Shown here piece after piece: positions 1 through 64,000 of a DNA stretch of 64,000 nt. The translations under genes were made by a program, and so were the position numbers. The first letter of the stretch is position 1; each line of letters begins with the position of its first letter. Under the pieces are notes generated by a model. The model did not search any database, was not told where the DNA came from, and worked only from the letters and a program-made list of their open reading frames with translations. Origin of the DNA: Acidobacteriota bacterium. GTDB lineage: Bacteria > Acidobacteriota > Terriglobia > Terriglobales > Acidobacteriaceae. The stretch covers positions 1 to 64,000 of the forward strand of contig JAGWNX010000007.1 of assembly GCA_028872955.1 (NCBI GenBank), in the 5' to 3' direction.

Positions 1-141
1 CAGATGGATGACACCCTTCTCCGGGCCAAGCCAGCGGAACTGGGTGTCGTCCGTCAGCTCGCGTCCAAACGCACATAGGTTTGATGTGATGGACTCCAGC
101 GAACGGCCCACCACGTATCGGGTCAGGTATTCGAGCGCGCT
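1..141 (-). pseudogene. Inverted internal piece of L-fuconate dehydratase (near N-terminus), running off the window start
   Basis: Read on the minus strand, this stretch encodes an uninterrupted peptide containing TRYVVGRSLESI, TDDTQFRW and LGPEKGVIHL. These are hallmarks of the capping-domain region of L-fuconate dehydratases of the enolase superfamily, roughly residues 65-110 of about 430. The reading frame continues past position 1, so the downstream part lies outside the window. The C-terminal third of the same enzyme lies immediately next to it on the opposite strand. The two pieces meet at about 134-141, at the 8-bp palindrome AGCGCGCT. This is the pattern expected of an inverted internal segment. 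The ORF track missed it because the piece has no start codon. Identity of the family is firm; whether the rearrangement is biological or an assembly error cannot be decided from this window. Confidence 0.75.
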
Positions 142-646
142 TGCTCCGCTGGAGCCCTGGTGGATGGAGGAGCCAACCAGTCCGGACGATATTCTGGGTC
201 ACGCGCGAATTCGCCGCGAGGCAGCGCCCATCCGCATTGCCACCGGCGAACATGTGCAGAACCGAATCATCTTCAAGCAACTGCTGCAGGCGCAGGCCAT
301 CGATGTGCTGCAGCTGGACTCCTGCCGTGTGGCTGGCGTGAACGAGAATCTCGCCATCCTGTTGCTGGCCGCGCGATTCAACATCCCGGTCTGCCCGCAC
401 GCCGGTGGCGTCGGCCTGTGCGAGTACGTGCAGCACCTGTCGTTCTTTGACTACCTCTCCGTGTCGGCCTCGCTGGAGGATCGTGTCATCGAGTTTGTCG
501 ATCACCTGCACGAGCACTTTGTGCATCCCACGGTGATTCGGAACGGGCACTATCAGCTGCCCGACGCGCCCGGTTACAGCATTCAGATCAAGCCAGAGTC
601 GCTGGCCCAGTACAGCTATCCGGACGGGCCAGCCTGGCGGATTTAG
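134..646 (+). pseudogene. C-terminal part of L-fuconate dehydratase, cut off by an inversion
   Basis: The enzyme dehydrates L-fuconate to 2-keto-3-deoxy-L-fuconate in the non-phosphorylative L-fucose pathway. Homology starts around LAPLEPWW and runs to SYPDGPAW near the stop. Visible family signatures are EEPTSPDD (a metal ligand region), STGEH-like IATGEHVQNR, GVNENLAILLLA, and CPHAGGVGLCE with the barrel His. The first 43 residues of the ORF-track protein (MTPFSGPSQR...) are not enolase-like. They are the antisense reading of the inverted N-terminal piece, so the called start at position 8 is false. Without the inverted segment the protein would lack its N-terminal capping domain and half of the barrel, so no functional enzyme is expected from this arrangement. 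The downstream gene starts 63 nt after the stop. Confidence 0.8.
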
Positions 647-709
647 CGCCGGGCGTCGCCTCGCTGGGCGGCGTCATGCTACTCTGCCTGCAACGCTGAA
701 ACGCCGCCT

Positions 710-2659
710 ATGGGGAAGCTGAGCCGTACCAACCCAATGCGCGCGCTGCCCGTGCGCATGCCGGCAGTGCTCTCGCTGCTGTGTGCCACGCTGGTGCTGT
801 GCGTGGCGCGCCAGATGACGGCGCAGAGTGCGCCAGCGCCGACCCTGCTCCATCACCCGGCGGCGCTGCTCTTTGACGCGGCGGGCAATCTCTACGTGGC
901 AGAGAGTGCTGCGCATCGGGTGCGGCGGTTTGATCCCACAGGCAACGTCACCACGATCGCGGGTAACGGCACGCAGGGCGTTGCTGGCGATGGCGGTGCG
1001 GCCACCGCCGCCGAACTGGATACTCCGCAGGGGCTGGCGCTGGACCCTGCAGGCTCCACGCTGTACATCGCCGACACGCACAACCAGCGCATCCGCGCGC
1101 TCAACTTGAGCACCGGAATCATGACGACGGTGGCAGGCAACGGCAGCCCCGGCTTCTCTGGCGATGGGGGCCCGGCCACGGCGGCAAGCCTTGCTGCTCC
1201 GGTTGCGCTGGCGATCTCTGCCGGGGGCAAGCTGGCCGTGGCTGATAGCGGCAACTCCAGAGTTCGTGAGATTGATCTGGCCGCCGGCACCATCCTGACC
1301 GTGGCGGGCAGTGGGACGCAGGGCTACTCCGGCGATGGCGGACAGGCAACTGCGGCCGCGCTCGACACTCCCACCAGCCTGGCCTACGACGCTGCGGGCA
1401 ACCTCTACCTGGCAGACACGCATAACCAGCGCATCCGCCGCGTCGACACGAAGGGTGTCATCACCACGGTTGCGGGCGCAGGTGCGCCGGGCTTTGCAGG
1501 CGATGGAGGCGCGGCCCTGGCAGCCAGCCTGGCCGGGCCGACAGGCATCAGTGTCGACTCCGGGGGCAACCTCTACTTTGCCGACGCAGGCAACCAGCGT
1601 ATCCGCAGAGTGGATGCGACCACAGGCGCGGTCACCACTGTCGTGGGCGAAGGTACGCAGGGCTACGCAGGCGATGGCGGCCCCGCCACGGCAGCCATGC
1701 TGGATACGCCGCGTGCCACCGCGTTCTCTCCTGCAGCGCTGCTCACTCTGGCCGACGCCGCCAACCAGCGCATCCGCCAGCGCACGGCAACCGCAACGCT
1801 GGTCGCCTTCGGGACTGCTTCGTCCACGTCCGGTGGGAGCCCAGGGCCAGTGGCCACCACGCTCACCTTGTCGGTCTCGCCGCAGTCTGCCGGTGTGGGC
1901 GTGCCGGTCACGCTGACAGCGCAGCTTGCGGCTGCCGGCGGAGCGACTCCCTCCGGGAGCGTCACCTTTCTGGATGCGCAGGTGCCCTTTGCTTCCGCCA
2001 CACTGGACGGTACAGGTCGCGCGACGCTGACCACCACGGCCCTGGCCGCAGGCACGCACACGCTCACGGCCTTCTACGCCGGCAGTGCTGGTTTTGCGGC
2101 GTCCACGGCAGCAGCCGTCTCGCTCACCGTGACGGCAGCCGGTACCAACACGCCAGACTTCAGCCTGGCAGTCACCAGTACCAGCAACCAGACGACCGCA
2201 CCCGGCGTTGCGACCAGCTTCAGCTTCACCGTGCAGGCCTCGCCCGCGCTGACCGGCCCCATTACGCTGGCCGTCTCTGGCCTGCCGACCGGCACCACGG
2301 CGTCGTTCTCGCCAGCGTATGTTCCCCCAGGAGGGGCGGGCACCAGCGTCACCTTGACCCTGACTCCGCCAGCCGCGCTGGCCGGGTTGTCGGTAGATCG
2401 CGCACCTATCGTGCTGGCCCTGCTTGCACCGCTGCTGATCGTCCGGCGTCGATTCAGGCTCCCCGCAGTCATGCTGCTGTGCTGTGTCCTGCTCGGCTGT
2501 GGTGATCGCATTCGAACGGCAGGCACAACCGCAGCGCCGCTGCAGGTCTATCCGCTCACTATCACGGCGACAACCACCGCGCCCTCTGGCGCGACGCTGC
2601 AACACACCCTGGTGGTGACGCTCAACATCCAGCCCGTGACCGCTACGGCCAGCTTTTAG
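710..2659 (+). CDS. NHL-repeat beta-propeller surface protein with Ig-like domains and membrane-hairpin C-terminus
   Basis: Predicted exported protein of 649 aa. Residues 1-45 form an N-terminal signal region with a hydrophobic core (AVLSLLCATLVLCVA) ending at AQSA. Residues 45-370 hold at least five NHL-type repeats of about 55 aa, each carrying a GDGG.A.AA.L motif and ending in NQRIR, which should build a beta-propeller. Residues 380-480 look like a Big_3-type Ig domain (SGSVTFLD, FYAGSAGF). From about 484 to the end comes another Ig-like domain. It is interrupted by two short hydrophobic segments separated by RRRFR, the second ending in VLLGCGD, before the last strands (LQHTLVVTLNI). The start at 710 is the first ATG; an ATG at 737 is also possible and neither has a good SD. 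Function is unknown; binding or scaffolding at the cell surface is inferred. Confidence 0.85.
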   Translation: MGKLSRTNPMRALPVRMPAVLSLLCATLVLCVARQMTAQSAPAPTLLHHPAALLFDAAGNLYVAESAAHRVRRFDPTGNVTTIAGNGTQGVAGDGGAATAAELDTPQGLALDPAGSTLYIADTHNQRIRALNLSTGIMTTVAGNGSPGFSGDGGPATAASLAAPVALAISAGGKLAVADSGNSRVREIDLAAGTILTVAGSGTQGYSGDGGQATAAALDTPTSLAYDAAGNLYLADTHNQRIRRVDTKGVITTVAGAGAPGFAGDGGAALAASLAGPTGISVDSGGNLYFADAGNQRIRRVDATTGAVTTVVGEGTQGYAGDGGPATAAMLDTPRATAFSPAALLTLADAANQRIRQRTATATLVAFGTASSTSGGSPGPVATTLTLSVSPQSAGVGVPVTLTAQLAAAGGATPSGSVTFLDAQVPFASATLDGTGRATLTTTALAAGTHTLTAFYAGSAGFAASTAAAVSLTVTAAGTNTPDFSLAVTSTSNQTTAPGVATSFSFTVQASPALTGPITLAVSGLPTGTTASFSPAYVPPGGAGTSVTLTLTPPAALAGLSVDRAPIVLALLAPLLIVRRRFRLPAVMLLCCVLLGCGDRIRTAGTTAAPLQVYPLTITATTTAPSGATLQHTLVVTLNIQPVTATASF

Positions 2660-2673
2660 GTGTTGCGTGCTCG

Positions 2674-3402
2674 TTAGATGTGGGCCAGGGTTCGCAGCAG
2701 GAAGAACAGGACGACGCCGCCAAAGAAGACGAGCGCCATGCGGATGCCGGGCTCACGATTGACCTCCGGCACCAGATCCGTACCCGCCACGTAGATGGTG
2801 ACTCCCGCGGACAAGGGCAACCCGAACCGCACCCAGGACGGAGCCAGGCTGATGACCAGCACGCCCAGCACCGTGGTAACGCCCAGCGCCAGGGCAGAGT
2901 TAAGCGCGGCCAGCTTGCCCCGGCCGCCCGCCAGCATCACGCTGGCCACCGTGAATCCCTCGGGCAGCTTATGCAGGAAGACAGCGAAGAACAGCACCCA
3001 GCCCAGCCAGCGCGAGAGGACAAATCCGCTGCCGATCGCAATGCCGTCAAAGAAGGTGTGCGTCGCCAGTCCCAGCAGCACCGAGTAGCTGGTGCGGGCA
3101 GAGAGAAACTCGTGGTGATGCGTCTCCTCGCCAAAGTGGAAGTGAGGCACCAGCGTATGCTCCAGCAGGTGAACTCCGCAGTAGCCGCCCAGCAGCAGCA
3201 GGGGAGACCAGTGCGGATAGATGGCCAGCCCCTCGGGCACCATCTCCAGTAGCGCGGCCGAGAGCATGAAGCCTGCGCCGACGGCCACAAAGTAGCGCAG
3301 GGAGCGTGCCGAGGGGGAGCGCTTCACCAGCAGCAAGCCGCCAATGTAGTCCGCCAGACCCGCGCCCAGGCCCAGCACCAGGCTCAACCAGAAGGTGTTC
3401 AT
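2674..3402 (-). CDS. ZIP-family divalent metal transporter
   Basis: Integral inner-membrane protein of 242 aa with about eight hydrophobic segments. Helix IV carries ATHTFFDGIAIGSGF and helix V carries FLHKLPEGF, the paired His/Asp/Glu metal-binding signatures of ZIP (SLC39-type) carriers, and HFHFGEETHHHEF is the histidine-rich loop before them. ZIP proteins usually move Zn2+ or Fe2+ into the cytoplasm; specificity cannot be read here. The ORF track starts at 3540, but the 46 extra residues overlap the upstream gene and are Cys/Arg/Trp-rich shadow sequence. The ATG at 3402 begins MNTFWLSLVLGLGAGLADY, a normal first helix, and GAGG lies upstream. It is the last gene of a minus-strand run, 13 nt after the DUF4149-like gene. 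Confidence 0.9.
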   Translation of the reverse strand: MNTFWLSLVLGLGAGLADYIGGLLLVKRSPSARSLRYFVAVGAGFMLSAALLEMVPEGLAIYPHWSPLLLLGGYCGVHLLEHTLVPHFHFGEETHHHEFLSARTSYSVLLGLATHTFFDGIAIGSGFVLSRWLGWVLFFAVFLHKLPEGFTVASVMLAGGRGKLAALNSALALGVTTVLGVLVISLAPSWVRFGLPLSAGVTIYVAGTDLVPEVNREPGIRMALVFFGGVVLFFLLRTLAHI

Positions 3403-3415
3403 CGTGCCGAGGGCC

Positions 3416-3937
3416 TCACAGCGCCTTGCTCTTGCCGGGCTCGGTCCACTGCGACTCACGCGCCAGCAGCAGCACGACGCCCAGCCCACCCAGCAGCACC
3501 AGGCCCTCCAGCCGCTCTGAGAGCATATGCAGCCGTTCAAAGTCTACCCGCGCCGGGGAATCGACGGCTGCGGTGCCGATGCTGCCGCCTGCCGCCAACC
3601 GGTCCACCTCCATCCGGGGGATGATGTGGAACTGGGAGTAGCAGGTGATCGCCAGCATGATGCCGGTCAACACCAGTTGCAGCGCAAAGGAGACGCGGGA
3701 ATCGACAGGCGCGCGCAGCCACAGGATTGCGGTGGTCAAGTAAAACAGGGCGCCGGTCACCAGCCCCATCCAGTGCAGCACGCGCAGGCACCCGCCCACC
3801 ACCAGGCCGGCATCGTGCGTATTGTTGAGCGAGCCGAAGGCTACCGGCGCAACAACAAAGGCAAAGAAGCAGAGACCGCCGACCCAGAGAACCATGCCCA
3901 GCAGACGCAGCGCCCGCAATACGGTCTCAACATTCAT
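3416..3937 (-). CDS. DUF4149-like (TMEM205-type) integral membrane protein
   Basis: Membrane protein of 173 aa with four predicted helices, around residues 8-32, 50-72, 82-102 and 142-160. The start LRLLGMVLWVGGLCFFAFVVAP followed by FGSL is typical of the DUF4149/TMEM205-like family, as is the HIIPRM element after helix three. The family is uncharacterised in bacteria, so no function is claimed. It sits between the exported lipoprotein (33 nt upstream) and the ZIP transporter (13 nt downstream) and is presumably co-transcribed with both and with the ccm genes. Confidence 0.75.
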   Translation of the reverse strand: MNVETVLRALRLLGMVLWVGGLCFFAFVVAPVAFGSLNNTHDAGLVVGGCLRVLHWMGLVTGALFYLTTAILWLRAPVDSRVSFALQLVLTGIMLAITCYSQFHIIPRMEVDRLAAGGSIGTAAVDSPARVDFERLHMLSERLEGLVLLGGLGVVLLLARESQWTEPGKSKAL

Positions 3938-3970
3938 CGGCGATCTCTCCTCTCGACCTCGTAGTTCGGG

Positions 3971-5266
3971 TTACGCCTGGCGCTTCAGCGCGCGACGCAG
4001 CACGGTCTCCAGTGCCTGCTTCTGCTCCTGGTAGCTGGCCTCATCGGTGGTGCCTTGCACCTTTTCCATCTCCAGCGCAAACAACTCTTCCTTGAGCGCA
4101 GCCAGCAGGGCGTTGCCAGAGACTGCGGGCGCGGGCTGTGTGGCAGCAAATCCAGAACTGCCGACGGGTGCCGGGCCAGCCTGCGGCCTCGGGGCGTTGG
4201 GGTCGCCCGTCTTCAGCAGGAAGCCTGCCGCGGCGGCCATCAACAGGCCCAGACCGCCGAGTATCCACCACTTGTACTTGGACCAGGGGTCGTTCGTACC
4301 GCTGGGGTCTACCGGCGTGCCAAGCCCGCCGCCCGGCCTCTGGTCCGTACTGGCAGAGCCACTCGGCGCGCCACCTCCGCCGCTGCTGCCGTCGGCGGAG
4401 CCCGTATCGCGCGGCAGCTGTCCGGTGCCCTCCAGCGTAAACTCCAGCGGCTGCTCCGGAGAGACGCTGCGGGCCACATACGTCTGGGCCGTCGTCTCAT
4501 CGGTCACCGGCGAAAAGGCTGCGCCGCTGCCAGCCGTAAACTTCATGCTCTTGGGCAGCATCACGGCGACCGTGTCGGTCGTCATGGTGGCCTTGGGGGA
4601 GAACTTGAAGCTGCCGCTGTACGGCACGGAGTACGTGACCTGAAAGCGGGTCTCGCCCGGGCGCAGCGGGAAGATGAACGTGTAGTGGTTGGGCTCGCTG
4701 AGCGGAACCGGCGCAGCCTGCACCGGCATGCCACCGGGCCCCAGCGCGGCCGAGCCGGCAATGACGGCACCTGCAGGCAGGTAGAAGTCGAATGGCCGCG
4801 GGCCAAACTGCGTCATAGGTGGTGCGGACTCATTCTTGATAAAGAAGTTCTCCACCACGTGCAGATTCTTGTCCCCGGCCTCGGTCTCGATGCGCATGAC
4901 ATCCGCCTCGGCCGTCACGCCCTTCACCTTCTCCGCCGAGTTGTACACGTCGACGTTCACCTCGCTGGTGCCCGGGGGCGCAGGGCCAAAGTAGTTGGCC
5001 TTATCATGCGTCACGCGAACCAGGTGCATGCCGTCTTCGGGCACCTGCAGCGTGTAGCGGCCGTGCGCGTCCGACGTGGTGCGGGTGGACTCCTGCATCC
5101 CCTGCGCCAGCCGCAACAGCACAACGTCGTCGCCTGCCGAGGGCTTGTTGGTGGTCTTGTTGGTCACTGTGCCGGTGATGGTTGCGGCCCAGGCGCAACC
5201 GCTCAGCAGTGTTGCCAGCACAGCGGTTACGGCCTTCGATCGTGGGGAGTACGCAAATTTGATCAC
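3971..5266 (-). CDS. Predicted lipoprotein with carboxypeptidase-regulatory-like domain and C-terminal membrane helix
   Basis: I choose the GTG at 5266 (MIKFAYSPRSKAVTAVLA...) over the track's ATG at 5302. It gives a normal lipoprotein signal with a basic n-region, a hydrophobic core and lipobox LLSGC, and it avoids an acidic VDVDLD leader that would overlap the upstream gene. Next comes an Ig-like 'carboxypeptidase regulatory' fold (ITGTVTNKTT, DAHGRYTLQV), then a beta-rich region, a Gly/Ser linker and one transmembrane helix (KWWILGGLGLLMAAAAGFLL). The C-terminus is about 80 residues, Ala/Pro-rich and then helical, with LKEELFALEMEKVQG and LRRALKRQA. That last part resembles the helical tail often found in ccm-linked proteins. 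The gene is fourth in the ccm run, so a role linked to heme delivery or envelope assembly is inferred only from context. Confidence 0.65.
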   Translation of the reverse strand: MIKFAYSPRSKAVTAVLATLLSGCAWAATITGTVTNKTTNKPSAGDDVVLLRLAQGMQESTRTTSDAHGRYTLQVPEDGMHLVRVTHDKANYFGPAPPGTSEVNVDVYNSAEKVKGVTAEADVMRIETEAGDKNLHVVENFFIKNESAPPMTQFGPRPFDFYLPAGAVIAGSAALGPGGMPVQAAPVPLSEPNHYTFIFPLRPGETRFQVTYSVPYSGSFKFSPKATMTTDTVAVMLPKSMKFTAGSGAAFSPVTDETTAQTYVARSVSPEQPLEFTLEGTGQLPRDTGSADGSSGGGGAPSGSASTDQRPGGGLGTPVDPSGTNDPWSKYKWWILGGLGLLMAAAAGFLLKTGDPNAPRPQAGPAPVGSSGFAATQPAPAVSGNALLAALKEELFALEMEKVQGTTDEASYQEQKQALETVLRRALKRQA

Positions 5267-5279
5267 GTCTAAGTCTACG

Positions 5280-5567
5280 TCAACTACGGCCGGAGAGGAC
5301 ACCGCGTGCCTGCAGTTCTTCCATCTCTGCCAGCACCCGCGCGGCCTCGTCCTCCAGCCCGGTGCGCTGCTCCATGTAGTCCTGCTCCGGGTACTTGCCG
5401 GCCTGATATTCGAAGTTCAGGTCGCGCAGGTTCTCGTAGATGACGTCCTTGCGTTCGCGCAGGTAGTCCAGACGGGTCTTGTCGGCCTGGCGAAAGGGGT
5501 TGCGCTCAGGCCAGAACATGTAGGCGAAGATCACCAGCGTCAACAGCGAAATAGCCAGCAGGCTCAT
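5280..5567 (-). CDS. CcmI-like small membrane protein with coiled coil
   Basis: Protein of 95 aa. An N-terminal helix (MSLLAISLLTLVIFAYMFW) is followed by a highly charged helical segment with LDYLRERKDVIYENLRDL, FEYQAGKYPEQDY and a coiled-coil end (RVLAEMEELQ). This matches the N-terminal membrane/coiled-coil part of the c-type cytochrome biogenesis factor CcmI, without the TPR domain that CcmI uses to hold apocytochrome. The track's extra 59 residues overlap ccmH out of frame and are rejected. The start ATG shares one base with the ccmH stop (TGATG), so translation is probably coupled. Co-location with ccmH and ccmF supports a place in the heme-ligation complex. Confidence 0.7.
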   Translation of the reverse strand: MSLLAISLLTLVIFAYMFWPERNPFRQADKTRLDYLRERKDVIYENLRDLNFEYQAGKYPEQDYMEQRTGLEDEAARVLAEMEELQARGVLSGRS

Positions 5568-6061
5568 CAGTACTCCGTCTCCTTGCGGATGCGCTCGCGC
5601 AGGGCGTCCAGTGCCGGGGTGTGAGGCAGTGCCGCCGGGGCCGGCTGGCCCGCCAGCGCCAGGTCGTGCCGCCGCTTCCAGATGCGAATCAGGAGGGCAG
5701 TGCCCACGGTCGCCATCAGGAAGACGGCGATGGGCATGATCCACGCCACCAGATCAAAGCCGCCACGGATGGGTGCCGCTAGAATCGTCGCGCCGTACTT
5801 GGCCGCAAACCACTCCAGAATCTTCTTGTCGGAGGCACCGCTGGAGAGCTGATCGCGCAGCTCACCGATCATCCGGCTGGAGTCTGGGCAGCCGACGTGG
5901 TTGCACTCCAGCAGCACCTGGCCACAGCCACAGGCGCACATCATCTCGTGGCCGACGCGCTCGTAGCGCATCTCGGGGTCGTTCGCCCCCAGCATCACCA
6001 CGGCCAGCAGGCAGACCATGGCTCCCTGCAGCCAGCGGCTGCGCAGGACACGCCTAAGCAT
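5567..6061 (-). CDS. ccmH: Cytochrome c maturation protein CcmH
   Basis: Membrane-anchored periplasmic thioredox protein of 164 aa that reduces or holds the apocytochrome CXXCH thiols for heme attachment. There is a signal/anchor helix (residues 8-26) and a redox region CACGCGQVLLEC followed by HVGC. A helical domain (RMIGELRDQLSSG, ILEWFAAKYG) follows, then a second helix (LVAWIMPIAVFLMATVG) and a basic tail. The redox motif departs from the classical LRCxxCQ: it has three closely spaced Cys in a CxCGCG arrangement plus two more downstream. It overlaps ccmF by 8 nt upstream and the CcmI-like gene by 1 nt downstream, a tightly coupled operon. Confidence 0.88.
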   Translation of the reverse strand: MLRRVLRSRWLQGAMVCLLAVVMLGANDPEMRYERVGHEMMCACGCGQVLLECNHVGCPDSSRMIGELRDQLSSGASDKKILEWFAAKYGATILAAPIRGGFDLVAWIMPIAVFLMATVGTALLIRIWKRRHDLALAGQPAPAALPHTPALDALRERIRKETEY

Positions 6062-8123
6062 GATTCACCTCCACGCCTGCGGGCACGGTCTCTGTGGCCT
6101 CCGCACGCGCCGCGCTGCGGTGGATGCTAGGCACCAGCGCCACAACGGTGCCCAATACGACGATCAGCACGCCGATCCAGATCCAGTTGATGAGCGGATT
6201 CAGAAAGACCTTGATGACGGGCTTGTCCGTATCCGGATTCTTGCCTTCGTAGATGACGTACAGATCGTTGGCCAGCGTCGAGTGGTTCGCCACCACCGTG
6301 GAGGTCTGCTGGCTTGCCGTGTAGAAGCGCTTCTCCGGGTCAAGCTGCGTAATCTTCTTGCCACCGCGGAAGACGTCCATCAGCGCATACTCGGTGTCAA
6401 AGTTCGGGTTGCTGTCCTGGGAGAAGCTCTGGCAGACCAGCTTGTAGGGACCGATGCGCATGGAGTCGCCAAAGCCCATCTCCTGCTCGTGCGACTGGTT
6501 GAAGGCTCCGCCAGCGATGCCGATAAACAGCACTACGATGCCGAAGTGCACCAGGTAGCCGCCGTAGCGGCGCGTGTTGCGCTGCACCAGCAGCAGGGTA
6601 GCGCCCGCCAGGCCTCTGCCGGTCTGGGTGCGCACCACGTTGGCACCCCGCAGAAACTCCGCCACAATCGCGGTAATGACCGCCGCACCCAGGCTGAAGG
6701 CCAGCAGCGAAAACGTCGCCGCCTGCGCGTTGTCGCCCTCAGTCCACGGCCGGTCGATGCCGGAGGCCATGAGGCCCACCAGTGTGACGCCCAGCGCGAT
6801 GCCCGGCAGAATAAAGTTCCGCCGGATGGAGCGCAGCGAGGTAGACCGCCAGGCCAGCAGCGGCCCGATGCCCGTGAGGAACAGGAGAAACAGGCCAATC
6901 GGCAGGTTGACGCGGTTGTAGAACGGCGCGCCCACCGTCACCTTGGAGCCCTGGACATACTCGCTCAACACCGGGAAGAGCGTGCCCCACAGAACGGTAA
7001 AGCAGGCCGCCAGAAGGATCAGGTTGTTGAACAGAAAGCTCGACTCGCGGCTGACCAGCGACTCCAGCTTGTTCTCCGATTGCAGATGATCCCTCTGCTT
7101 GAAGTAGGTAAACAGGCACACCGCAAAGGCCACGATGATAAAGCCGTAGAACCAGTTGCCGATGGAGCTTTGCGCGAAGGCGTGCACCGAACTGACGATG
7201 CCCGAGCGGGTGAGCAACGTGCCCAGGATGGTGAGCAGGAAGGTCGAGAAGATGAGCCATACGTTCCAGCTCTTCATCATGCCTCGCTTCTCCTGCATCA
7301 TCACGCTGTGCAGAAAAGCCGTGCCTGTGAGCCAAGGCATCAGGCTGGCGTTCTCCACAGGGTCCCAGCCCCAGTAGCCGCCCCAGCCCAGCACGCTGTA
7401 GGCCCAGTGCGCGCCCAGAAAGATGCCGCAGGTGAGAAACAGCCAGGTCACCATCGTCCAGCGACGGGTGATGTGAATCCACTTCTCGCCGGGGTAGCGC
7501 ATCATCAGCGCGCCCAGCGCAAAGGCGAAGGGCACCGAGAAGCCGACGTAGCCCAGATACAGCATGGGCGGATGGATCACCATCTCCGGGTACTGGAGCA
7601 GCGGATTCAGGCCAAAGCCATCCTGCGCAACCGGCCCAGGCTGAATGGCAAACGGCGGGGCGGCAAAGTTGAGCAGCAGCAGGAAGAAGACCTGGATGCC
7701 AGCCAGAATGGTGGAGGCAAACGCCGTCAGCCGCATGTCCACCTTGTGCCGCAGCCGCAGCACAAAGCCGTAGGTGGCCAGCAGCCAGCTCCACAGCACC
7801 AGCGAACCCTCCTGCCCGCTCCACAGGGCAGAGAACTTGTAGGCCGAGGGCAGTGCCTTATTGGTGTGGTGCAGTATGTAGGCGACCGAGAAGTCGTTGG
7901 TAAAAGCGGCCCAGGCCAGCGCGAAGGCGGCACAGGTCATGGCGACGAAGGTGGCAATGCCGGCCCGGCGAGCCGTCTCGCCCAGTCGCAGCGCCTGCGC
8001 ATCTCCGGGGTTGCGGTGCGTGCGCCACAGAGCGACGGCACCCATCAGCAGGGCATAGACGCTCAACGTCAGACCAAGTAACAGGGAGAAGCTGCCGAAC
8101 TCCGGCATCGGATGCGATTGCAT
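6054..8123 (-). CDS. ccmF: Heme lyase subunit CcmF
   Basis: Polytopic membrane protein of 689 aa that ligates heme to apocytochrome c at the periplasmic face. It carries the tryptophan-rich heme-handling motif WGGYWGWDPVENASLMPW (around residues 245-262) and the conserved region with LVLWSWLLATYG. Periplasmic His residues follow (VIHPPMLYLGYVG, WAYSVLGWGG), with about 14 hydrophobic segments and a C-terminal periplasmic domain (YALMDVFRGGKK) before the last helix. The length is typical for the family. The upstream gene on this strand is a response regulator ending 55 nt away, and ccmF is the first of a six-gene run. ccmABCE are not in the window. SD-like GAGGG precedes the ATG at 8123. Confidence 0.95.
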   Translation of the reverse strand: MQSHPMPEFGSFSLLLGLTLSVYALLMGAVALWRTHRNPGDAQALRLGETARRAGIATFVAMTCAAFALAWAAFTNDFSVAYILHHTNKALPSAYKFSALWSGQEGSLVLWSWLLATYGFVLRLRHKVDMRLTAFASTILAGIQVFFLLLLNFAAPPFAIQPGPVAQDGFGLNPLLQYPEMVIHPPMLYLGYVGFSVPFAFALGALMMRYPGEKWIHITRRWTMVTWLFLTCGIFLGAHWAYSVLGWGGYWGWDPVENASLMPWLTGTAFLHSVMMQEKRGMMKSWNVWLIFSTFLLTILGTLLTRSGIVSSVHAFAQSSIGNWFYGFIIVAFAVCLFTYFKQRDHLQSENKLESLVSRESSFLFNNLILLAACFTVLWGTLFPVLSEYVQGSKVTVGAPFYNRVNLPIGLFLLFLTGIGPLLAWRSTSLRSIRRNFILPGIALGVTLVGLMASGIDRPWTEGDNAQAATFSLLAFSLGAAVITAIVAEFLRGANVVRTQTGRGLAGATLLLVQRNTRRYGGYLVHFGIVVLFIGIAGGAFNQSHEQEMGFGDSMRIGPYKLVCQSFSQDSNPNFDTEYALMDVFRGGKKITQLDPEKRFYTASQQTSTVVANHSTLANDLYVIYEGKNPDTDKPVIKVFLNPLINWIWIGVLIVVLGTVVALVPSIHRSAARAEATETVPAGVEVNHA

Positions 8124-8178
8124 AGGCCCTCTGCGGACATTCTCTCAGGGCAAGGCATCCTGTGCAAAACTGTGCCGT

Positions 8179-8574
8179 TTACCGGCTAAGCGACTCCACC
8201 ATCCTGGGAGCGGCGAGCGCTCGCACGCTGGCCAGCAACTGCTCGGGCGGCAAGGGTTTCTGGAGGATCATCACATCCAGCCCGGCGTACTCAGGCTCCA
8301 CATCCTCCAGACCGGTGATGACCAGAACTGGCAGCGATGGCTGATGTTGACGCAGCGCCCGGACAAACTCCGGTCCTTGCATCAGCGGCATTCTGTGGTC
8401 GGTGATCACCAGCAGCAGCGGCTCGGCGAACTCGTTCTCGCGCAGTTGCTCCAGCGCACGCTGCGGATCCAGAGTTGCCACTGCCAGATATCCAGCCCGA
8501 CGCAGCACGGTTTGCCGTGTGACCGCCTGAACAGCATCGTCATCGACCAGCAGGATGGTGCCAGAGATCTCCAT
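8179..8574 (-). CDS. Single-domain response regulator (receiver only)
   Basis: Cytoplasmic CheY-type receiver of 131 aa without an output domain. Visible signature residues are the acidic pair in LLVDDD (residues 8-12), the phospho-acceptor Asp in VITDHRMP, the switch Thr in VLVITGLED and the invariant Lys in ILQKPLPPEQL. It fills the whole length, so signalling must go through phosphotransfer or protein binding. There is no cognate histidine kinase next to it. It lies between ccmF (downstream on the same strand) and the divergent symporter; a promoter for each must sit in the 180 nt between 8575 and 8754. Confidence 0.9.
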   Translation of the reverse strand: MEISGTILLVDDDAVQAVTRQTVLRRAGYLAVATLDPQRALEQLRENEFAEPLLLVITDHRMPLMQGPEFVRALRQHQPSLPVLVITGLEDVEPEYAGLDVMILQKPLPPEQLLASVRALAAPRMVESLSR

Positions 8575-8602
8575 TGCAACTTTAGGATGCCTTACACGTT
8601 CG

Positions 8603-8630
8603 TTACTTTGCTTGGTTCAGAAAATATTTT
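8603..8630 (+). promoter_or_regulatory. Possible sigma70-type promoter for the symporter gene
   Basis: TTACTT and TATTTT hexamers are separated by 16 nt within the only AT-rich part of the divergent intergenic region (8575-8754), about 125 nt before the symporter start. The -10 match is partial (4 of 6) and the -35 match is weak. The AAAATATTTT core is itself palindromic, so it could serve the response regulator on the other strand instead. Confidence 0.25.
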
Positions 8631-8754
8631 TCACCGGGAACCCGCCATCCAGCTCCCCGGAGGATGCCTTCTTTTGCTGGACGCGGAGTTAGGCAACCGT
8701 TTACACTCAGCCCGGCACTGGTCAAATTCCGCACACCAGAGCCGGGGGACACGC

Positions 8755-10539
8755 GTGAATCTTTCCATCATTGACTGGCTCATCATGCTGGTCTACTTCG
8801 TCTTCGTGCTGGGCATCGGCTTTGCCCTCAAGCGCTACATGCGCACATCCAACGACTTCTTCCTGGCGGGCCGCTCCATTCCGGCCTGGGTCTGCGGGTT
8901 GGCCTTCATCTCGGCCAATCTGGGCGCGCAGGAGGTGATCGGCATGGGTGCCTCGGGGGCAAAGTACGGCATCGTCACCAGCCAGTTCTACTGGATCGGC
9001 GCGATCCCTGCCATGGCCTTTGTCGGCATCTTCATGATGCCGTTCTACTACGGTTCCAAGGCCCGCTCCGTGCCAGAGTTTTTGCGCCTGCGCTTTGACG
9101 AGAAGACCCGCGCCATCAACGCCTTCTCGTTCGCCATCATGACCGTGCTCTCCTCCGGCATCTCCATGTATGCCATGGCGCTGCTCATTCAGACGCTGGG
9201 GCTGTTTCACGGCATCATCCCGGACCAGTATGTCTTCCACGTCTCGGTCATACTGTCGGCGCTCATCGTGCTGGGCTACATCTTCCTGGGCGGCCTGACC
9301 AGCGCCATCTATAACGAGGTGCTGCAGTTCTTCCTGATCGTGGCCGGCTTCGCCCCGCTGGTGTGGATCGGCCTGCGCAATGTGGGGGGCTGGCAGGGCA
9401 TCAAGCAGACGCTGCCGGCGACCATGACCCACTCCTGGCGCGGCATGGCGCACCCGGCCACCAATACCCTGGGGGTGGAGTGGGTAGGCCTGGCCATGGG
9501 CCTCGGCTTTGTGCTGAGCTTCGGCTACTGGTGCACGGACTTCCTGGTGATTCAGCGGGCCATGGCGGCTGACTCGGAGATCTCCGCCCGCCGCGTGCCG
9601 CTCATCGCCGCCATTCCCAAGATGTTCTTCCCGTTTCTGGTGATTCTGCCCGGCCTCATCGCGGTCAGCGTCACCAGCCACGCCACGTCGGTGCAGCCGG
9701 TCACCTACTCCGCGCAGGTGCCACTCAGTGAGCAGCATCCGCACGGCATCATCCCCGTCAAGACGGACCCCATTCACAACCAGCCGGTCATCGACTCCAA
9801 GGGATTGCCTGTCTATAACTACGATCTCGCCATTCCGGTCATGCTGCTGCACTTCTTTCCCACCGGCATCCTGGGCCTGGGCCTGACGGCGCTGCTGGCC
9901 AGTTTCATGTCAGGCATGGCGGGCAACGTCACCGCATTCAACACCGTGTGGACCTACGACATCTACCAGTCCTACATCAACAAGCGCGCCAGCGACGAGC
10001 ACTACCTGTGGATGGGGCGCATGGCGACCATTGGCGGCGTGGTGCTCTCCGTCGCGGCCGCTTACCTGGTGACCAACTTCAACAACATCATGGACGCGTT
10101 GCAGTTGGTGTTCTCGATCGTGAACGCGCCGCTGTTTGCCACCTTTCTGCTGGGCATGTTCTGGAAGCGAACCACCGGCCACGGTGCCTTTACAGGGCTG
10201 GTGGCGGGCACGTTGGCGGCGCTGGTGCACCATGGCCTCACCATTCCCGGCGACGCGGCGGCAGGCATTCATGGCGGCTGGATCACGATTGTGCACCACT
10301 ACTCCAGCGACATGGCGCAGAACTTCTACACGGCCATCTTTGCCTTCTCCGTCAACCTGGTGGTAACGGTTCTGGTCTCGCTGGTCACGTCGCCGCGACC
10401 TGACTCGGAACTGGTGGGGCTGGTCTACTCGCTTACGCCGCAGCCCGAGGAGGGCCACCTGGAGTGGTACCAGAAGCCTGCCACGCTGGCGATCGCCGTG
10501 CTGGTCATGCTGATTGCGCTGAACTTGGTCTTTGCGTAA
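8755..10539 (+). CDS. Sodium/solute symporter (SSS family), sugar-type
   Basis: Inner-membrane carrier of 594 aa with about 13-14 helices. SSS hallmarks are DFFLAGRSIPAWVCGLA (TM2 region), ISANLGAQEVIGMGASG, FLGGLTSAIYNEVLQF and GLTALLASFMSGMAGNVTAF, the last resembling SGLT/vSGLT-type proteins that use Na+ to import sugars. Substrate is not determined; a sugar is inferred from the subfamily look. I reject the track's start at 8344, which runs antisense through the response regulator. The GTG at 8755 gives MNLSIIDWLIMLVYFV, a correct first helix, with GGGGGAC just upstream as SD. A small two-helix protein follows after 82 nt and is likely co-transcribed. Confidence 0.92.
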   Translation: MNLSIIDWLIMLVYFVFVLGIGFALKRYMRTSNDFFLAGRSIPAWVCGLAFISANLGAQEVIGMGASGAKYGIVTSQFYWIGAIPAMAFVGIFMMPFYYGSKARSVPEFLRLRFDEKTRAINAFSFAIMTVLSSGISMYAMALLIQTLGLFHGIIPDQYVFHVSVILSALIVLGYIFLGGLTSAIYNEVLQFFLIVAGFAPLVWIGLRNVGGWQGIKQTLPATMTHSWRGMAHPATNTLGVEWVGLAMGLGFVLSFGYWCTDFLVIQRAMAADSEISARRVPLIAAIPKMFFPFLVILPGLIAVSVTSHATSVQPVTYSAQVPLSEQHPHGIIPVKTDPIHNQPVIDSKGLPVYNYDLAIPVMLLHFFPTGILGLGLTALLASFMSGMAGNVTAFNTVWTYDIYQSYINKRASDEHYLWMGRMATIGGVVLSVAAAYLVTNFNNIMDALQLVFSIVNAPLFATFLLGMFWKRTTGHGAFTGLVAGTLAALVHHGLTIPGDAAAGIHGGWITIVHHYSSDMAQNFYTAIFAFSVNLVVTVLVSLVTSPRPDSELVGLVYSLTPQPEEGHLEWYQKPATLAIAVLVMLIALNLVFA

Positions 10540-10621
10540 CGGTCCGTCTGCAGCACCGGGGCGTGGTTTGCCGCGCGTCTGGTGCTAAGCCGCTACGGCG
10601 GAGGCACTTGAAAGGAGCACC

Positions 10622-10876
10622 ATGGGTCTCGATATTCGAATTCCGCTGGGATTGATCTTCCTCATCATCGGCGGCCTGATGTCGGTATACGGTCTGCTGA
10701 CCCGTCACGCGGCAGATCTGTATGCCAAGTCGATGGGCATCAATCTGAACCTGAGCTGGGGACTGCTGATGTTTGTCTTTGGTGCGATGATGTTCCTGGT
10801 GGGTCGGCGCCAGAAGTGGCAGGACGACCCCGTGAACCCGCGTCCGTGGGAGGAGCATCAGGCTCCGCGGCACTAA
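10622..10876 (+). CDS. Small two-helix membrane protein linked to the symporter
   Basis: Protein of 84 aa with two hydrophobic helices (IPLGLIFLIIGGLMSVYGLL and SWGLLMFVFGAMMFLVG). A short amphipathic loop containing YAKSMGINLN joins them, and the cytosolic tail is polar (RRQKWQDDP...). A good SD (GGAG, 6 nt before ATG) supports translation. Its position directly after the symporter on the same strand resembles other Na+/solute symporters that travel with a tiny membrane partner. A stabilising or regulatory subunit is inferred. I do not recognise a named family. Confidence 0.8.
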   Translation: MGLDIRIPLGLIFLIIGGLMSVYGLLTRHAADLYAKSMGINLNLSWGLLMFVFGAMMFLVGRRQKWQDDPVNPRPWEEHQAPRH

Positions 10877-10972
10877 AGCTAAGTCAATGGCCTTCAATGG
10901 AATAAGTGATTGTTCCGAAATGCACATTGGCGAATAAATAACTCTTCTGCAACGATTCCCACGCAGCCTGAC

Positions 10973-10981
10973 TGCGATAAT
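10973..10981 (+). promoter_or_regulatory. Extended -10 element (TGCGATAAT) directly before the kinase ATG
   Basis: TG-C-GATAAT matches an extended -10 (5 of 6 in the hexamer). It ends 5 nt before the ATG at 10987, so the expected transcription start would fall on or beside the start codon. The only SD-like bases (GGGG, 10982-10985) are too close to the ATG to act as a normal SD. If used, it would give a leaderless mRNA. An AT-rich stretch at 10933-10941 could be an alternative promoter with a normal leader. Confidence 0.4.
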
Positions 10982-10986
10982 GGGGT

Positions 10987-13494
10987 ATGAAGCGCAGGAC
11001 CATACAGCACTACGAGATTATCCGTAAGATCGGTGCCGGCGGCAGCGGCGTCGTCTACTTGGCCACGGATACCATGCTGCAGCGTCCCGTGGTGCTCAAG
11101 TTGCTCAAAAGAGGAGCGTTAACGATCGAGCAGATGCGTGTGACGCAACTGCGCGAGGCGCGTCTGGCCTCGGCGATCGACCACCCCAACGTCTGCGCCA
11201 TCTACGATGTGGGGGATGCTCCGTCTGAGGAGTCAGGCGGCGACAACGAAGCCTTCATCGTGATGCAGTACATTCCGGGCAAGTCCCTGGATAAGCTGAT
11301 TGCGCAAGGTGCATCCAGCCTGCAGCTCACGCTCTCTGCCGGGATCCAGATATCAGATGGTCTGGCTGCAGCGCACTCGCTGGGCATCTTTCATCGCGAT
11401 CTGAAGCCGGCCAACGTGATGCTGACCGACGGCGGCCTGATCAAGATTCTGGACTTCGGCCTGGCCCGCCGCATCAATCTGGACCAGGCGGACTTTGACC
11501 CTGCCGGGCCGGCCAGCGCCAAGGGGCCTATGGCTCCGCTTGGCCCCACCTATACGGCGCGGGGCGGCACCATCGCCTATATGGCGCCGGAGCAGTTCGT
11601 CACCGGGCAGTCCTCGGTGCAGTCAGATATCTTCGCGCTGGGCGTCATTCTGTACGAACTGGCGACAGGTCGCCACCCCTTCCATCGCCCGGACGCGCCG
11701 GAGTTTCAATCCATACGCGCCATCCAGTTTGCGGACCCGCCCTCCATCCGCGAGATCGCCCCGGAGCTGCCGGTGGAGTTGGAGTCTGTCATTCTGCGCT
11801 GCCTGGAGAAGCAGCCAGCAGCGCGCTACGCCTCCGCCGCCGAGGTGCGCGAGGCCCTGAAGACCATCATGATGGCCATGCAGTTGGATCGCGTGGCTAC
11901 CCAGGGGGAGACCGTCACGCTGCTGCCTTCGCAGGGCCGCCTGCCGCTGGATACGCCAGAGGAGGAGAAGCGCACGACGGGCATCCTCTCCATGCTGGCG
12001 GAGCGGTTTCGCGAGCCTGCGGCCGCCGCCGCCAACCGCCAGAGCACCATGGTGGTGCTGCCCTTTGTCAACCTGGGCACGGCAGAGGTGGCACCGCTCT
12101 ACGGCTACGCCCTGGCCGATGCCATCGGAGCCCGGCTGGCCCGCATGCCGTCGCTGGTGGTGCGTCCCTCCAGCGCACTGATGACGGTTGCCACGCAGCA
12201 GCTGGACCCGTTGAGCGTGGGCAAAAAGCTTCTGGTTCAGTTTGTTCTGACAGGAAACTTCATCCGTTCGGAGAAGGGATTCGACCTGAACTGGCAGCTG
12301 CTGGACGTACCCAGCCAGTCGGTCCGCACGGGCGGCGCCATCAGCGTGCCCACGCTGGACCTGGTGAGTGTGCAGACGGAGATCTGTAACGAAGTGTTTG
12401 CCACCCTGCAGGGCACGGGCGAGCTGCAGGCGGCACCCGTGGTCTCGCGCAGCTCCGGGACCACGCAGACGTTGACCTCCGACGCATCCGAGGAGTATCT
12501 GCAGGCGCGTGCCGTGCTTACCTCGTTTATGTATCGCACGGGCAGCCGCGACGACCTGGACCGCGCCCGCGAGCTGTTCGAGTCCGTGCTGCGGCAGGAT
12601 GAGCGCTTTGCTGCGGCGTGGTCTGGCCTGGGCATTACGCACCTGCAGTACGCCCGACACGCGCTGGGCGGCCAGATGCACGTGCTGGAGGCGCGCCGTG
12701 CCTTCGACAAGGCTCTGCAGCTGGACCCGGGATCGGTGGAGGCGAACCTCTACCGCGTCTACATGCTGCTCTCCCGCGGCGAGAAGGAGTCCGCGCGCCA
12801 CGGGATCGAGCATCTGCTGCGCACGGCCGGCAATGACTGGAACGTCCACCTGGTGGCGGGCATCACGCTGCGGATCGACGGCATGTACGAGGAGGCGCTG
12901 GACCAGTTCAACAAGTCGCTGCGGATGAACCCGGCCAACGCTGCCGTGATCTACAACCATCGCGCTCGCGTCTACCAGTACCAGAACCAGCTGGAGCTGG
13001 CCGCAGAGGAGTTGGAGAAGGGGCTGACGCTGGAGCCTCGCCAGCCGCTGCTGCGCATTTCGCTCGGCTACCAGCAGATGCGCTCCGGCGACCTGACCCG
13101 AGCGGTGGAGACGCTGGAGAACGTCATCCGCGACGAGAAGTCCCTGCGCATCGTCTACCCGACCATCGCGCTGTGCTACGTGCAGCTTGGCGACCGTGAG
13201 AAGGCTGCGACCTTCATTGTGGATGAGACGCTGGCTGCTGCCGAGGCCGACTCCGAGATGGCCTATCGCCTGGCCACATACTTTGCCGTGGAGGGCGATG
13301 AGTCCGAGGCGCTGCACTGGCTGCGGCGAGCGATCTACCTGGGGAACGAGAACTATCCGTGGTTCTCCATCAACCCTGCCTGGCGCAGGCTGGGCGGACA
13401 CTCCGACTTCGAACGCATTCTGGAAGATCTGAAGAAGTCATACCGGCGCAACCAGAAGAACTGGAAGCGCCTGCTGGCACAGCTGCACGAGTAG
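10987..13494 (+). CDS. Ser/Thr protein kinase with FlgO/TolB-N-like domain and TPR repeats
   Basis: Protein of 835 aa. The kinase domain (about residues 8-300) has all key elements: GAGGSGVVYLA loop, VVLKLLK lysine, HRDLKPANV catalytic loop, LDFGLA magnesium site and YMAPEQ. Residues about 350-480 (TMVVLPFVNLG, YGYALADAIGARL, FVLTGNF) match the FlgO/TolB N-terminal-like fold that often follows such kinases. From about 500 to 830 there are tandem TPRs (YLQARAVL, NPANAAVIYNHRA, LEPRQPLLRISLGYQQ). No membrane helix joins the kinase to the sensor part, so it should be cytoplasmic. The architecture is typical of acidobacterial eukaryote-like kinases; targets are unknown. A hairpin follows the stop. 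Confidence 0.93.
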   Translation: MKRRTIQHYEIIRKIGAGGSGVVYLATDTMLQRPVVLKLLKRGALTIEQMRVTQLREARLASAIDHPNVCAIYDVGDAPSEESGGDNEAFIVMQYIPGKSLDKLIAQGASSLQLTLSAGIQISDGLAAAHSLGIFHRDLKPANVMLTDGGLIKILDFGLARRINLDQADFDPAGPASAKGPMAPLGPTYTARGGTIAYMAPEQFVTGQSSVQSDIFALGVILYELATGRHPFHRPDAPEFQSIRAIQFADPPSIREIAPELPVELESVILRCLEKQPAARYASAAEVREALKTIMMAMQLDRVATQGETVTLLPSQGRLPLDTPEEEKRTTGILSMLAERFREPAAAAANRQSTMVVLPFVNLGTAEVAPLYGYALADAIGARLARMPSLVVRPSSALMTVATQQLDPLSVGKKLLVQFVLTGNFIRSEKGFDLNWQLLDVPSQSVRTGGAISVPTLDLVSVQTEICNEVFATLQGTGELQAAPVVSRSSGTTQTLTSDASEEYLQARAVLTSFMYRTGSRDDLDRARELFESVLRQDERFAAAWSGLGITHLQYARHALGGQMHVLEARRAFDKALQLDPGSVEANLYRVYMLLSRGEKESARHGIEHLLRTAGNDWNVHLVAGITLRIDGMYEEALDQFNKSLRMNPANAAVIYNHRARVYQYQNQLELAAEELEKGLTLEPRQPLLRISLGYQQMRSGDLTRAVETLENVIRDEKSLRIVYPTIALCYVQLGDREKAATFIVDETLAAAEADSEMAYRLATYFAVEGDESEALHWLRRAIYLGNENYPWFSINPAWRRLGGHSDFERILEDLKKSYRRNQKNWKRLLAQLHE

Positions 13495-13524
13495 CCGAGC
13501 AGAGTTCGCTGTGCCAAAAGATAC

Positions 13525-13546
13525 GGGCCACCCGGATGGGTGGCCC
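13525..13546. terminator. Hairpin between convergent kinase and VirB10-like genes
   Basis: Perfect 9-bp inverted repeat GGGCCACCC-GGAT-GGGTGGCCC in the 79-nt gap between two convergent stops. On the minus strand it is followed by a short T-rich run (ATCTTTTGG). On the plus strand there is no U-tract. It probably ends transcription from both sides, better for the minus strand. Confidence 0.6.
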
Positions 13547-13573
13547 TGCCTTCCTACGCCCGTCGCGAGACGG

Positions 13574-14530
13574 CTATTGCGCGCCGCCCGGGGAGTCTGT
13601 TGCCGTCGTGCGGGGAACAAGGCCAGTTCCTCCAACACCGTTGCTGATGCTGCGCAGCTCGAGCGGCTCCACCAGACTGAAGACCAGCATGGAGCCCTGG
13701 GGAAGGGCGGCTTGACGATCCTGCTTGAGCCACAGCACGGTGCTGACCCCTGCACCTACGCCAGCGCCTACCAGGGCACCGGCCGGACCGGCCATCAAGG
13801 CCCCGGCGGCGGCGCCACTGCCGGCGGTAAGGGCCAGCACGCCAGCGTTCTCCTTGGGGTGGTCGCGATGCGTCACCGTACCCTCGCTGGTGAGCTTGTC
13901 GTGCTCCTGATCGGTGTCAATCAGCTGAGCGCGCAGCGAGTAGCGCGTGCCGTCGGGCAGGGTCACGGTGCGTGCCTCCAGGTGCAGGGCAGCCGCACCG
14001 CTGATGCGCCTGCCACCATGTACCTCGGTCACGCGGCCCTCCAGCACGGAGCCAGCGGGAATGACGACACGGCCGTTCTGCAGTACGTCCTGGGCCAGGG
14101 GAGCGGTGAAGCGGCTGCCCTCCAGCGTCGAAGTGGTCGAGAGACTCTCGTTGATGCGCGCCTTCAGCAGCGTCCCTTCACGGATCTCGCCCTCGCGCTC
14201 GGGCACGCTGGTCACAATGCCTGCGTCCTCATCGCTTGCCGACGCGGCACTCGCGGAGGTGGTGACGATGTGCGCGTCAGGGTCAAAGGCCTGTTTGCTG
14301 AGCGGTGTGGTGGCGCTCTTGTACGGCACATAGGGCCCAAAGGTCTCTGTGGTGGCTGCGGCCGGTGCGGCGGGGGTTGCAGCTACGGGCTTGGCCGGCG
14401 TTGCGTCGTCACTGGTTGCGACGATGGGGGCATCGTCCGGATGCGAAACTCCAGTCGTCTGGGCCATAGCGACGTGCACGGCGGGTACTGCTGCAAAGAC
14501 GAGTGTTGCCATCCTGATCGAACGATTCAT
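13574..14530 (-). CDS. Exported protein with a TrbI/VirB10-like periplasmic domain
   Basis: Protein of 318 aa with a signal peptide (IRMATLVFAAVPAVHVAMAQ) and a low-complexity Ala/Pro/Thr segment (residues 40-65). The folded domain (residues 120-240) reads LLKARINESLSTTSTLEGSRF, VIPAGSVLEGRVTEV and LHLEARTVTLPDGTRY. That pattern resembles the beta-barrel C-terminal domain of VirB10/TrbI and related exported proteins. A Gly/Ala-rich segment (AGSGAAAGALMAGPAGALVGAGVG) resembles a glycine-zipper membrane motif. No other secretion genes are nearby, so a conjugation role is unlikely; envelope structure is a guess. SD GGAGG precedes the ATG by about 10 nt. Confidence 0.7.
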   Translation of the reverse strand: MNRSIRMATLVFAAVPAVHVAMAQTTGVSHPDDAPIVATSDDATPAKPVAATPAAPAAATTETFGPYVPYKSATTPLSKQAFDPDAHIVTTSASAASASDEDAGIVTSVPEREGEIREGTLLKARINESLSTTSTLEGSRFTAPLAQDVLQNGRVVIPAGSVLEGRVTEVHGGRRISGAAALHLEARTVTLPDGTRYSLRAQLIDTDQEHDKLTSEGTVTHRDHPKENAGVLALTAGSGAAAGALMAGPAGALVGAGVGAGVSTVLWLKQDRQAALPQGSMLVFSLVEPLELRSISNGVGGTGLVPRTTATDSPGGAQ

Positions 14531-16192
<1,662 letters not shown>

Positions 16193-16216
16193 CTGTATCT
16201 GCACCAGAGCGACACA

Positions 16217-16249
16217 CGGAGCCCACTGCCTGCGCTGGAGTGGGCTCCG
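16217..16249 (+). terminator. Hairpin after eno
   Basis: 11-bp inverted repeat CGGAGCCCACT...AGTGGGCTCCG with an 11-nt loop, 24 nt after the eno stop and followed by CCGTTTG. The U-tract is poor, so it may act as an attenuator that reduces read-through into the STAS gene rather than as a full stop. Confidence 0.55.
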
Positions 16250-16290
16250 CCGTTTGTGAGAGACTGAAGCCGCCTGAGGGGAGCCACGCG

Positions 16291-16638
16291 ATGACCGAGA
16301 CTGTGAGCCAAAGCCGTTTTACGCTGGAGATTGACCGCACACCGGAGAAGATCGTCGTCCGGTGCCTGGGCGAGCTGGTCTTTGGTGTGGCTGGAGAGTT
16401 CTACAAGCAGGTTCAGCCACTCACCGCCGAGACCAGTCACCTGGTGCTGGACCTCTCGGACCTGCGCCACATGGATAGCATGGGCCTGGGCACGCTGGTG
16501 CGGCTGCTGGTGGCGGCACGGAGCCATAAGTGCAGGTTGGAGCTGGTGAACCTCTCGAAGAAGGTGCGCGAGCTGCTGGACATGACCAACCTGCTTAGCG
16601 CGTTCTCTGACATTGGCGAGCACGGCATCAAACTCTAG
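16291..16638 (+). CDS. STAS-domain protein (anti-sigma factor antagonist type)
   Basis: Cytoplasmic protein of 115 aa forming a single STAS domain. The phospho-regulatory loop is LRHMDSMGLGTLVRLL, where the Ser after Asp is the usual phosphorylation site in SpoIIAA/RsbV-type antagonists. Such proteins bind an anti-sigma kinase when unphosphorylated and release its sigma factor. The track start at 16240 is replaced by the ATG at 16291, with GGGGAG upstream and a start MTETVSQSRF. It lies between eno and gpmI; a PP2C-type phosphatase that could dephosphorylate such a protein is encoded 1.8 kb downstream. No HATPase kinase (RsbW/SpoIIAB) is in the window. Confidence 0.87.
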   Translation: MTETVSQSRFTLEIDRTPEKIVVRCLGELVFGVAGEFYKQVQPLTAETSHLVLDLSDLRHMDSMGLGTLVRLLVAARSHKCRLELVNLSKKVRELLDMTNLLSAFSDIGEHGIKL

Positions 16639-16705
16639 CGCCACCAGCAAAGTCGTGGAGTAAGCGCTACAGAGGCGAGAAACTCTTGGTATCCTGTTCC
16701 AGACT

Positions 16706-18328
16706 ATGTCCAAGCCTATTGTTCTGACGATCCTTGACGGTTGGGGCTATCGCCCTGAGTCCCACGGTAACGCTATTGCTCTGGCCCGTAAGCCGGTCTA
16801 TGACGGCCTGCTGGCGCAGTACCCCAATACGCTGCTGCGCGCCAGCGAGCACTACGTCGGCCTGCCCGACGGGCAGATGGGCAACTCCGAGGTGGGTCAC
16901 CTCAACCTGGGAGCCGGTCGCATTGTGCGCATGGATATGACGCGCATCGACGTCGCGATCCAGGACGGTTCGCTGTTTACCGACCCGACCCTGGTGACGG
17001 CAGTGGAGACGGCCGCCCGGCGCGGTCGTGCGCTGCACATCATCGGGCTGGTCTCCGATGGTGGCGTCCACTCGCACCTGCGGCACCTGTTTGCGTTGCT
17101 CAAGCTGGCCGCACAGCACAAGCTGCCACGCGTCTACGTGCATGCCTTTATGGACGGACGCGACACCCTGCCCACCTCTGGCCTGGGCTATCTGAAGCAG
17201 TTGCTGCAGGAGTTTCAGTCTGTGGGCGCCGGTCAGCTGGCCAGCGTCTCAGGCCGTTACTACGCGATGGACCGCGACCTGCGGTGGGAGAAGGAACTCC
17301 AGGCGTTTGACGCGATGGTGACAGGACGCCCTGAGGGCGGTCGTGTTGGGGATGCGCTGGCCAAGGTGCAGGAGCACTACAACAACGGTGTTACCGATGA
17401 GTTCATTCCGCCCTTCACCTGTGTGGATGCGGCGGGCCAGCCCATTGGGCTGATTCAGGACGAGGACGTGGTGTTGAACTTCAACTACCGCGCCGACCGC
17501 GTTCGCCAGATTACCCGGGTGCTGACGCGCAACTCCGGCCTGACCAACGACCCCATCGGCAGCCAGGGTCACCAGTTGCCCAAGGCGGTTGAGCTGGATC
17601 AGGAGATTCCGCTGAACATCGTGCCCAAGGGCCTGCACTACGTCTGCATGACGCAGTATGACAAGAACTTCAAGCTGCCTATCGTCATCCCGGCTGAGAG
17701 CATGGATAACCTGCTGGCAAATGTGATGGGCCAGGCTAACCTGCGTAACCTGCGCGTCGCTGAGACAGAGAAGTATGCGCATGTCACCTACTTCTTCAAC
17801 GGTGGCATCGAGAAGCCCTTTCCGGGGGAGGATCGCGTACTGATCCCCTCGCAAAAGGTGGCCACCTACGACCTGGCACCGGAGATGTCCGCAGCGGGCA
17901 TTGCGGACGCCGTGATCAAAGCCGTGAACGATACGGCCTTTGACGTGATCATCGTCAACTTTGCCAACGCCGACATGGTGGGGCACTCCGGCAAGATTGA
18001 GCCCACCGTACGCGCCTGCGAGACCGTAGACCGCGAACTGGGCCGCATCTACAACGCCGTGCGACAGTATGGCGGCAGCCTGCTGGTGACGGCGGACCAC
18101 GGCAACGCCGAGATGCTTATTGACCCGGTGACTGGCGGCCCGCACACGGCGCACACCACCAACCCCGTGCCTTTCCTGCTGATCACGGAAGAGGGTAAGA
18201 AGGTGGGCGTTCGCGACGGTGGCAGCCTGCGCGACATCTCGCCGACGATGCTCTCGCTGCTCCAACTGGAGAAGCCGAAGGACATGACCGGCAACGACCT
18301 GCGTGTGGTGCTGGGCCAGCAGAGCTGA
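16706..18328 (+). CDS. gpmI: 2,3-bisphosphoglycerate-independent phosphoglycerate mutase
   Basis: Mn-dependent cytoplasmic enzyme of 540 aa that interconverts 3- and 2-phosphoglycerate, the step before enolase. It belongs to the alkaline phosphatase superfamily. Visible elements are the N-terminal metal site TILDGWGYR, the catalytic Ser region [31 protein letters not shown] and [15 protein letters not shown]. Metal ligands follow in [12 protein letters not shown] and [11 protein letters not shown], with ending [13 protein letters not shown]. Length is normal. It is separated from the STAS gene by 67 nt and followed by a terminator hairpin. Confidence 0.97.
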
Positions 18329-18356
18329 CCACGGCGCAACCTGAGGAAGCAACGCG

Positions 18357-18381
18357 ACGGCTGCCTGCGGGCGGCCGTTTT
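18357..18381 (+). terminator. Rho-independent terminator after gpmI
   Basis: ACGGCTGCC-TGCG-GGCGGCCGT stem of 9 pairs (one G-U), followed directly by TTTTG. It lies 28 nt after the gpmI stop and before the convergent phosphatase gene. Confidence 0.7.
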
Positions 18382-18396
18382 GCGTGGAGGGCTGGC

Positions 18397-20244
18397 CTAG
18401 AGGGTTCGCAGGACGACGACCGTCTCGTCGTCAAAGTGCTCGGTGCCGGACTGGAAGTTCTGCACAGCCTCCAGAATTGCGTCCACGGTGCTGCGGGCGC
18501 TGCGGGCGGCAGTGGGGTGTTGCTCCAGCAGGGTAGCCAGGCGCTCGCTGCCAAACATCTCACCGGCGGAGTTCTCTGCATCCACAATGCCGTCGGAGAA
18601 GAAGACCATCATATCGCCGGGCTGGGTAGCCAGGGTGAAGGCCTCGTACTTTGCCTCAGGAAACAGGCCAAGCGGGAAGCCTTCGGCGGCAACGGTCTTC
18701 ACCTCGTAGGCATGGGTCAGGCTACCGGAGGTTGCCGTCAAAAACAGCGGCTGGACGGAGCCCGCGTTCGCGATCTCGATGGTCTGATTCGCGTCATCCC
18801 ACACGGCGATGAGCATGGTGACGTACTGCGAGTCCAGCTTGCGCTCCTGCAGTTGGTCGTTGAGTGCGGCCAGCAGCTCTGCCGGCGGCAGGTGCTGGCT
18901 GGCCAGCGAACGCAGAATGCCGCTGACCAGCGCGGCGTACAGCGCTGCTGGTGCGGCCTTGCCGGAGACGTCGCCCACGGCCAGCGCGGTTCGCCCCGGG
19001 CCGTAGTCCAGAAAGTCATACAGGTCGCCACCGATGGAGCGCGCCGGCAGAAAGGCTGCAGCAAACTCGGCACGGTGCGGCCGGGGCGGGGAGGGCGGCA
19101 GCAGCCGCAGTTGCACCTGGCGCGCCATCGCCAGATCGCGCTCCAGCCGTTGCTCTTCCTCCTGGATGCGCTGGTACAGCCGCGCGTTGGCAATGGAGAT
19201 GGCCACCTGCGCGGCGAGTGTGCCCAGCGTGCGCTGGTGATCCTCCGTAAAGTAATTGACGCGTGTGTGCTCCAGGTCCAGCACGCCGATCACCTTGCCC
19301 TTGTAGATGAGCGGGACGGAGAGCTCTGAGCGAGTCTCCGGATTCTCTGCCAGGTAGCGTGGCTCCTTGCGCACATCCGGCACCAGGATGGGCTGACGCT
19401 GCTCCGCGGCGGTGCCGATGATGCCATGCCCCAGCCGGATGGTGCGCTCCCGCTGAATCCGTTCGCCGTAGCGTGTGGAGAAGCGATGCTCCAGCAGGCT
19501 GGTGCGGTCGTTCCACAGCAGGATAGAGAACATCTGGAAGTCGATGACGCGCTTGAGCAGCACGCCGATGCGCTCCAGCAGATCGTCCAGATCCAGAATG
19601 CTGGTAATCTCGCGCGAGATGTCGTTCAGCACGGTCAGCGTCTGCGCCTGGCGGGAGACGCGCGTGTACAGACGGGCGTTCTCAATCGCTACGGCAACCC
19701 GGGAGGCCACCAGCTCCAGCAGCCGCTGGTGATCGCGGGTGAAGAAGCCGAGGGACTCCGACTGGATATCGATCACGCCGATCACCTTGTTCTTGATGAT
19801 GAGCGGCACGGCCAGCTCGGACCGCACGTCCGGATTGGCGTTGATGTAGTTCTCCAGCTGGCTGACGTCCTCGACCAGAATCGAGGTGCGCTGCATCGCC
19901 GCCATGCCTACGACGCCGCGGCCCAGCCGGATGCGCATGCGCTCAATCTCCGGCGTGTGGCCGATCTGAAAGCGCATGCGCAGATCCTGCGTGCGGTCAT
20001 TCAACAGCAGGATGGCAAAGATGCGGTAGTCGATGACGGCGCGGACCAGATCCGCTACCCGATGCATCAGGGTATTCAGGTCCAGCGTGGTGTTCAGAGC
20101 ATCGGCAAGCCGGTGCAGAAACTCGATCTGCAGTGGCTCCACGCGCACGTTCGCAGGCTGCTGCGCGGTTGGCTCTGCGGGGCGGTAGTCGCCTTCGAAG
20201 TGGTCTCCCGTGCTGGGCTCCATCGGGTTGGCTACGTCGGTCAT
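18397..20244 (-). CDS. GAF-GAF-PP2C (SpoIIE/RsbU-type) phosphatase
   Basis: Cytoplasmic signalling protein of 615 aa. There are two tandem GAF domains, about residues 40-195 (IDYRIFAILLLND, VGMAAMQRTSILVEDV, VPLIIKNKVIGVIDI) and 205-370 (IDFQMFSILLWND, VPLIYKGKVIGVLDL). A linker helix follows (LERDLAMARQVQLRLLP), then a SpoIIE-type PP2C domain. That domain has metal Asp residues in IGGDLYDFLDYG, AVGDVSGKAAPAAL, VFFSDGIVDAEN and FDDETVVV. Such enzymes dephosphorylate STAS antagonists in response to a small ligand or redox input bound by GAF. The nearby STAS protein is a natural candidate substrate (inference). It may be co-transcribed with deoC, which ends 83 nt upstream. Confidence 0.93.
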   Translation of the reverse strand: MTDVANPMEPSTGDHFEGDYRPAEPTAQQPANVRVEPLQIEFLHRLADALNTTLDLNTLMHRVADLVRAVIDYRIFAILLLNDRTQDLRMRFQIGHTPEIERMRIRLGRGVVGMAAMQRTSILVEDVSQLENYINANPDVRSELAVPLIIKNKVIGVIDIQSESLGFFTRDHQRLLELVASRVAVAIENARLYTRVSRQAQTLTVLNDISREITSILDLDDLLERIGVLLKRVIDFQMFSILLWNDRTSLLEHRFSTRYGERIQRERTIRLGHGIIGTAAEQRQPILVPDVRKEPRYLAENPETRSELSVPLIYKGKVIGVLDLEHTRVNYFTEDHQRTLGTLAAQVAISIANARLYQRIQEEEQRLERDLAMARQVQLRLLPPSPPRPHRAEFAAAFLPARSIGGDLYDFLDYGPGRTALAVGDVSGKAAPAALYAALVSGILRSLASQHLPPAELLAALNDQLQERKLDSQYVTMLIAVWDDANQTIEIANAGSVQPLFLTATSGSLTHAYEVKTVAAEGFPLGLFPEAKYEAFTLATQPGDMMVFFSDGIVDAENSAGEMFGSERLATLLEQHPTAARSARSTVDAILEAVQNFQSGTEHFDDETVVVLRTL

Positions 20245-20327
20245 GATCTACTGGCAAGCTCCACGGGGCGAGCGTAAAAGGGGCAGTGGCAGATTCGCAA
20301 CAGGCAGCGTACTGGGCTTCGTTCGCT

Positions 20328-21101
20328 TTAGTATCCAGCGGGTGCCGTGGCGGTGGGAATCTCACCCCTGAGCTCGGCAAGAATCTTGACGCTCGCACTG
20401 GCCCCGATGCGACTTGCTCCCGCCTCCAGCATCAGCCGGGCGTCGTGCAGGGAACGGATGCCGCCGGAGGCTTTCACGCCGGCACGCGCACCCGCGACAC
20501 CCCGCAGGATGGCGATGTCGTCCACCGTGGCGCCACCGTTGGCAAAGCCGGTGCTGGTCTTCAGAAAGTCTGCTCCAGCTGCCAGCGCGATCTCTGAGGC
20601 GCGGAGCTTCTCCTCATAGTTCAGCAGGCAGGTCTCGAGGATCACCTTGACGATGGCTCCAGCGCCATGCGCCAGCTCTACCACGCCGCGGATGTCCTGC
20701 TGCAGGGCCTCGTAATCCCCCGGCTGGCCAGACTTCAGCAGTCCCACGTTCAGCACCATGTCCACGTCATGCGCTCCGTACTTCAGAACCCGCGCCGTCT
20801 CATCCCGTTTGGAGGCCGAGAGCGTGGCACCCAGGGGGAAGCCAATGACCACGCCAACCGGGATTCCGGTGCCGGCCAACGCGCTGACCGCCGTGGATAC
20901 CCAGAACGGATTGACCATGGCGCAGGCAAAACGGTACTCGGCGGCCTCGCGACAGAGCTGCAGCACCTGATTGCGCGTGGCGTCGGGCTTCAGCAGCGTG
21001 TGATCCAGCAACGCGGCCAGCTGCTGCGGCGACGACAACGCATCCGCGGCAAATGCTGCAGCGTCGTAGGTTCCGGTGTTGGTCTGAGGCAAGGTGCTCA
21101 T
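20328..21101 (-). CDS. deoC: Deoxyribose-phosphate aldolase
   Basis: Class I aldolase of 257 aa that cleaves 2-deoxyribose-5-phosphate to acetaldehyde and glyceraldehyde-3-phosphate in deoxynucleoside salvage. Signatures are LLDHTLLKPDATRNQV, VVIGFPLGA, HDVDMVLNVG and KVILETCLLN. The Schiff-base Lys lies in DFLKTSTGFANGGAT and the second catalytic Lys in GVKASGGIR. There is a 30-residue N-terminal extension before the barrel. A strong SD (AAAGGAGCATC) precedes the ATG at 21101. The next gene on the strand is the PP2C phosphatase. Confidence 0.96.
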   Translation of the reverse strand: MSTLPQTNTGTYDAAAFAADALSSPQQLAALLDHTLLKPDATRNQVLQLCREAAEYRFACAMVNPFWVSTAVSALAGTGIPVGVVIGFPLGATLSASKRDETARVLKYGAHDVDMVLNVGLLKSGQPGDYEALQQDIRGVVELAHGAGAIVKVILETCLLNYEEKLRASEIALAAGADFLKTSTGFANGGATVDDIAILRGVAGARAGVKASGGIRSLHDARLMLEAGASRIGASASVKILAELRGEIPTATAPAGY

Positions 21102-21134
21102 GATGCTCCTTTGGCCGGTTGCCGGTCTGTTTGT

Positions 21135-21140
21135 ATCATA
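21135..21140 (-). promoter_or_regulatory. Candidate -10 box (TATGAT) of deoC
   Basis: TATGAT on the minus strand matches the -10 consensus at 5 of 6 positions and lies 34 nt upstream of the deoC ATG. No clear -35 is seen. Confidence 0.35.
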
Positions 21141-21187
21141 CGGGCGCGAGGGTGTGCATTACGGCGTGGATTCCACCGCGCGTCCAC

Positions 21188-21227
21188 GGGTGAGCACTCA
21201 CCCGGGCTTGTGTGGTGGCACACAAGC
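21188..21227. other. Tandem hairpins in the deoC/micro-ORF intergenic region
   Basis: Two perfect inverted repeats lie 2 nt apart: GGGTGAG-CA-CTCACCC (21188-21203) and GCTTGTGTG-GTGG-CACACAAGC (21206-21227). The 265-nt region 21102-21366 has no other gene. The stems may be bidirectional structural elements, a binding site, or part of a leader for deoC or for the micro-ORF. No U-tract follows on either strand, so simple termination is less likely. Confidence 0.5.
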
Positions 21228-21366
21228 TCGTGATTCCGGTGCGACCCCTGGCCCCGGCCGGCATGACGAACTTTTTACGACTCTCTTAGGCGCACGTTAC
21301 GGTTTGCCGACGAGTTCTTGATGTCAGCAACGCTGCAATCAATGGATACGCGAGAGGAGCGCATCC

Positions 21367-21501
21367 ATGCTGGAGTTTGTGCCGTATCTGTTGGTCGCCG
21401 TCCCACCCATTCTGTTTCTGCTGGTCTGCCTGTGGCGATTGGAACCAGAGCGGGAGCCGCAGCGGCGTCGACGCCGAGCCCGGTTAGATGACCCGGACTA
21501 G
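21367..21501 (+). CDS. Micro-ORF: 44-aa single-helix membrane protein
   Basis: Not in the ORF track (too short). ATG at 21367 is preceded by GAGAGGAG about 8 nt upstream, a strong SD. The product has one hydrophobic helix (VPYLLVAVPPILFLLVCLW) followed by a very basic tail (EPQRRRRRARLDDPD), so it would be an N-out/C-in single-span protein. Its TAG stop overlaps the TAG stop of the convergent hpt gene in a shared CTAG. No homologue is recognised. The SD, helix and positive-inside tail make translation plausible, but this is unproven. Confidence 0.5.
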   Translation: MLEFVPYLLVAVPPILFLLVCLWRLEPEREPQRRRRRARLDDPD

Positions 21502-22061
21502 TGCCCGGCGTCGTCCGGGAAGAGACGAATATCCTCGACCCCGCGATAGCGCTCTGCGTAGTCCATCCCGTAGCCAATGACAAACTGGTTGGGGATCTTG
21601 AAGGCAACGTAGTCCGCCTCGATGGGCACCAGGCGCCGCTCCGGCTTATCCAGGCAGGTGGCAATCTTCAGCGAGGCCGGCTTGTGCTGAAGCATCATGC
21701 CGCGCAGGTAGCTCAACGTCAGCCCGGTGTCCAGAATGTCCTCCACCAGAATCACATCCTTACCCTCGATCGGGTTGTCGATGTCTTTGATGAGCTTGAC
21801 GGCTCCCGAAGAGACTTTGGCGCGGCCGTAGCTGGAGACTGCCACAAAGTCAAAGGTGTTGTCCACGCCGATGGCGCGGGCGAGATCCGCCAGGAAGATG
21901 GCGGCTCCCTTGAGCACGCCGATCAGCACAATCGATTTCCCCGCGTAGTCGGCAGTAATCTGCGCGCCGATCTCGCGCGTGCGCTGTGCGATCTGCTCGC
22001 GGGTGAAGAGAATCTCCATGGTGGATGGATCAGGGAAGGCAGGGGTGGTGTGAGCAGACAT
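21498..22061 (-). CDS. hpt: Hypoxanthine phosphoribosyltransferase
   Basis: Purine salvage enzyme of 187 aa that converts hypoxanthine or guanine plus PRPP to IMP or GMP. The PRPP-binding signature is VILVEDILDTGLT, and other family elements are FTREQIAQRTREIGAQI, VLIGVLKGAAIFLADL, VSSYGR, and the base-binding end VAFKIPNQFVIGYGMDYAERYR. The start at 22061 is the track choice. An internal ATG at 22019 (MEILFTREQ) aligns better with typical family starts, and neither has a clear SD. Confidence 0.96.
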   Translation of the reverse strand: MSAHTTPAFPDPSTMEILFTREQIAQRTREIGAQITADYAGKSIVLIGVLKGAAIFLADLARAIGVDNTFDFVAVSSYGRAKVSSGAVKLIKDIDNPIEGKDVILVEDILDTGLTLSYLRGMMLQHKPASLKIATCLDKPERRLVPIEADYVAFKIPNQFVIGYGMDYAERYRGVEDIRLFPDDAGH

Positions 22062-22135
22062 TTGAGACAGGGTAGCGCGAATGGCACCCGCAGGGGAAGG
22101 GCTGCCGATGCACAGGCAAACTGCCTGCAGAACCG

Positions 22136-22141
22136 TATACT
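22136..22141 (+). promoter_or_regulatory. Candidate -10 box (TATACT) of the Lgt-like gene
   Basis: TATACT (5 of 6) lies 17 nt before the ATG at 22159. The expected mRNA would have a leader of about ten bases containing the SD AGGCGAGG. The -35 region is poor. Confidence 0.35.
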
Positions 22142-22158
22142 TAACCCAGGCGAGGTCT

Positions 22159-23022
22159 ATGTATCCCTACATCAATCTGGGTCCGGTGCACCTGGGCACC
22201 TTTGGTCTGCTGCTGTGGCTGGCCGCTGTCGCGGCGACGGTGGTGTTGCATCGGAACTTTACCCGGTACGGCGTGGCTGCCGATGCGTTGAACGTGGTCG
22301 CCGTGGTCGTTGTCTCCGGCGTCTTAGGCGCCAAGACCTGGCATGAGTTGCAGAGCATCCCGGAGCTGACCTTCTCGCTACGGCAGATCGTCGCGCCCGG
22401 CTGGAGCAGCCCGCTCAGCGTGCTGGGGCGGTTTCTGCGCTGGTTTCAGGCCGGCTTTGCCTGGTATGGCGGCATGCTGGCCGGCATTCTGGCGCTGATG
22501 GTGCAGGGGCGGATGGCCCGCATGCACGGCGAGAAGCCAGAGCAGCCCGGGCCTCGGCTGGGCGCGCTGCGCATGCTTGACCTGGCGGCCCCGGCCGCAG
22601 CCATCGGCTATGGCGTAGGGCGAATCGGCTGCCTGACCAGCGGCGATGGCGACTACGGCATCAAGACGACGCTGCCCTGGGGAGTGCACATGCGTCCTGA
22701 CGCGCTGGTGCCCACGCCAGACCTGGTGCAGCCGACTCCGGTGTACGAGCTACTCTTCTCGCTGCTCGTCTTCTGGATTCTATGGCGCCTGAGCCGCTCG
22801 CCACGACACGTCGGCTGGTTGACAGGCCTGTACCTGGTGCTGAGCGGGATCGGCCGCTTTCTGGTCGAGTTTGTCCGCATCAATCCCCGCCTGTACTGGG
22901 GCATGAGCAACGCGCAGACAGCAGCACTCGGCAGCATTGTGGCTGGCGCCCTGGTGATGGCAGTAGCCAGCAACCGTGGCAGCCTGTGGAGCCCGCCAGT
23001 GGAGACCGGCCAGCCCGGCTAA
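22159..23022 (+). CDS. Lgt-like prolipoprotein diacylglyceryl transferase homologue, active-site variant
   Basis: Polytopic inner-membrane protein of 287 aa with about seven helices. The fold and several motifs match Lgt: start YPYINLGPVHLGTFGLLLW, GVGRIGCLTSGD, QPTPVYELLFSL (Lgt: HPSQLYE) and GIGRFLVEFVR with the conserved Arg. In E. coli Lgt, however, the essential His sits in SFHGGL; here the site reads AWYGGML. The Asn and Glu of GRLGNFINGELWG are also replaced (GRIGCLTSGDGDYG). It may be a variant Lgt or an enzyme with another lipid or acceptor substrate. The track's 26 extra N-terminal residues are dropped, since the ATG at 22159 has a good SD. It is divergent from hpt. Confidence 0.8.
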   Translation: MYPYINLGPVHLGTFGLLLWLAAVAATVVLHRNFTRYGVAADALNVVAVVVVSGVLGAKTWHELQSIPELTFSLRQIVAPGWSSPLSVLGRFLRWFQAGFAWYGGMLAGILALMVQGRMARMHGEKPEQPGPRLGALRMLDLAAPAAAIGYGVGRIGCLTSGDGDYGIKTTLPWGVHMRPDALVPTPDLVQPTPVYELLFSLLVFWILWRLSRSPRHVGWLTGLYLVLSGIGRFLVEFVRINPRLYWGMSNAQTAALGSIVAGALVMAVASNRGSLWSPPVETGQPG

Positions 23023-23041
23023 GCAGGGCCGGCCGGATGCC

Positions 23042-23743
23042 TTACTCCGATTTGGCCTCAAATACGCCGTTGTAGAGCAGCCCGCCCACGATTGCACCCA
23101 GAATGGGCGCAACCCAGAACAGCCATAGCTGACTCACCGCCCACCCGCCGACAAACAGCGCCGGGCCGGTGGAGCGTGCCGGGTTGACCGAGGTGTTGGT
23201 GACCGGAATGCTGATGAGGTGGATGAGCGTCAGGCACAGGCCGATTGCAATCGGCGCAAAGCCCTTCGGCGCGCGCGCATCGGTCGAGCCCAGGATGACC
23301 AGCAGGAAGAACGCGGTCAGCACCAGCTCAATCAGGAAGCAGGAGAACAGGGCATAGCCGCCCGGCGAGTGCACCCCGTAGCCGTTGGAGGCGAAACCAC
23401 CGGCCAGGGAGAACGACGGGTTGCCGCTGGCGATGAGGTACAGCACGCCTGAGGCGGCGATCGCGCCCAGCACCTGCGCCACCACGTAGGCAGGCAGTTC
23501 GCTTGCCGGGAAGCGCTTGCCGGCGACCAGCCCGATGGAGACAGCGGGGTTCAGGTGGCAGCCGGAGATAGGTCCGATGGCAAAGGCCATGGTCAGCACC
23601 GTCAGGCCGAAGGCCAGCGCGACCCCGACAAAGCCGATACCGAGCGCAGGAAAGGCAGCCGCCAGCACCGCCGCGCCACAGCCCCCGAAGACCAGCCAGA
23701 AGGTGCCGAAGAACTCCGCGATAGCACGTTTGGAAAGGCTCAT
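23042..23743 (-). CDS. aqpZ: Aquaporin Z-type water channel
   Basis: MIP-family channel of 233 aa with six helices. Both pore half-helices are present: GCHLNPAVS after helix two and [15 protein letters not shown] after helix five. The narrow selectivity filter typical of water channels is suggested by the His in [19 protein letters not shown]. The track start at 23869 is rejected: the ATG at 23743 begins [21 protein letters not shown], the standard AqpZ N-terminus. The gene is convergent with the Lgt-like gene and has 19 nt between stops. Confidence 0.95.
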
Positions 23744-23832
23744 AGACGAAACCTCAAGCGTGGGATAGTGAGACGCGGAATAGTAGCACGCCAAGGTTGC
23801 CGCAAGGTTGAACGCGCTTCGGTTGGTTGCCT

Positions 23833-24534
23833 CTAGAGCAGCCGCAGAAAGGCCTTGGCCTCTTCCCACTGCGGGAACAGCCGCTCCTCGGCCTGAAACT
23901 CACGGGAGTGGACGCACCGCCGACCGCTCTTGACCCGGACAGGGTGCTTCAGGTGCAGCATCTCGTGGTACAGCAGGTACTCAATGGCGTAGCGCGGCGT
24001 GCCGGGGCGGTCAAACACCCGCGACACGACGATGGTATTGTGCGCCGCGTCATAGTGGCCCAGCGTGCGTCGTGCGGCATGCGCAGACCAGGTGAGGGTA
24101 GGACGCCCCAGCAGGCCATGGAAGAAGCGCTGATTCAGGCTCTCAAACACCTCGTCCAGATCGTACTGATGACCGATCGCGGTGGAGACCCGTTTGCGGC
24201 CGCGCATCTGCCGTATCTGCTCGGCCTGGCTGGCCACAGACTCGGACCGCACATAGCGCCGGTAACGGTCTGCGTGCAGGCGGGCGATGGGTTTGCGGTA
24301 GAGCTTGGCCAGCAGAATGTGCGCGATGGCGTGATGCACACTCTCCGGGGCCGACTCCAGCAGGTCAGACAGGCTGACGTGCAGTTGTCCTTCGCGAAGC
24401 CGAATGGTGGTGTTGAGCGAGGTGAAGCGGCGAAAACGGACCTGCACCGGAGGCATAGGCGCACATGGCCGAAGCTCACGATACTCCAGCTGAAAGATTG
24501 CTTCGAGTGCTGTTGCCGCCTGGGTTCCCGTCAC
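23833..24534 (-). CDS. SprT-like zinc metalloprotease family protein
   Basis: Protein of 233 aa. The zinc motif HEMLHLKH (HExxH) lies near residue 195 and is followed about 20 residues later by [11 protein letters not shown], whose His is the likely third ligand, as in SprT/Spartan-like domains. The N-terminal part ([32 protein letters not shown]) is a helical domain often preceding this fold. Substrates of bacterial members are unknown. The start is GTG at 24534; no strong SD is visible. It lies 22 nt downstream of the exported helical protein gene and may be in the same transcript. Confidence 0.8.
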
Positions 24535-24556
24535 GCTACGGCTAGCTTAACATGCG

Positions 24557-25096
24557 CTAGCGGTCGCTCTGGGTAGATCCGTTCTTGGGCGGAGGATGGG
24601 CGGCGAACCAGGTCTTCTGATCCTCCAGCATCTTTGCCGCCTCCTCGCGCAGGTCACCCAACGACTCGAGCGTGAGCCGACGCGAGACGTCGTAGGCCTC
24701 GTCCTCGGGCAGCCCGCGAATGGTCGAGGTCCAGCGCTCGATGGCATCCTGCAGCTTGGGTAGCTGCTTGCGAACGTCGCGATGCCGCGTGCTGTAGTCG
24801 TCCAGGTTGTCCTGCAGCTCGTCGCAGATCGACGTGACCTGCTCCAGCAGGTCGTGCGTATCTTCCTCGCGGCCCGGCTGCCGGGCTTTGGCGTACAGCG
24901 CGCGCAGGCGATCAACGCGGCTATCCACGATCTTCACGAACACCATGACCCGGCTGGCAGGGAAGTAGGCGGCATCGCGGAGTTGCTCAATCTCGGCATC
25001 GGAGAGCGCAGACTCCCGCTGCTGGGCTTGCAGCGCAGGCACGGCTGCGGCCAGGCACAGCAAGATCGAGCCTCGAAGAAGATGGCGCCGCTGCAT
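24557..25096 (-). CDS. Exported helical protein of unknown function (third of a trio)
   Basis: Protein of 179 aa. A Sec-type signal (MQRRHLLRGSILLCLAAAVPALQAQ) is followed by a wholly helical, charged domain with EIEQLRDAAYFPASRVMVF, VDSRVDRLRALYAK, LLEQVTSICDELQDNLDDY and LGDLREEAAKMLEDQK. I choose the ATG at 25096 over the track's TTG at 25120 because it starts directly with the signal n-region and does not overlap the upstream gene. No family is recognised. The helical pattern resembles its upstream neighbour (25110-25571), so the two may be distant paralogues. It is 13 nt from that gene. Confidence 0.7.
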   Translation of the reverse strand: MQRRHLLRGSILLCLAAAVPALQAQQRESALSDAEIEQLRDAAYFPASRVMVFVKIVDSRVDRLRALYAKARQPGREEDTHDLLEQVTSICDELQDNLDDYSTRHRDVRKQLPKLQDAIERWTSTIRGLPEDEAYDVSRRLTLESLGDLREEAAKMLEDQKTWFAAHPPPKNGSTQSDR

Positions 25097-25109
25097 CACA
25101 CTGGCCAGT

Positions 25110-25571
25110 CTACCGCGCAAACACCTGGTTCAGCAGCTCGTCCTGCACGGAGTCCAGCTGCTTCAGCGTTGCCTGCAGGGTGTCACGGTCATCGCCCGAG
25201 GCCGCGTGCAGAAAGTCATTCAGGCGGACCGTGGTGTGGTGCATCAGCAACTGCGCGTTCTTCAGCCGTTTGGAGTCGCGCGCCAGACCCACATGAATGA
25301 GTTGCACATAGCGGGCAACCTGCTTGAGCGTTGCACTGGCGCGGTCGGCATCGCCCTCCAGTAACTGGCGCCCAGCCAACTCCGTCATGCTATGGACGAG
25401 CTGGGTGTAGAGGAAGATCTGCTCACGCGGATCGGCCTGCAGCGCCTGCTGCTCCAACTGCTGCAGGGTCTGGGCCGTGGGAATGGATTCGTCGAAGGTC
25501 GCCGCGTGTGCCGCAGGGATCAGGGTGAAAGCCGATAGTAAGGCGAGGACGGAAGCGATCTTTGGAGTCAT
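25110..25571 (-). CDS. Exported helical protein of unknown function (second of a trio)
   Basis: Protein of 153 aa. The signal peptide is MTPKIASVLALLSAFTLIPAAHAA, and the mature part is all-helical (QTLQQLEQQALQADPREQIF, YTQLVHSMTELAGRQL, TLKQVARYVQLIHVGLARD, LKQLDSVQDELLNQVF). The track start at 25640 overlaps the TPR gene; the ATG at 25571 has GAGGTG 9-10 nt upstream and starts the signal peptide. It lies 23 nt after the TPR protein gene and 13 nt before the third gene of the set. No function can be assigned. Confidence 0.72.
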   Translation of the reverse strand: MTPKIASVLALLSAFTLIPAAHAATFDESIPTAQTLQQLEQQALQADPREQIFLYTQLVHSMTELAGRQLLEGDADRASATLKQVARYVQLIHVGLARDSKRLKNAQLLMHHTTVRLNDFLHAASGDDRDTLQATLKQLDSVQDELLNQVFAR

Positions 25572-25594
25572 CACGCACCTCGTAGAAGCGCGAA

Positions 25595-26935
25595 TCACTT
25601 CATCTTTTGAAGAGTGATCAGGCGGTGGCTGGCCTCCCACTCCTCATCTGGAAACTTGCCGTTTGCCACGCTCAGGAACCTCTTGTACAGCTCGATTGCC
25701 TGAGGAATCTGGTGCAGCTTGTCCGTGGCCGTTGCCGCAAGAAACACCGCTGCAGGAGACTGTGGCAAGACACTATCACGAACCTTCAGCGCTTGCAATG
25801 TCAGCACCGGATCATTCGTTGCCGAGGCAGCAAAGGCCAGGTGGCTGGCCGCCATACCCAGGTCCTGCGGGCTGGCAAAGCTGTTGGGGTGGGCAAGCGC
25901 CTGCTTTAGCAGGGTCACAGCCTCCGGGGAGCGGTGCAGGTGGATCAGGGCATCCGCCCGGGCGTCGAGCAGGGCCGGATCGGCCGGACTGGTGGCTGTC
26001 AGGGCGGCATAAAGCGGCTCGGCCTTGTCGTATTGCTGGTTGCGACTGTACAGCCGGGCCAGCAGGCGCGTAACTCCAGCGTCTGCAGCGTTGGCCGCGT
26101 GCAAACGCTCGACCAGAGGAAGCGCCAACTCGGGCTTGTCCTGGTCGGTATAGAGCTCGGCCAGTTGGGCAGTCATGGCGACGTCGCCCGGGTGCGCGGC
26201 CAGCGCCTTGGTCAGCAACGGCTCGGCCTCCGCCACCTGGCCCTGGCGCAGCAAAACATGCGCAAGCCCGGCGGCGGCGTCCGCATTGTTGGCATCGGTC
26301 GCCAGCAGCCGGCGGTAGGTGGCCGTCGCAGCCGGCAGGTCGTTGGCCGCCTCGGAGATCTCCGCCGAGAGCAGCAGGTCGTCCGTCGTCTCCGGTGAGA
26401 GCTTGAGCGCCTCCAGCAGGTCTGCCGACGCGCCTGCCGGATTGGAGCGCACATCCAGCCGGGCCAGGCCGCGGTAAGCGCGCGCTTTCAGCAGCGGGTC
26501 CGAACCCGGCACCGCGACCGCCGCGGCGAGCGCCTCATGCGCCGCCTGCATTTGCCCGGTGCGTGCCAGCAGCAGTCCCAGCGCCAGTTGCGGCTCCATC
26601 ATCGTGGGGGCGGCGTCGCGCGCGCTGCGATAGCTGGCAGCGGCTGCGGCATCCTGGTCCAGCGCCTCCTGGGTAGCACCCAGGTCATAGAGCAGGTGGG
26701 CATCGCCGGGGTGCTGCGTCGTCAGCGTGGTCAGCAGTCGCAGCGCCGTGGCGTAGTCGTGCTGGTCCAGCGCGCTGGCTGCCTGGGCTCGCAACGGGTC
26801 CTGGGCGGGCGCAGCGGTGGTATCGGTCGTTCCAGCGGGCAGCTGGGCCAGGCCGACAGCCTGGGCAGGGCCCCACAGTAACAGAGCGGTCAGCATGGCG
26901 CGGGCAAGGGGAGCGGTGGTGCGTGCAGCATTCAC
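25595..26935 (-). CDS. Exported TPR-repeat protein (first of a trio)
   Basis: Protein of 446 aa starting at a GTG. The signal peptide is MNAARTTAPLARAMLTALLLWGPAQAVGLAQ. From about residue 45 on there are consecutive TPR units (ALDQHDYATALRLLTTL, AHLLYDLGATQEALDQ, AAAGLAHVLLRQGQVAEAEP, LLARLYSRNQQYDKAEPLY). No catalytic domain is seen, so it is probably a periplasmic scaffold or adaptor. It is transcribed together with two small exported helical proteins, which suggests that the three form one envelope system. The start has no clear SD. A gap of 67 nt separates it from the upstream esterase gene. Confidence 0.85.
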   Translation of the reverse strand: MNAARTTAPLARAMLTALLLWGPAQAVGLAQLPAGTTDTTAAPAQDPLRAQAASALDQHDYATALRLLTTLTTQHPGDAHLLYDLGATQEALDQDAAAAASYRSARDAAPTMMEPQLALGLLLARTGQMQAAHEALAAAVAVPGSDPLLKARAYRGLARLDVRSNPAGASADLLEALKLSPETTDDLLLSAEISEAANDLPAATATYRRLLATDANNADAAAGLAHVLLRQGQVAEAEPLLTKALAAHPGDVAMTAQLAELYTDQDKPELALPLVERLHAANAADAGVTRLLARLYSRNQQYDKAEPLYAALTATSPADPALLDARADALIHLHRSPEAVTLLKQALAHPNSFASPQDLGMAASHLAFAASATNDPVLTLQALKVRDSVLPQSPAAVFLAATATDKLHQIPQAIELYKRFLSVANGKFPDEEWEASHRLITLQKMK

Positions 26936-27002
26936 CCCACCAGCTTAGCTGCTGGGGCGCAGCCATGTCGAAAGTCATCGCGCCCACCAGCCTGCTGCTG
27001 CG

Positions 27003-27884
27003 CTACCTGGCTGGCAGAAAGCCCTGCTGCCCCAGCCAGTCGGCGAAGCGGTCAATCCAGTGGTCGGTCGGCAGGCCCTGATGCTTCATGCCAAAGCCGT
27101 GGCCTCCCTTGGCGTACAGATGCAGTTCGGCGGTCTTGTGCGCAGCCAGCCACTGTGAGTACAGCGCGACGCTCTGCGGGGCCAGCCCGAGTGAGTCGTC
27201 GCTGGCCGCGGCCACAAACAGCGGCGGAGCGTCCGCGGGCACGGCCGCTTCATGCAGAGGATGACCGGGATAGATCGGTGCGACAAACGCTGGACGGCTG
27301 GCCGCCGTGTAGTGATAGCCGACCTCGGTGGTGATGGCTCCGCCAGCCGAGAAGCCCATGATGCCTACCCGCTCCGGCTGGATGCCCCACTCTGCGGCGT
27401 GCTGCTTCACATAGGTCACGGCGCCAAGCGCATCGGCGACGGCAAGTGGCTCCACCTCCGCGACGCGCTGCATAAACCGCGGGTGATCCTTGTACAGCTC
27501 CACGAACTCGGTGGTGGCGTCCGTGCCGGTATGCATCAGGTGATACTTCAGCACAAAGGCCGTAACGCCGCGCGCGTTCAGGTACCTGGCGACATCGACT
27601 CCCTCGCTGGTGATGGAGAGCGCCATGTATCCGCCGCCCGGGCAGATGACCACGGCCGTACCGTTGCGCTGGCTGGCCGGCGGCGCGTAGACCGTCAGGC
27701 TCGGCTGCGTCACATTGCTCACCACCTCCGTGTTCCATGCCTTGGAGAAGTAGTGCAGCTCAGGGTAAGCAGGTGCCTGGTCGGCAGGTGCCAGCGGAAT
27801 AACCTGCTGGGCGGGCGCGAACGGCGAGGTGGCAGCGGCAAGCAGCGTGAGGACGCAGAGTGTGGCGCGAAAGAAGGTGTGCAT
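27003..27884 (-). CDS. Exported alpha/beta hydrolase (BD-FAE/acetyl-esterase type)
   Basis: Protein of 293 aa with a signal peptide (ATLCVLTLLAAATSPFAPAQ). The hydrolase fold shows the oxyanion loop VVICPGGGYMALS, the nucleophile elbow GIMGFSAGGAITTE (GxSxGG), a likely catalytic Asp in FVAAASDDSLGL and the catalytic His in AKGGHGFGM. It belongs with the acetyl-xylan/feruloyl esterase-like hydrolases (BD-FAE group) that remove acyl groups from plant polysaccharides. Exact substrate is unknown. It lies 12 nt downstream of uvrA and may simply be read through from it. Confidence 0.88.
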   Translation of the reverse strand: MHTFFRATLCVLTLLAAATSPFAPAQQVIPLAPADQAPAYPELHYFSKAWNTEVVSNVTQPSLTVYAPPASQRNGTAVVICPGGGYMALSITSEGVDVARYLNARGVTAFVLKYHLMHTGTDATTEFVELYKDHPRFMQRVAEVEPLAVADALGAVTYVKQHAAEWGIQPERVGIMGFSAGGAITTEVGYHYTAASRPAFVAPIYPGHPLHEAAVPADAPPLFVAAASDDSLGLAPQSVALYSQWLAAHKTAELHLYAKGGHGFGMKHQGLPTDHWIDRFADWLGQQGFLPAR

Positions 27885-27896
27885 GGCGGAAGGAGT

Positions 27897-30893
27897 CTAG
27901 CAGAGCGCGGGTTGTGCCTGCGTCCCGCGAGTCTCCAGCACCGGCGCCAGCCACTGCCCGGTAATGCTGGCCGGGTTGGCGGCGATCTCCTCCGGCGTAC
28001 CGACCGCAACCACCTCGCCACCGCCAGAACCACCCTCCGGGCCCATGTCGATCACCCAGTCGGCAGACTTGATGACGTCGAGGTTGTGCTCAATCACCAG
28101 CAGCGACCCGCCGCCATCCAGCAGCCTGCGGAAGGCCGCCAGCAGCTTCTGCACATCGTCAAAGTGCAGGCCGGTCGTGGGCTCGTCCAGGATGTAGAGC
28201 GTCCGGCTGCGCATACGCGCGGCGGTCTGGCTGGCTGTGTCGCCACGGGTGGAGGAGTTGCGTACCGTGGCCAGATGACTGGCCAGCTTGACGCGCTGCG
28301 CCTCGCCGCCAGAGAGCGTAGTGGCCGACTGGCCCAGCCGCACATAGCTCAGCCCCACCTCGTCCAGCACCTGCAGCTTGTCCACAATCTTAGGATGTCC
28401 GGCAAAGTAGCTCATCCCCTCCTTGACGGTCATGTTCAACACGTCGTGGATGGTGCGGTTCTTGTACTTGATCTCCAGCAGCGACGGTTTGTAACGTGTT
28501 CCGTTGCACTCTTCGCAGGGCAGCTCGACGTCGGCCAGGAACTGCATCTCCACCGTCACCGTGCCATCCCCTTCGCACACGTCGCAGCGACCGCCCGGCA
28601 CGTTGAAGGAGAAGTGGCCCGGCCCAAAGCCGCGACGCTTGGCATCGGGCTGCGAGGCAAACAGGACGCGGATATCGTCAAAGGCCTTGATGTAGGTGAC
28701 CGGGTTGGAACGTGGCGTGCGACCGATCGGGGACTGATCGACCAACACCACATCGTTCAGATATTGCGTGCCGGTCAACTCGCGAAACAGGTTCGATGGA
28801 TCGCCGCCCTCAGTCTGGCCCAGCGCCTGCATCAGGGCGCGATACAGCACCTGGTGCACCAGCGTGGACTTGCCCGAGCCCGAGACTCCGGTGATGCAGC
28901 ACAGCAGCCCCAGCGGAATTTCGACGTCCACGCCGCGCAGATTATGCACCCGTGCTCCGGTCAAGGTAATGCGTTCGCGGCCGGGCTCGCGCCGATGACG
29001 CGGCACCGGAATGGTGGCTCGGCCAGAGAGATAGCGGCCCGTGATGGAGGCCGGGTTCACGGTAATCTCCGGCACGGTGCCGGCGGCAAGCAGTTGACCG
29101 CCCAGCTCGCCCGCACCCGGCCCCAGGTCCAGCAGGTAATCTGCGGCGCGAATGACGTCAGGGTCGTGCTCCACCACCAGAATGGTGTTGCCCAGGTCGC
29201 GCAGATCCTGCATGATGCGGATCAACTTCGCCGTATCGCGCGTGTGCAGACCGATGGAGGGCTCGTCCAGCACATAGAGCGCGCCCACCAGCCGCGAGCC
29301 TAGCGACGTCGCCAGCTGAATGCGCTGCGACTCGCCGCCCGAGAGCGTAGAGCTGAGGCGATCGAGCGTCAGGTAGTCCAGCCCCACCTGGTGCAAAAAG
29401 TGCAGCCGCTGACGCACCTCCTCCAGCACCTTGCCGGCCACCTCAGCCTGCGCAGGCGAGAGGTCCAGGCTGTCAAAGAACTGGTTGGCGGCAGCGATGG
29501 TCAGGGCGCTGGTCTCGCAGATGTTCCGGTTGTTGATCAACACGGCGCGAGCCTCTGCGCGCAGCCGCTGACCACGACACTCCGGGCACACGGCGTAGCC
29601 GCGATACTTGGAGAGGAAGACGCGCACATGCAGCTTGTACTTTTTGCGCTCCAGCGCTGCAAAGAAGCCGCGAATGCCTGGAAAGCTGCCGCTGCCATCT
29701 TCGATCAGTCGCTGCTGCTCCGGCGTCAGATCGTACCAGGGCACATCGGTCGGGATGCCGGCAGCCTTGGCCGCGCGCAACATCTCGGTGTGGTGCGGGC
29801 GATACTTCGGCGTCGTCCACGGGGCCACCACGCCTTGCGCCAGCGTGCGGGAGCGGTCCGGAATGATGAGGTTCGGGTCAAAGTCGATCGTATTGCCGAA
29901 GCCCTGGCACCGCGGGCACGCGCCAAAGGGATTGTTGAACGAGAACAGCCGAGGCTCCGGCTCCCGATACGCGCGATGGCAGCCCGTGCACTCAAACGCA
30001 GCAGAGAAGCGTAAGCGCTGTGGCAACTCCTCGGCGTCGCGCGGCACAGTCAGGAACTGGATCTCCGCAGACTCACGATATCCGGTCTCAATGGCATCGA
30101 CCAGGCGAGAGCGAACCTCTGGCGACAGCGCGACGCGGTCGATCAGCACGAAGATCGGCTGCGTGAAGTCCAGCTCCAGCAGTGACTCCGGCGTGGAGAA
30201 CTCGACCAGGCGACCCGGGGCCTCCGCGCCGTCGCGTGGCTGAAACAAGCGGTTGTAGCCACGTCGCCGCAGCTCGCCCAGGCGCTCCTTCAGCGACTCC
30301 GTCAGGTCAAAGACGGGCGCCGCCGCCTTGGCGGTCTTCTTAGCAGCAACCTTCTTCGGCTTCGGCGCGGGCTCATCTGCCGCAGAGGCAGCAGCCTGCA
30401 TCGGCTCCAGCTTCACCTCAGCGCGCACAATCGGGAACAGCGCGTAGACCCGCGTAGACTCCGGCAGCGCCAGCAGCGCGGCGATGATCTCGTCCACCGT
30501 GTCACGCTTCACCACGCCGCCACAGTGCAGGCAGGTGACCGTGCCGCAGCGCGCGTACAGCAGGCGCAGGTAGTCGTAGATCTCGGTCGCGGTCGCTACC
30601 GTGGAGCGCGGATTACGCGTCTGGTTCTTCTGCTTGATGGCAATGGCCGGGGCCAGGCCATCGATGTGATCCACGTCGGGCTTCTCGATGCGCTCCAGAA
30701 ACTGCCGCGCATAGGCCGAGAGCGACTCCACATAGCGGCGCTGGCCTTCGGCATAGACCGTATCGAACGCGAGCGACGACTTGCCGGAACCCGACACGCC
30801 GGAGACCACCGTAAGCGTGTTGTGCGGGATATCGACGTCCACGCCCTTCAGATTGTGCGTGCGCGCGCCGCGAATTGTGATCTGGTCTGGCAT
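27897..30893 (-). CDS. uvrA: Excinuclease ABC subunit A
   Basis: DNA damage recognition ATPase of nucleotide excision repair, 998 aa. Both ABC modules are complete: Walker A VSGVSGSGKSSLAFD (residues 30-44) and GVSGSGKSTLVHQ, signatures STLSGGESQRIQL and TTLSGGEAQRVKL, and Walker B LDEPSIGLH and LDEPTTGLHF. Zinc modules are CTGCHRAYREPEPRLF...CPRCQG and CDVCEGDG...CEECNGTRY. It is longer than the usual 940-950 aa. Residues about 163-194 form an Ala/Lys/Pro-rich insertion (EPAPKPKKVAAKKTAKAA), next to the damage/UvrB-binding region. The gene starts 18 nt after lspA ends. Confidence 0.97.
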   Translation of the reverse strand: MPDQITIRGARTHNLKGVDVDIPHNTLTVVSGVSGSGKSSLAFDTVYAEGQRRYVESLSAYARQFLERIEKPDVDHIDGLAPAIAIKQKNQTRNPRSTVATATEIYDYLRLLYARCGTVTCLHCGGVVKRDTVDEIIAALLALPESTRVYALFPIVRAEVKLEPMQAAASAADEPAPKPKKVAAKKTAKAAAPVFDLTESLKERLGELRRRGYNRLFQPRDGAEAPGRLVEFSTPESLLELDFTQPIFVLIDRVALSPEVRSRLVDAIETGYRESAEIQFLTVPRDAEELPQRLRFSAAFECTGCHRAYREPEPRLFSFNNPFGACPRCQGFGNTIDFDPNLIIPDRSRTLAQGVVAPWTTPKYRPHHTEMLRAAKAAGIPTDVPWYDLTPEQQRLIEDGSGSFPGIRGFFAALERKKYKLHVRVFLSKYRGYAVCPECRGQRLRAEARAVLINNRNICETSALTIAAANQFFDSLDLSPAQAEVAGKVLEEVRQRLHFLHQVGLDYLTLDRLSSTLSGGESQRIQLATSLGSRLVGALYVLDEPSIGLHTRDTAKLIRIMQDLRDLGNTILVVEHDPDVIRAADYLLDLGPGAGELGGQLLAAGTVPEITVNPASITGRYLSGRATIPVPRHRREPGRERITLTGARVHNLRGVDVEIPLGLLCCITGVSGSGKSTLVHQVLYRALMQALGQTEGGDPSNLFRELTGTQYLNDVVLVDQSPIGRTPRSNPVTYIKAFDDIRVLFASQPDAKRRGFGPGHFSFNVPGGRCDVCEGDGTVTVEMQFLADVELPCEECNGTRYKPSLLEIKYKNRTIHDVLNMTVKEGMSYFAGHPKIVDKLQVLDEVGLSYVRLGQSATTLSGGEAQRVKLASHLATVRNSSTRGDTASQTAARMRSRTLYILDEPTTGLHFDDVQKLLAAFRRLLDGGGSLLVIEHNLDVIKSADWVIDMGPEGGSGGGEVVAVGTPEEIAANPASITGQWLAPVLETRGTQAQPALC

Positions 30894-30911
30894 AGAAGAT
30901 GAGATGACGCG

Positions 30912-31403
30912 TCAGGCCTCGCGTTGCGGACGAAAGATCTCAAGAAACAGCAACGCCGCGCCTATGCAGATGCAGGAGTCGGCGATGTTGAAGTCTGGCC
31001 AGTGATAGTGAACGATGTGAACTTCAAGGAAGTCGATGACGTGGTGAAAGCGGATGCGGTCGTACAGGTTGCCGATGGCTCCGCCCAGGATGAGCGCGAA
31101 TGCGACCGAACCCATGGAGAAGGTGCGCCCTGTGCGCCACAACAGCACCAGGACCAACGCCACGGCCAGCAGAGAGAAGGCCACCAGACCGTTGCGAACC
31201 GCAAGTGGCGACATATCCTCAAACAGCGAGAACGCCGCGCCGGTGTTGAGCACGTGCGTAATGCGAAAGACGTGCGGGATGATGGTGATGGGCTCAGCCG
31301 GGTCAACGTGCTTGACGATCCAGAGCTTGCTCAGGCGATCCAATACCACGGCCAGCACGGCCAGCAACAACAGGTAGGGGCGTGCGTCGCGACGCGTCGT
31401 CAT
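30912..31403 (-). CDS. lspA: Lipoprotein signal peptidase (signal peptidase II)
   Basis: Inner-membrane aspartic peptidase of 163 aa that cleaves prolipoproteins before the lipidated Cys. There are four helices; catalytic boxes are VLNTGAAFSLF, GGAIGNLYDRIR (first Asp) and FNIADSCICIG (second Asp). The helix-one motif VVLDRLSKLW is also typical. The track's 41-residue extension overlaps ileS. The ATG at 31403 shares one base with the ileS stop (TGATG), so translation is coupled, as in many ileS-lspA operons. Confidence 0.96.
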   Translation of the reverse strand: MTTRRDARPYLLLLAVLAVVLDRLSKLWIVKHVDPAEPITIIPHVFRITHVLNTGAAFSLFEDMSPLAVRNGLVAFSLLAVALVLVLLWRTGRTFSMGSVAFALILGGAIGNLYDRIRFHHVIDFLEVHIVHYHWPDFNIADSCICIGAALLFLEIFRPQREA

Positions 31404-34336
31404 CAGGCCTGGGCCTCCTGCGTGTAGTAGCCGATGGCTTCCAGAGCGTCGGTGCAGCGCGCGCATACGGTGTTGCCTGCGGCGTCCTGCCGCGTGTCGG
31501 TGGTGTAGCGCCAGCAGCGCTCGCACTTGGTGCCATCGGCCACCTGTGCGGCGAAGGCCGGCACTCCGGGCTCAGCCGTGGCGGTGCCCGGATGCAACTC
31601 AACCTGCGAGACTCCGTACAGCTCAGCCAGTGCCGATTCGTGGCGCTGCAGCAGGCGCATCCACTCCGCGGTCTCCGGGGTCGTCTCACGCACCACGACC
31701 TTCGCCTCCAGGCCCTTGCCGATCGTCTTCTGTTGGCGCAACGTCTCCAACTCCGCCAGTGCACTGGCGCGCGAGGCGAGCACCTGCTCCCAGTCCTTGC
31801 GGATCTGCGCCGCCTCTGCGGTGATAACCGCGCCAAGATCCGGGAACAGCGCCAGGTGCACGCTGGACTCGCGTCCCTCCACCTTCGGCAGCAGCTCCCA
31901 CACCTCGTCTGCGGTAAAGCTCAGGATCGGCGCAATCAGCCGGGTCAGAGCTTCGACGATGTGCCACAACGCGGTCTGCGCGCTGCGCCGCGCCGGGGCG
32001 TTGGGGGCAAAGGTGTACAGGCGATCCTTCAGCACGTCCAGATACAGCGCGCTCAGGTCGGTGTTTACAAACTCATTCAGCGTGTGGTATGCGCGGTGGA
32101 ACTCAAACTCGTCATACGCCTTGCGGATGCGGTCGTTCACCTCGGCCAGCCGCGCCAGGATGTACTGGTCCAGAGGCTCCATCGCGGCAAAGGCCACGGC
32201 GTGCGCGGCGGGGGTAAAGTCATGCAGGTTGCCCAGCAGAAAGCGCAGCGTGTTGCGCAGCTTGCGGTAGTTCTCGCTCACGCGCTGCATCAGGTTCTCG
32301 CTGGCGGCCACATCCTCGCGGAAGTCCACCGAGGCGACCCACAGACGCACAATCTCGCCGCCCAGGCGGTTGGCGATATCCACCGGATCGACGCCGTTGC
32401 CCAGTGACTTGGAGAAGGCGCGCCCCTGCTCGTCCAGCGTCCAGCCGGAGGTGGCAACCATGCGGTACGGCGCAGTCTCACGCAGCGCCACAGAGGCCAG
32501 CAGCGAGGAGTGGAACCAGCCGCGATGCTGGTCGCCGCCCTCGGTGTACAGGTCGGCCGGGAAGTGCAGCTCGGGCTCCGTCTCCAGCACGGCATGCCAC
32601 GACGCGCCGGACTCAAACCACACGTCCAGAATGTCCATCTCCTTACGGAACTCCGTCGAGCCGCAGCCGCAGGCCGTGCCGGCTGGCAGCAGCGTGGCCA
32701 CATCGTGCGCGTACCAGGCGTCTGCGCCCTCGCTGCGGAAGCGCTCCACAATCGCACGATGCAGTGCCGCATCGTTCAGCGGCTCATGGCACCGCTCGCA
32801 CAGAAAGACCGCGATCGGCACACCCCAGATGCGCTGGCGCGAGATGCACCAGTCCGGGCGGTTGGCGATCATGTTGGAGATGCGCTCCTCGCCCCACGCC
32901 GGGTCCCACTTCACATGGCGAATCGCATCCAGTGCCTGCTGTCGATGGGTCGTCTGGCTGCCGTCCGGCAGCGTTACCGGCGTCTCCATGCGGATGAACC
33001 ACTGTTCGGTCGCACGCACGATGACGGGGTTGTGGCAACGCCAGCAGTGCGGGTAGCTATGCTCAAACTCCGTCGCGCTCAGCAGTGCGCCCTTCTCGCG
33101 CAGCAGCTCAATCACCACCGGGTTGGACTTGAAGACCGTCAGGCCGTCGTAGGCTTGCGGCGTATCGTTGCCGCCGTGCAGACCGGTGTTGCGCTGGCGT
33201 CCGGCGTTGTCCACATACTGCACCTCATCCAGGTTGTAGCGCTTGCCGGTGGCAAAGTCGTCCACGCCATGGGCTGGCGCGGTGTGGACTGCGCCGGTAC
33301 CCTGATCGGCCGTGACGTAGGTGGCCGTAACGCCGAGCACCTCACGCTCCAGGAAGGGATGCTGGAAGGTGACACACTCGAGCTTGCTGCCGGGGAACAG
33401 GGCCAGGATATCGGCCTGCGACGCAGGCTCGGCCGGGTTGGCCGCACTCATCAGCCTGCAGTGTGCGATCACGCTGGAGAGCAGCGCCTGCGCCACCACG
33501 TAGACTCCGCTCGCCGTGGCAAGCGCGACGTACTCCATCTCCGGGTGAAAGGCTACCGCCAAGGAGGCGGGCAGCGTCCACGGAGTCGTGGTCCAGATGA
33601 CCGTGTAGACGTCCTGTCTGCCCTGCAGCTCGCTGGCAACTCCGGCGGCGTCGCTGGTGAGCCGGTACCGCACATACACGCTGGGCGAGGTGTGCTGTTC
33701 GTACTCCACCTCAGCCTCGGCCAGCGCGGTGCGGTCGTGGATGCACCAGTACACCGGCTTCAGGCCTTTGTATACGAAGCCCTTCTCGAAGAAACTGTAA
33801 AACGTCTCGAGGATCGCCGCCTCGTAGGGGAACGACATCGTCAGGTAAGGGTTGCTCCAGCGGCCGAAGACGCCGATGCGCTCAAACTGGCTGCGCTGCA
33901 GGTCCACATACTTCTGCGCATACTCGCGGCAGGCCTTGCGGACGGCAAGCGGGTCCATCTCCAGCTTCTTGCGGCCAAGCTGCTCGTCCACCTTGATCTC
34001 GATGGGCAGACCATGACAGTCCCATCCGGGGACGAACGGCGCGTTGTAGCCGGCCATGGTGCGCGTCTTCACCACAAAGTCCTTGATGCACTTGTTCAGC
34101 GCATGCCCCAGGTGGATGGCCCCGTTGGCGTAGGGCGGGCCATCATGCAGGATGTACTCCGGCTGGCCGGCGCGCGCCGCGCGAATCTGCCCGTAAAGCT
34201 CCTGCTGCTGCCACTTGGCCAGCCGCAGCGGCTCATTGGTGGGCAGGTTCGCCTTCATGGCAAAGGCAGTCTGGGGCAGGTTCAGGGTGTTCTTCAAAGG
34301 CTTCTGCGATGGGTTCTGCTGGGCGACTTCGGACAT
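31403..34336 (-). CDS. ileS: Isoleucyl-tRNA synthetase
   Basis: Class I synthetase of 977 aa. It has the HIGH-type motif GPPYANGAIHLGHALNK (residues 66-82), GWDCHGLPIEIKVDE, the editing CP1 domain (TTPWTLPASLAV, GTGAVHTAPAHGVDDF), NRPDWCISRQRIWGVPI and LDVWFESG. The KMSKS loop reads GRAFSKSLGN, so the first two residues of the motif differ (AFSKS). The anticodon-binding domain follows, and a C-terminal zinc finger (CERCWRY...CARC) is present. SD GAGGAACGA precedes the ATG. First gene of an ileS-lspA-uvrA run. Confidence 0.97.
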   Translation of the reverse strand: MSEVAQQNPSQKPLKNTLNLPQTAFAMKANLPTNEPLRLAKWQQQELYGQIRAARAGQPEYILHDGPPYANGAIHLGHALNKCIKDFVVKTRTMAGYNAPFVPGWDCHGLPIEIKVDEQLGRKKLEMDPLAVRKACREYAQKYVDLQRSQFERIGVFGRWSNPYLTMSFPYEAAILETFYSFFEKGFVYKGLKPVYWCIHDRTALAEAEVEYEQHTSPSVYVRYRLTSDAAGVASELQGRQDVYTVIWTTTPWTLPASLAVAFHPEMEYVALATASGVYVVAQALLSSVIAHCRLMSAANPAEPASQADILALFPGSKLECVTFQHPFLEREVLGVTATYVTADQGTGAVHTAPAHGVDDFATGKRYNLDEVQYVDNAGRQRNTGLHGGNDTPQAYDGLTVFKSNPVVIELLREKGALLSATEFEHSYPHCWRCHNPVIVRATEQWFIRMETPVTLPDGSQTTHRQQALDAIRHVKWDPAWGEERISNMIANRPDWCISRQRIWGVPIAVFLCERCHEPLNDAALHRAIVERFRSEGADAWYAHDVATLLPAGTACGCGSTEFRKEMDILDVWFESGASWHAVLETEPELHFPADLYTEGGDQHRGWFHSSLLASVALRETAPYRMVATSGWTLDEQGRAFSKSLGNGVDPVDIANRLGGEIVRLWVASVDFREDVAASENLMQRVSENYRKLRNTLRFLLGNLHDFTPAAHAVAFAAMEPLDQYILARLAEVNDRIRKAYDEFEFHRAYHTLNEFVNTDLSALYLDVLKDRLYTFAPNAPARRSAQTALWHIVEALTRLIAPILSFTADEVWELLPKVEGRESSVHLALFPDLGAVITAEAAQIRKDWEQVLASRASALAELETLRQQKTIGKGLEAKVVVRETTPETAEWMRLLQRHESALAELYGVSQVELHPGTATAEPGVPAFAAQVADGTKCERCWRYTTDTRQDAAGNTVCARCTDALEAIGYYTQEAQA

Positions 34337-34663
34337 TCGTTCCTCAAGACAATTCAGTCAGGGCTGCAGCGACATTGGCGCCAAATCCTTATTGTATCCG
34401 TTGACACGATGAAAAGATTGCGCCCCGCAGCGGATACCTTGTGCGAAATGGCGCGTCTTACACCGTAAGCAAAACTGGGCGCGTGCATCGACTTTGTTAG
34501 TAAAATGCGGAGACGGAGCCACAGGCCGCGCCCGTCAGTTTCCTGGAGTCCGGCAGCAGACCGGATACGTAGTTAATGCTGTACGAGGTGCGCAAGCGAC
34601 AGGGAGAGGCAAGACGATCCGCGACCGGATAGCCGGCCGTGGCGTCGTCAGGGCGAAGCATAT
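34337..34663. other. 327-nt divergent region between ileS and tonB
   Basis: No gene was found. The region must carry promoters for ileS (minus) and tonB (plus). A TTGACA box at 34401-34406 has no matching -10 at normal distance. TACAAT on the minus strand (34391-34396) has only a poor -35. TAAAAT at 34501-34506 is a further weak candidate for the tonB direction. No hairpin or leader ORF of note was seen. Confidence 0.4.
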
Positions 34664-35629
34664 ATGGGGAATTCCTTACTGACACCACCGGAGCTCGACG
34701 AGTCCCGCCAGGCGCCTGTGCTGCGCGGCGGCGACGCACCCCGGCTGACAGAGACCCGCGAAGAAAACGTATTTGAGTCGCTGTGGAACAGCCTGCGGGA
34801 TGTCTTCTTTCCGCCGAAGCTGCCGCCCCTGGTGCTGGAATCCAAGCCAATTGCGGTTGTCGATCGCATGGCGGTCAAGCGCGACCCCAAATCGACTGCG
34901 ATCGCCGTCGTGCTACACGTGCTGGTCATCCTGCTCATCGGCTGGATGCTGGCGAGCCACATCTCCATGGGGACAAAGACCGTAACCACGCTCGTGCCCG
35001 TGGACATCAAGATTCCGCCGATGGCACCCGTCAAGTCGCAGTCGATGGGCGGCGGCGGCGGCCAGCGCGGCCCCACTCCGGTCACCAAGGGCTCGCCACC
35101 GAAGTTCGCAGATACGCAGATCGTTCCACCCAAGGCTCCGCCACTGCAGGAGCCCAAGATCAAGATCGAGCCAACGGTCGAGGTGCAGAAAGACATCAAG
35201 ATGCAGAGCAATCTGCCCAACTTTGGTGTGCCTAACTCGCCGCTGGTCGGCATGTCCATGGGCAACGGCAGCGGTACGGGGCTTGGCTCCGGCAACGGCA
35301 GTGGCATAGGCCCGGGCTCGGGCGGCAACATGGGCGGCGGACCTCGCCGCATCGGTGGCGGCGTCAGCGCGCCCCAGGTCATCTACTCCGTAGAACCTGA
35401 GTTCTCAGAAGAGGCCCGCAAGGCGAAGTTTGCCGGCAATGTGCTGGTCAATCTCTGGGTCGGCACAGATGGTCTTCCCAGTCACGTGCACGTCATTCGC
35501 GGCGTGGGCATGGGCCTGGATGAGAAGGCAGTCGAGGCGGTGAGGCAATATCGCTTCAAGCCCGCCATGGAGAACGGCAAGCCTGTACTGGTAGAGCTGA
35601 ACATCGAGGTCAACTTCCAGATCTTCTAG
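34664..35629 (+). CDS. TonB-family energy transducer
   Basis: Inner-membrane protein of 321 aa that couples the proton motive force to outer-membrane receptors. An unusually long cytoplasmic N-terminal part (about 85 residues) precedes the single helix (STAIAVVLHVLVILLIGWMLA). A periplasmic Pro/Lys-rich spacer follows, then a Gly/Ser/Asn-rich linker (GNGSGTGLGSGNGSGIG). The TonB C-terminal domain has YSVEPEFSEEARKAKFAGNV, VHVIRGVGMGLDEKAVEAV and YRFKPAMENGKPV. No ExbB/ExbD gene is in the window. A very strong hairpin follows the stop. The SD is weak (AGGGCGAAG). Confidence 0.93.
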   Translation: MGNSLLTPPELDESRQAPVLRGGDAPRLTETREENVFESLWNSLRDVFFPPKLPPLVLESKPIAVVDRMAVKRDPKSTAIAVVLHVLVILLIGWMLASHISMGTKTVTTLVPVDIKIPPMAPVKSQSMGGGGGQRGPTPVTKGSPPKFADTQIVPPKAPPLQEPKIKIEPTVEVQKDIKMQSNLPNFGVPNSPLVGMSMGNGSGTGLGSGNGSGIGPGSGGNMGGGPRRIGGGVSAPQVIYSVEPEFSEEARKAKFAGNVLVNLWVGTDGLPSHVHVIRGVGMGLDEKAVEAVRQYRFKPAMENGKPVLVELNIEVNFQIF

Positions 35630-35645
35630 CAAGACTGCAAGCGAG

Positions 35646-35693
35646 AAGCGACACGGGGGACACTGTCTGATGGCAGTGTCCCCCGTGTCGCTT
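35646..35693. terminator. 20-bp perfect-stem hairpin between tonB and the chemoreceptor gene
   Basis: AAGCGACACGGGGGACACTG pairs without mismatch with CAGTGTCCCCCGTGTCGCTT across an 8-nt loop (TCTGATGG). It sits in the 92-nt gap between two convergent stops and should terminate both transcripts. The U-tract is short on each side (CTTTCT on plus), so stem stability must do most of the work. Confidence 0.75.
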
Positions 35694-35721
35694 TCTACTG
35701 CGCGTGCATCCGGTCTTGCGG

Positions 35722-37437
35722 TCAGGCTGGCTGATGGATCGCCAGGCCGGGCATTGCACCACGTGCGCCACGCTGCACCGACTTGCTGGCCTGCTGGCCT
35801 GTAGCTAGCTGGAAGCGATCGACCTGCTCCTGCAGGGTCACTGCCGTGTCGCGCAGGCTCTCGATGCCGGCCGCGGTGGTCGCCATCTCGCCCAGATTGT
35901 CGTGGCTGAGCGTGTGGATCGCATCCAGACTGGCGCTGGACTCGTTTGCGGCCGCAGACTGCTGCGAGGTGGCAACTGCAATCTGCGTGATCATGCGGTC
36001 CACCTGCTCCGCCATGCCGATGATGCGCTTCAGCGCCTCGCCAGCCTGGTTGGTGGTGGCCACGCCATTCTCCACGGTCGTGGTACCGGCTTCCATGCCC
36101 GCAATCGCGACACGCGTCCGCTCCTGGATGCCCTGGATCATGCCCGCAATCTCGCCGGTAGCTTGCGCCGTGCTCTCGGCCAGCCGACGCACCTCGCCAG
36201 CCACCACCGCAAAGCCCTTGCCGTGGTCACCAGCCCGCGCGGCCTCAATCGCAGCATTGAGCGCCAACAGATTGGTCTTGCGTGCGATCTCGTCAATGAC
36301 GGTGACGATCTGGCTGATGCGATGCGAGTCCTCGCCCAGCACCGTGACCGTCGTTGAGGTCTCGGACACGGCATTGGCAATGGAGTGAATGTTGTTCAGC
36401 ACTTCTTTCACAATCATGCCGCCATCGCGGGCTGTCTGCGCAGCGTTCCGTGCCGCCTCTGCCGCAGTTTGCGTGTGGTTGGAGACCTCGGCAATGGAGG
36501 CAGACATCTCCTGCATCGCCGTGGCTGCCTGTTGCGTCTGCTGGCTCTGCTGGTCGATGCGCCGGTGAATCTTGTCGCTCGCACCGCGCATGGTTGCCGC
36601 ACTCTGGGTCAGGCTGCTGGAGGTATCCACCACCGTGCCCAGAATGCCGGCTAGGTTGTCCTGCATCTGATTCATTGCGACGGCCAGCGAGCCCGTCTCA
36701 TCGGAGCACTCGATGTTCAACGGTTCGCCGGTCAGGTCGCCTGCGGCGATCGCCTCCGAGCGACGCATGATGGCACCAAGGTTCCTGCCGATCTTCGAGC
36801 CCAGCATCAGAGCCACCGTCCACCCGAGTACGACGCAGAAGGCAGTGAGCACCCATACCGTCCACAGCACAGAGCTGTTCTGCTGCCGCAGCCGAGTAGA
36901 TTCGGAATCCACCTTGGCCATCTGCGAACGGGTAAGTTCGGCAAGCTCGGCCGAGAGCGACTGCTGCGTCGACAGGATATCGTTGCGCAGCAGGTTGTAG
37001 GCTTGCGCCGTGCCGTCGGAGCCGTGCGCTTCGTTCAGCGACTCCACGTGCTCTTCCAACTGGCCCAGAGCATTGACGCTGGAAAGCACCGACGCCAGAC
37101 GACTGCGATCCTCGCCCATGTCCATATCCTGCGTGCGCCGTATCAGGTCGGCCAGCGCAGCCTGCGTCGCCTGCGTCGACTGTCGACGCTGCTGGCTGAA
37201 GGTGGCCGCCGTACGCGGATCGATGCCGAACAACAGATAGCCCTGCAGCGCCTGCACACTGTTGGTGCTGCTGTCGCGAATGTCGCGCAGGTCGGCAACC
37301 ACGGGAATATGTTGCGACACCAGTTGATCGGAGAGACGATTTGCCTCGCGAACACGAATGTCGACGACCAGCGTGCTGAGCAGCATCGTGGAGGTGACCA
37401 GCAACGTCTTTAGGGCAAATTTCGTACGAATATTCAT
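35722..37437 (-). CDS. Methyl-accepting chemotaxis protein
   Basis: Transmembrane chemoreceptor of 571 aa. TM1 is at about 8-26 and is followed by a periplasmic four-helix-bundle (4HB_MCP) sensor to about residue 195. TM2 ([21 protein letters not shown]) leads to a HAMP domain ([18 protein letters not shown]) and a long coiled-coil signalling domain. The conserved tip is [18 protein letters not shown] followed by [16 protein letters not shown]. There is no CheR-tethering pentapeptide at the C-terminus. No other che genes lie nearby, so it is an orphan receptor. It lies 45 nt downstream of the small TonB-like gene on the same strand. GAGG precedes the ATG. Confidence 0.95.
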
Positions 37438-37482
37438 GCTCTACCTCGGGGGTTGGTGGCAGATGCCAGGGAGTAAGAAGGG

Positions 37483-37806
37483 TTAGTGCGAGTCGCCGTT
37501 GAACCTGATCTCGATGATCTCGGTCGAGGGCTCTGTCGAGGGTTCAAACTTCCAGCGGCTCACCGCCTCCTGCGCTGCAGCAGCCAACAGGGGATGACCG
37601 GATTGCACGCTGGTTGCCGAGACGGTGCCGTTCGGCAGCACCATCGCCGAGATAATAACCATGCCGGCCACGTGCATCTGCCGGGCAAGCTCCGGGTAAC
37701 GCGGCTGGCTGCGTGTGACGACAGCACGGTTGGCTGCCACCCCTGAGACAGGGAGGCAGGCGAGGAGCGCAAGAGGCAGGGCGAGAGAGAGAGTTCGGAT
37801 ACGCAA
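37483..37806 (-). CDS. Small exported TonB C-terminal-domain protein without membrane spacer
   Basis: Protein of 107 aa: a signal peptide (RTLSLALPLALLACLPVSGVA) followed almost directly by a TonB C-terminal-like fold (SQPRYPELARQMHVAGMVI, MVLPNGTVSATSVQSGHPLL, AVSRWKFEPS). It lacks the Pro-rich spacer of true TonB and, after cleavage, would have no membrane anchor unless the signal is retained. The start is TTG at 37806 with a near-perfect SD (AAGGAGG, 7-nt spacer). Such stand-alone domains may bind peptidoglycan or receptors; the function is open. It lies between the CYTH gene (48 nt upstream) and the chemoreceptor gene. Confidence 0.8.
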   Translation of the reverse strand: MRIRTLSLALPLALLACLPVSGVAANRAVVTRSQPRYPELARQMHVAGMVIISAMVLPNGTVSATSVQSGHPLLAAAAQEAVSRWKFEPSTEPSTEIIEIRFNGDSH

Positions 37807-37811
37807 GGGAC

Positions 37812-37830
37812 GACCTCCTTTACAGAGGTC
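37812..37830 (-). promoter_or_regulatory. Hairpin that masks the ribosome binding site of the small TonB-like gene
   Basis: On the minus strand GACCTC-TGTAAAG-GAGGTC forms a 6-bp stem. Its 3' arm contains the GAGG core of the SD (AAGGAGG, 37814-37820) used by the TTG start at 37806. Folding would hide the SD. Together with the rare start codon this suggests translational control. Confidence 0.45.
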
Positions 37831-37854
37831 TCATCGGCATTGCGCGGGCTTTCG

Positions 37855-38472
37855 TTAGCGGTTTGCCAGCTCGAGCTGCGTCGCCGCCACTTCGGCAAAG
37901 GTAAGGTGCATGGCTGCGCTTCCGGTGCGCGTCTTCCAATCCAGGAACAGCTTGCCGTAGCTGTCCGTCAGGCAGATCGCCGGGTCGACGCCGAGGTCGG
38001 CCAGCGTCTGGTCGATCCACCCGGTCGGCCCCTCCAACTCAGCAAACGTGCCGATGGGCGTCTCATCCACCACCAGGTGGGCGGTGGCATCGCTGGCGGC
38101 GTCTACCGCGTGCGACCACTCCGAGCGGTACTTCTCATAGATAAACGCAGGCCGTAGCCCTAACTGGCCAAAGATATCTGCCAGGGCTGCACCCTCAGAG
38201 ACGGTCGTCTCGGTCTCAATCCGCACCTTGTAGCGCAGGTCGTCGCTACCGCTGTCGGGCCGCCGCTTGTGGGTCAGCGTCCACAAACCACCGTAGTTGC
38301 GCAGCCGCAGAATCTGCTGTCGCGTGCGCAGCTCACGCTCAGGCGTGTCATACAGGGTGTTGTGCTCAAAGGTGCGGGGCGTATCCAGCCGGAAGCCCAG
38401 GCCGGGCAGCGCGGCTTGCAAGGCCGCTGGATCGGAGACGGGAAACTTGAGTTCGATCTCTGCGTTTTGCAT
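37855..38472 (-). CDS. CYTH-domain protein (class IV adenylate cyclase/triphosphatase-like)
   Basis: Cytoplasmic protein of 205 aa with the CYTH tunnel fold. The N-terminal ExExK motif is EIELKF, and further basic and acidic tunnel residues appear in TRQQILRLRNY, LTHKRRPDS, YKVRIETETTV, EKYRSEW, LVVDETPIGTFAELEG and SYGKLFLDWK. Members bind triphosphates and metal ions and act as tripolyphosphatase, thiamine triphosphatase or adenylate cyclase (CyaB). The activity cannot be fixed from sequence alone. It follows sua5 by 48 nt on the same strand. Confidence 0.87.
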   Translation of the reverse strand: MQNAEIELKFPVSDPAALQAALPGLGFRLDTPRTFEHNTLYDTPERELRTRQQILRLRNYGGLWTLTHKRRPDSGSDDLRYKVRIETETTVSEGAALADIFGQLGLRPAFIYEKYRSEWSHAVDAASDATAHLVVDETPIGTFAELEGPTGWIDQTLADLGVDPAICLTDSYGKLFLDWKTRTGSAAMHLTFAEVAATQLELANR

Positions 38473-38520
38473 ACCTGAGTATAAGGCCGAAGTCTTGCGC
38501 TGTTCGAGCGGGAAGTGCAG

Positions 38521-39573
38521 CTATCGCGGACGCGCTGCTTTGTGGAGCCGGTCGCGCAGCGCAGCTCCCAGTCCTTCCGGCGGCGGCACCGGGCACAGGA
38601 TGGTCGTTACGCGGCGCGAGTCCAGCGAGCGCAGCCCGCGGAACAGACTTTGCGCCAGCGCCGCAGTGTCCTGCCAATCACCCCAGGGAAACACCTCAGC
38701 CGCCACGGGGACTGTCCAGCCTTCCGGCAGCATCACCCCCAGATGCTCGCCATCCTGACTGAGCTGGACGGCTGCGCGCACCAGCGTGGGCTCGTCGGCC
38801 ACCAGCAGCAGCCGGGCACGCGGCGCATAGTGGCGCATCCCTACGCCGGGCGAGGGCAATGCCTGCGGCGACTCCTGCGACTGATCGCCCTGATAGTACT
38901 CCGCAGGGCCCGCCACATCCTCAATCATCTGGCGCGTCACCGCACCCGGCCGGTAGATCATCATCGGCTCGGCGTTCGGATCCAGCACCGTGGACTCAAC
39001 CCCTACCGTCGTTGGCCCACCGTCCAGCACCGCGTCGATGCGACCCTCCAGATCCTCCAGCACATGCTCCGCCGTGGTAGGGCTAATGCGGCCGAAGCGG
39101 TTGGCGCTGGGGGCGGCAATGGGCACGCCCGCAGCCTGAATGACGGCCAGTGCCAGCGGATGCGCCGGCATCCGAACGCCGACCAGCCGCCGACCGGCCG
39201 TAACCTCATCGGGCACGCGGAAGGTGCGCGGCAGCAGCAGAGTCAACGGCCCGGGCCAGAAGGCCTCTGCCAGCAGCTGCGCGCGCGGCGACACCTCGGC
39301 GATCTCATGCAGCATCGCCGCGCTGCTGATATGGACGATCAGCGGGTCCCAGCTCGGGCGATCCTTCGCGGCAAAGATGCGCGCCACGGCGCCCGCCTCC
39401 AGCGCATTGGCGCCGAGTCCGTAGACTGTCTCGGTAGGAAAGGCCACACATCCGCCTGAGCGCAACAGCTCACCCGCTGAGGCCACCGCCTCCTCTGTGC
39501 GAGGACGCGAGAGTGTGGCATTCAGATAGCGGGTGCTGAGTCGAGGGCGATCGCTGGGGGAGGGATAAGTCAT
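38521..39573 (-). CDS. L-threonylcarbamoyladenylate synthase (Sua5-type)
   Basis: Protein of 350 aa that makes threonylcarbamoyl-AMP from threonine, bicarbonate and ATP for the tRNA t6A37 modification. The YrdC domain (residues 25-215) shows GGCVAFPTETVYGLGANA, RIFAAKDRPSWDPLIVHI, FWPGPLTLLL, GVRMPAHPLAL, APSANRFGRISPTTAEHV and VGVESTVLD. A linker with PGVGMRHYAPRA leads to the small C-terminal Sua5 domain (residues 255-340), so this is the longer Sua5 form rather than YrdC/TsaC. It lies 7 nt downstream of holB, which suggests co-translation in a small housekeeping operon. Confidence 0.95.
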   Translation of the reverse strand: MTYPSPSDRPRLSTRYLNATLSRPRTEEAVASAGELLRSGGCVAFPTETVYGLGANALEAGAVARIFAAKDRPSWDPLIVHISSAAMLHEIAEVSPRAQLLAEAFWPGPLTLLLPRTFRVPDEVTAGRRLVGVRMPAHPLALAVIQAAGVPIAAPSANRFGRISPTTAEHVLEDLEGRIDAVLDGGPTTVGVESTVLDPNAEPMMIYRPGAVTRQMIEDVAGPAEYYQGDQSQESPQALPSPGVGMRHYAPRARLLLVADEPTLVRAAVQLSQDGEHLGVMLPEGWTVPVAAEVFPWGDWQDTAALAQSLFRGLRSLDSRRVTTILCPVPPPEGLGAALRDRLHKAARPR

Positions 39574-39580
39574 CGGCGGG

Positions 39581-40723
39581 TCACCTGGCGGCTGTGGTTA
39601 GCTGGGCGGCAAAGGCGTCCAGCGAGAGAGATCGAAGCAGATTGCGACGCATGCCGCTATACACCTGGTCAAGCCCGCGTGAGGCCTGCTCAATCCAGTC
39701 AAAGTGCAGCACCTGTGCCAGCTTTTCCAGTTCAGCCCGCAGGTCCGTGTTGCGCACCAGCTCCGGAGTTCCCGCGCCCAGCAGCAGCAGATCCTCCAGC
39801 AGCAACGTCAGGCAGCGCAGCAGGGCAGTGGTCTTCTGCTGGCCCTCAGCCCCGGCGCGGTAGGTCTCAGTCATCTTGAACAGCGCTGTATGGTCGGGGT
39901 CGCTGGCGGCGTTGCGCAGCAGCAGCAGCGCGTCGTTGCGTGCCTCCATGTAGGCGTTCAGATCAAACGACAGCGCCTTGCCTGCGGCGCCCTGCGAGAG
40001 CCGTGCAATCAGATTGCGCTGGCGGGGTGGCACCTCAGACCGCCGGTCGGCCAGAAACATCTCCAACTCCTCCACCGGCAGGGCACCGAGCCGCACCAGC
40101 GCGCAGCGAGAGCGAATAGTGGGCAGCAGCTCGCCTGCATTCTCTGCCAGCAGAATCAGGTGCGCGTAGGCCGGTGGCTCCTCCAGCACCTTCAGCAGCG
40201 AGTTCGCAGCCTCCTTCATCAGGCTCGCGGAGGTGAGGATAAAGATCTTGCGAGGCGCCTCGCTGGGCAGGTAGTTGGCCCGCTGAATAAGCGTGCGCAC
40301 CTGCCCCAGCTTGATGAGCAGCTGCGGCGGATCGGGCGGCAGAATCAGCACGTCAGGATGCGGCTGAATCAGCACCCGCGTCTCCTTCTTGTCCGTCTCG
40401 CGCAGCTCCTCGCGGGCCGCCACAGCAGCCTCCACCTGCGCCTCCAGATCAATGGCCGAGGCAATCCGTGTGCAGTTGGAGCAGACGCCGCAGAACGAGG
40501 CCAGCGACTGGCCATTCGACCAGAGATCGCGCGGCTGACGTTCGCACTCAATCGCCATAGCCAGCATCAGCGCCAGGGTGTACTTGCCAGCGCCAGCGGG
40601 CCCGGTCAGGATCAGCGCATTCGGCAGGCGACCGGCGGCAATGGCTGTGCGCAGCTGCTCTACCGATGCAGCGTTGCCCAGAAACTCGCCAAAGTTCGCC
40701 GGAAGGGTTGCAGTCTGCGTCAT
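39581..40723 (-). CDS. holB: DNA polymerase III delta' subunit
   Basis: Clamp-loader ATPase-like subunit of 380 aa. It has a P-loop-like GPAGAGKYTLALMLA in which Tyr replaces the usual Ser/Thr after Lys (delta' does not need ATP hydrolysis). A zinc-binding cysteine cluster (CERQ...FCGVCSNC) follows, then KIFILTSASLMKEAANSLLKVLEEPP and the SRC motif in TIRSRCALV. The order and length fit HolB rather than DnaX. SD CGAGGAGC lies 5-8 nt before the ATG. It heads a run holB-sua5-CYTH-TonB-like-MCP on the minus strand. Confidence 0.93.
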   Translation of the reverse strand: MTQTATLPANFGEFLGNAASVEQLRTAIAAGRLPNALILTGPAGAGKYTLALMLAMAIECERQPRDLWSNGQSLASFCGVCSNCTRIASAIDLEAQVEAAVAAREELRETDKKETRVLIQPHPDVLILPPDPPQLLIKLGQVRTLIQRANYLPSEAPRKIFILTSASLMKEAANSLLKVLEEPPAYAHLILLAENAGELLPTIRSRCALVRLGALPVEELEMFLADRRSEVPPRQRNLIARLSQGAAGKALSFDLNAYMEARNDALLLLRNAASDPDHTALFKMTETYRAGAEGQQKTTALLRCLTLLLEDLLLLGAGTPELVRNTDLRAELEKLAQVLHFDWIEQASRGLDQVYSGMRRNLLRSLSLDAFAAQLTTAAR

Positions 40724-40890
40724 GTGCTCCTCGTTGCAGTTGCGCTGGCGGCAGCACCGCTCGTCTGCTGCACGTCCGTAGCATACCGGATGCCGAACCG
40801 CAGCCGAGGTGGATAAACCGCGCGCTGCTTTGACAGTACCAGTACGGAACTGCCCTGCCTATGCAACCAAGTGGTGATGCGACACAGACA

Positions 40891-40927
40891 GAAAAAGCCG
40901 CCCCACCTGGTGAAGAGATGGGGCGGC
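40891..40927 (-). terminator. Rho-independent terminator after the GH3 gene
   Basis: On the minus strand GCCGCCCCA...TGGGGCGGC forms a 9-bp stem with a loop of about 13 nt. It is followed directly by TTTTTCTG, 45 nt beyond the GH3 stop. It is the only feature found in the 248-nt gap 40724-40971 between holB and the GH3 gene. Confidence 0.85.
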
Positions 40928-40971
40928 GCGGAGGTGAGACGGTGGTACCTCCTTGAAAACTGCAACCTGGG

Positions 40972-43545
40972 TTAGAAGGCCGCCTTGGCCGCAGCCGCCG
41001 AGATATCGACCTTGCCCTTCAGAGGCAACGCATCGGAGGAGTCGCCCACGCCGATGGTGAAGCTGCCCGGCGCAATCGTCCATTTGTGGGCGTTCGTATC
41101 CCAGTAGGCAAAGGCGCGCGGGTCCAGGCTGATGCTTACCTGCTTGGTCTCGCCGGGCTGCAACGATACCTTGGCAAAGCCCTTCAGCTCCTTCTCTGGG
41201 CGCGGCACGCTGGCGTGACCATCCGAGACGTAGACCTGGGCCACCTCGGCCCCAGCCCGCTTGCCCGTGTTGGTCACATCGACGGTAACCGTCGCCGTCG
41301 CGCCGTCGCTGTGAACCGCGAGGTTGGCCAGCTGGAACGTCGTGTAGGAGAGGCCATAGCCGAACGGGAACAGCGGCTTGGTGTGATTGTGGTCGTAGCC
41401 GCGATACCCGACAAAGATGCCCTCCTTGTAGGTCACATCGATGCCGCCATCCTTGTCCGGATAGTAGCTGGCCGCTGCCGGGTTGTCCTGCTCGTTGCGC
41501 TCAAACGTGGCAGGCAGGTGTCCCGAGGGGTTGACGTCGCCGAACAGCACCTCCGCCAGCGCCATTCCACCCTCCTGGCCTGCGTACCAGTTCTCCAGCA
41601 CGCCGGGCACCTTGTCGATCCAGCTGGCAGAGTTCACATTGCCACCCGAGGTGATGGTGACGATGGTGTTCTTATTCGCTGCCGCCACTTCGCGGATCAA
41701 CTCGTCCTGGCCAAAGGGCAGGTCAAAGGTGCGATCCCCGCCCTCGCCCTCGCTATCGGCATCAAAGCCCGCCGTTACAACCACGGCATCCGCGTGGGCT
41801 GCCATGGCGCGAACCGCAGGCGTCACCACCTTGTCCTCGGCCACGATGCCGAAGCGCAGGCGGCCGCCGATGAGCCCGTGCTGTGCGTCCTCCACCACGA
41901 TCTTGTGCGCCCCGGCAGTCAGCGCCAGCGTTGTCTGCGGCTGGAAGGCACGAACGATCTTCCAGTTGTCGAAGATCAGCTTCCCATCCACGTAGACGCG
42001 ATTGCTGGTGCCTTCACCGGCACCCTGCATGGCGAAGATGTAGTTACCCGCCGCAGGTGCCATGTAATAGCCGGTATAGCGGTGCGAGGTCTCGTGCTTG
42101 GCCCCGGAGAAGAACATCGCCATGGCTGCGTCGGGATCGTCCATGAAGCTCTCCCACGACACGCCACCGGTGTTGATGCGATGCACGGTGCTCGTCCTGG
42201 CCTCGCCACTCAGGTCTGCGTTGGCAAAGGTCTCCAGCGTCACACCGGGCTTGCCACCCTCGGCCGCCGTCATGAACTGCGTATCGCGTGCGATCTCGGT
42301 AATGGTCGGCAGGCCGCGGCTGTACAGCACATTCACCGCAGTGCCCAGGTAGCCGCTGATGCCCTCCAGCGGGCTGATGGTGTGGAAGGGAATCGCCTTG
42401 GCACTTCCGCCGCCAACCGGAATGCCGGGGAAGGCATCTGGCCCGACGACCAGCAACGTCTTCACCTTGGACTTGTCCAGCGGCAGCACGCCACCCTCGT
42501 TCTTCAACAGCACCATGCCCTCGCGTGCTGCGTCCAGGGCCACGGCCTTGTTCTCTGCGTTGAACAGCGAAAGGTCTGGATTGGTCTGCGGATGATCCAG
42601 CCAGCCAAAGCGAGCCGCCAGATCCAGAATATTGTGGACCTTCTGGTCGATGGTGGACTCTGCGACCCGTCCATCCTTGATCGCAGGCAGCAGGTTCTTG
42701 CGGTTCATAAACTTGCCGAAGGGCATCTCCAGATCCAGACCGCCATTGGCCGCGCCGACCGCATCGTAGGTGGCATCCCAGTCGGACATCAGCACACCGT
42801 CAAAGCCCCAGTCCTTGCGGGCGATCTGCGTGTTGAACACCGGATTCTGGGTCAGGTGCAGACCGTTGGTCAGGTTGTAGGAGTCCATGATGGAGCCGAC
42901 GTGCGCCTTGGTGACGGCGGCCTCAAAGCCGGGCAGGTAGATCTCGCGTGCCGTGCGCTCGTCGATGATCGAGTTCTCATCGTGGCGCAGGTACTCCGCG
43001 TTGTTCCCCATAAAGTGCTTCACCGTCGCGCTGACGCCCTGGGTCTGCATGCCGGTGATGTAGCCCACGTCCATCGTCGAGGTCAGGAAGGGATCTTCGC
43101 CAAAGTACTCAAAGTTGCGTCCGTTGTGCGGCGAGCGATAGATGTTGATTCCGGGGCCCAGCATGTAGTGAATACCACGCGCACGCGCATCGCGACCGAT
43201 GCCCTGACCCACCCGGAAGGCCAGGTCGCGGTTCCAGGTTGCGGCCAGACCAATGCCTGCGGCATAGGTGGTGGAGGGGAAGCCGGCGTTGGAGCGCACG
43301 CCATACGGGCCGTCCGACATTTCAAACGCAGGCAGATTGAGCCCGGGCATAGCCCGCACGGCAAAGCCGGTGCCGCCGATATAGTCAATCTTCTCCTCGA
43401 GCGTCATCTTCTTCACGATGGCGTCGACACGATTGCGAATCTCTGGGGAGTCTGGCAGTGGCGACTGCGCCAGTGCAGGAACAACAAACAGGGCTGCAGC
43501 GGCAAGCAGACTAAGGGCGTGGCGGCGAACGGTGCGGGAAGACAT
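40972..43545 (-). CDS. Exported GH3 beta-glucosidase-type enzyme with PA14 insert
   Basis: Secreted glycoside hydrolase of 857 aa. The signal peptide is ALSLLAAAALFVVPALAQ. The GH3 N-domain has KMTLEEKIDYIGGTGF, SDGPYGVR, the loop ATVKHFMGNNAEYLRHDENS and the nucleophile Asp in VLMSDWDATYD. The C-domain begins at EGMVLLKNEGGVLPL and carries a PA14-like insert (about residues 445-580; GYYMAPAAGNYIFAMQGAG, VYVDGKLIFDNW), which often extends the substrate pocket. It ends with a fibronectin III-like domain (FPFGYGLSYTTF, VTNTGKRAGAEVAQVYV). Beta-glucosidase or a related exo-activity is inferred. AAGGAG precedes the ATG and a terminator follows the stop. Confidence 0.94.
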   Translation of the reverse strand: MSSRTVRRHALSLLAAAALFVVPALAQSPLPDSPEIRNRVDAIVKKMTLEEKIDYIGGTGFAVRAMPGLNLPAFEMSDGPYGVRSNAGFPSTTYAAGIGLAATWNRDLAFRVGQGIGRDARARGIHYMLGPGINIYRSPHNGRNFEYFGEDPFLTSTMDVGYITGMQTQGVSATVKHFMGNNAEYLRHDENSIIDERTAREIYLPGFEAAVTKAHVGSIMDSYNLTNGLHLTQNPVFNTQIARKDWGFDGVLMSDWDATYDAVGAANGGLDLEMPFGKFMNRKNLLPAIKDGRVAESTIDQKVHNILDLAARFGWLDHPQTNPDLSLFNAENKAVALDAAREGMVLLKNEGGVLPLDKSKVKTLLVVGPDAFPGIPVGGGSAKAIPFHTISPLEGISGYLGTAVNVLYSRGLPTITEIARDTQFMTAAEGGKPGVTLETFANADLSGEARTSTVHRINTGGVSWESFMDDPDAAMAMFFSGAKHETSHRYTGYYMAPAAGNYIFAMQGAGEGTSNRVYVDGKLIFDNWKIVRAFQPQTTLALTAGAHKIVVEDAQHGLIGGRLRFGIVAEDKVVTPAVRAMAAHADAVVVTAGFDADSEGEGGDRTFDLPFGQDELIREVAAANKNTIVTITSGGNVNSASWIDKVPGVLENWYAGQEGGMALAEVLFGDVNPSGHLPATFERNEQDNPAAASYYPDKDGGIDVTYKEGIFVGYRGYDHNHTKPLFPFGYGLSYTTFQLANLAVHSDGATATVTVDVTNTGKRAGAEVAQVYVSDGHASVPRPEKELKGFAKVSLQPGETKQVSISLDPRAFAYWDTNAHKWTIAPGSFTIGVGDSSDALPLKGKVDISAAAAKAAF

Positions 43546-43672
43546 GGCGTTGCTGGCTCCTTAAACATGGAACAAAGCTGAATCAGATGCTATGCGGTAT
43601 GGCGACTCAGGTATCTTCGTCATCCGCCGCAAGGCATCATAGCGACGGCACAGCACAATGGTCTAGATGAAA

Positions 43673-43685
43673 CGCTTTAAAAGCG
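43673..43685. repeat. Short palindrome upstream of the GH3 gene, possible operator
   Basis: CGCTTT-A-AAAGCG is a perfect 13-bp interrupted palindrome, flanked by TGAAA, 128 nt upstream of the GH3 start. It lies in the 169-nt gap between the P450 stop (43715) and the GH3 start, where the GH3 promoter must lie. The look is similar to sugar-repressor (LacI-type) half sites, but the spacing is not canonical. It may also be chance. Confidence 0.3.
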
Positions 43686-43714
43686 GGAAGTGCGTAGATC
43701 TCTCGCCGGAGCTG

Positions 43715-45124
43715 CTACCGGCGGACCAGCCTCATGCGCAGCGGATCCCTGGGCCGCAGCGTAATCTTCGCCTGCGGAACGGGCGGCTCCGTGCCGGTGT
43801 AGACCATGCGCCACTGCTGCGCCATGGTCGCGATGGAGAAGACGCCCTCCATCCAGGCGAACGCCTCTCCAATGCACTGTCGACTGCCCCCGCCAAACGG
43901 AAAGTAGGCAAACCTGGGCCGCGCAGCCTTGGCCTCGGGTGTAAACCGCTCGGGATCGAACCGCAGCGGATCAGGAAAGTACTCGGGGTCGCGGCTGAGG
44001 ATGTACTGGCTGAAGAAGACGTGCGCGCCGCGCGGCACGTCATACTCGCCCAGCGTCGTGTCCTCGATCGCCATGCGCCCCATGGCCCAGGCCGGCGGAT
44101 AGAGCCGCATAGCCTCGGCGAACACCTGCTCGGTGTAGCGCAGGCTGGCGTAGTCCGCTAGAGTGGGCAGACGCGCCGTGTCTCCGGTGCCCAGCACGCG
44201 GTCCACCTCTTCGTGCAGTCGCGCCTCAACCTCCGGGTTCTGGCTCAGCAGGTACCAGGTCCAGGCCAGGCCATTGGCTACCGTCTCATAGCCAGCCAGA
44301 AAGATGGTGAGCACTTCGTCGCGCAGCTGCTCGTCGCTCATGCCGGTGTGGCGTCCGTCGGCGTCGGCCTCATCGTCGACAGACCGCAGCAGCATCGAGA
44401 GCAGATCTCCACGATCGGGCAGGCCTTGCGCCACCTCCTCGCGGCGCTGGTGGATCAACCGGTTCACAACGGCATCCAGCCGTGCCTTGGCCCGGCGAAA
44501 CCGCACCAGGCCGGGGATAGGCCAGTTGAGAAACAGCTCGATGCGCGGAAACGCCACGATGAAGTTGTACAACTCCATGATGGTGTTCACCTCATCGTTG
44601 ATGCGGCGGATGTCGTCCGTCACCTCGGTGGCAAACAGAGTGCGTGCCACAATCTCCAGCGAGAGCTGCATCGTGGCTGCAGCAATGTCGATCACCTCGC
44701 CATCGCGCAGGTGCTCTCGCTGCGCTGCGGCGATGGCGACGATCTGGTCTCCATAAGCCGCAATGCGCTGACGATGGAAGGCTGGGGCTGCGATGCGGCG
44801 CTGGCGCATGTGGATCGGCTCATCGGAGGTGATGAGCCCCTCGCCGAGCAGGATCTTCATCCGGCGGACGGTCCGCTCCTTCACGTAGCGGTGCGCGTCC
44901 TGGATCAGGATCTGCTGAATCATCCGCGGTTCGTTCACAAAGACGATGGGCGTGCCGAGAAAGCGATACTGGGCGATGTTGCCGTAGGTCCTGCGCAGGT
45001 ACTCAAACAGCCGGATCGGTTCGCCGAACTTCAGCCACGGTTTGAAGACGTAGAAGGGGAGCGAGAGTCGCAAACCGGGGATCTGCTTGCGGGTACGCGG
45101 CGGCGCGGGGGCGAGAGTGCTCAT
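43715..45124 (-). CDS. Cytochrome P450
   Basis: Heme monooxygenase of 469 aa without a membrane anchor. It shows the I-helix oxygen-activation motif AGYETVANGLAW, the K-helix ExxR in FAEAMRLYPPAW, the meander PDPLRFDPERF and the heme-thiolate loop FPFGGGSRQCIGEAFA with the Cys ligand. Residues 30-60 read as the usual N-terminal beta region (IRLFEYLRRTYGNIAQYRF). Hydroxylation of a lipid or terpenoid is possible; substrate is unknown and no redox partner is next to it. Its ATG overlaps the tmk stop by 4 nt (ATGA), so it is translated together with tmk despite the unrelated role. Confidence 0.95.
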   Translation of the reverse strand: MSTLAPAPPRTRKQIPGLRLSLPFYVFKPWLKFGEPIRLFEYLRRTYGNIAQYRFLGTPIVFVNEPRMIQQILIQDAHRYVKERTVRRMKILLGEGLITSDEPIHMRQRRIAAPAFHRQRIAAYGDQIVAIAAAQREHLRDGEVIDIAAATMQLSLEIVARTLFATEVTDDIRRINDEVNTIMELYNFIVAFPRIELFLNWPIPGLVRFRRAKARLDAVVNRLIHQRREEVAQGLPDRGDLLSMLLRSVDDEADADGRHTGMSDEQLRDEVLTIFLAGYETVANGLAWTWYLLSQNPEVEARLHEEVDRVLGTGDTARLPTLADYASLRYTEQVFAEAMRLYPPAWAMGRMAIEDTTLGEYDVPRGAHVFFSQYILSRDPEYFPDPLRFDPERFTPEAKAARPRFAYFPFGGGSRQCIGEAFAWMEGVFSIATMAQQWRMVYTGTEPPVPQAKITLRPRDPLRMRLVRR

Positions 45125-45822
45125 GCTCCCTGTACTGATGCCGTCGAAGCCGAATCGATGGAAGAGATTCGCTGGCTTACGATCTCCCGCAGAATCTGCT
45201 GAATCTCTTCGATACTGCCATCATGCGTCACCGGCACCACGCGCTCCGGCTCACGCAACGCGATGGCCTGGTACTGCTGATAGATGCGCCGGTAGAACTC
45301 GTCGGACTCACGCTCAAAACGATTTTCATCCGTGCCGCGCATCCGTTGATCGCGATGGTTGCGGCTGCGTGCCCGGCGAAGCGAAGTTGCCAGCGGCGGC
45401 AGCAGCAGCAGGGTCAGGTCAGGCTGCAGGCCGCCACAGACGGCGCGATGCAGCGCGAGGACGGTCTCGCTGCCCAGCTGGCGTCCACCGCCCTGGTAAG
45501 CCTCAGAGGAGTCGGTGTATCGGTCGCACAGCACGATGTGCCCGGCTGCGAGCGCGGGTTCAATAATCTGGGCGATGGCCTGGGCCCGGTCCGCAAACAT
45601 CAGAGCCAGCTCGGCCAGCGGAGCGATGGGACCCAGGGACGACTCGGAGCGCGAGTCCAGCAGCAGGCCGCGAATGCGGTCGCCCAGCGCGGTACTGCCG
45701 GGCTGCCGCAGCGTCACGACCGTGTGCCCCTCGGCTTCCAGCGCCGCCGCCAGCCGCTTCAGCTGCGTGGTCTTGCCGGAGCCGTCCAGCCCTTCCATTG
45801 TGATGAAGCAGCCGCGTGCCAT
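45121..45822 (-). CDS. tmk: Thymidylate kinase
   Basis: dTMP kinase of 233 aa in dTTP synthesis. The P-loop is FITMEGLDGSGKTTQLKRLA, and the DRX-type motifs are LRQPGSTALGDRIR (canonical REPGGT; here RQPGST), LMFADRAQAIAQII and LCDRYTDSSEAYQGGGR. The LID-like region contains DQRMRGTDENRFE. The REP motif variation (Glu to Gln) is notable because that acidic residue is usually near the active site. Length is slightly above normal because of a Ser-rich C-terminus. It is followed by the P450 gene with a 4-nt overlap. Confidence 0.93.
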   Translation of the reverse strand: MARGCFITMEGLDGSGKTTQLKRLAAALEAEGHTVVTLRQPGSTALGDRIRGLLLDSRSESSLGPIAPLAELALMFADRAQAIAQIIEPALAAGHIVLCDRYTDSSEAYQGGGRQLGSETVLALHRAVCGGLQPDLTLLLLPPLATSLRRARSRNHRDQRMRGTDENRFERESDEFYRRIYQQYQAIALREPERVVPVTHDGSIEEIQQILREIVSQRISSIDSASTASVQGA

Positions 45823-45861
45823 AGTCCTAGAGTGTATCGCGCCGGGTAGACAGGCTTCGAT

Positions 45862-46221
45862 CTAGTGCGCCGGGGTGGGGAAGCTGGCCGACCAGTGCAC
45901 GCCCTGTGCCTGAACGTCTGCGGTCAGCGTTCCGTCGGCAGCCTCCGTCAGGTGGGGTCCGGTCACGCTGTGCTGCTGCCCGACGCCGTCGGTCCACAGC
46001 AGCTTGGTGTCTCCGGTGCCGATCACCTTGAACCGGTACTGGTAGCTTGCGCCCGGCGCCAGTGTCTGCGTGCCAAAGCTCGCGCTCGGGTAATCCAGCT
46101 CCACCAGCGCCAAAGGCTGCGCTGTGTGGTTGGTGATGGTGGCCTGGACGTGGGTCGAGTGGCACCCACTCAGCACCGGCAGAGTCAGCGCAAGCACGAG
46201 GGTTGAAACGAGAAGCCGCAT
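45862..46221 (-). CDS. Small predicted lipoprotein
   Basis: Protein of 119 aa with a lipoprotein signal (STLVLALTLPVLSGC, lipobox VLSGC) and a compact beta-rich domain (ATITNHTAQPLALVELDYPSA, FGTQTLAPGASYQYRFKVIG, LLWTDGVGQQH). The fold looks like a small Ig-like or transthyretin-like sandwich. No family is recognised. It lies between lpxD (48 nt upstream) and tmk (39 nt downstream) on the same strand. Confidence 0.82.
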   Translation of the reverse strand: MRLLVSTLVLALTLPVLSGCHSTHVQATITNHTAQPLALVELDYPSASFGTQTLAPGASYQYRFKVIGTGDTKLLWTDGVGQQHSVTGPHLTEAADGTLTADVQAQGVHWSASFPTPAH

Positions 46222-46269
46222 ATCCCTCCTAGGGTATCAGGCTGCCGGTCTGCGCCTTGCCGCGGCCGG

Positions 46270-47340
46270 CTACCTCGGTTCTTTGCGACTCGTCGCTTGC
46301 TTCGCAGGGGGCTGCAACGCCGCAAGGTCGCGCTTCATCTGCTTCATCATCTGCGGCAGGCGCTGCAGATAGACCGTAGAGCGCAGCCACTCCAGGTTGT
46401 CAAAGGCCGGCGAACCGCTCACCGTCTTGCCCGGCGGAACATCATTCCCCACGCCGCTCTGCGCCGTCACAATGGCACCGTCGCCAATGCTGTTGTGACC
46501 GGCACTGGCCGCCTGCCCGGCAAAGATGACGTTGTCGCCCACGCGGGTGGAGCCCGCCAGACCCACCTGAGCGCACAGCAGGGTGTCCTGCCCCACCGTG
46601 CAGCCATGCCCCACCTGCACCAGGTTGTCGATCTTCGCCCCTGCCCGGACCCGCGTCTCGCCGATGGAGGCGCGGTCGATGCAGGCATTGGCCTGGACCT
46701 CCACGTTGTCCTCCAGAATGGCCGGGCCGGACTGCAGAATCTTTCGCCAGGCCGAGCCTGCCGGCTGGGCCCCGTCGCGGGCATAGCCAAAGCCGTCGGC
46801 CCCGATGATGGCGCCGTTCTGCAGCACCACGTTATCGCCCAGCTGGCAGTACTCCCGCACCACTGCATGGGCGTGCGCAAAGAACCGGTTGCCGACGATG
46901 ACGTAGGGGTAGAGCACCACATGGGGCAGAATCACCGCATCGTCGCCAACCGTCACATGCTCGCCAATCACCGCGCAGGCGCCGATGTGCGCATTCGCGC
47001 CGATTCTGGCGGTTGGGGCTACCACCGCTGTAGGATGCACTCCCGGCAGATAGCGCGGCGGCTGGTAGAAGAGTTCAATCGCGCGCGCAAACGCCAGGTA
47101 GGGGTTCTTCACCCGCAGCGTCGCCGCCGCAATCTCAGGAAACTCCGGCTCGACGATCACGGCCGTCGCCTGCGTCTTGCCGGCCAGCGCAATGTACTTC
47201 GGGTTGGAGACAAAGGTAAGCTCGCCCGGCCCGGCTGCGTCAATGGCAGCCACGCCGTGGATCTGCAGCGAGTGGTCGCCGTTCAGTTCTGCGCCCAGAC
47301 GCTCCGCAATCTGGCCCAGGGAAAGACTGGTGGGGGTCAT
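46270..47340 (-). CDS. lpxD: UDP-3-O-acylglucosamine N-acyltransferase
   Basis: Lipid A biosynthesis enzyme of 356 aa (third acylation step, using acyl-ACP). The N-terminal uridine-binding domain (residues 1-105; GVAAIDAAGPGELTFVSNPKY, VKNPYLAFARAIELF) is followed by a left-handed beta-helix of hexapeptide repeats (IGANAHIGACAVIGEHVTVG, ILEDNVEVQANACIDRASIG). The catalytic His region is LVQVGHGCTVGQDTLL, and the C-terminal part has SVY-like LRSTVYLQRLPQMMKQMKRD. It is direct evidence for an LPS outer membrane. The rest of the lpx pathway is not in the window. Confidence 0.96.
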   Translation of the reverse strand: MTPTSLSLGQIAERLGAELNGDHSLQIHGVAAIDAAGPGELTFVSNPKYIALAGKTQATAVIVEPEFPEIAAATLRVKNPYLAFARAIELFYQPPRYLPGVHPTAVVAPTARIGANAHIGACAVIGEHVTVGDDAVILPHVVLYPYVIVGNRFFAHAHAVVREYCQLGDNVVLQNGAIIGADGFGYARDGAQPAGSAWRKILQSGPAILEDNVEVQANACIDRASIGETRVRAGAKIDNLVQVGHGCTVGQDTLLCAQVGLAGSTRVGDNVIFAGQAASAGHNSIGDGAIVTAQSGVGNDVPPGKTVSGSPAFDNLEWLRSTVYLQRLPQMMKQMKRDLAALQPPAKQATSRKEPR

Positions 47341-47370
47341 GCAGGCGATTGTAGCGAATGTGACCGTCCC

Positions 47371-47925
47371 TCAGTTGGGCCGCGCGTTCGGAGGCAGCTC
47401 CGCGTCGAAGAGTGCCTGCTGCAGGTCGTCGCTCCCGCTGGAGGCGACAGGCGGCTTGCGTCGCGAGGGCGAGGTGATGACGGCGATCAGCGTCAGTTCC
47501 GCGATAGAGGTACGCGGGATATAGAGTCGCTGGGTATTGGAGCGGATGTCCGGTGGGGTCAGGAAGAGGCCCGCGTGGTTCACCAGGTCATCGGCCAGGG
47601 CCAGATCGGTGGGGGCGAGGCCCTCCAGCGTCTCTCCGGTGGTAAAGCTGAGGCGTAACCAGAGCCCCTCGGTGCGCGGCCTGGCCAGAAAGGTTCGCCG
47701 GGTCAGCCGCTCCGGAGACTGAGTGTCTGCCAGGTTGAACTCTTTGACGTAAGCTACATATTTAACGTCGTTTAGTGGGATCAATGCCGTGCGACCTTCC
47801 AGGTCCAGCAGGTCCAAAGCGCGGCTGCGCACAAAGCCGCCGGCGGGCAGATAGCCGGCCAGCACATCGGTCGAGCCTCCGGGGCGGAAGCGGCGCACCA
47901 GCACCTTTTTGCGAGAGGAAGCCAT
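47371..47925 (-). CDS. Uncharacterised protein of 184 aa upstream of lpxD
   Basis: The ORF track gives a 928-residue ORF (to 50157), but everything upstream of 47925 is antisense to the tRNA nucleotidyltransferase gene. The ATG at 47925 starts MASSRKKVLVRRF, a plausible start. The product is beta-rich: ALDLLDLEGRTALIPLNDVKY, FLARPRTEGLWLRLSFTTGE, LFLTPPDIRSNTQRLYIPRTS, followed by a basic, disordered C-terminus. Two similar halves are suggested by the paired 'LIPLNDVKYVAYV' and 'YIPRTSIAELTLI' strands. No signal or helix is seen, so it is probably cytoplasmic. I do not recognise the family. It ends 30 nt before lpxD. Confidence 0.75.
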   Translation of the reverse strand: MASSRKKVLVRRFRPGGSTDVLAGYLPAGGFVRSRALDLLDLEGRTALIPLNDVKYVAYVKEFNLADTQSPERLTRRTFLARPRTEGLWLRLSFTTGETLEGLAPTDLALADDLVNHAGLFLTPPDIRSNTQRLYIPRTSIAELTLIAVITSPSRRKPPVASSGSDDLQQALFDAELPPNARPN

Positions 47926-48123
47926 AGCCGGTCTCGCGGATTGTCGCACGAAACCACGGGCAGTCAGGAGAAAAGATAGCCAGGCAGTGGCGAATTTGCC
48001 ACTGCTATGGTACATTGAAGCGTTGCGTCGAGTAGCTTGATCTTTGCAAATAATTGATTCGTCAGCGGTTAGGACGAGCGGCGCGACCGGCAGCCTGCCG
48101 GACGGGAGTGGACGCGAAGGATT

Positions 48124-50079
48124 ATGGCCGACTACATCTACCTGCTCGAGAATCGACTTTCGGCTGCCCAGCGGGCTGCCCTGCAGACACTCCGCGAAGT
48201 CGCTCGAAGCAAAGGGCTTACTATCTTTCTGGTCGGCGGCGCTGTTCGGGATCTGATCAACGGCTCGCCCGTGCGCGATCTGGATGTAGTGGTTCAGGGA
48301 AATGCAGCTAAGCTCAAGAAAGATATCGAGAAAGCAGGCGGCAAGCTGGCAGGCGACGCAGACACCCCGCACAGCTTCTTCGTTCAGTTTCCCGGTGGCG
48401 TTCGCGTGGAGTTTGGCAGCACGCTTGCGGTGACCTTCCCGAAGCCGGGCAAACCGGTCTATAAGCTTGCCGGGCTGCAGGACGACCTGCGCCGCCGGGA
48501 CTTTACCGCCAACGCCATGGCGCTTTCGCTCAACGAGGGCACCTCGTATGGGCTGCTCATCGACCCGCTGAACGGGGTGGCCGATATTGAAAATCGTGAG
48601 CTCCGGCTGGTCAGCAACTACGGGTTTATTGAGGATCCCGTCCGCATGATCCGTGCCGCCCGCTTCATGGCCCGGCTGGGCTGGAATCTGGAAGAGAAGA
48701 CACAGACACGCTACGAGACGGGCAAAGCGGAGGAGTACATCGCCGCGATGAGCGACTTCCAGCGGGGATACGAGACCGAGGAGATCTTCCACGAGGAGGA
48801 CCCGCTGCGTGTGCTGCGCCGACTGGAGAGCGAGGGCTGGATCAAGTCTCTCTTTCCCGCGCTCAGTTCCGCCAAGGTCAACCTGACCGAGTTGGAGAAG
48901 CTGCGCGATGTGCAGACCCAGCTGCAGTTGCAGGGCATCTCCCCGGAGATGGCGACCGCAAACTTTCCGCTGCTGACTGCAAAGTTGAGCAGCCGCGAGC
49001 TGGCCGAGCTGAAGAAGATGTTTCCCCGGCAGGTCTTTGTGCATGACATTGAAGCGCTTGAGCAGGAGACTAAGGCCTTTGCTGCTGAGTTGGCGCACAA
49101 GTCGAACACGTTGCCCTCGCAGGCGTGGAAGCTCATTTACAGCGCCAAACCGGAGGCTGTCCTGTGGACCGCGTACACCACCCGCAGTGCAGCCTTGCAG
49201 CAGAAGTTCAAGAGCTTCGCAGAGGAGTGGCCCCAGGCACGGTTGCGGATTCCGCACGCTTTGATGCAGGAGATGCGCATCGTACCGGGCGTGCCGCGCT
49301 ACGAGGAGCTGCTGGATCTGCTCTTCTTTGAGTTGATGGACAACCGTCTGGGCACAGTCGAGGAGATGAAGGCGTTCCTGGAGCCCTTCTCGCCGCCGGC
49401 ACCCCCGCCGACGGTCAACCTGCGCCGCGCGCGTGCTGCCAAGAAGGAGACAAAGGCGGCCAAGCCTCGCAAGAAGGCCGAGGAGGCTCCAACCACTCCC
49501 GTTGAGGTCGCAGCCGCCGCAGAGTCTGAGCAGCCGGTCGAGGTAGCCGAGGTGGTGGCCGCGCCCGCCAAGCCGGCGAGGGCTGCCAAGGCCGTCAAGG
49601 CCGGGCCGCCTGCGGCTGAGGCAGTCAAAAAAGTATCCAGCAAGCCAGCCAAGGTGGCTGCAGAGAAGCCGGCTCCGGCGAAGAAGGCCGCCGCACCAAA
49701 GCCGGTCGCCAAGCCTGGGAAGGCAGTGGAGAAGAAGGCCCCCGCCAAGGCCGCTCCCAAGCGCGTCGAGAAGCCCGCACCCAAGAAAGCCGCCCCGAAG
49801 AAAGCTGTGACCAAGCCGGCTGTGACCAAGGCAGCGCCTGCCAAGGTGTCGAGACCCACGGCCCAGACTGCCAGGAAGGCGGCTCCGACTCGCAGCAAGC
49901 CCGCACCGAAGGTTGCGGCCAGGTCGGAAGCTCGCAAGCCGGCAGTCAAGATACCGGCAAAGCAGGCACCGGCAAAGAAGACGGTTGCTGCGAAGAAGGC
50001 AACCCCAGCCAAGGGGATCGCTAAGAAGCAGACCGTGACGCGGAAGCCCGCCAAGCCTGCCAGCAAGAAGAAGCGCTAG
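48124..50079 (+). CDS. CCA/poly(A) tRNA nucleotidyltransferase with histone-H1-like tail
   Basis: Protein of 651 aa. Residues 1-420 form a class II nucleotidyltransferase with FLVGGAVRDLINGSPVRDLDVVV (motif A with the two catalytic Asp), LRRRDFTANAMALSL, GVADIENRELRLV and EDPVRMIRAARFMARLGW. Helical body and tail domains follow. It could be a CCA-adding enzyme, an A- or C-adding half-enzyme, or a poly(A) polymerase; motifs do not settle this. Residues about 423-651 are almost only Ala, Lys, Pro and Val in AKKA/PAKK repeats, like histone H1 or bacterial AlgP/Hc1 tails, ending in ASKKKR. Such a tail should bind nucleic acid. The start has GAAGG upstream and is divergent from the 184-aa gene (gap 198 nt). 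Confidence 0.88.
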   Translation: MADYIYLLENRLSAAQRAALQTLREVARSKGLTIFLVGGAVRDLINGSPVRDLDVVVQGNAAKLKKDIEKAGGKLAGDADTPHSFFVQFPGGVRVEFGSTLAVTFPKPGKPVYKLAGLQDDLRRRDFTANAMALSLNEGTSYGLLIDPLNGVADIENRELRLVSNYGFIEDPVRMIRAARFMARLGWNLEEKTQTRYETGKAEEYIAAMSDFQRGYETEEIFHEEDPLRVLRRLESEGWIKSLFPALSSAKVNLTELEKLRDVQTQLQLQGISPEMATANFPLLTAKLSSRELAELKKMFPRQVFVHDIEALEQETKAFAAELAHKSNTLPSQAWKLIYSAKPEAVLWTAYTTRSAALQQKFKSFAEEWPQARLRIPHALMQEMRIVPGVPRYEELLDLLFFELMDNRLGTVEEMKAFLEPFSPPAPPPTVNLRRARAAKKETKAAKPRKKAEEAPTTPVEVAAAAESEQPVEVAEVVAAPAKPARAAKAVKAGPPAAEAVKKVSSKPAKVAAEKPAPAKKAAAPKPVAKPGKAVEKKAPAKAAPKRVEKPAPKKAAPKKAVTKPAVTKAAPAKVSRPTAQTARKAAPTRSKPAPKVAARSEARKPAVKIPAKQAPAKKTVAAKKATPAKGIAKKQTVTRKPAKPASKKKR

Positions 50080-50165
50080 ACCGTTTCGGGTCTCTCCGAC
50101 GGTGTCCTGGCCATCTCGAGTCGGGCTACAGGGTCGGGCATGGCGCTCGCCTGCCACGGCCGGCC

Positions 50166-50396
50166 TTAGCGCATGCGCCGCAGCAGAACCACCGTACCCA
50201 CAAAGATGGAGCTTGCGACCGTGCCAAGCAGCACGATCGCGTGTCGATACGCCAGTTGGGTTGCCGGCGGCGTTGCGCCGGTGTTGTCTCGACAGAGCGA
50301 GCAGCCTTGTGACCAGCCAGCCGCGGTGCAGCCAGCCAACACCAAGGCTACTGCCAGGCAGCTACGCAGACGGTGTCGCACGCTGTACAGCCTCAC
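50166..50396 (-). CDS. Small exported/membrane protein at the end of the cox operon
   Basis: Protein of 76 aa. The N-terminal signal is CLAVALVLAGC, whose lipobox-like end suggests a lipoprotein; the Cys pair CSLC and a transmembrane helix (HAIVLLGTVASSIFVGTVVLL) with a basic end follow. Its ATG overlaps the cox3 stop (ATGA), so it is translated with the oxidase. A role as an accessory subunit, or in copper or thiol handling for the oxidase (CxxC), is inferred from position only. No named family is recognised. Confidence 0.72.
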   Translation of the reverse strand: MRLYSVRHRLRSCLAVALVLAGCTAAGWSQGCSLCRDNTGATPPATQLAYRHAIVLLGTVASSIFVGTVVLLRRMR

Positions 50397-51181
50397 TGGA
50401 AGAAGGCCAGCAGCACGAAGAGAAAGACCCAGAAGAGCCCCATCGAGTGCCAGTACCAGGCGACGCAGTCCACCATAATCTGGCGCACCTCAAGCTGTCT
50501 GGCTGCGTACAGGCTGACCAGCGCAGCCAGCAGACCCGCGACGCCCAGGAAGAGATGGGCGGCGTGAGCGCCGGTAATCAGGAAGAAGAAGTGGCTCGAT
50601 GGGTTGGAGCTCATGAAGACGTGCTGCACGTGCAGCTGGTTCCAGGCCACCCATTGCCCGGTCAGGAATAACAGGCCCAGCACCACCGTGGCGGCCAGCC
50701 AGGGCATGGCACGTTCGGAGGTAGGCTTGCCCAGCCCCAGCCACTCTTCCAGCGCGTGCACCTCCTGGAACATGCGCTGTCGTGCGATCTCAATGGTTAC
50801 GGAGCTGAGCAGCAGCACTGCCGTATTGAGCCAGATAATGGGTGGAATCGCGGTGGGCAGCCACTCATTGATGTAGCGGTTGTAGGCGTCAAAGTGGCTG
50901 CTGGACTGCTGTACAAAGAACGCGCTGACGATGGCGGCAAAGAACATGAGCACCGCCGCCAGGCCGAAGAAGACGAACAGGCGATAACGGGTTAGCCGTT
51001 CCCGGGGTCCGCGGCTCCCCTGGGGCCGATTACCCCAGTTCTCACCATCGCCGCCGCCACCGGTTCGTTTGTCATGGTCAACCGGAGGACGCTTGCCGCC
51101 GCCGTGGTCGAAGTCGTCGGGTCGACGCTTGCGGTCGCGTTCAACATCAATTGGGGTTATGGTCGCGGGCATGCAAGGCAC
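50393..51181 (-). CDS. Cytochrome c oxidase subunit III
   Basis: Inner-membrane subunit of 262 aa of a haem-copper oxidase. A 60-residue basic, Gly-rich N-terminus (residues 10-60) precedes the membrane part. It has five helices in the short CtaE/CyoC form, with WLNTAVLLLSSVTIEIARQ, GQWVAWNQL, FFFLITGAHAAHLFLGV and the end VAWYWHSMGLFWVFLFVLL. Pairs with subunits I and II upstream; the gap to subunit I is 24 nt. The long charged N-terminus is unusual, but the ATG choice cannot be improved from sequence. Its stop overlaps the next gene. Confidence 0.93.
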   Translation of the reverse strand: MPCMPATITPIDVERDRKRRPDDFDHGGGKRPPVDHDKRTGGGGDGENWGNRPQGSRGPRERLTRYRLFVFFGLAAVLMFFAAIVSAFFVQQSSSHFDAYNRYINEWLPTAIPPIIWLNTAVLLLSSVTIEIARQRMFQEVHALEEWLGLGKPTSERAMPWLAATVVLGLLFLTGQWVAWNQLHVQHVFMSSNPSSHFFFLITGAHAAHLFLGVAGLLAALVSLYAARQLEVRQIMVDCVAWYWHSMGLFWVFLFVLLAFFQ

Positions 51182-51205
51182 CTCTGGACACGCGCTAAAT
51201 ACAGA

Positions 51206-52984
51206 TTACTCCTGATTCGCAGCGTCTGTTGCGTCCGATTGCCATTGAGGCAGGAAAGTTTCCCCCTCATCGCCAAGGTAGAAACAAGGTGCGCGGTAAA
51301 CGGCTATCGGGGCGGAGCCCTCCTGCTCAGGGGCGCCTGGCAGCAGATCCGGATGCCACTCCAGTGTGGTCGCGTCCCAGGGATTGTCAGCCGCTGGCGC
51401 GCCGTGGCGCAGGGTGCGGACGAGATTCGCCAGGAAGAGGAGCTGGGACGCTGCCAGGAACAGCGCGGCATGCGTAATGAAGCTATTGAGTGGGTAGAGC
51501 CGGGCCATCAGCTCACCGGCGTGGTTCGGGATCCCCGTCAGCTGCGAGTAGTGACGCGGCTGGCCTGCCAGGCCGGCCAGATGCATGGGCAAAAACGTCG
51601 CATAGGCGCCTAAAAACGTGCACCAGAAGTGCCAGCGGCCCAGCTTCTCCGCAAGCAGCGGCCCCGGCCTGCCATCCCGCGCCGTGATGAGCGGGAACCA
51701 GTAGTAGGTGGCTGCGAAGACGCCGAAGATGCCGGCCATCGCCATGATCAGGTGAAAGTGCGCGACCACAAAGTAGGTGTTGTGCAGGTACTGGTCCAGC
51801 ATGGGCTGGGCCAGAATGGGCCCGGTCAACCCGCCCGTGATGAACAGCGAGACGAAGCCCAGCGCAAACAGCATGGGGGTGGTGTAGCGCGGATGGCTGC
51901 GCCACACCGTAGCCAGCCAGCTAAGCACCTTGGCCGAGGCCGGCACCGCAATGGCGACGGTGGAGATGGAGAACGCCGAGATGGCAAACGGGCTGAGCCC
52001 GGCCACAAACATGTGGTGTCCCCACACCAGGATGCCGAGCAGACCGATCAGCAACGTGGTCGCGACCATGGTGCCGTAGGCGAAGACGCGGCGGCGGGCG
52101 AAGTTCGCCAGCAGCATGGAGGTGAGGCCCATGCCCGGCAGGATTGCGATGTAGACCTCCGGATGGCCGAAGAACCAGAACAGATGCAGCCACAGCAGCG
52201 GCGAGCCGTCGCCATGACCACCTGCCCCATGCAGCACACCGTTCACCAGGTCTCCGGTTGGCACAAAGAAGCTGGTGCCCAGATGGCGATCGCACAGCAG
52301 CAGCGTGATGGCCGCCAGCAGCACCGAGAAGGCCAGCAGGCTGAGCAGCGCGGCAGTAAACCAGCCCCACACGGTCAGCGGCATGCGGTCCCACGTCATG
52401 CCAGTGCAGCGGCCGCGCAGGATGGTGACCAGAGTATTGATGGCGGAGAGCGTCGCGCCGATACCGAAGAGCGCAATCGACAGCAGCCACAGGTCCATGC
52501 CCGGCCCTTGCCCGGGCCCTGCGCTGGCGACCGCGGAGAGTGGCGGGTAAGCTGTCCACCCGGAGAGCGGTGCACCAGCCTCCGTCAGCGAGGAGGCGCA
52601 TAGCACCAGCAGCGCCAGTGCGGTGATCCAGAAGCCCAGTGCGTTGATGAGCGGCAGTGCCATGCGACGCGTGCCCAGCTGCGCAGGCAGCACCAGGTTG
52701 CCGAAGCCCGACTGGGGTGCCGTGGTGAGCACAAAGAATAACATGATTGTGCCATGGATAGTTACAATTGGCAGATAGCTGCCGGGCAGAATACGCTCCA
52801 GCGGAACCTGTGGCCAGGTGAGATGGATGCGCATGTGCAGCGAAAGCGTCGTGCCGATCACCACCGAGACCAGCGCCAGCAACAGGTAGGCAATGCCCAG
52901 GTGGTGGTGGTCCGTCGTCAGCAGGCGTGCCAGCAGCGGACGCCGCGCGGTTGTGCCTGCCCGGGGAGTCAGAGACGGCTTCAT
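51206..52984 (-). CDS. Cytochrome c oxidase subunit I
   Basis: Catalytic haem-copper subunit of 592 aa that reduces O2 to water and pumps protons. Key elements are TTDHHHLGIAYLLLA, the low-spin heme His in TIHGTIMLFFVLTTAP, the CuB His-Tyr pair in FWFFGHPEVYIAILP, the CuB pair WGHHMFVAG, and HNTYFVVAHFHLIMA with the heme ligands. About twelve helices are visible. The GHPEVY Tyr marks an A-type oxidase. The track start at 53107 extends into subunit II; the ATG at 52984 overlaps the subunit II stop as ATGA. The C-terminal tail (residues 540-592) is soluble and contains YRAPCFYLGDEGE. Confidence 0.95.
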   Translation of the reverse strand: MKPSLTPRAGTTARRPLLARLLTTDHHHLGIAYLLLALVSVVIGTTLSLHMRIHLTWPQVPLERILPGSYLPIVTIHGTIMLFFVLTTAPQSGFGNLVLPAQLGTRRMALPLINALGFWITALALLVLCASSLTEAGAPLSGWTAYPPLSAVASAGPGQGPGMDLWLLSIALFGIGATLSAINTLVTILRGRCTGMTWDRMPLTVWGWFTAALLSLLAFSVLLAAITLLLCDRHLGTSFFVPTGDLVNGVLHGAGGHGDGSPLLWLHLFWFFGHPEVYIAILPGMGLTSMLLANFARRRVFAYGTMVATTLLIGLLGILVWGHHMFVAGLSPFAISAFSISTVAIAVPASAKVLSWLATVWRSHPRYTTPMLFALGFVSLFITGGLTGPILAQPMLDQYLHNTYFVVAHFHLIMAMAGIFGVFAATYYWFPLITARDGRPGPLLAEKLGRWHFWCTFLGAYATFLPMHLAGLAGQPRHYSQLTGIPNHAGELMARLYPLNSFITHAALFLAASQLLFLANLVRTLRHGAPAADNPWDATTLEWHPDLLPGAPEQEGSAPIAVYRAPCFYLGDEGETFLPQWQSDATDAANQE

Positions 52985-53739
52985 GGCGTCGTCTCCTGCC
53001 GGGCTGCGGCCTGCCTGGTCGCCAGCCACGTGTTGAACTCTGCCGGGGCCACAATGCGCAGGTTGGCGTTCATGCGGAAGTGCCCGGTGCCGCACAGCTG
53101 CGTACACAGGATGGCGTAGGTGCCCGGCGTCGTTGGGGTGAAGTGAATGTGGATCGTCTGCCCGGGAACTGCGTTCTGCTTCAGGCGCAGCTCCGGGACG
53201 GCGAAGCCGTGGATGACGTCCTGGGCGCGCAGCCGGAGATCGACCGGTCGGCCGCTGGGCAGCACCAGTTCGGCGGTCACCAGGTCGTCGTGGCCGTGCG
53301 GGTCAGCGGGGTCAAGGCCCACAGGGTTTGCCTCGGCGGGTGCAACCAGCTCCGGCCGGGTGCGGCCAAAGGTCGCGTCTGGCCCCGGATAGCGGAAGTA
53401 CCAGGCAAACTGCATGCCGGTCACCTCGACCTGCATGGCGGCTGGGTCGGCACCGGTGGTGTGCGTGCGGGCCCAGAGCTGCTCCGAACGGATGGCAAGC
53501 CCGGCAAAGAGCACGGTCAACGCAGCCAGCGGCAGATACTCCAGCCGCCAGACGGAGCCGGTCGTTGCGCGTCGGCGCAGCAGCAGACCGCCCAGCAGCA
53601 GACCGTGCGCCAACGTCAGCAGGGCAAGCGCAAGCGCAAGATTGAGGATGAGTTGCCGATCCACTGCAGGACCGTGGGCGCTGGCATCCGCAGGCAGCGG
53701 CCAGAGCAACAGAGGCGCGAAGCTGAGGCAGGGAGGCAC
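52981..53739 (-). CDS. Cytochrome c oxidase subunit II (CuA)
   Basis: Subunit that takes electrons from cytochrome c at the binuclear CuA site, 252 aa with the chosen GTG at 53739. Two helices (residues about 25-50 and 65-85) are followed by the cupredoxin domain with QFAWYFRYPG, DVIHGFAVPELRLK and the CuA ligands in CTQLCGTGHFRM (Cys, Cys, His, Met). The usual Glu between the cysteines is Gln here. The track start at 53892 lies inside the divergent gene and gives non-homologous residues. Even so, the true start is uncertain, since no SD is seen. There is no fused cytochrome c domain. Overlaps subunit I by 4 nt. Confidence 0.88.
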   Translation of the reverse strand: MPPCLSFAPLLLWPLPADASAHGPAVDRQLILNLALALALLTLAHGLLLGGLLLRRRATTGSVWRLEYLPLAALTVLFAGLAIRSEQLWARTHTTGADPAAMQVEVTGMQFAWYFRYPGPDATFGRTRPELVAPAEANPVGLDPADPHGHDDLVTAELVLPSGRPVDLRLRAQDVIHGFAVPELRLKQNAVPGQTIHIHFTPTTPGTYAILCTQLCGTGHFRMNANLRIVAPAEFNTWLATRQAAARQETTP

Positions 53740-53805
53740 GCCAACAGGATACTGTGTTTTCCACGTGCCGTTTTGCGCTTGCCGCCAGAATGCTACGCTG
53801 CTGCT

Positions 53806-54123
53806 ATGGCCTTGAAGATCGCCGCGATACGCAGCGGGACGGACCCGGTGGGCAAGCTGCCTGAGGGCTCGTTTCCGCGCACCCTGGAGCAACAGATCGT
53901 CTGCCCGAAGTGTGACGCCACCTACAGCTTAGTTGTGGACTGGGACCAGAGCCTGGACCGCTGGTTTGAGGAGAGCGCCCGTCCGCTGCTGCAGATGCTG
54001 CGCAAGGCCGTCTTTCTGGGCCACGCCGATGGCCACACGGTGACGCACTTTGAGACCGCAGGTGTGGTGGTGACGAAGTTTCTTAAGCCGAAGCCCGTGG
54101 AGCCGACGCGGGTGATCCAGTAG
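53806..54123 (+). CDS. Small zinc-ribbon-like protein of unknown function
   Basis: Protein of 105 aa starting at the ATG at 53806. The track's long upstream reading (from 52927) is antisense to the cox genes. It has one CxxC pair (VCPKCDATYSLVVDWD) that could be a half zinc ribbon, then a helix (DRWFEESARPLLQMLRKAVFLGH) and basic C-terminal strands. No family is recognised. Divergent from subunit II (66 nt). Its 3' end overlaps the pdxT coding region on the other strand by 41 nt. Confidence 0.65.
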   Translation: MALKIAAIRSGTDPVGKLPEGSFPRTLEQQIVCPKCDATYSLVVDWDQSLDRWFEESARPLLQMLRKAVFLGHADGHTVTHFETAGVVVTKFLKPKPVEPTRVIQ

Positions 54124-54733
54124 CGGGCCGCACCGCTGCCGCTTGATGGGCCTGCACCATCTGCAGAAAGAGCCGGTGGATGCGCTGGTCCGAGGAGAGC
54201 TCCGGGTGAAACGTTGCCGCCAGCACGTCACCCTGCCGCACCAGCACGGGGTGGTCGTCGCGTGTGGCCAGCACCGTGACCGCGGGACCAACCTGCAGGA
54301 TGCGTGGCGCGCGGATAAAGACCATCTCCAGCGGGCCGCCGGGCAGCGTGGTGGCTGCCGTCTGGATGCAGGAGTCGAGCTGGCGCCCGTAGGCGTTGCG
54401 CTCTACCGTAATGTCGATCGCATCCAGCGAGGGCTGCGGAGGATTCTGCACGGCGTGGGCCAGCAGAATAGCTCCCGCGCACGTGCCAAAGGTCGGATGC
54501 GTGTGGACAAAGTCACGAAGGCGATCGAGAAAGCCATGAAGTTCGAGAAAGCGAAGCATGGTGGTGGACTCGCCACCGGGCAGAATCAGACCGTCCAGCC
54601 CATCCAGATCGTCGGGTAACCGAACCTCGACCGGGATAGCACCCAGCATGGAGAGCACCGCCGCGTGCGCCTGGAACGCACCCTGCAGCGCCAGCACACC
54701 GATCTTTGGGGATGCAGCATGATGAGGGTTCAT
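54083..54733 (-). CDS. pdxT: Pyridoxal 5'-phosphate synthase glutaminase subunit
   Basis: Class I glutamine amidotransferase of 216 aa that supplies ammonia to PdxS for PLP synthesis. It shows the start IGVLALQGAFQAHAAVL, ILPGGESTTMLRFLE, the catalytic Cys in PTFGTCAGAILLA, VERNAYGRQLDS and the catalytic His/Glu in AATFHPELSSDQRIH. An extra C-terminal tail of about 20 residues (AAAVRPATGSPASAPRASA) is lost from most homologues and overlaps the convergent gene. It lies 117 nt downstream of pdxS on the same strand, with a hairpin between them. Confidence 0.95.
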   Translation of the reverse strand: MNPHHAASPKIGVLALQGAFQAHAAVLSMLGAIPVEVRLPDDLDGLDGLILPGGESTTMLRFLELHGFLDRLRDFVHTHPTFGTCAGAILLAHAVQNPPQPSLDAIDITVERNAYGRQLDSCIQTAATTLPGGPLEMVFIRAPRILQVGPAVTVLATRDDHPVLVRQGDVLAATFHPELSSDQRIHRLFLQMVQAHQAAAVRPATGSPASAPRASA

Positions 54734-54803
54734 AGCGACTCCTGACTCCCGCGGGCGGCCGGGATTGCTTGCTCCATTACGGCCGATTGTAGCCTGAGAA
54801 GCA

Positions 54804-54825
54804 ATGGCCCGCCTGTGCGGGCCAT
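54804..54825 (-). terminator. Hairpin between pdxS and pdxT
   Basis: ATGGCCCGC-CTGT-GCGGGCCAT is a perfect 9-bp inverted repeat, 25 nt after the pdxS stop. No U-tract follows on the minus strand, so it may be a processing or attenuation element that lowers pdxT relative to pdxS rather than a full terminator. Confidence 0.5.
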
Positions 54826-54850
54826 CACACTCAGACTTGTATGCCTGCCG

Positions 54851-55813
54851 CTACCAGCCGCGTGTCTGCATCAGCTGCGCTTCTTCGATTGCGGCAGCCG
54901 CCAGGCCCTTCATGGAGCCGAGCACCTGCTCGCTGGCCTCGGCGACGAGCTTCGGATCGTTGTAGTGTGTCGCGGCAATCACGATGGCGCGCGCACGCGA
55001 GACTGCCTCGGCACGCTCTGCCGGATCGTTCTCCACATCCAGCGGCGTGGCACGCTCCTTCATAAAGATGCCCGAGCCGACGAAGACCGTCTCCGCGCCC
55101 AGCTGCATCATCAGCGCGGCATCGGCCGGCGTGGCAATGCCGCCGGCAGAGAAGTTCGGCACCGGCAGCTTGCCGGCCTTCGCCACCATGCGAACCAGCT
55201 CGTAAGGAGCCTGCAGGTTCTTGGCCGCGGCGTACAGCTCCTCCTCGCCGAGCACGGTCAGGGCCTTGATCTCGCGGACGATGGTGCGCATGTGGGTTAC
55301 GGCGTGGACCACATCGCCCGTGCCGGGCTCGCCCTTGGTGCGGATCATGGCCGCGCCCTCGGCAATGCGGCGCAAGGCCTCGCCCAGATTCTTGGCACCG
55401 CAGACAAACGGCGTGGTGAAGGCGTGCTTGTCAATGTGGTGCTGCTCGTCGGCCGGGGTCAGGACCTCAGACTCGTCGATGAAGTCCACCCCAAGATGCT
55501 GCAGCACCTGCGCCTCAGCAAAGTGGCCGATACGGGCCTTCGCCATCACGGGAATCGTGACCGCAGCCATGATCTCCTTGATCAGCTTCGGATTTGCCAT
55601 GCGGGCGACTCCGCCCTCGGCACGGATCATCGCCGGCACGCGCTCCAGCGCCATCACCGAGACTGCTCCGGCCTCCTCCGCAATGCGTGCCTGCTCCACG
55701 TTCATGACGTCCATAATGACGCCGCCTTTCAGCATCTCGGCCAGGCCTAGCTTGAGGCGCAGGGTGGGCGTGCTGAAGGGGTTGGAATTGAGGTTCGAGG
55801 TATGGTCTGCCAT
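54851..55813 (-). CDS. pdxS: Pyridoxal 5'-phosphate synthase subunit PdxS
   Basis: (beta/alpha)8-barrel synthase of 320 aa that makes PLP from ribose 5-phosphate, glyceraldehyde 3-phosphate and glutamine-derived ammonia. Motifs are [53 protein letters not shown] with the catalytic Lys, [29 protein letters not shown] and [19 protein letters not shown]. The track ORF from 56680 is mostly antisense to the glycosyltransferase; the ATG at 55813 has AGGAG 9 nt upstream and gives the normal length. pdxT follows. Confidence 0.97.
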
Positions 55814-56056
55814 GGAAGTCTCCTGCTGCGCTGCGGGGGGCGCATTTTGCTGCAAACTACTGTCCGCCTGAATGATAAGTTTAGCAGCTTTGATGGCAGA
55901 GGAGCCCCGAGGATGCGCGGGTTGGCATGGGCGATGCCGACACCATCCATTTGGCGAAAAATTCACGACGGATTTATCCGCCCTGTTGGCAGACTGAAGA
56001 GGCATACTCGCGCAGCGCCGCACCTGGCGCCTGCCCGATCTCGGAATGGAGGTTGC

Positions 56057-56779
56057 ATGCAGCAAGAGTTGACCATCGTCATCCCGGCCAAGAATGAGGT
56101 AGCGATGCTGCCTCGCCTGCTGGAGAGCCTGTGCCGGCAGGACTACGCCGCCATGACCCAGACGCGCATCCTGATCGCCGACGCTGGCTCCACGGATGGC
56201 ACGGTGGAGGCCGCACTCAGCTTCCGGGATCGGCTGCGTGTGGAGGTTGTGCCCGGTGGTCTGCCCTCGGTCGGGCGCAACGCAGGAGCCCGGCTGGCGA
56301 CCACGCGCTACGTTCTGTTTATGGATGCCGACGTCGAGTTGCCCGAGCCGACGCTGCTGCGCCGCGCCATGTGGCGGATGCAACGCCGCAACCAGCACCT
56401 GGTGACCACCAGCATCGCCTGCCGTGAGGGAAGCTGGATGGACGATGCGCTGTACGCCGCCAACAACCTGATGCAGTACATCGGAGCCTGGCTCAAGCCC
56501 TTCGCCACGGGTATGTTTATGCTCTTTGACCGCGAGATCTTCTGGCAGCTGGGCGGCTTCAACGAGCAGGCCCTGTTTGCCGAGGACTACCTGCTCTCCA
56601 AAGGCGTGGCCATCAAGAAGTTCCGCATTGTACGCGGCAAGGTGCTGACCACCAATCGTCGCTTTCGCAAGCTCGGCCACGGGCGCATGGTGTGGATGTT
56701 TGCCCGGACGCTGCTGAACAGCTGGAACGATGAGTACTTTCTGCGCGATCAGGGCTACTGGGAAGAAGCTGGCGTTTAG
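56057..56779 (+). CDS. Glycosyltransferase family 2
   Basis: Cytoplasmic GT-A fold enzyme of 240 aa. It has the start [20 protein letters not shown], the nucleotide-sugar part [17 protein letters not shown], the metal-binding DXD in [13 protein letters not shown], and the acceptor end [19 protein letters not shown] with the catalytic acidic residues. No membrane helix is seen except a weak C-terminal hydrophobic stretch. Donor and acceptor are unknown. SD GGAGG is 5 nt before the ATG at 56057. The gene is divergent from pdxS and convergent with the thioesterase gene (7 nt between stops). Confidence 0.9.
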
Positions 56780-56786
56780 CAGGCGA

Positions 56787-57308
56787 CTATCCGGGCTGGC
56801 CGCTGTCGCGCACGTCGGACGGCAGCCCAGTACCCTGCAGGTGCGCTGCTGAGAGCACGATGAACAACCCCTTGGCGCGGGTAAGTACGGTGCCGTCCTG
56901 CGACCGTATCTCCGCCCGGTGAAAGAGCTTGCGCCCGGGACGCCCCTGCGCGGTCGCGGGCCGGTCGACGTGATGGCCCTCCACTACCAGTGGCTGATGC
57001 AGCGGGACCGGATGCATGTAGTCGATCTCGATATGCCGCGTTACGGCTAGGACTCCCATCGGGCTGTTCAGCTTGGCCATTGCCTCGTCCAGGAGCGTGG
57101 CCACAATGCCGCCGTGCACATAGCCGGGCGGCCCTTCGTGCACGCGGGTCAGCTCCAGCGTTGCGGTTGCCACCAGCGTCTTTGCATCAACGGTGAAGTT
57201 CAGGTGCAGCCCCTGCGGGTTGGCAGGGCCGCAGCCGAAGCAATGGTTGGCGCGCTCCTCCAGAACGGGGACCAGATCAGGGTCTGCCGTGATGGGAGTA
57301 TGGCTCAT
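56787..57308 (-). CDS. PaaI-type hotdog-fold thioesterase
   Basis: Protein of 173 aa with the hotdog fold. Family features are the N-terminal [15 protein letters not shown], the HGGI motif in [17 protein letters not shown] with the catalytic Asp/Glu, and [16 protein letters not shown]. It should hydrolyse acyl-CoA thioesters; the substrate is not readable. The ATG at 57308 lies 11 nt after the recQ stop on the same strand, so the two genes probably share a transcript. Confidence 0.9.
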
Positions 57309-57319
57309 ACTGTTGGGCC

Positions 57320-59737
57320 TCAGGAGTTGCAGACTTCAAGAATGCCCTCCGCGTAACGGTCCAGCTTCTCTGGGTCCATGCCGGAGATCGCCCGGAGCTG
57401 GGTGACCGTGCGGGGGTGCTTCAACACAATACTACGAAGCGCCGACGAGCCAAAGACAAAGAACTGCGGCAGCCCCAGCTTCTCCGCCTCGGACTTACGC
57501 CATGCGCGCAGCCGCAGATCCAGTTGTTGCTGGGCGGGTGTCAGCGTAGCCGCCGGGTCAGCATGCTGCGGACGAGCTGGGGCCGGGACGGCAACTGGCC
57601 GGGCGAGCGCCGGCGACGTGACTGCGCCCTTTGCCTTGGCAGGCCGGGGCTGCGGCTGCTTTGCCTGCGCCACCTGCTTCGGCTTCTTTGCGGCGGGCGC
57701 CGGTGTACTCGCTCCGCTACACAGGGCGATCACCTCGGCACCGTAGCGGTCTGCCTTCTCCTGCCCGATGCCTGGCACCTGCTGCAAGGCACGCAGGCTG
57801 GTGGGTTGATGCAGCGCCAGGGCCGTAAGGGTCGAGTCGGAGAAGACCAGGAACGCCGGCTTGCGCGTCCGGGCGGCCTCCTGCTTGCGCCACTCGCGCA
57901 GTTGCTCGGCCAGCGCCGCCTGCGCTGGTGTCAGCGTAACGTCTTCCGTGGCTGCGGCACGAGTCGGCCTGCCCCCGGGCTTTGCCGCAGACGAGCTGCC
58001 AGACCGGCTGCGCTTGCCCGGCGAAGGACTGGTGCCCTCGTCGCGCAGCAGTACGGCGAGTGGCTCGCCGTCCGTGCGGGTGCGACCCTCGTAGGTCAGC
58101 GCGGCGCGGCGGAAGTTGATCTCCCGGCCCTCGGCGTTGGTAAAGGTATCCTGCGTCAGCGTGATGAGCCCGGCGCGGGCCAGTGCGTCCAGGTAGGCAT
58201 CGAACTGCTTGCGGTCGACACCCAGCCCGAGGTCAGTGTGCAGCTTGCCGGTGGAGCGTGGCTGTGAGCCATCCAGTTCACGCAGAATAGCCCGCAGCTG
58301 GCGGTCTTCATGCGAGGTTGGGGCACGGAATGGGCTGGCCGTGGCGCGCTCCGGCGAGCAGAAGTCACACAGCCCGCAGGGGCGCAGGCCGTCGGCGGTA
58401 TCGCCAAAGTGCTGCACCAGCGCGGCCATGCGGCACTGCGGGGTCTCAGCAAAGGCGATCATGCGATCAATCTGCGAGCGGCGAAAGTTCAGCTGCTGGT
58501 CGTAGCTGGCGCGCCAGTTGCCCGCAGCCCCGGCACGTATATTCCCGGCGATATCCATGACGGCCGCCCCAACGGCGACCAGCTTCAGCAGCGTGCGGTC
58601 CAGCGTCTCCTGATCCAGCCGCAACGCCTGTGCCAGCGCGGCTGGCTCCTGGAACTCCGCTGTCAGCGCCCGGGCCACGGCAGCCAGCTGGGTGGCCGCA
58701 GGATAGTCGCGCTCCAGAAAGAAGTCGTGCATCTTGCGGTCGGCAAAGGAGTGCAGCAGGATGGTGCGGCTGGGCAGGCCATCGCGGCCAGCGCGACCGA
58801 TCTCCTGGTAGTACGCCTCAACCGAAGCCGGCAGCGCCGTATGGATGACGGTGCGGACGTCTGCCTTGTCGATGCCCATGCCAAAGGCGATGGTGGCGAC
58901 CACCACCTCCAGGTTGCCGGCCAGGAAGTGGCGCTGCACGCGCTCGCGGGTCGCGGGGTCCAGCCCGGCGTGGTAGGGCGCAGCCGAGCGCCCGATCAGG
59001 GTCGCCAGCTCCTCGGCGGCCTTGCGCGAGGGCGCATAGACGATGGCCGGTCGCGCCGCCGGGTCTTTGAGCAGATCCACGGTGAACTGGCCGCGCCGTG
59101 GCTTCGAGAGCTCGACCAGCTCAATCGCCAGATTGTGCCGGCGAAAGCCATGGATGAATCGCTCCGGCTGCTGCAGGCCAAGCTGCATCACAATATCCTG
59201 CTGCACGGCTGGAGTGGCGGTGGCGGTAAGGGCGATGACCGGGGCGGGCCGCAGCGCCGGCAGATGCTCACCCAGCGTGCGGTAGTCCGGGCGGAAGTCG
59301 TGTCCCCAGGCGGAGATACAGTGCGCCTCGTCGATGGCGATGAGGGCCGGCTTGCGTTTGGCCAGCATCTCGGGGAAGCCGGGGACGCGCAGCCGCTCCG
59401 GCGCGATAAAGAGGAACTGCAGCGTCCCGTCCAGGTACTCCCGGCAGGCCTGTCGCGACTGCTCGCGGTCCAGGCCGGAGTGGATGCGCGCCACGCGCAG
59501 GCCGGCTGCGGCCAGCTTGGCGGCCTGGTCGTCCATCAGCGCAATCAGTGGGCTGATGACCAGCGCTGTGCCTCCGCGTGCAATGGCAGGAAGTTGATAA
59601 CAAAGGGACTTACCAGCTCCGGTCGGCATCACCAGCAGGACGTCTTTGCCCTCGGAGGCAGCCCGGCAGACCGCCTCCTGGTTGGCGCGGAAGCTGGAGA
59701 AGCCGAAGGTGCGTTGGAGCAGGTCCGTAAGGTTCAT
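57320..59737 (-). CDS. recQ: ATP-dependent DNA helicase RecQ
   Basis: Superfamily 2 3'-5' helicase of 805 aa in recombination and fork repair. Motif I is MPTGAGKSLCYQLPA, motif II DEAHCISAWGHDFRPDYR, motif III ALTATATPAV, motif VI QEIGRAGRDGLPS. A zinc-binding RQC region (CRMAALVQHFG...CGLCDFC) and a winged-helix segment follow. C-terminal HRDC domains are present in two copies (about residues 590-670 and 720-800), each with a FLVF/FFVF-S-.-L..L pattern. They are joined by a Lys/Pro/Ala-rich linker (PAAKKPKQVAQAKQPQPRPAK). Two HRDC domains are more than most RecQ proteins carry. Confidence 0.95.
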   Translation of the reverse strand: MNLTDLLQRTFGFSSFRANQEAVCRAASEGKDVLLVMPTGAGKSLCYQLPAIARGGTALVISPLIALMDDQAAKLAAAGLRVARIHSGLDREQSRQACREYLDGTLQFLFIAPERLRVPGFPEMLAKRKPALIAIDEAHCISAWGHDFRPDYRTLGEHLPALRPAPVIALTATATPAVQQDIVMQLGLQQPERFIHGFRRHNLAIELVELSKPRRGQFTVDLLKDPAARPAIVYAPSRKAAEELATLIGRSAAPYHAGLDPATRERVQRHFLAGNLEVVVATIAFGMGIDKADVRTVIHTALPASVEAYYQEIGRAGRDGLPSRTILLHSFADRKMHDFFLERDYPAATQLAAVARALTAEFQEPAALAQALRLDQETLDRTLLKLVAVGAAVMDIAGNIRAGAAGNWRASYDQQLNFRRSQIDRMIAFAETPQCRMAALVQHFGDTADGLRPCGLCDFCSPERATASPFRAPTSHEDRQLRAILRELDGSQPRSTGKLHTDLGLGVDRKQFDAYLDALARAGLITLTQDTFTNAEGREINFRRAALTYEGRTRTDGEPLAVLLRDEGTSPSPGKRSRSGSSSAAKPGGRPTRAAATEDVTLTPAQAALAEQLREWRKQEAARTRKPAFLVFSDSTLTALALHQPTSLRALQQVPGIGQEKADRYGAEVIALCSGASTPAPAAKKPKQVAQAKQPQPRPAKAKGAVTSPALARPVAVPAPARPQHADPAATLTPAQQQLDLRLRAWRKSEAEKLGLPQFFVFGSSALRSIVLKHPRTVTQLRAISGMDPEKLDRYAEGILEVCNS

Positions 59738-59980
59738 GCGGCAGTGCTAGTTTCGCATATTCTTTGCTGGCAACCGCATGGGACCAGGCTGGGGCAAGGT
59801 AAGCAGCAAGATACCTGCGAGCACCGCTGCCGACCGGCGCCGTGGTGCTGTCCGGGACCGCCCAAAGTGACCTGTTTTGGTTGCTTTTCAGGCGTTTTCG
59901 AGGTACTCTACTATGAGCGGTTTAAAGCGTTTTGTGAGCTGTAATTCCGCATTCTGACGAGTAGATGAGGTGCCAGAGCT

Positions 59981-60208
59981 ATGGCGAAGCGTCGTGGAAA
60001 TCCGAACTGGGGAAAGCCGGAGCCGATCGGCCCTGTAACCCCGACGGTAACGTCCTTTGAGCAGGTGGTGAAGGAGTACAAGCTGACCCCGGACCAGTAC
60101 GTGCGCTCGACCCGTCTGCGGGAGTGGGCGCGTCGCAACAAGAACTCCAAGTACATCCCGGAGGCGCTGCTGGAGGCCTGGGGCTTCGAGATCGAGTCGA
60201 CACTGTAA
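59981..60208 (+). CDS. Small conserved-looking protein of 75 aa
   Basis: Basic cytosolic protein of 75 aa (RRGNPNWGKPEP..., then TPDQYVRSTRLREWARRNKN, SKYIPEALLEAWGFEIEST). It has no helix long enough for a membrane span. The pattern of Arg/Trp residues suggests a DNA- or RNA-binding helix, but this is a guess. GAGG lies about 12 nt before the ATG. The gene stands alone between recQ (divergent) and ribB(A), with its own strong terminator, so it should be independently expressed. The 243-nt region 59738-59980 upstream has no other gene. Confidence 0.75.
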   Translation: MAKRRGNPNWGKPEPIGPVTPTVTSFEQVVKEYKLTPDQYVRSTRLREWARRNKNSKYIPEALLEAWGFEIESTL

Positions 60209-60230
60209 CCTCCTGCCATTTGACCAACAG

Positions 60231-60255
60231 ACGCCGCCCGCGAGGCGGCGTTTTT
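60231..60255 (+). terminator. Rho-independent terminator after the 75-aa gene
   Basis: ACGCCGCC-CGCGA-GGCGGCGT forms an 8-bp stem followed by TTTTGTTG, 23 nt after the stop of the small gene and 117 nt before the riboflavin gene start. Confidence 0.88.
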
Positions 60256-60371
60256 GTTGCACCAGACTCCTCTTCCGTGATCGCGGTCACCGGCGAAAGC
60301 TTTTGCACCGCACGTATGATGGACAGAGTCTGATGGAGAGAGCGGCGCAAGGCCGTCGCGAGGTAAAAGCT

Positions 60372-61520
60372 ATGTTTGCAAGCGTTCTGGATGCCGTGGC
60401 TGACATCAAAGCCGGCAAGATGGTGGTGGTGGTCGACGACGAAGACCGCGAGAACGAGGGCGACCTGACCATCGCCGCCGAGTTCTGCACACCGGAGGCC
60501 GTCAACTTCATGGCCCGGTTTGGTCGTGGCCTCATCTGCCTGACCCTGACCGAGGAGCGCGCCGACTACCTGCGCCTGGGGCCTATGACCCAGGAGAACA
60601 CCTCACGCTTTGGGACTGCGTTTACCGAGAGCATCGAGGCCCGCGAAGGCGTAACCACCGGCATCTCCGCCGCAGACCGCAGCCATACCATCCAGGTCGC
60701 CATCCATCCCCGGTCTACCGCCTACGACCTGGCGCGTCCGGGCCACGTCTTTCCGCTGCGCGCCCGCAAGGGCGGCGTGCTGGTGCGGGCCGGGCAGACC
60801 GAGGCGGCCGTAGACCTGGCGCGCATGGCCGGGCTGATTCCGGCAGGCGTGATCTGCGAGATTATGAACGACGACGGCACCATGGCTCGTGTGCCCGACC
60901 TGCAGCGCTTCTGCACGGAGCATGGCCTGAAGATGGTGACCGTCGCCGACCTGATCCGCTACCGCCTGCAGCACGAGCGGTACATTCATCGCGTGGCAGA
61001 GTCGGTGGTCCCGACCGAGTGGGGCGAGTTCCGCATGATCGCCTACGAGAGCGAGGTGGACGGCGATGAGTCGCACGTAGCCCTGGTACTGGGCGACGTC
61101 GCTGGCGAGGAGCCTGCCCTGGTTCGCGTGCACACCCACTGCCTGGCCGGAGACGTCTTCGGCACCTCAATGTGCGACTGCCGGCCGGTGGTGGAGCGCT
61201 CGCTTGAGCGCATTGCCCAGGCCGGTCGAGGCGCGCTGGTGTATCTGCACAACGGCAGCAAGGGCTTTGGCATTGACCGTAGCGGCCCGGTGGCGCGGCT
61301 GGTCTTTCACCGCGACACGCGAGCTCGCGAACGGCAGGAGGAGAGCAGCAGCCAGCGCACCCTGCGCCAGGTGGGTCTTGGCGGGCAGATCCTCTCAGAC
61401 CTTGGCATCCGTAAGATCCGCCTGCTGACCAACCGCCCGGCTCACGTGCCTGCGCTGCAGGGCTTTGGCGTCGAGATTGTGGAGCAGGTGCCGGTGACTG
61501 CGACGGTGGTGCAGCCCTAG
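60372..61520 (+). CDS. 3,4-dihydroxy-2-butanone-4-phosphate synthase fused to a degenerate GTP cyclohydrolase II domain (RibBX-like)
   Basis: Protein of 382 aa starting at the ATG at 60372 ([15 protein letters not shown]). The N-terminal RibB domain (residues 1-205) is intact with [46 protein letters not shown] and [16 protein letters not shown], so it should make dihydroxybutanone phosphate from ribulose 5-phosphate. The C-terminal half resembles RibA and keeps the zinc Cys ([14 protein letters not shown]). However, the catalytic EGRGIG is replaced by HNGSKGFGI, and the usual Tyr and REY/DER-type segments before [10 protein letters not shown] are missing. GTP hydrolysis is therefore doubtful. 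The 23 residues upstream in the track are not needed. TATGAT (60315-60320) may be the -10. Confidence 0.85.
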
Positions 61521-61525
61521 CATCC

Positions 61526-64000
61526 TTACTGCACCGTCAGGTTCAGGGTGACGGACTGCGTGATCTGCACGCCGGACGTGGAGCTGGCCGTCACCTGGTA
61601 CTGGTAGGTGCCCGGCGGCGTCACCCGGATGCTTGCGTCTCCGCCGGAGCCGCACCCTGTGACACCCGCCAGCACGATGGCAGCAATGACCGCGAGCAGG
61701 CGCGTGACCAGCGCACGCCGGCTTCGCACCCAGGGCAACAGGAATAATCCTGCCAGCGCAGGCAGCACCTGCAACCCACGGCTAGGCAGCCAGTGGCCGG
61801 GAGTCGCTGGTGGTGCAGACTGCAGCGCCCCCGTGGTGAGGCTAATGCTGGTGATGGTGTTGATGGTCGCCACGGCACTCTGCGCCGCGCCTGCAAGCGT
61901 GATGCTGGACGGCAGCAGGGAGCACGTCGCGTACTGTCCGGGCTGGATAGGGCTGCAGTTGAGCACCACCGTGCCGGAGAATCCATGGATCGGAGTCAAC
62001 GTCAAGGCATAGCTGGCCGGCTTGCCCGCAGCTACGGTCGCCGCCGCCGTGCTGCCCGGCGTGGAGCCAGCCGTGCCCACGGTGAGGGTGAAGGAGCCAG
62101 GCGCAACGCCGCTTCCACTGAGTGGCACAACGTCGGGCGAGGTGGAGTCCGAGCTGGTCACCGTCAGCGCCGCCGAGCGCGGACCGGTGGTCGAGGGCGT
62201 AAAGCTCAGCGTGAGCGTGCAGCTGGCACCGGCACCCAGCGATGTCGAGGCACACGGCGAGGTGATGGCAAAGTCCCCGGCCGGCAGAACCGGACTCAAC
62301 CCGGTGACAGGGCCGTTGCCGGTGTTGGTCAGCGTCAGGGTCAGCTTCGCCGAGGAGCCCACCAGAATGGAGCCAAAGTCCAGCGCGGAGGGCGCGAGCT
62401 GCAGGTGCGAGGCCGCGCCTACGCCGGTTAGCTGCGCCGTCAGCGGCAGCGTCGTAGCGTCCGAGACGATGGCAACACTGCCCGTGCGCGTACCCGTCTG
62501 CGTCGGCGTAAAGGTTACGGTTACGCTGCAGCTGGTGCTGGCCGCCAGCGCCGTGCCCAGGCAGCTGGAGGTGGCGGCGTAGTCGCCCGTCGCGGTGATG
62601 GAGCTGAAGTTGACTGGAGTCGCCCCGGTGTTGGTTACCTGCAGGGTCTGGCTGGCCGTACTACCCAGCAATACGGTGCCAAAGTTGAGCGACGCAGGTG
62701 CCAGGGCCAGGCTGGAGGGATTGGCTGAGCCTATCAGTGAGACGAACTCGAGCGCAGTGCTGGCGTCGGACGAGATCTCAATAGCTCCCAGCCGGGTTCC
62801 GCTCCCCTGGGGTGCAAACGCCGCGATGAGGTTGCAGCTGGCGCCTGGAATCAGGGCAGAGCAACTGCTGGTGACGTTGAAGTCAGGCGTGCTCTGCACG
62901 TTCAGAATATGGAGAGTCGCCGTGCCGGTGTTGGCCAGCGTTACCGTCTGCGGGGCAGAGATGTTGCCGACCAGCGTCGGGGGAAAGGTAAGCGAGCTTT
63001 GCGACGCGGTAAAGGCCACCAGCGGCGCAGTATTCGAGGGTGCATTCACCGCGACAGGTCCTGCCGATCCCGCCAGATCCAGAAACTGCGGGCTACTGAG
63101 GGCGTCGCTCTCCACGACCAGGGTTCCACTATCGGTAGTAGCCAGGGGTGAGGTGGTTCCGGTTGCGACCTGATTGAGCGGCGTGTACTGCACCGTCACG
63201 GTACAGCTTTGCCCGGTGGCGAGCGGCTGGCCGCAGGTCGAGGTCGCCAGGAACGGCCACTCCGAGGTGACCCGCCGCACCGTAACAGGTGCCGCGGCAT
63301 GGTTGGTCAGGGTCACGGTCTGACTGGCAGACTGCCCACTGGCAACCTGGCCGAAGTTCACCACGCCACCCGGTGCAATCGTGCCCGTCAAGGCCAGCGC
63401 GTTGGCCCCGATCCCGTAGCCCTGAAAGTAGCCAAGAGCAGCGACGCTGGCAGAGCCGTCCGTGGGGTAGCCCTGGGCAAAGAGCGTCCCGGTGATGGTG
63501 GCGTTGGTGAGCGGAACAAAGCTGACGGAGAAGGTGCAACTCGCGTTTGGCGCCAGGCCCGCGCAACCCGGCCCGGTCAGCGCAAACTGCCGGGGCAGGC
63601 TGAGCGTGACGTAGAGGGCCTTGGAGGTCAGATTATTGAGCGTGAACAGGCGCGTGATGCCGACAGTCGAGGTAGGGTTGGGGCCATAGTCCGCCGTGTC
63701 TGGCACCAGTTGCAGGCCTGCGTCCTGGGTGGTGTAGGCACCGCTCAGCGGCACTGGATAGGTGCTGGTGACCAGGTTGCCCGCCAGGTTTGCCGTAACC
63801 GGCACCGTTAGGACGTCGCTTACCAGCGCACTGCCTGGCGTAAAGTTCACCGTCAGCGTGCAGGTGCCGGCGGGTGCCAGCGCAGAGCAACCGGAGGAGA
63901 CCGTGAAGCTGGCACTGGTCACCGCAGGCGTGCCCACCTGCAGCGTGGCGTTGCTGGTGTTCGTCAGGGTAATCGTCTGCTGCACGGAGGTGCTGCCGGG
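61526..64000 (-). CDS. Large ASH/choice-of-anchor-D repeat surface protein with membrane-hairpin C-terminus, 5' end outside the window
   Basis: About 825 residues are visible and the start lies beyond 64000. It carries at least six repeats of about 90-100 residues (LNFGTVLLGSTASQTLQVTN, LDFGSILVGSSAKLTLTLTN, LTFPPTLVGNISAPQTVTL). These are ASH/HYDIN-like Ig domains, each with a Cys pair (SSC...SC) before a FTP end that may be disulfide-bonded. The C-terminal domain (FTLTVGTAGST, HGFSGTVVLNCSPIQPG, AVATINTI) is split by two hydrophobic segments around VRSRR. The second ends in LAGVTGCGSGG, and the last strands (PPGTYQYQVTASSTSG, SVTLNLTVQ) follow. No adhesion function is shown. It lies 5 nt from the convergent riboflavin gene. 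Confidence 0.85.
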   Translation of the reverse strand, partial: PGSTSVQQTITLTNTSNATLQVGTPAVTSASFTVSSGCSALAPAGTCTLTVNFTPGSALVSDVLTVPVTANLAGNLVTSTYPVPLSGAYTTQDAGLQLVPDTADYGPNPTSTVGITRLFTLNNLTSKALYVTLSLPRQFALTGPGCAGLAPNASCTFSVSFVPLTNATITGTLFAQGYPTDGSASVAALGYFQGYGIGANALALTGTIAPGGVVNFGQVASGQSASQTVTLTNHAAAPVTVRRVTSEWPFLATSTCGQPLATGQSCTVTVQYTPLNQVATGTTSPLATTDSGTLVVESDALSSPQFLDLAGSAGPVAVNAPSNTAPLVAFTASQSSLTFPPTLVGNISAPQTVTLANTGTATLHILNVQSTPDFNVTSSCSALIPGASCNLIAAFAPQGSGTRLGAIEISSDASTALEFVSLIGSANPSSLALAPASLNFGTVLLGSTASQTLQVTNTGATPVNFSSITATGDYAATSSCLGTALAASTSCSVTVTFTPTQTGTRTGSVAIVSDATTLPLTAQLTGVGAASHLQLAPSALDFGSILVGSSAKLTLTLTNTGNGPVTGLSPVLPAGDFAITSPCASTSLGAGASCTLTLSFTPSTTGPRSAALTVTSSDSTSPDVVPLSGSGVAPGSFTLTVGTAGSTPGSTAAATVAAGKPASYALTLTPIHGFSGTVVLNCSPIQPGQYATCSLLPSSITLAGAAQSAVATINTITSISLTTGALQSAPPATPGHWLPSRGLQVLPALAGLFLLPWVRSRRALVTRLLAVIAAIVLAGVTGCGSGGDASIRVTPPGTYQYQVTASSTSGVQITQSVTLNLTVQ

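Follow-up and report, generated by a model that had tools for sequence, protein, structure and literature searches.

In bacterial lipoproteins, a basic region and a hydrophobic core lead to a [GAS]C motif at the outer face of the membrane, on which the diacylglyceryl transferase Lgt and signal peptidase II (LspA) act (PMC8048626). The MYXO-CTERM tail, found on dozens of exported proteins, consists of an invariant Cys, a transmembrane segment (TM) and an Arg cluster, and its lipidation has been proposed (PMC11980579). The PEP-CTERM/exosortase and GlyGly-CTERM/rhombosortase systems likewise have an Arg cluster behind a TM at the C-terminus. Proteins with the GAIN/GPS domain of adhesion GPCRs, which serves here as an analogy only, are cut inside a beta domain, and their pieces can stay together; this cleavage is autoproteolytic, in a eukaryotic setting and without lipidation. 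Finally, NCBIfam release 20.0 holds a model, NF058595 (invert_tail, 'lipo-invert putative C-terminal anchoring domain'), for a C-terminal tail with a hairpin, a Cys and following strands.

We analysed a 64,000-nucleotide stretch of an acidobacterial genome, hereafter the window, in which two proteins carry a tail of this kind. The first is encoded at 710-2659, and the features of both copies and of the candidate enzymes are listed in Table 1. The initial annotation had described, within the last Ig-like domain of this NHL protein, a TM, the RRRFR cluster, a second TM, a Cys and resuming strands; the coordinates and this description proved correct. The last strand before the hairpin is TSVTLTLT (aa 545-552), and a short linker separates Cys597 from the two C-terminal strands. 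No Pfam model matched this last Ig-like domain, and the signal peptide at the N-terminus contains no lipobox. Downstream, a convergent gene (2674-3540, minus strand) looks by eye, from its translation, like a ZIP-type metal transporter.

Table 1. Features of the two tail-bearing genes and of the candidate enzymes in the window.
Feature	Position	Strand	Basis or remarks
Whole gene	710..2659	+	649 aa; exported protein with an NHL propeller and a split-Ig tail
Sec signal peptide, SPI-like	710..826	+	h-region aa 19-34, MTAQS-AP; hydropathy, sequence
NHL beta-propeller repeats	842..1780	+	Pfam NHL 1.1e-26, TEN_NHL 4.6e-35
Intact Ig-like domain Big_3_5	1868..2134	+	Pfam E 1.5e-20
Split Ig domain, first part (strands A to E)	2153..2365	+	AlphaFold2 strands, pLDDT mostly 90-97
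TM1 APIVLALLAPLLIV (aa 565-578), out to in	2402..2443	+	Hydropathy; low-confidence helix in AlphaFold2 model
Cytoplasmic Arg cluster RRRFR (aa 579-583)	2444..2458	+	Basic cluster kept among relatives
TM2 LPAVMLLCCVLLG (aa 584-596), in to out, lipoprotein-signal-like shape	2459..2497	+	Hydropathy, family profile
Lipobox-like Cys597	2498..2500	+	Invariant: 77/77 and 34/34 relatives
Strand F, same Ig domain (aa 612-623)	2543..2578	+	AlphaFold2 pLDDT about 97
Strand G, same Ig domain (aa 629-640)	2594..2629	+	AlphaFold2 pLDDT about 95-97
Second tail copy on Ig-repeat protein	61529..61849	-	NF058595 1.3e-12, 48 bits, cut-off 37
Lgt (diacylglyceryl transferase), candidate enzyme	22171..22962	+	PF01790 4.1e-37
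LspA (signal peptidase II), candidate enzyme, only copy found in genome	30933..31364	-	PF01252 6.7e-42

The tail resembles each of the described systems in part. Like the MYXO-CTERM/myxosortase tails, it sits at the C-terminus of exported proteins and combines an invariant Cys with a TM and an Arg cluster, but in MYXO-CTERM the order is Cys-TM-Arg, the C-terminus is cytoplasmic and a lipobox is not defined, whereas the window tail runs TM-Arg-TM-Cys within an Ig fold, with its C-terminus outside. The MYXO-CTERM arrangement, in which the Cys precedes one C-terminal TM and an Arg tail, is thus not what we found: the order is reversed and strands follow. TM1 and the Arg cluster recall PEP-CTERM and GlyGly-CTERM, but no signature motif precedes TM1 (there is no PEP motif in ORF 710-2659), and a second TM and more protein follow. 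With the bacterial lipoprotein signal the tail shares the basic region, the hydrophobic core and [GAS]C at the outer face of the membrane; unlike that signal it is internal, has a second TM before it and lies near the C-terminus (Cys597 of 649) rather than at the N-terminus. The motif before Cys597 is LLGC, with Gly at -1, but Leu at -2 lies outside the strict lipobox [LV][ASTVI][GAS]C, so that only a permissive lipobox is matched.

Cleavage of signal peptides by SPI and the positive-inside rule are established, and the positive-inside topology proposed earlier, with both Ig halves outside, was supported. AlphaFold2, run on the window domain with 23 relatives, gave a mean pLDDT of 82.7, with most strand blocks on both sides of the hairpin at 90-97 and the hairpin itself at 57-63, and placed the strands before and after it in a single Ig sandwich. 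Strands F and G packed on the upstream strands in that sandwich; a lack of such packing had been named in advance as grounds for refuting the initial proposal. With Foldseek, about 160 columns spanning both halves aligned to Ig-fold domains (the FimC chaperone, a sialidase) at E values of about 2e-4 to 1e-3. A profile in which both halves were joined directly matched 116 intact, uninterrupted Ig domains in other proteins, in which the E-F connection has the form TVTTAxTTPAGTYTLTVTG. Because one fold is predicted and the joined-half profile finds intact Ig domains, the hairpin has, by sequence and model, been inserted into the E-F loop of an Ig family that is itself common, and the earlier proposal of one Ig fold across the hairpin stands. 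In a sequence search of the PDB there was no credible relative; matches to recA fusion chains (E 9e-4) appear to be spurious.

The second-copy ORF (61526-64000) runs past the window edge and has its Cys at 61652-61654. AlphaFold2 predicted the same strand order as for copy 1, with lower confidence (pLDDT 71, 11 sequences).

To place the tail in its wider context, we compared the last 169 residues of copy 1 with the window's own assembly and 60 relatives, which gave matches in 48 of the 61 genomes, many of them over the full query; the nearest homologue of copy 1 has 57% identity. A profile made from 21 tails was then searched over 297 Acidobacteriota genomes and matched 69 of them. Full-length, hairpin-containing matches concentrate in the window's own family, and two distant genomes (G268, G322) have one each. 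These two single high-scoring tails (L162 and L161, respectively) belong to a distant acidobacterial family (f51). From the matches we extracted 80 distinct tails, of which 77 were left once redundancy had been removed. That the architecture might be an artefact of a two-gene fusion, a misread frame or a chance hydrophobic stretch is close to inconceivable, since it recurs in dozens of unrelated reading frames from several families of the phylum; this explanation is refuted by conservation.

NF058595 matches 20 of the 21 aligned tails and scores above its cut-off (37 bits) in 39 of 41 relatives. Phylum-wide, at E 1e-8, it was found in 36/297 genomes, nearly all in the window's family, and it had no match in 14 control genomes. 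Well-covered genomes of the window's genus have about 5-29 matches and those of the sister family mostly 3-15. In some of the searches, tallies take in at most 13-14 scored candidates per genome. The model misses window copy 1 (no match at E<=10), although it matches copy 2 and copy-1 orthologues (e.g. G013:C2:184549 at 51 bits). When aligned with NF058595 members, copy 1 has the C-terminal position, the TM-basic-TM hairpin, the Cys and the trailing strands. Copy 1 is thus not called by the model's threshold, yet by orthology and anatomy it belongs to the same kind. The feature that the initial annotation had assigned to one NHL protein is real there, but rather than being peculiar to that protein it is a C-terminal module that occurs in many copies and already has an NCBIfam model. 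We found no paper describing the tail in a literature search that included 'lipo-invert' and 'internal lipobox'. The tail kind is already in NCBI's family library, and because NF058595 is known here by name only, we claim no priority for the Ig-split reading.

The N-terminal parts of tail carriers are unrelated and include an NHL propeller, CHB_HEX/Fn3, FG-GAP with 17 Ig repeats, glycoside hydrolase 44, a GDSL lipase and an SBBP propeller. Some N-termini are truncated at draft-genome loci; in 43 tail proteins the hydrophobic region at the N-terminus is complete and clear, and it is followed by an SPI-like AxA in 35 of them and by a lipobox in none. Because it is carried by unrelated N-terminal parts with non-lipoprotein signal peptides, the tail behaves, judging by its sequence contexts, as a sorting or anchoring tag and not as part of one enzyme. 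With the same tail on roughly 5 to 30 different predicted surface proteins per related genome, the anchoring device itself is real.

The tail's anatomy exceeds what chance would give. Loss of the Cys in homologues had been named at the outset as grounds for rejecting the initial proposal; the Cys was kept in 34/34 closest homologues and in all 77 non-redundant tails found with the profile. Because the profile had been built from Cys-bearing tails, a separate, Cys-blind scan of the same DNA was made for C-terminal TM-basic-TM hairpins followed by 25-75 residues; it returned no Cys-less Ig tail, and the Cys-less matches were unrelated proteins or wrong frames. The residue at -1 is G, A or S in 75/77 tails and the residue after the Cys is G in 60/77. 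At least three K/R within 10 aa form the basic cluster in 76 of the 77, and an acidic residue is absent from this cluster in 75. The TM2 spacing after the last K/R is 13-23 residues, and 32-53 residues separate the Cys from the C-terminus. Every tail forms the end of its protein, with 0-9 residues beyond the profile match. In a further 32 loci from the NCBI model, G/A/S preceded the Cys chosen by our script in 31; in the remaining locus a second Cys was apparently picked by the script.

For comparison, G/A/S precedes 23 of 94 ordinary membrane cysteines at these loci (24%). The difference from 75/77 gives a Fisher p of about 6e-25, a value that ignores relatedness and overstates the significance, as the 77 tails are related sequences and their counts are not independent. 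N-terminal lipoproteins taken from local ORFs were too noisy a reference set to serve as a positive control. The lipobox itself is loose: near-strict [LVI][ASTVI][GAS]C occurs in 34/77 tails and a permissive lipobox in 69/77. An internal disulphide as the general role of the Cys was rejected, because in 28 of the 77 the available part of the ORF contains no further Cys that lies outside the membrane.

These patterns weigh on two readings in which the chain stays intact. In one, the hairpin would be an uncleaved, unlipidated two-helix anchor, with the Cys kept for another reason, for instance helix packing or a contact with a metal or redox partner at the face of the membrane. Such an anchor would work without processing, the near-strict lipobox is present in under half of the tails, and the uncleaved chain modelled by AlphaFold2 already forms a complete Ig fold; however, an invariant Cys with G/A/S at -1 is the signature of lipoprotein processing and not of an ordinary membrane Cys, and many tails have no partner Cys, so that we regard this reading as unlikely. 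In the other, Lgt would lipidate the Cys and the chain would remain uncut, giving a hairpin with an extra lipid. MYXO-CTERM offers a precedent, in that lipidation at the invariant Cys is proposed to come before a separate protease acts (PMC11980579), but the -1 residue, where LspA cuts, is constrained as in lipoproteins, and we consider this second possibility rather improbable.

On balance, we lean towards a module that anchors proteins by their C-terminus and whose TM2 also serves as a lipoprotein signal; lipidation of the Cys by Lgt and cleavage by LspA would then leave an Ig domain made of two chains. In this scheme, which draws on the sequences and the models, the N-terminal SPI signal would export the protein, TM1 would stop transfer with the Arg loop remaining inside, and TM2 would re-insert as an internal lipoprotein signal. 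At the outer leaflet of the inner membrane, Lgt would then lipidate the Cys, and LspA would cut before it. This would yield a large chain with the membrane hairpin at its end and a lipidated one of about 32-53 residues, the two being held together by the packing of strands F and G in the Ig sandwich. The more specific proposition, that signal peptidase II cleaves midway through a folded Ig domain and a lipidated F-G pair holds the large chain non-covalently, on about 5-30 proteins per genome in one acidobacterial order, we put at slightly short of an even chance. The loose lipobox (34/77 near-strict; Leu at -2) and the lack of a co-varying dedicated enzyme speak against the scheme.

It also counts against the scheme that an LspA cut alone would leave the large chain membrane-bound via TM1-TM2, with no evident benefit of the lipid. 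If a rhomboid-, CPBP- or exosortase-like protease made a second cut, ahead of TM1, the need for a lipidated piece within the Ig fold would be explained: the large chain would have the lipidated F-G chain as its sole carrier and could reach the outer membrane or the surface. TM1 and the Arg cluster do resemble known C-terminal sorting tails (PMC11980579), but the alignment contains no conserved cut motif before TM1, and a search of four genomes that carry 9 to 29 tails each (G003, G005, G011, G015) found no exosortase. We therefore think a second cut improbable, and on the result for these four genomes an exosortase as a required partner was rejected.

If the favoured scheme of Lgt and LspA acting on TM2 and the Cys were accepted, predictors that look for lipoproteins only at the N-terminus would miss a whole lipoprotein class. 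The tail is common in Acidobacteriota, on enzymes as well as adhesin-like proteins, and offers a direct test of the general lipoprotein pathway on an internal signal; protein anchoring at the acidobacterial surface appears little studied in the literature searched.

Because no special enzyme tracks the tail, the general lipoprotein machinery is the simplest candidate. LspA is single-copy in nearly all genomes examined. The host genome has two Lgt homologues, the main one in the window (22171-22962, plus strand) and a second, divergent one at G000:C134:44418-45146 (minus strand). Most well-assembled genomes of the window's genus also have two, whereas the sister family mostly has one. A second Lgt as a dedicated partner is not required, since the majority of sister-family (f2) genomes with the tail have a single Lgt. 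That LspA, Lgt and two tails fall in the same 64 kb is probably a coincidence. The window's genome also encodes two exosortase homologues, and on another of its contigs (L155, G000:C100) a further split-Ig protein has an exosortase gene about 9 kb away (235-4767 and 13504-14265).

Follow-up and report, generated by a model that had tools for sequence, protein, structure and literature searches.

A C-terminal module with a split Ig-like domain and a lipoprotein-like internal signal on diverse exported proteins of Acidobacteriaceae

Two repeat proteins with a common C-terminal tail

The window, by which we mean the whole stretch of 64,000 nucleotides that was analysed, carries two genes for repeat proteins that end in the same series of elements, one with NHL repeats and one with ASH repeats; genes for homologues of Lgt and LspA lie between them. 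The features are as follows, with residue numbers counted within the modelled ASH tail.

710..2659, plus strand: NHL-repeat protein with the same module series
2147..2656, plus strand: module of the NHL protein, Cys codon at 2498-2500
22171..22962, plus strand: Lgt homologue, the higher-scoring one of the genome's two (context)
30933..31364, minus strand: LspA, the sole match in the genome (context)
61526..64000, minus strand: ASH-repeat protein with the module, stop codon at 61526-61528
61847..62092, minus strand: N-terminal half of the terminal Ig-like domain, with AlphaFold2 strands within residues 10-91 and block pLDDT mostly 91-96
61775..61846, minus strand: variable linker preceding the hairpin, modelled for much of its length at pLDDT below 50, with pairwise identity averaging 18% across 12 relatives
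61727..61774, minus strand: predicted helix TM1 (LQVLPALAGLFLLPWV), expected to run from outside to inside (median hydropathy 2.03 in 77 tails, partly built in by their selection)
61715..61726, minus strand: RSRR positive loop, expected to be cytoplasmic (mean of 4.62 K/R, partly built in by selection, and 0.04 D/E, free of it, in the loops of 77 tails)
61655..61711, minus strand: predicted helix TM2, similar to a lipoprotein signal peptide's hydrophobic core in its hydropathy and lipobox figures and in the cross-matches of model NF058595
61652..61666, minus strand: lipobox GVTGC, with the invariant Cys codon at 61652-61654
61529..61621, minus strand: C-terminal half of the Ig-like domain (its last two strands) and protein end, with AlphaFold2 strands at residues 170-180 and 187-196 and pLDDT 81-97

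The C-terminal 824 residues of the ASH protein fall inside the window; its open frame of 2033 codons extends beyond the window end, where the N-terminal part contains SBBP beta-propeller repeats.

The original prediction held that these two proteins share one homologous C-terminal module, and staked this on the two tails falling into a single family with a conserved Cys. Both hold. When the ASH family was set against the NHL tail, aligned with three tails like it, profile-profile comparison by hhalign gave a match at a probability of 97.8% (E 7e-13) over 160 columns, with Cys aligned on Cys, and the Cys is present in 77/77 profile-match rows that cover the module fully, rows that were picked without selection on Cys. 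The AlphaFold2 model of the NHL tail, at moderate confidence (pLDDT 67.6), has its elements in the same order as in the ASH tail. The N-terminal parts of the two proteins show no significant similarity by BLASTP (E 0.096), as had been claimed; this stands for sequence and perhaps not for fold class, since the SBBP propeller of the ASH protein belongs to a fold class like that of NHL repeats. Likewise, the figure of about 40 residues past the Cys fits the ASH protein (41) and the median of 77 tails (42), and fails for the NHL protein, which has 52; the range is 34-55. With a two-sequence ASH alignment as query, the named records that yielded ASH-type tails came from Granulicella, Edaphobacter and other Acidobacteriaceae. 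The ASH tail matched nothing in a plasmid collection.

An Ig-like domain interrupted by a membrane hairpin

Judged from profile matches and structure prediction, the module is an Ig-like domain into which TM1, an Arg-rich loop and TM2 are inserted ahead of the final two strands. When its profile was run against proteins outside the family, uninterrupted Ig domains were matched as two abutting halves. Weaker matches elsewhere in the phylum were examined in 12 genomes, and most of the ones inspected proved to be uninterrupted Ig domains. A model from which the hairpin had been excised matches such domains end to end, with a best score of 75.5 bits against 48.5 for the best half; these domains had been chosen by their first half, so the independent part of this result is the match to the second. 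There is also a weak He_PIG match to the C-terminal half of the ASH domain, at profile positions 67-95 of 96.

The predicted structure of the ASH tail agrees, in that confident strands flank a low-confidence hairpin on both sides. Foldseek aligned this tail over 172-211 columns with single Ig-type domains that are 112-142 residues long, with TM-scores by target of 0.55-0.62, although none reaches E 0.001; the targets that span the gap are single ASH/PapD-like domains. Taken together, the secondary structure, the model confidence and the length of the Foldseek alignments suggest that strands pair across the hairpin. The split Ig domain proposed in the original prediction is thus borne out by the abutting half-matches, the full-length matches of the excised model and the strands on either side of the hairpin. 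Conservation varies along the tail: mean identity across 12 ASH relatives is 61% and 74% in the two Ig halves, 58% in the lipobox, 33% in the hairpin and 18% in the linker.

Distribution across proteins and genomes

NCBIfam already models this module as NF058595.1 invert_tail, "lipo-invert putative C-terminal anchoring domain". The model spans the hairpin and the final strands but takes in only a small part of the first half of the Ig domain, and its name makes no mention of a split Ig domain; in the literature searched we found no publication on lipo-invert or on an internal lipoprotein signal of this kind. The ASH tail scores 48.8 bits against a cut-off of 37, covering profile positions 4-113 of 113 (44.8 bits for the whole fragment), and six further tails from the same genome exceed the cut-off, while the C1 tail reaches 26.6 bits. 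The long proteins on C207 and C100 are absent from the matches when scanned whole and pass as tails alone, an omission that probably reflects HMMER's filters. Neither the NHL protein nor its tail matches NF058595 up to E 10, despite the homology seen with hhalign. The module itself was therefore already catalogued; the NHL tail, homologous by profile comparison, lies beyond that model, and NF058595 could be widened to take it in.

A profile search of the window's own genome found nine tails on 7 contigs, attached to at least six kinds of N-terminal architecture. These tails, from which the profile itself was built, score 1e-39 to 1e-58, and the next match is at 0.06. The architectures are NHL; ASH with SBBP; FG-GAP with Ig repeats; chitobiase-C/Fn3-associated repeats; ASH with a weak Sortilin-like stretch; kumamolisin-type propeptide (two); and plain Ig repeats (two). 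In other genomes it is also attached to LTD plus an endonuclease/phosphatase domain, to TIG, and to DUF7948 combined with SBBP. The module is thus portable across unrelated exported proteins, as the original prediction had it. At one locus (G000:C91:36662-40472), two adjoining Pro-kumamolisin-domain proteins both carry it.

The nine-tail profile and NF058595 alike find the module in 47/47 sampled genomes of the window's family, the latter with 2 to at least 11 matches per genome at E 1e-7. NF058595 scores above its cut-off in 0/14 control genomes from outside the phylum. Resemblance by chance between Ig-rich, low-complexity C-termini has in its favour the repetitive composition of these tails and the fact that HMMER leaves certain members out in full-length scans of long proteins. 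We nevertheless regard chance as excluded, because the nine tails are separated so widely from the next match and because every family genome has the module; the hhalign match and the 77/77 Cys point the same way.

Elsewhere in the phylum the module is sporadic by NF058595, found in three genomes of genus g66 (G208, G264, G382) and in G391 (one contig). These are single copies, three of the four on contigs of at least 0.49 Mb, and horizontal transfer is possible. Single weak matches outside the family occur in G064, G129, G153, G161 and G232; contamination is a possible source, as all of these except G064 are listed at 3% contamination. Separately, an orphan short ORF (L082:3013-3177) contains TM2, the lipobox Cys and the last strands (TPPGTYQY...), with no first Ig half found upstream within the locus. 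Upstream of it lie a gene resembling FtsH and an ORF that resembles a transposase, of IS630 type as judged by eye; the orphan may be a fragment that the element cut off or else a small lipoprotein in its own right.

The candidate internal lipoprotein signal

At the sequence level, TM2 with its Cys looks like an ordinary lipoprotein signal: there is a lipobox with an invariant Cys and a small residue at -1, and the genome encodes Lgt and LspA. NF058595 itself also gives weak matches to the N-terminal signals of lipoproteins in this genome (L009, L010, L011, L013 and L020). For the lipobox and charge figures we used 77 tails picked by a rule that demanded a Cys after a hydrophobic stretch and K/R before it. 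The Cys count of this set is no evidence, since the rule required the Cys, and the rule also accounts in part for the hydropathy and the loop charge; the residues at -1, -2, -3 and +2 and the low loop D/E are free of selection. The -1 residue is small in 77/77 (G64 A11 S2), and in 74/77 of these rule-picked tails the loop is more positive than either flank.

We propose, with somewhat better than even confidence, that the module is a portable C-terminal device for membrane attachment built around an internal lipoprotein signal. An N-terminal signal sequence would export the protein; the frames that we read by eye have signal-like N-termini. The last Ig-like domain would be broken by the hairpin, with TM1 running inward, the Arg-rich loop in the cytoplasm and TM2 running outward. 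TM2, lipobox and Cys would then act as the signal, and addition of diacylglycerol to the Cys by Lgt is the likeliest reading. LspA would probably cut before the Cys, releasing a lipidated peptide of ~35-56 residues; by strand complementation, the two strands of this peptide would make the large chain's Ig domain whole. Such cleavage with docking is plausible, and the more specific outcome, a two-chain lipoprotein cut within its terminal Ig domain and carrying its lipid near the C-terminal end on the docked two-strand peptide, has a little less than an even chance of being right. In the literature searched we found no documented case of internal LspA cleavage behind another TM helix.

The evidence bears differently on three other readings. 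If Lgt modified the Cys and the hairpin stayed intact, two helices and a lipid would hold the protein; TM1 could indeed block LspA by preceding TM2, and the predicted structure has the Ig domain formed although the hairpin is present. Yet G, A or S at -1 in every rule-picked tail is what LspA substrates would be expected to show, even if Lgt recognition alone might select likewise, and we consider this uncut form a minority prospect, at roughly one chance in five. A plain two-helix anchor, with the Cys serving for a disulfide or a metal, for example, would fit the positive-inside hairpin, but the Cys in its lipobox context is invariant while the surrounding helices drift, which makes this very improbable. 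The third concerns where the protein ends up. After an LspA cut, the large chain would still be held in the inner membrane by TM1, and outer-membrane or surface display would therefore need a second cut. A dedicated protease or sortase-like enzyme recognising the hairpin, as in MYXO-CTERM and PEP-CTERM systems, could supply one near TM1 and so account for export past the inner membrane, and TM1 with its Arg cluster is like CTERM tails. No CTERM model scores above its cut-off, however, and the linker before TM1 lacks a conserved motif in the ASH relatives; we hold such an enzyme to be unlikely.

The original prediction also looked for linkage to lgt and lspA paralogues, and this part was not supported. 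LspA is single-copy in 17/17 sampled family genomes, the nine tails lie on 7 contigs, and the lgt and lspA genes of the window show no sign of functional linkage with the tail genes. They sit between the two, ~20-30 kb from the nearest tail and ~20-40 kb from the two tail-bearing genes. The genome has two Lgt homologues (L143 and L144, on G000:C149 and G000:C134), the second weaker at 64 bits, and 15/17 sampled family genomes have at least two Lgt matches. G022 and G106 have one Lgt each and still carry tails, so a paralogue is not required; an lgt or lspA dedicated to the module was rejected on these grounds.

These data suggest that the module is a means of envelope attachment for a large set of repeat-rich exported proteins in this family of Acidobacteria, among them propellers, kumamolisin-type peptidases, and ASH and Ig arrays. 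For a named and apparently unpublished family, a lipoprotein signal set within an Ig domain is a specific mechanism that can be put to the test; the module's roles in anchoring and processing are putative.

Compared with known systems, the module is most like bacterial lipoproteins of the Lgt/LspA pathway, with their positive n-region, hydrophobic stretch, lipobox, Cys and Gly-rich mature start. Its signal is internal, however: the complete exported protein and a further TM helix come before it, and the chain continues for just 34-55 residues beyond the Cys. MYXO-CTERM, the tail of myxosortase substrates, likewise sits at the C-terminus and has an invariant Cys, presumed to be lipidated; its order is Cys, one TM helix and an Arg-rich C-terminal end (PMC11980579). 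In our module this order is reversed: the Cys comes after two helices and is followed by Ig strands. MYXO-CTERM models match neither the ASH and NHL proteins nor their tails at E up to 10, and the PEP-CTERM and GlyGly-CTERM tail models of NCBIfam likewise find nothing to E 10 (a ScyF match of the NHL protein falls on its propeller, not the tail), so the distinction from all three that was drawn at the outset is upheld. In pilus subunits, donor-strand complementation completes an incomplete Ig-like fold with strands from elsewhere. The module would be completed in a similar way, except that its strands belong to the same translated chain.
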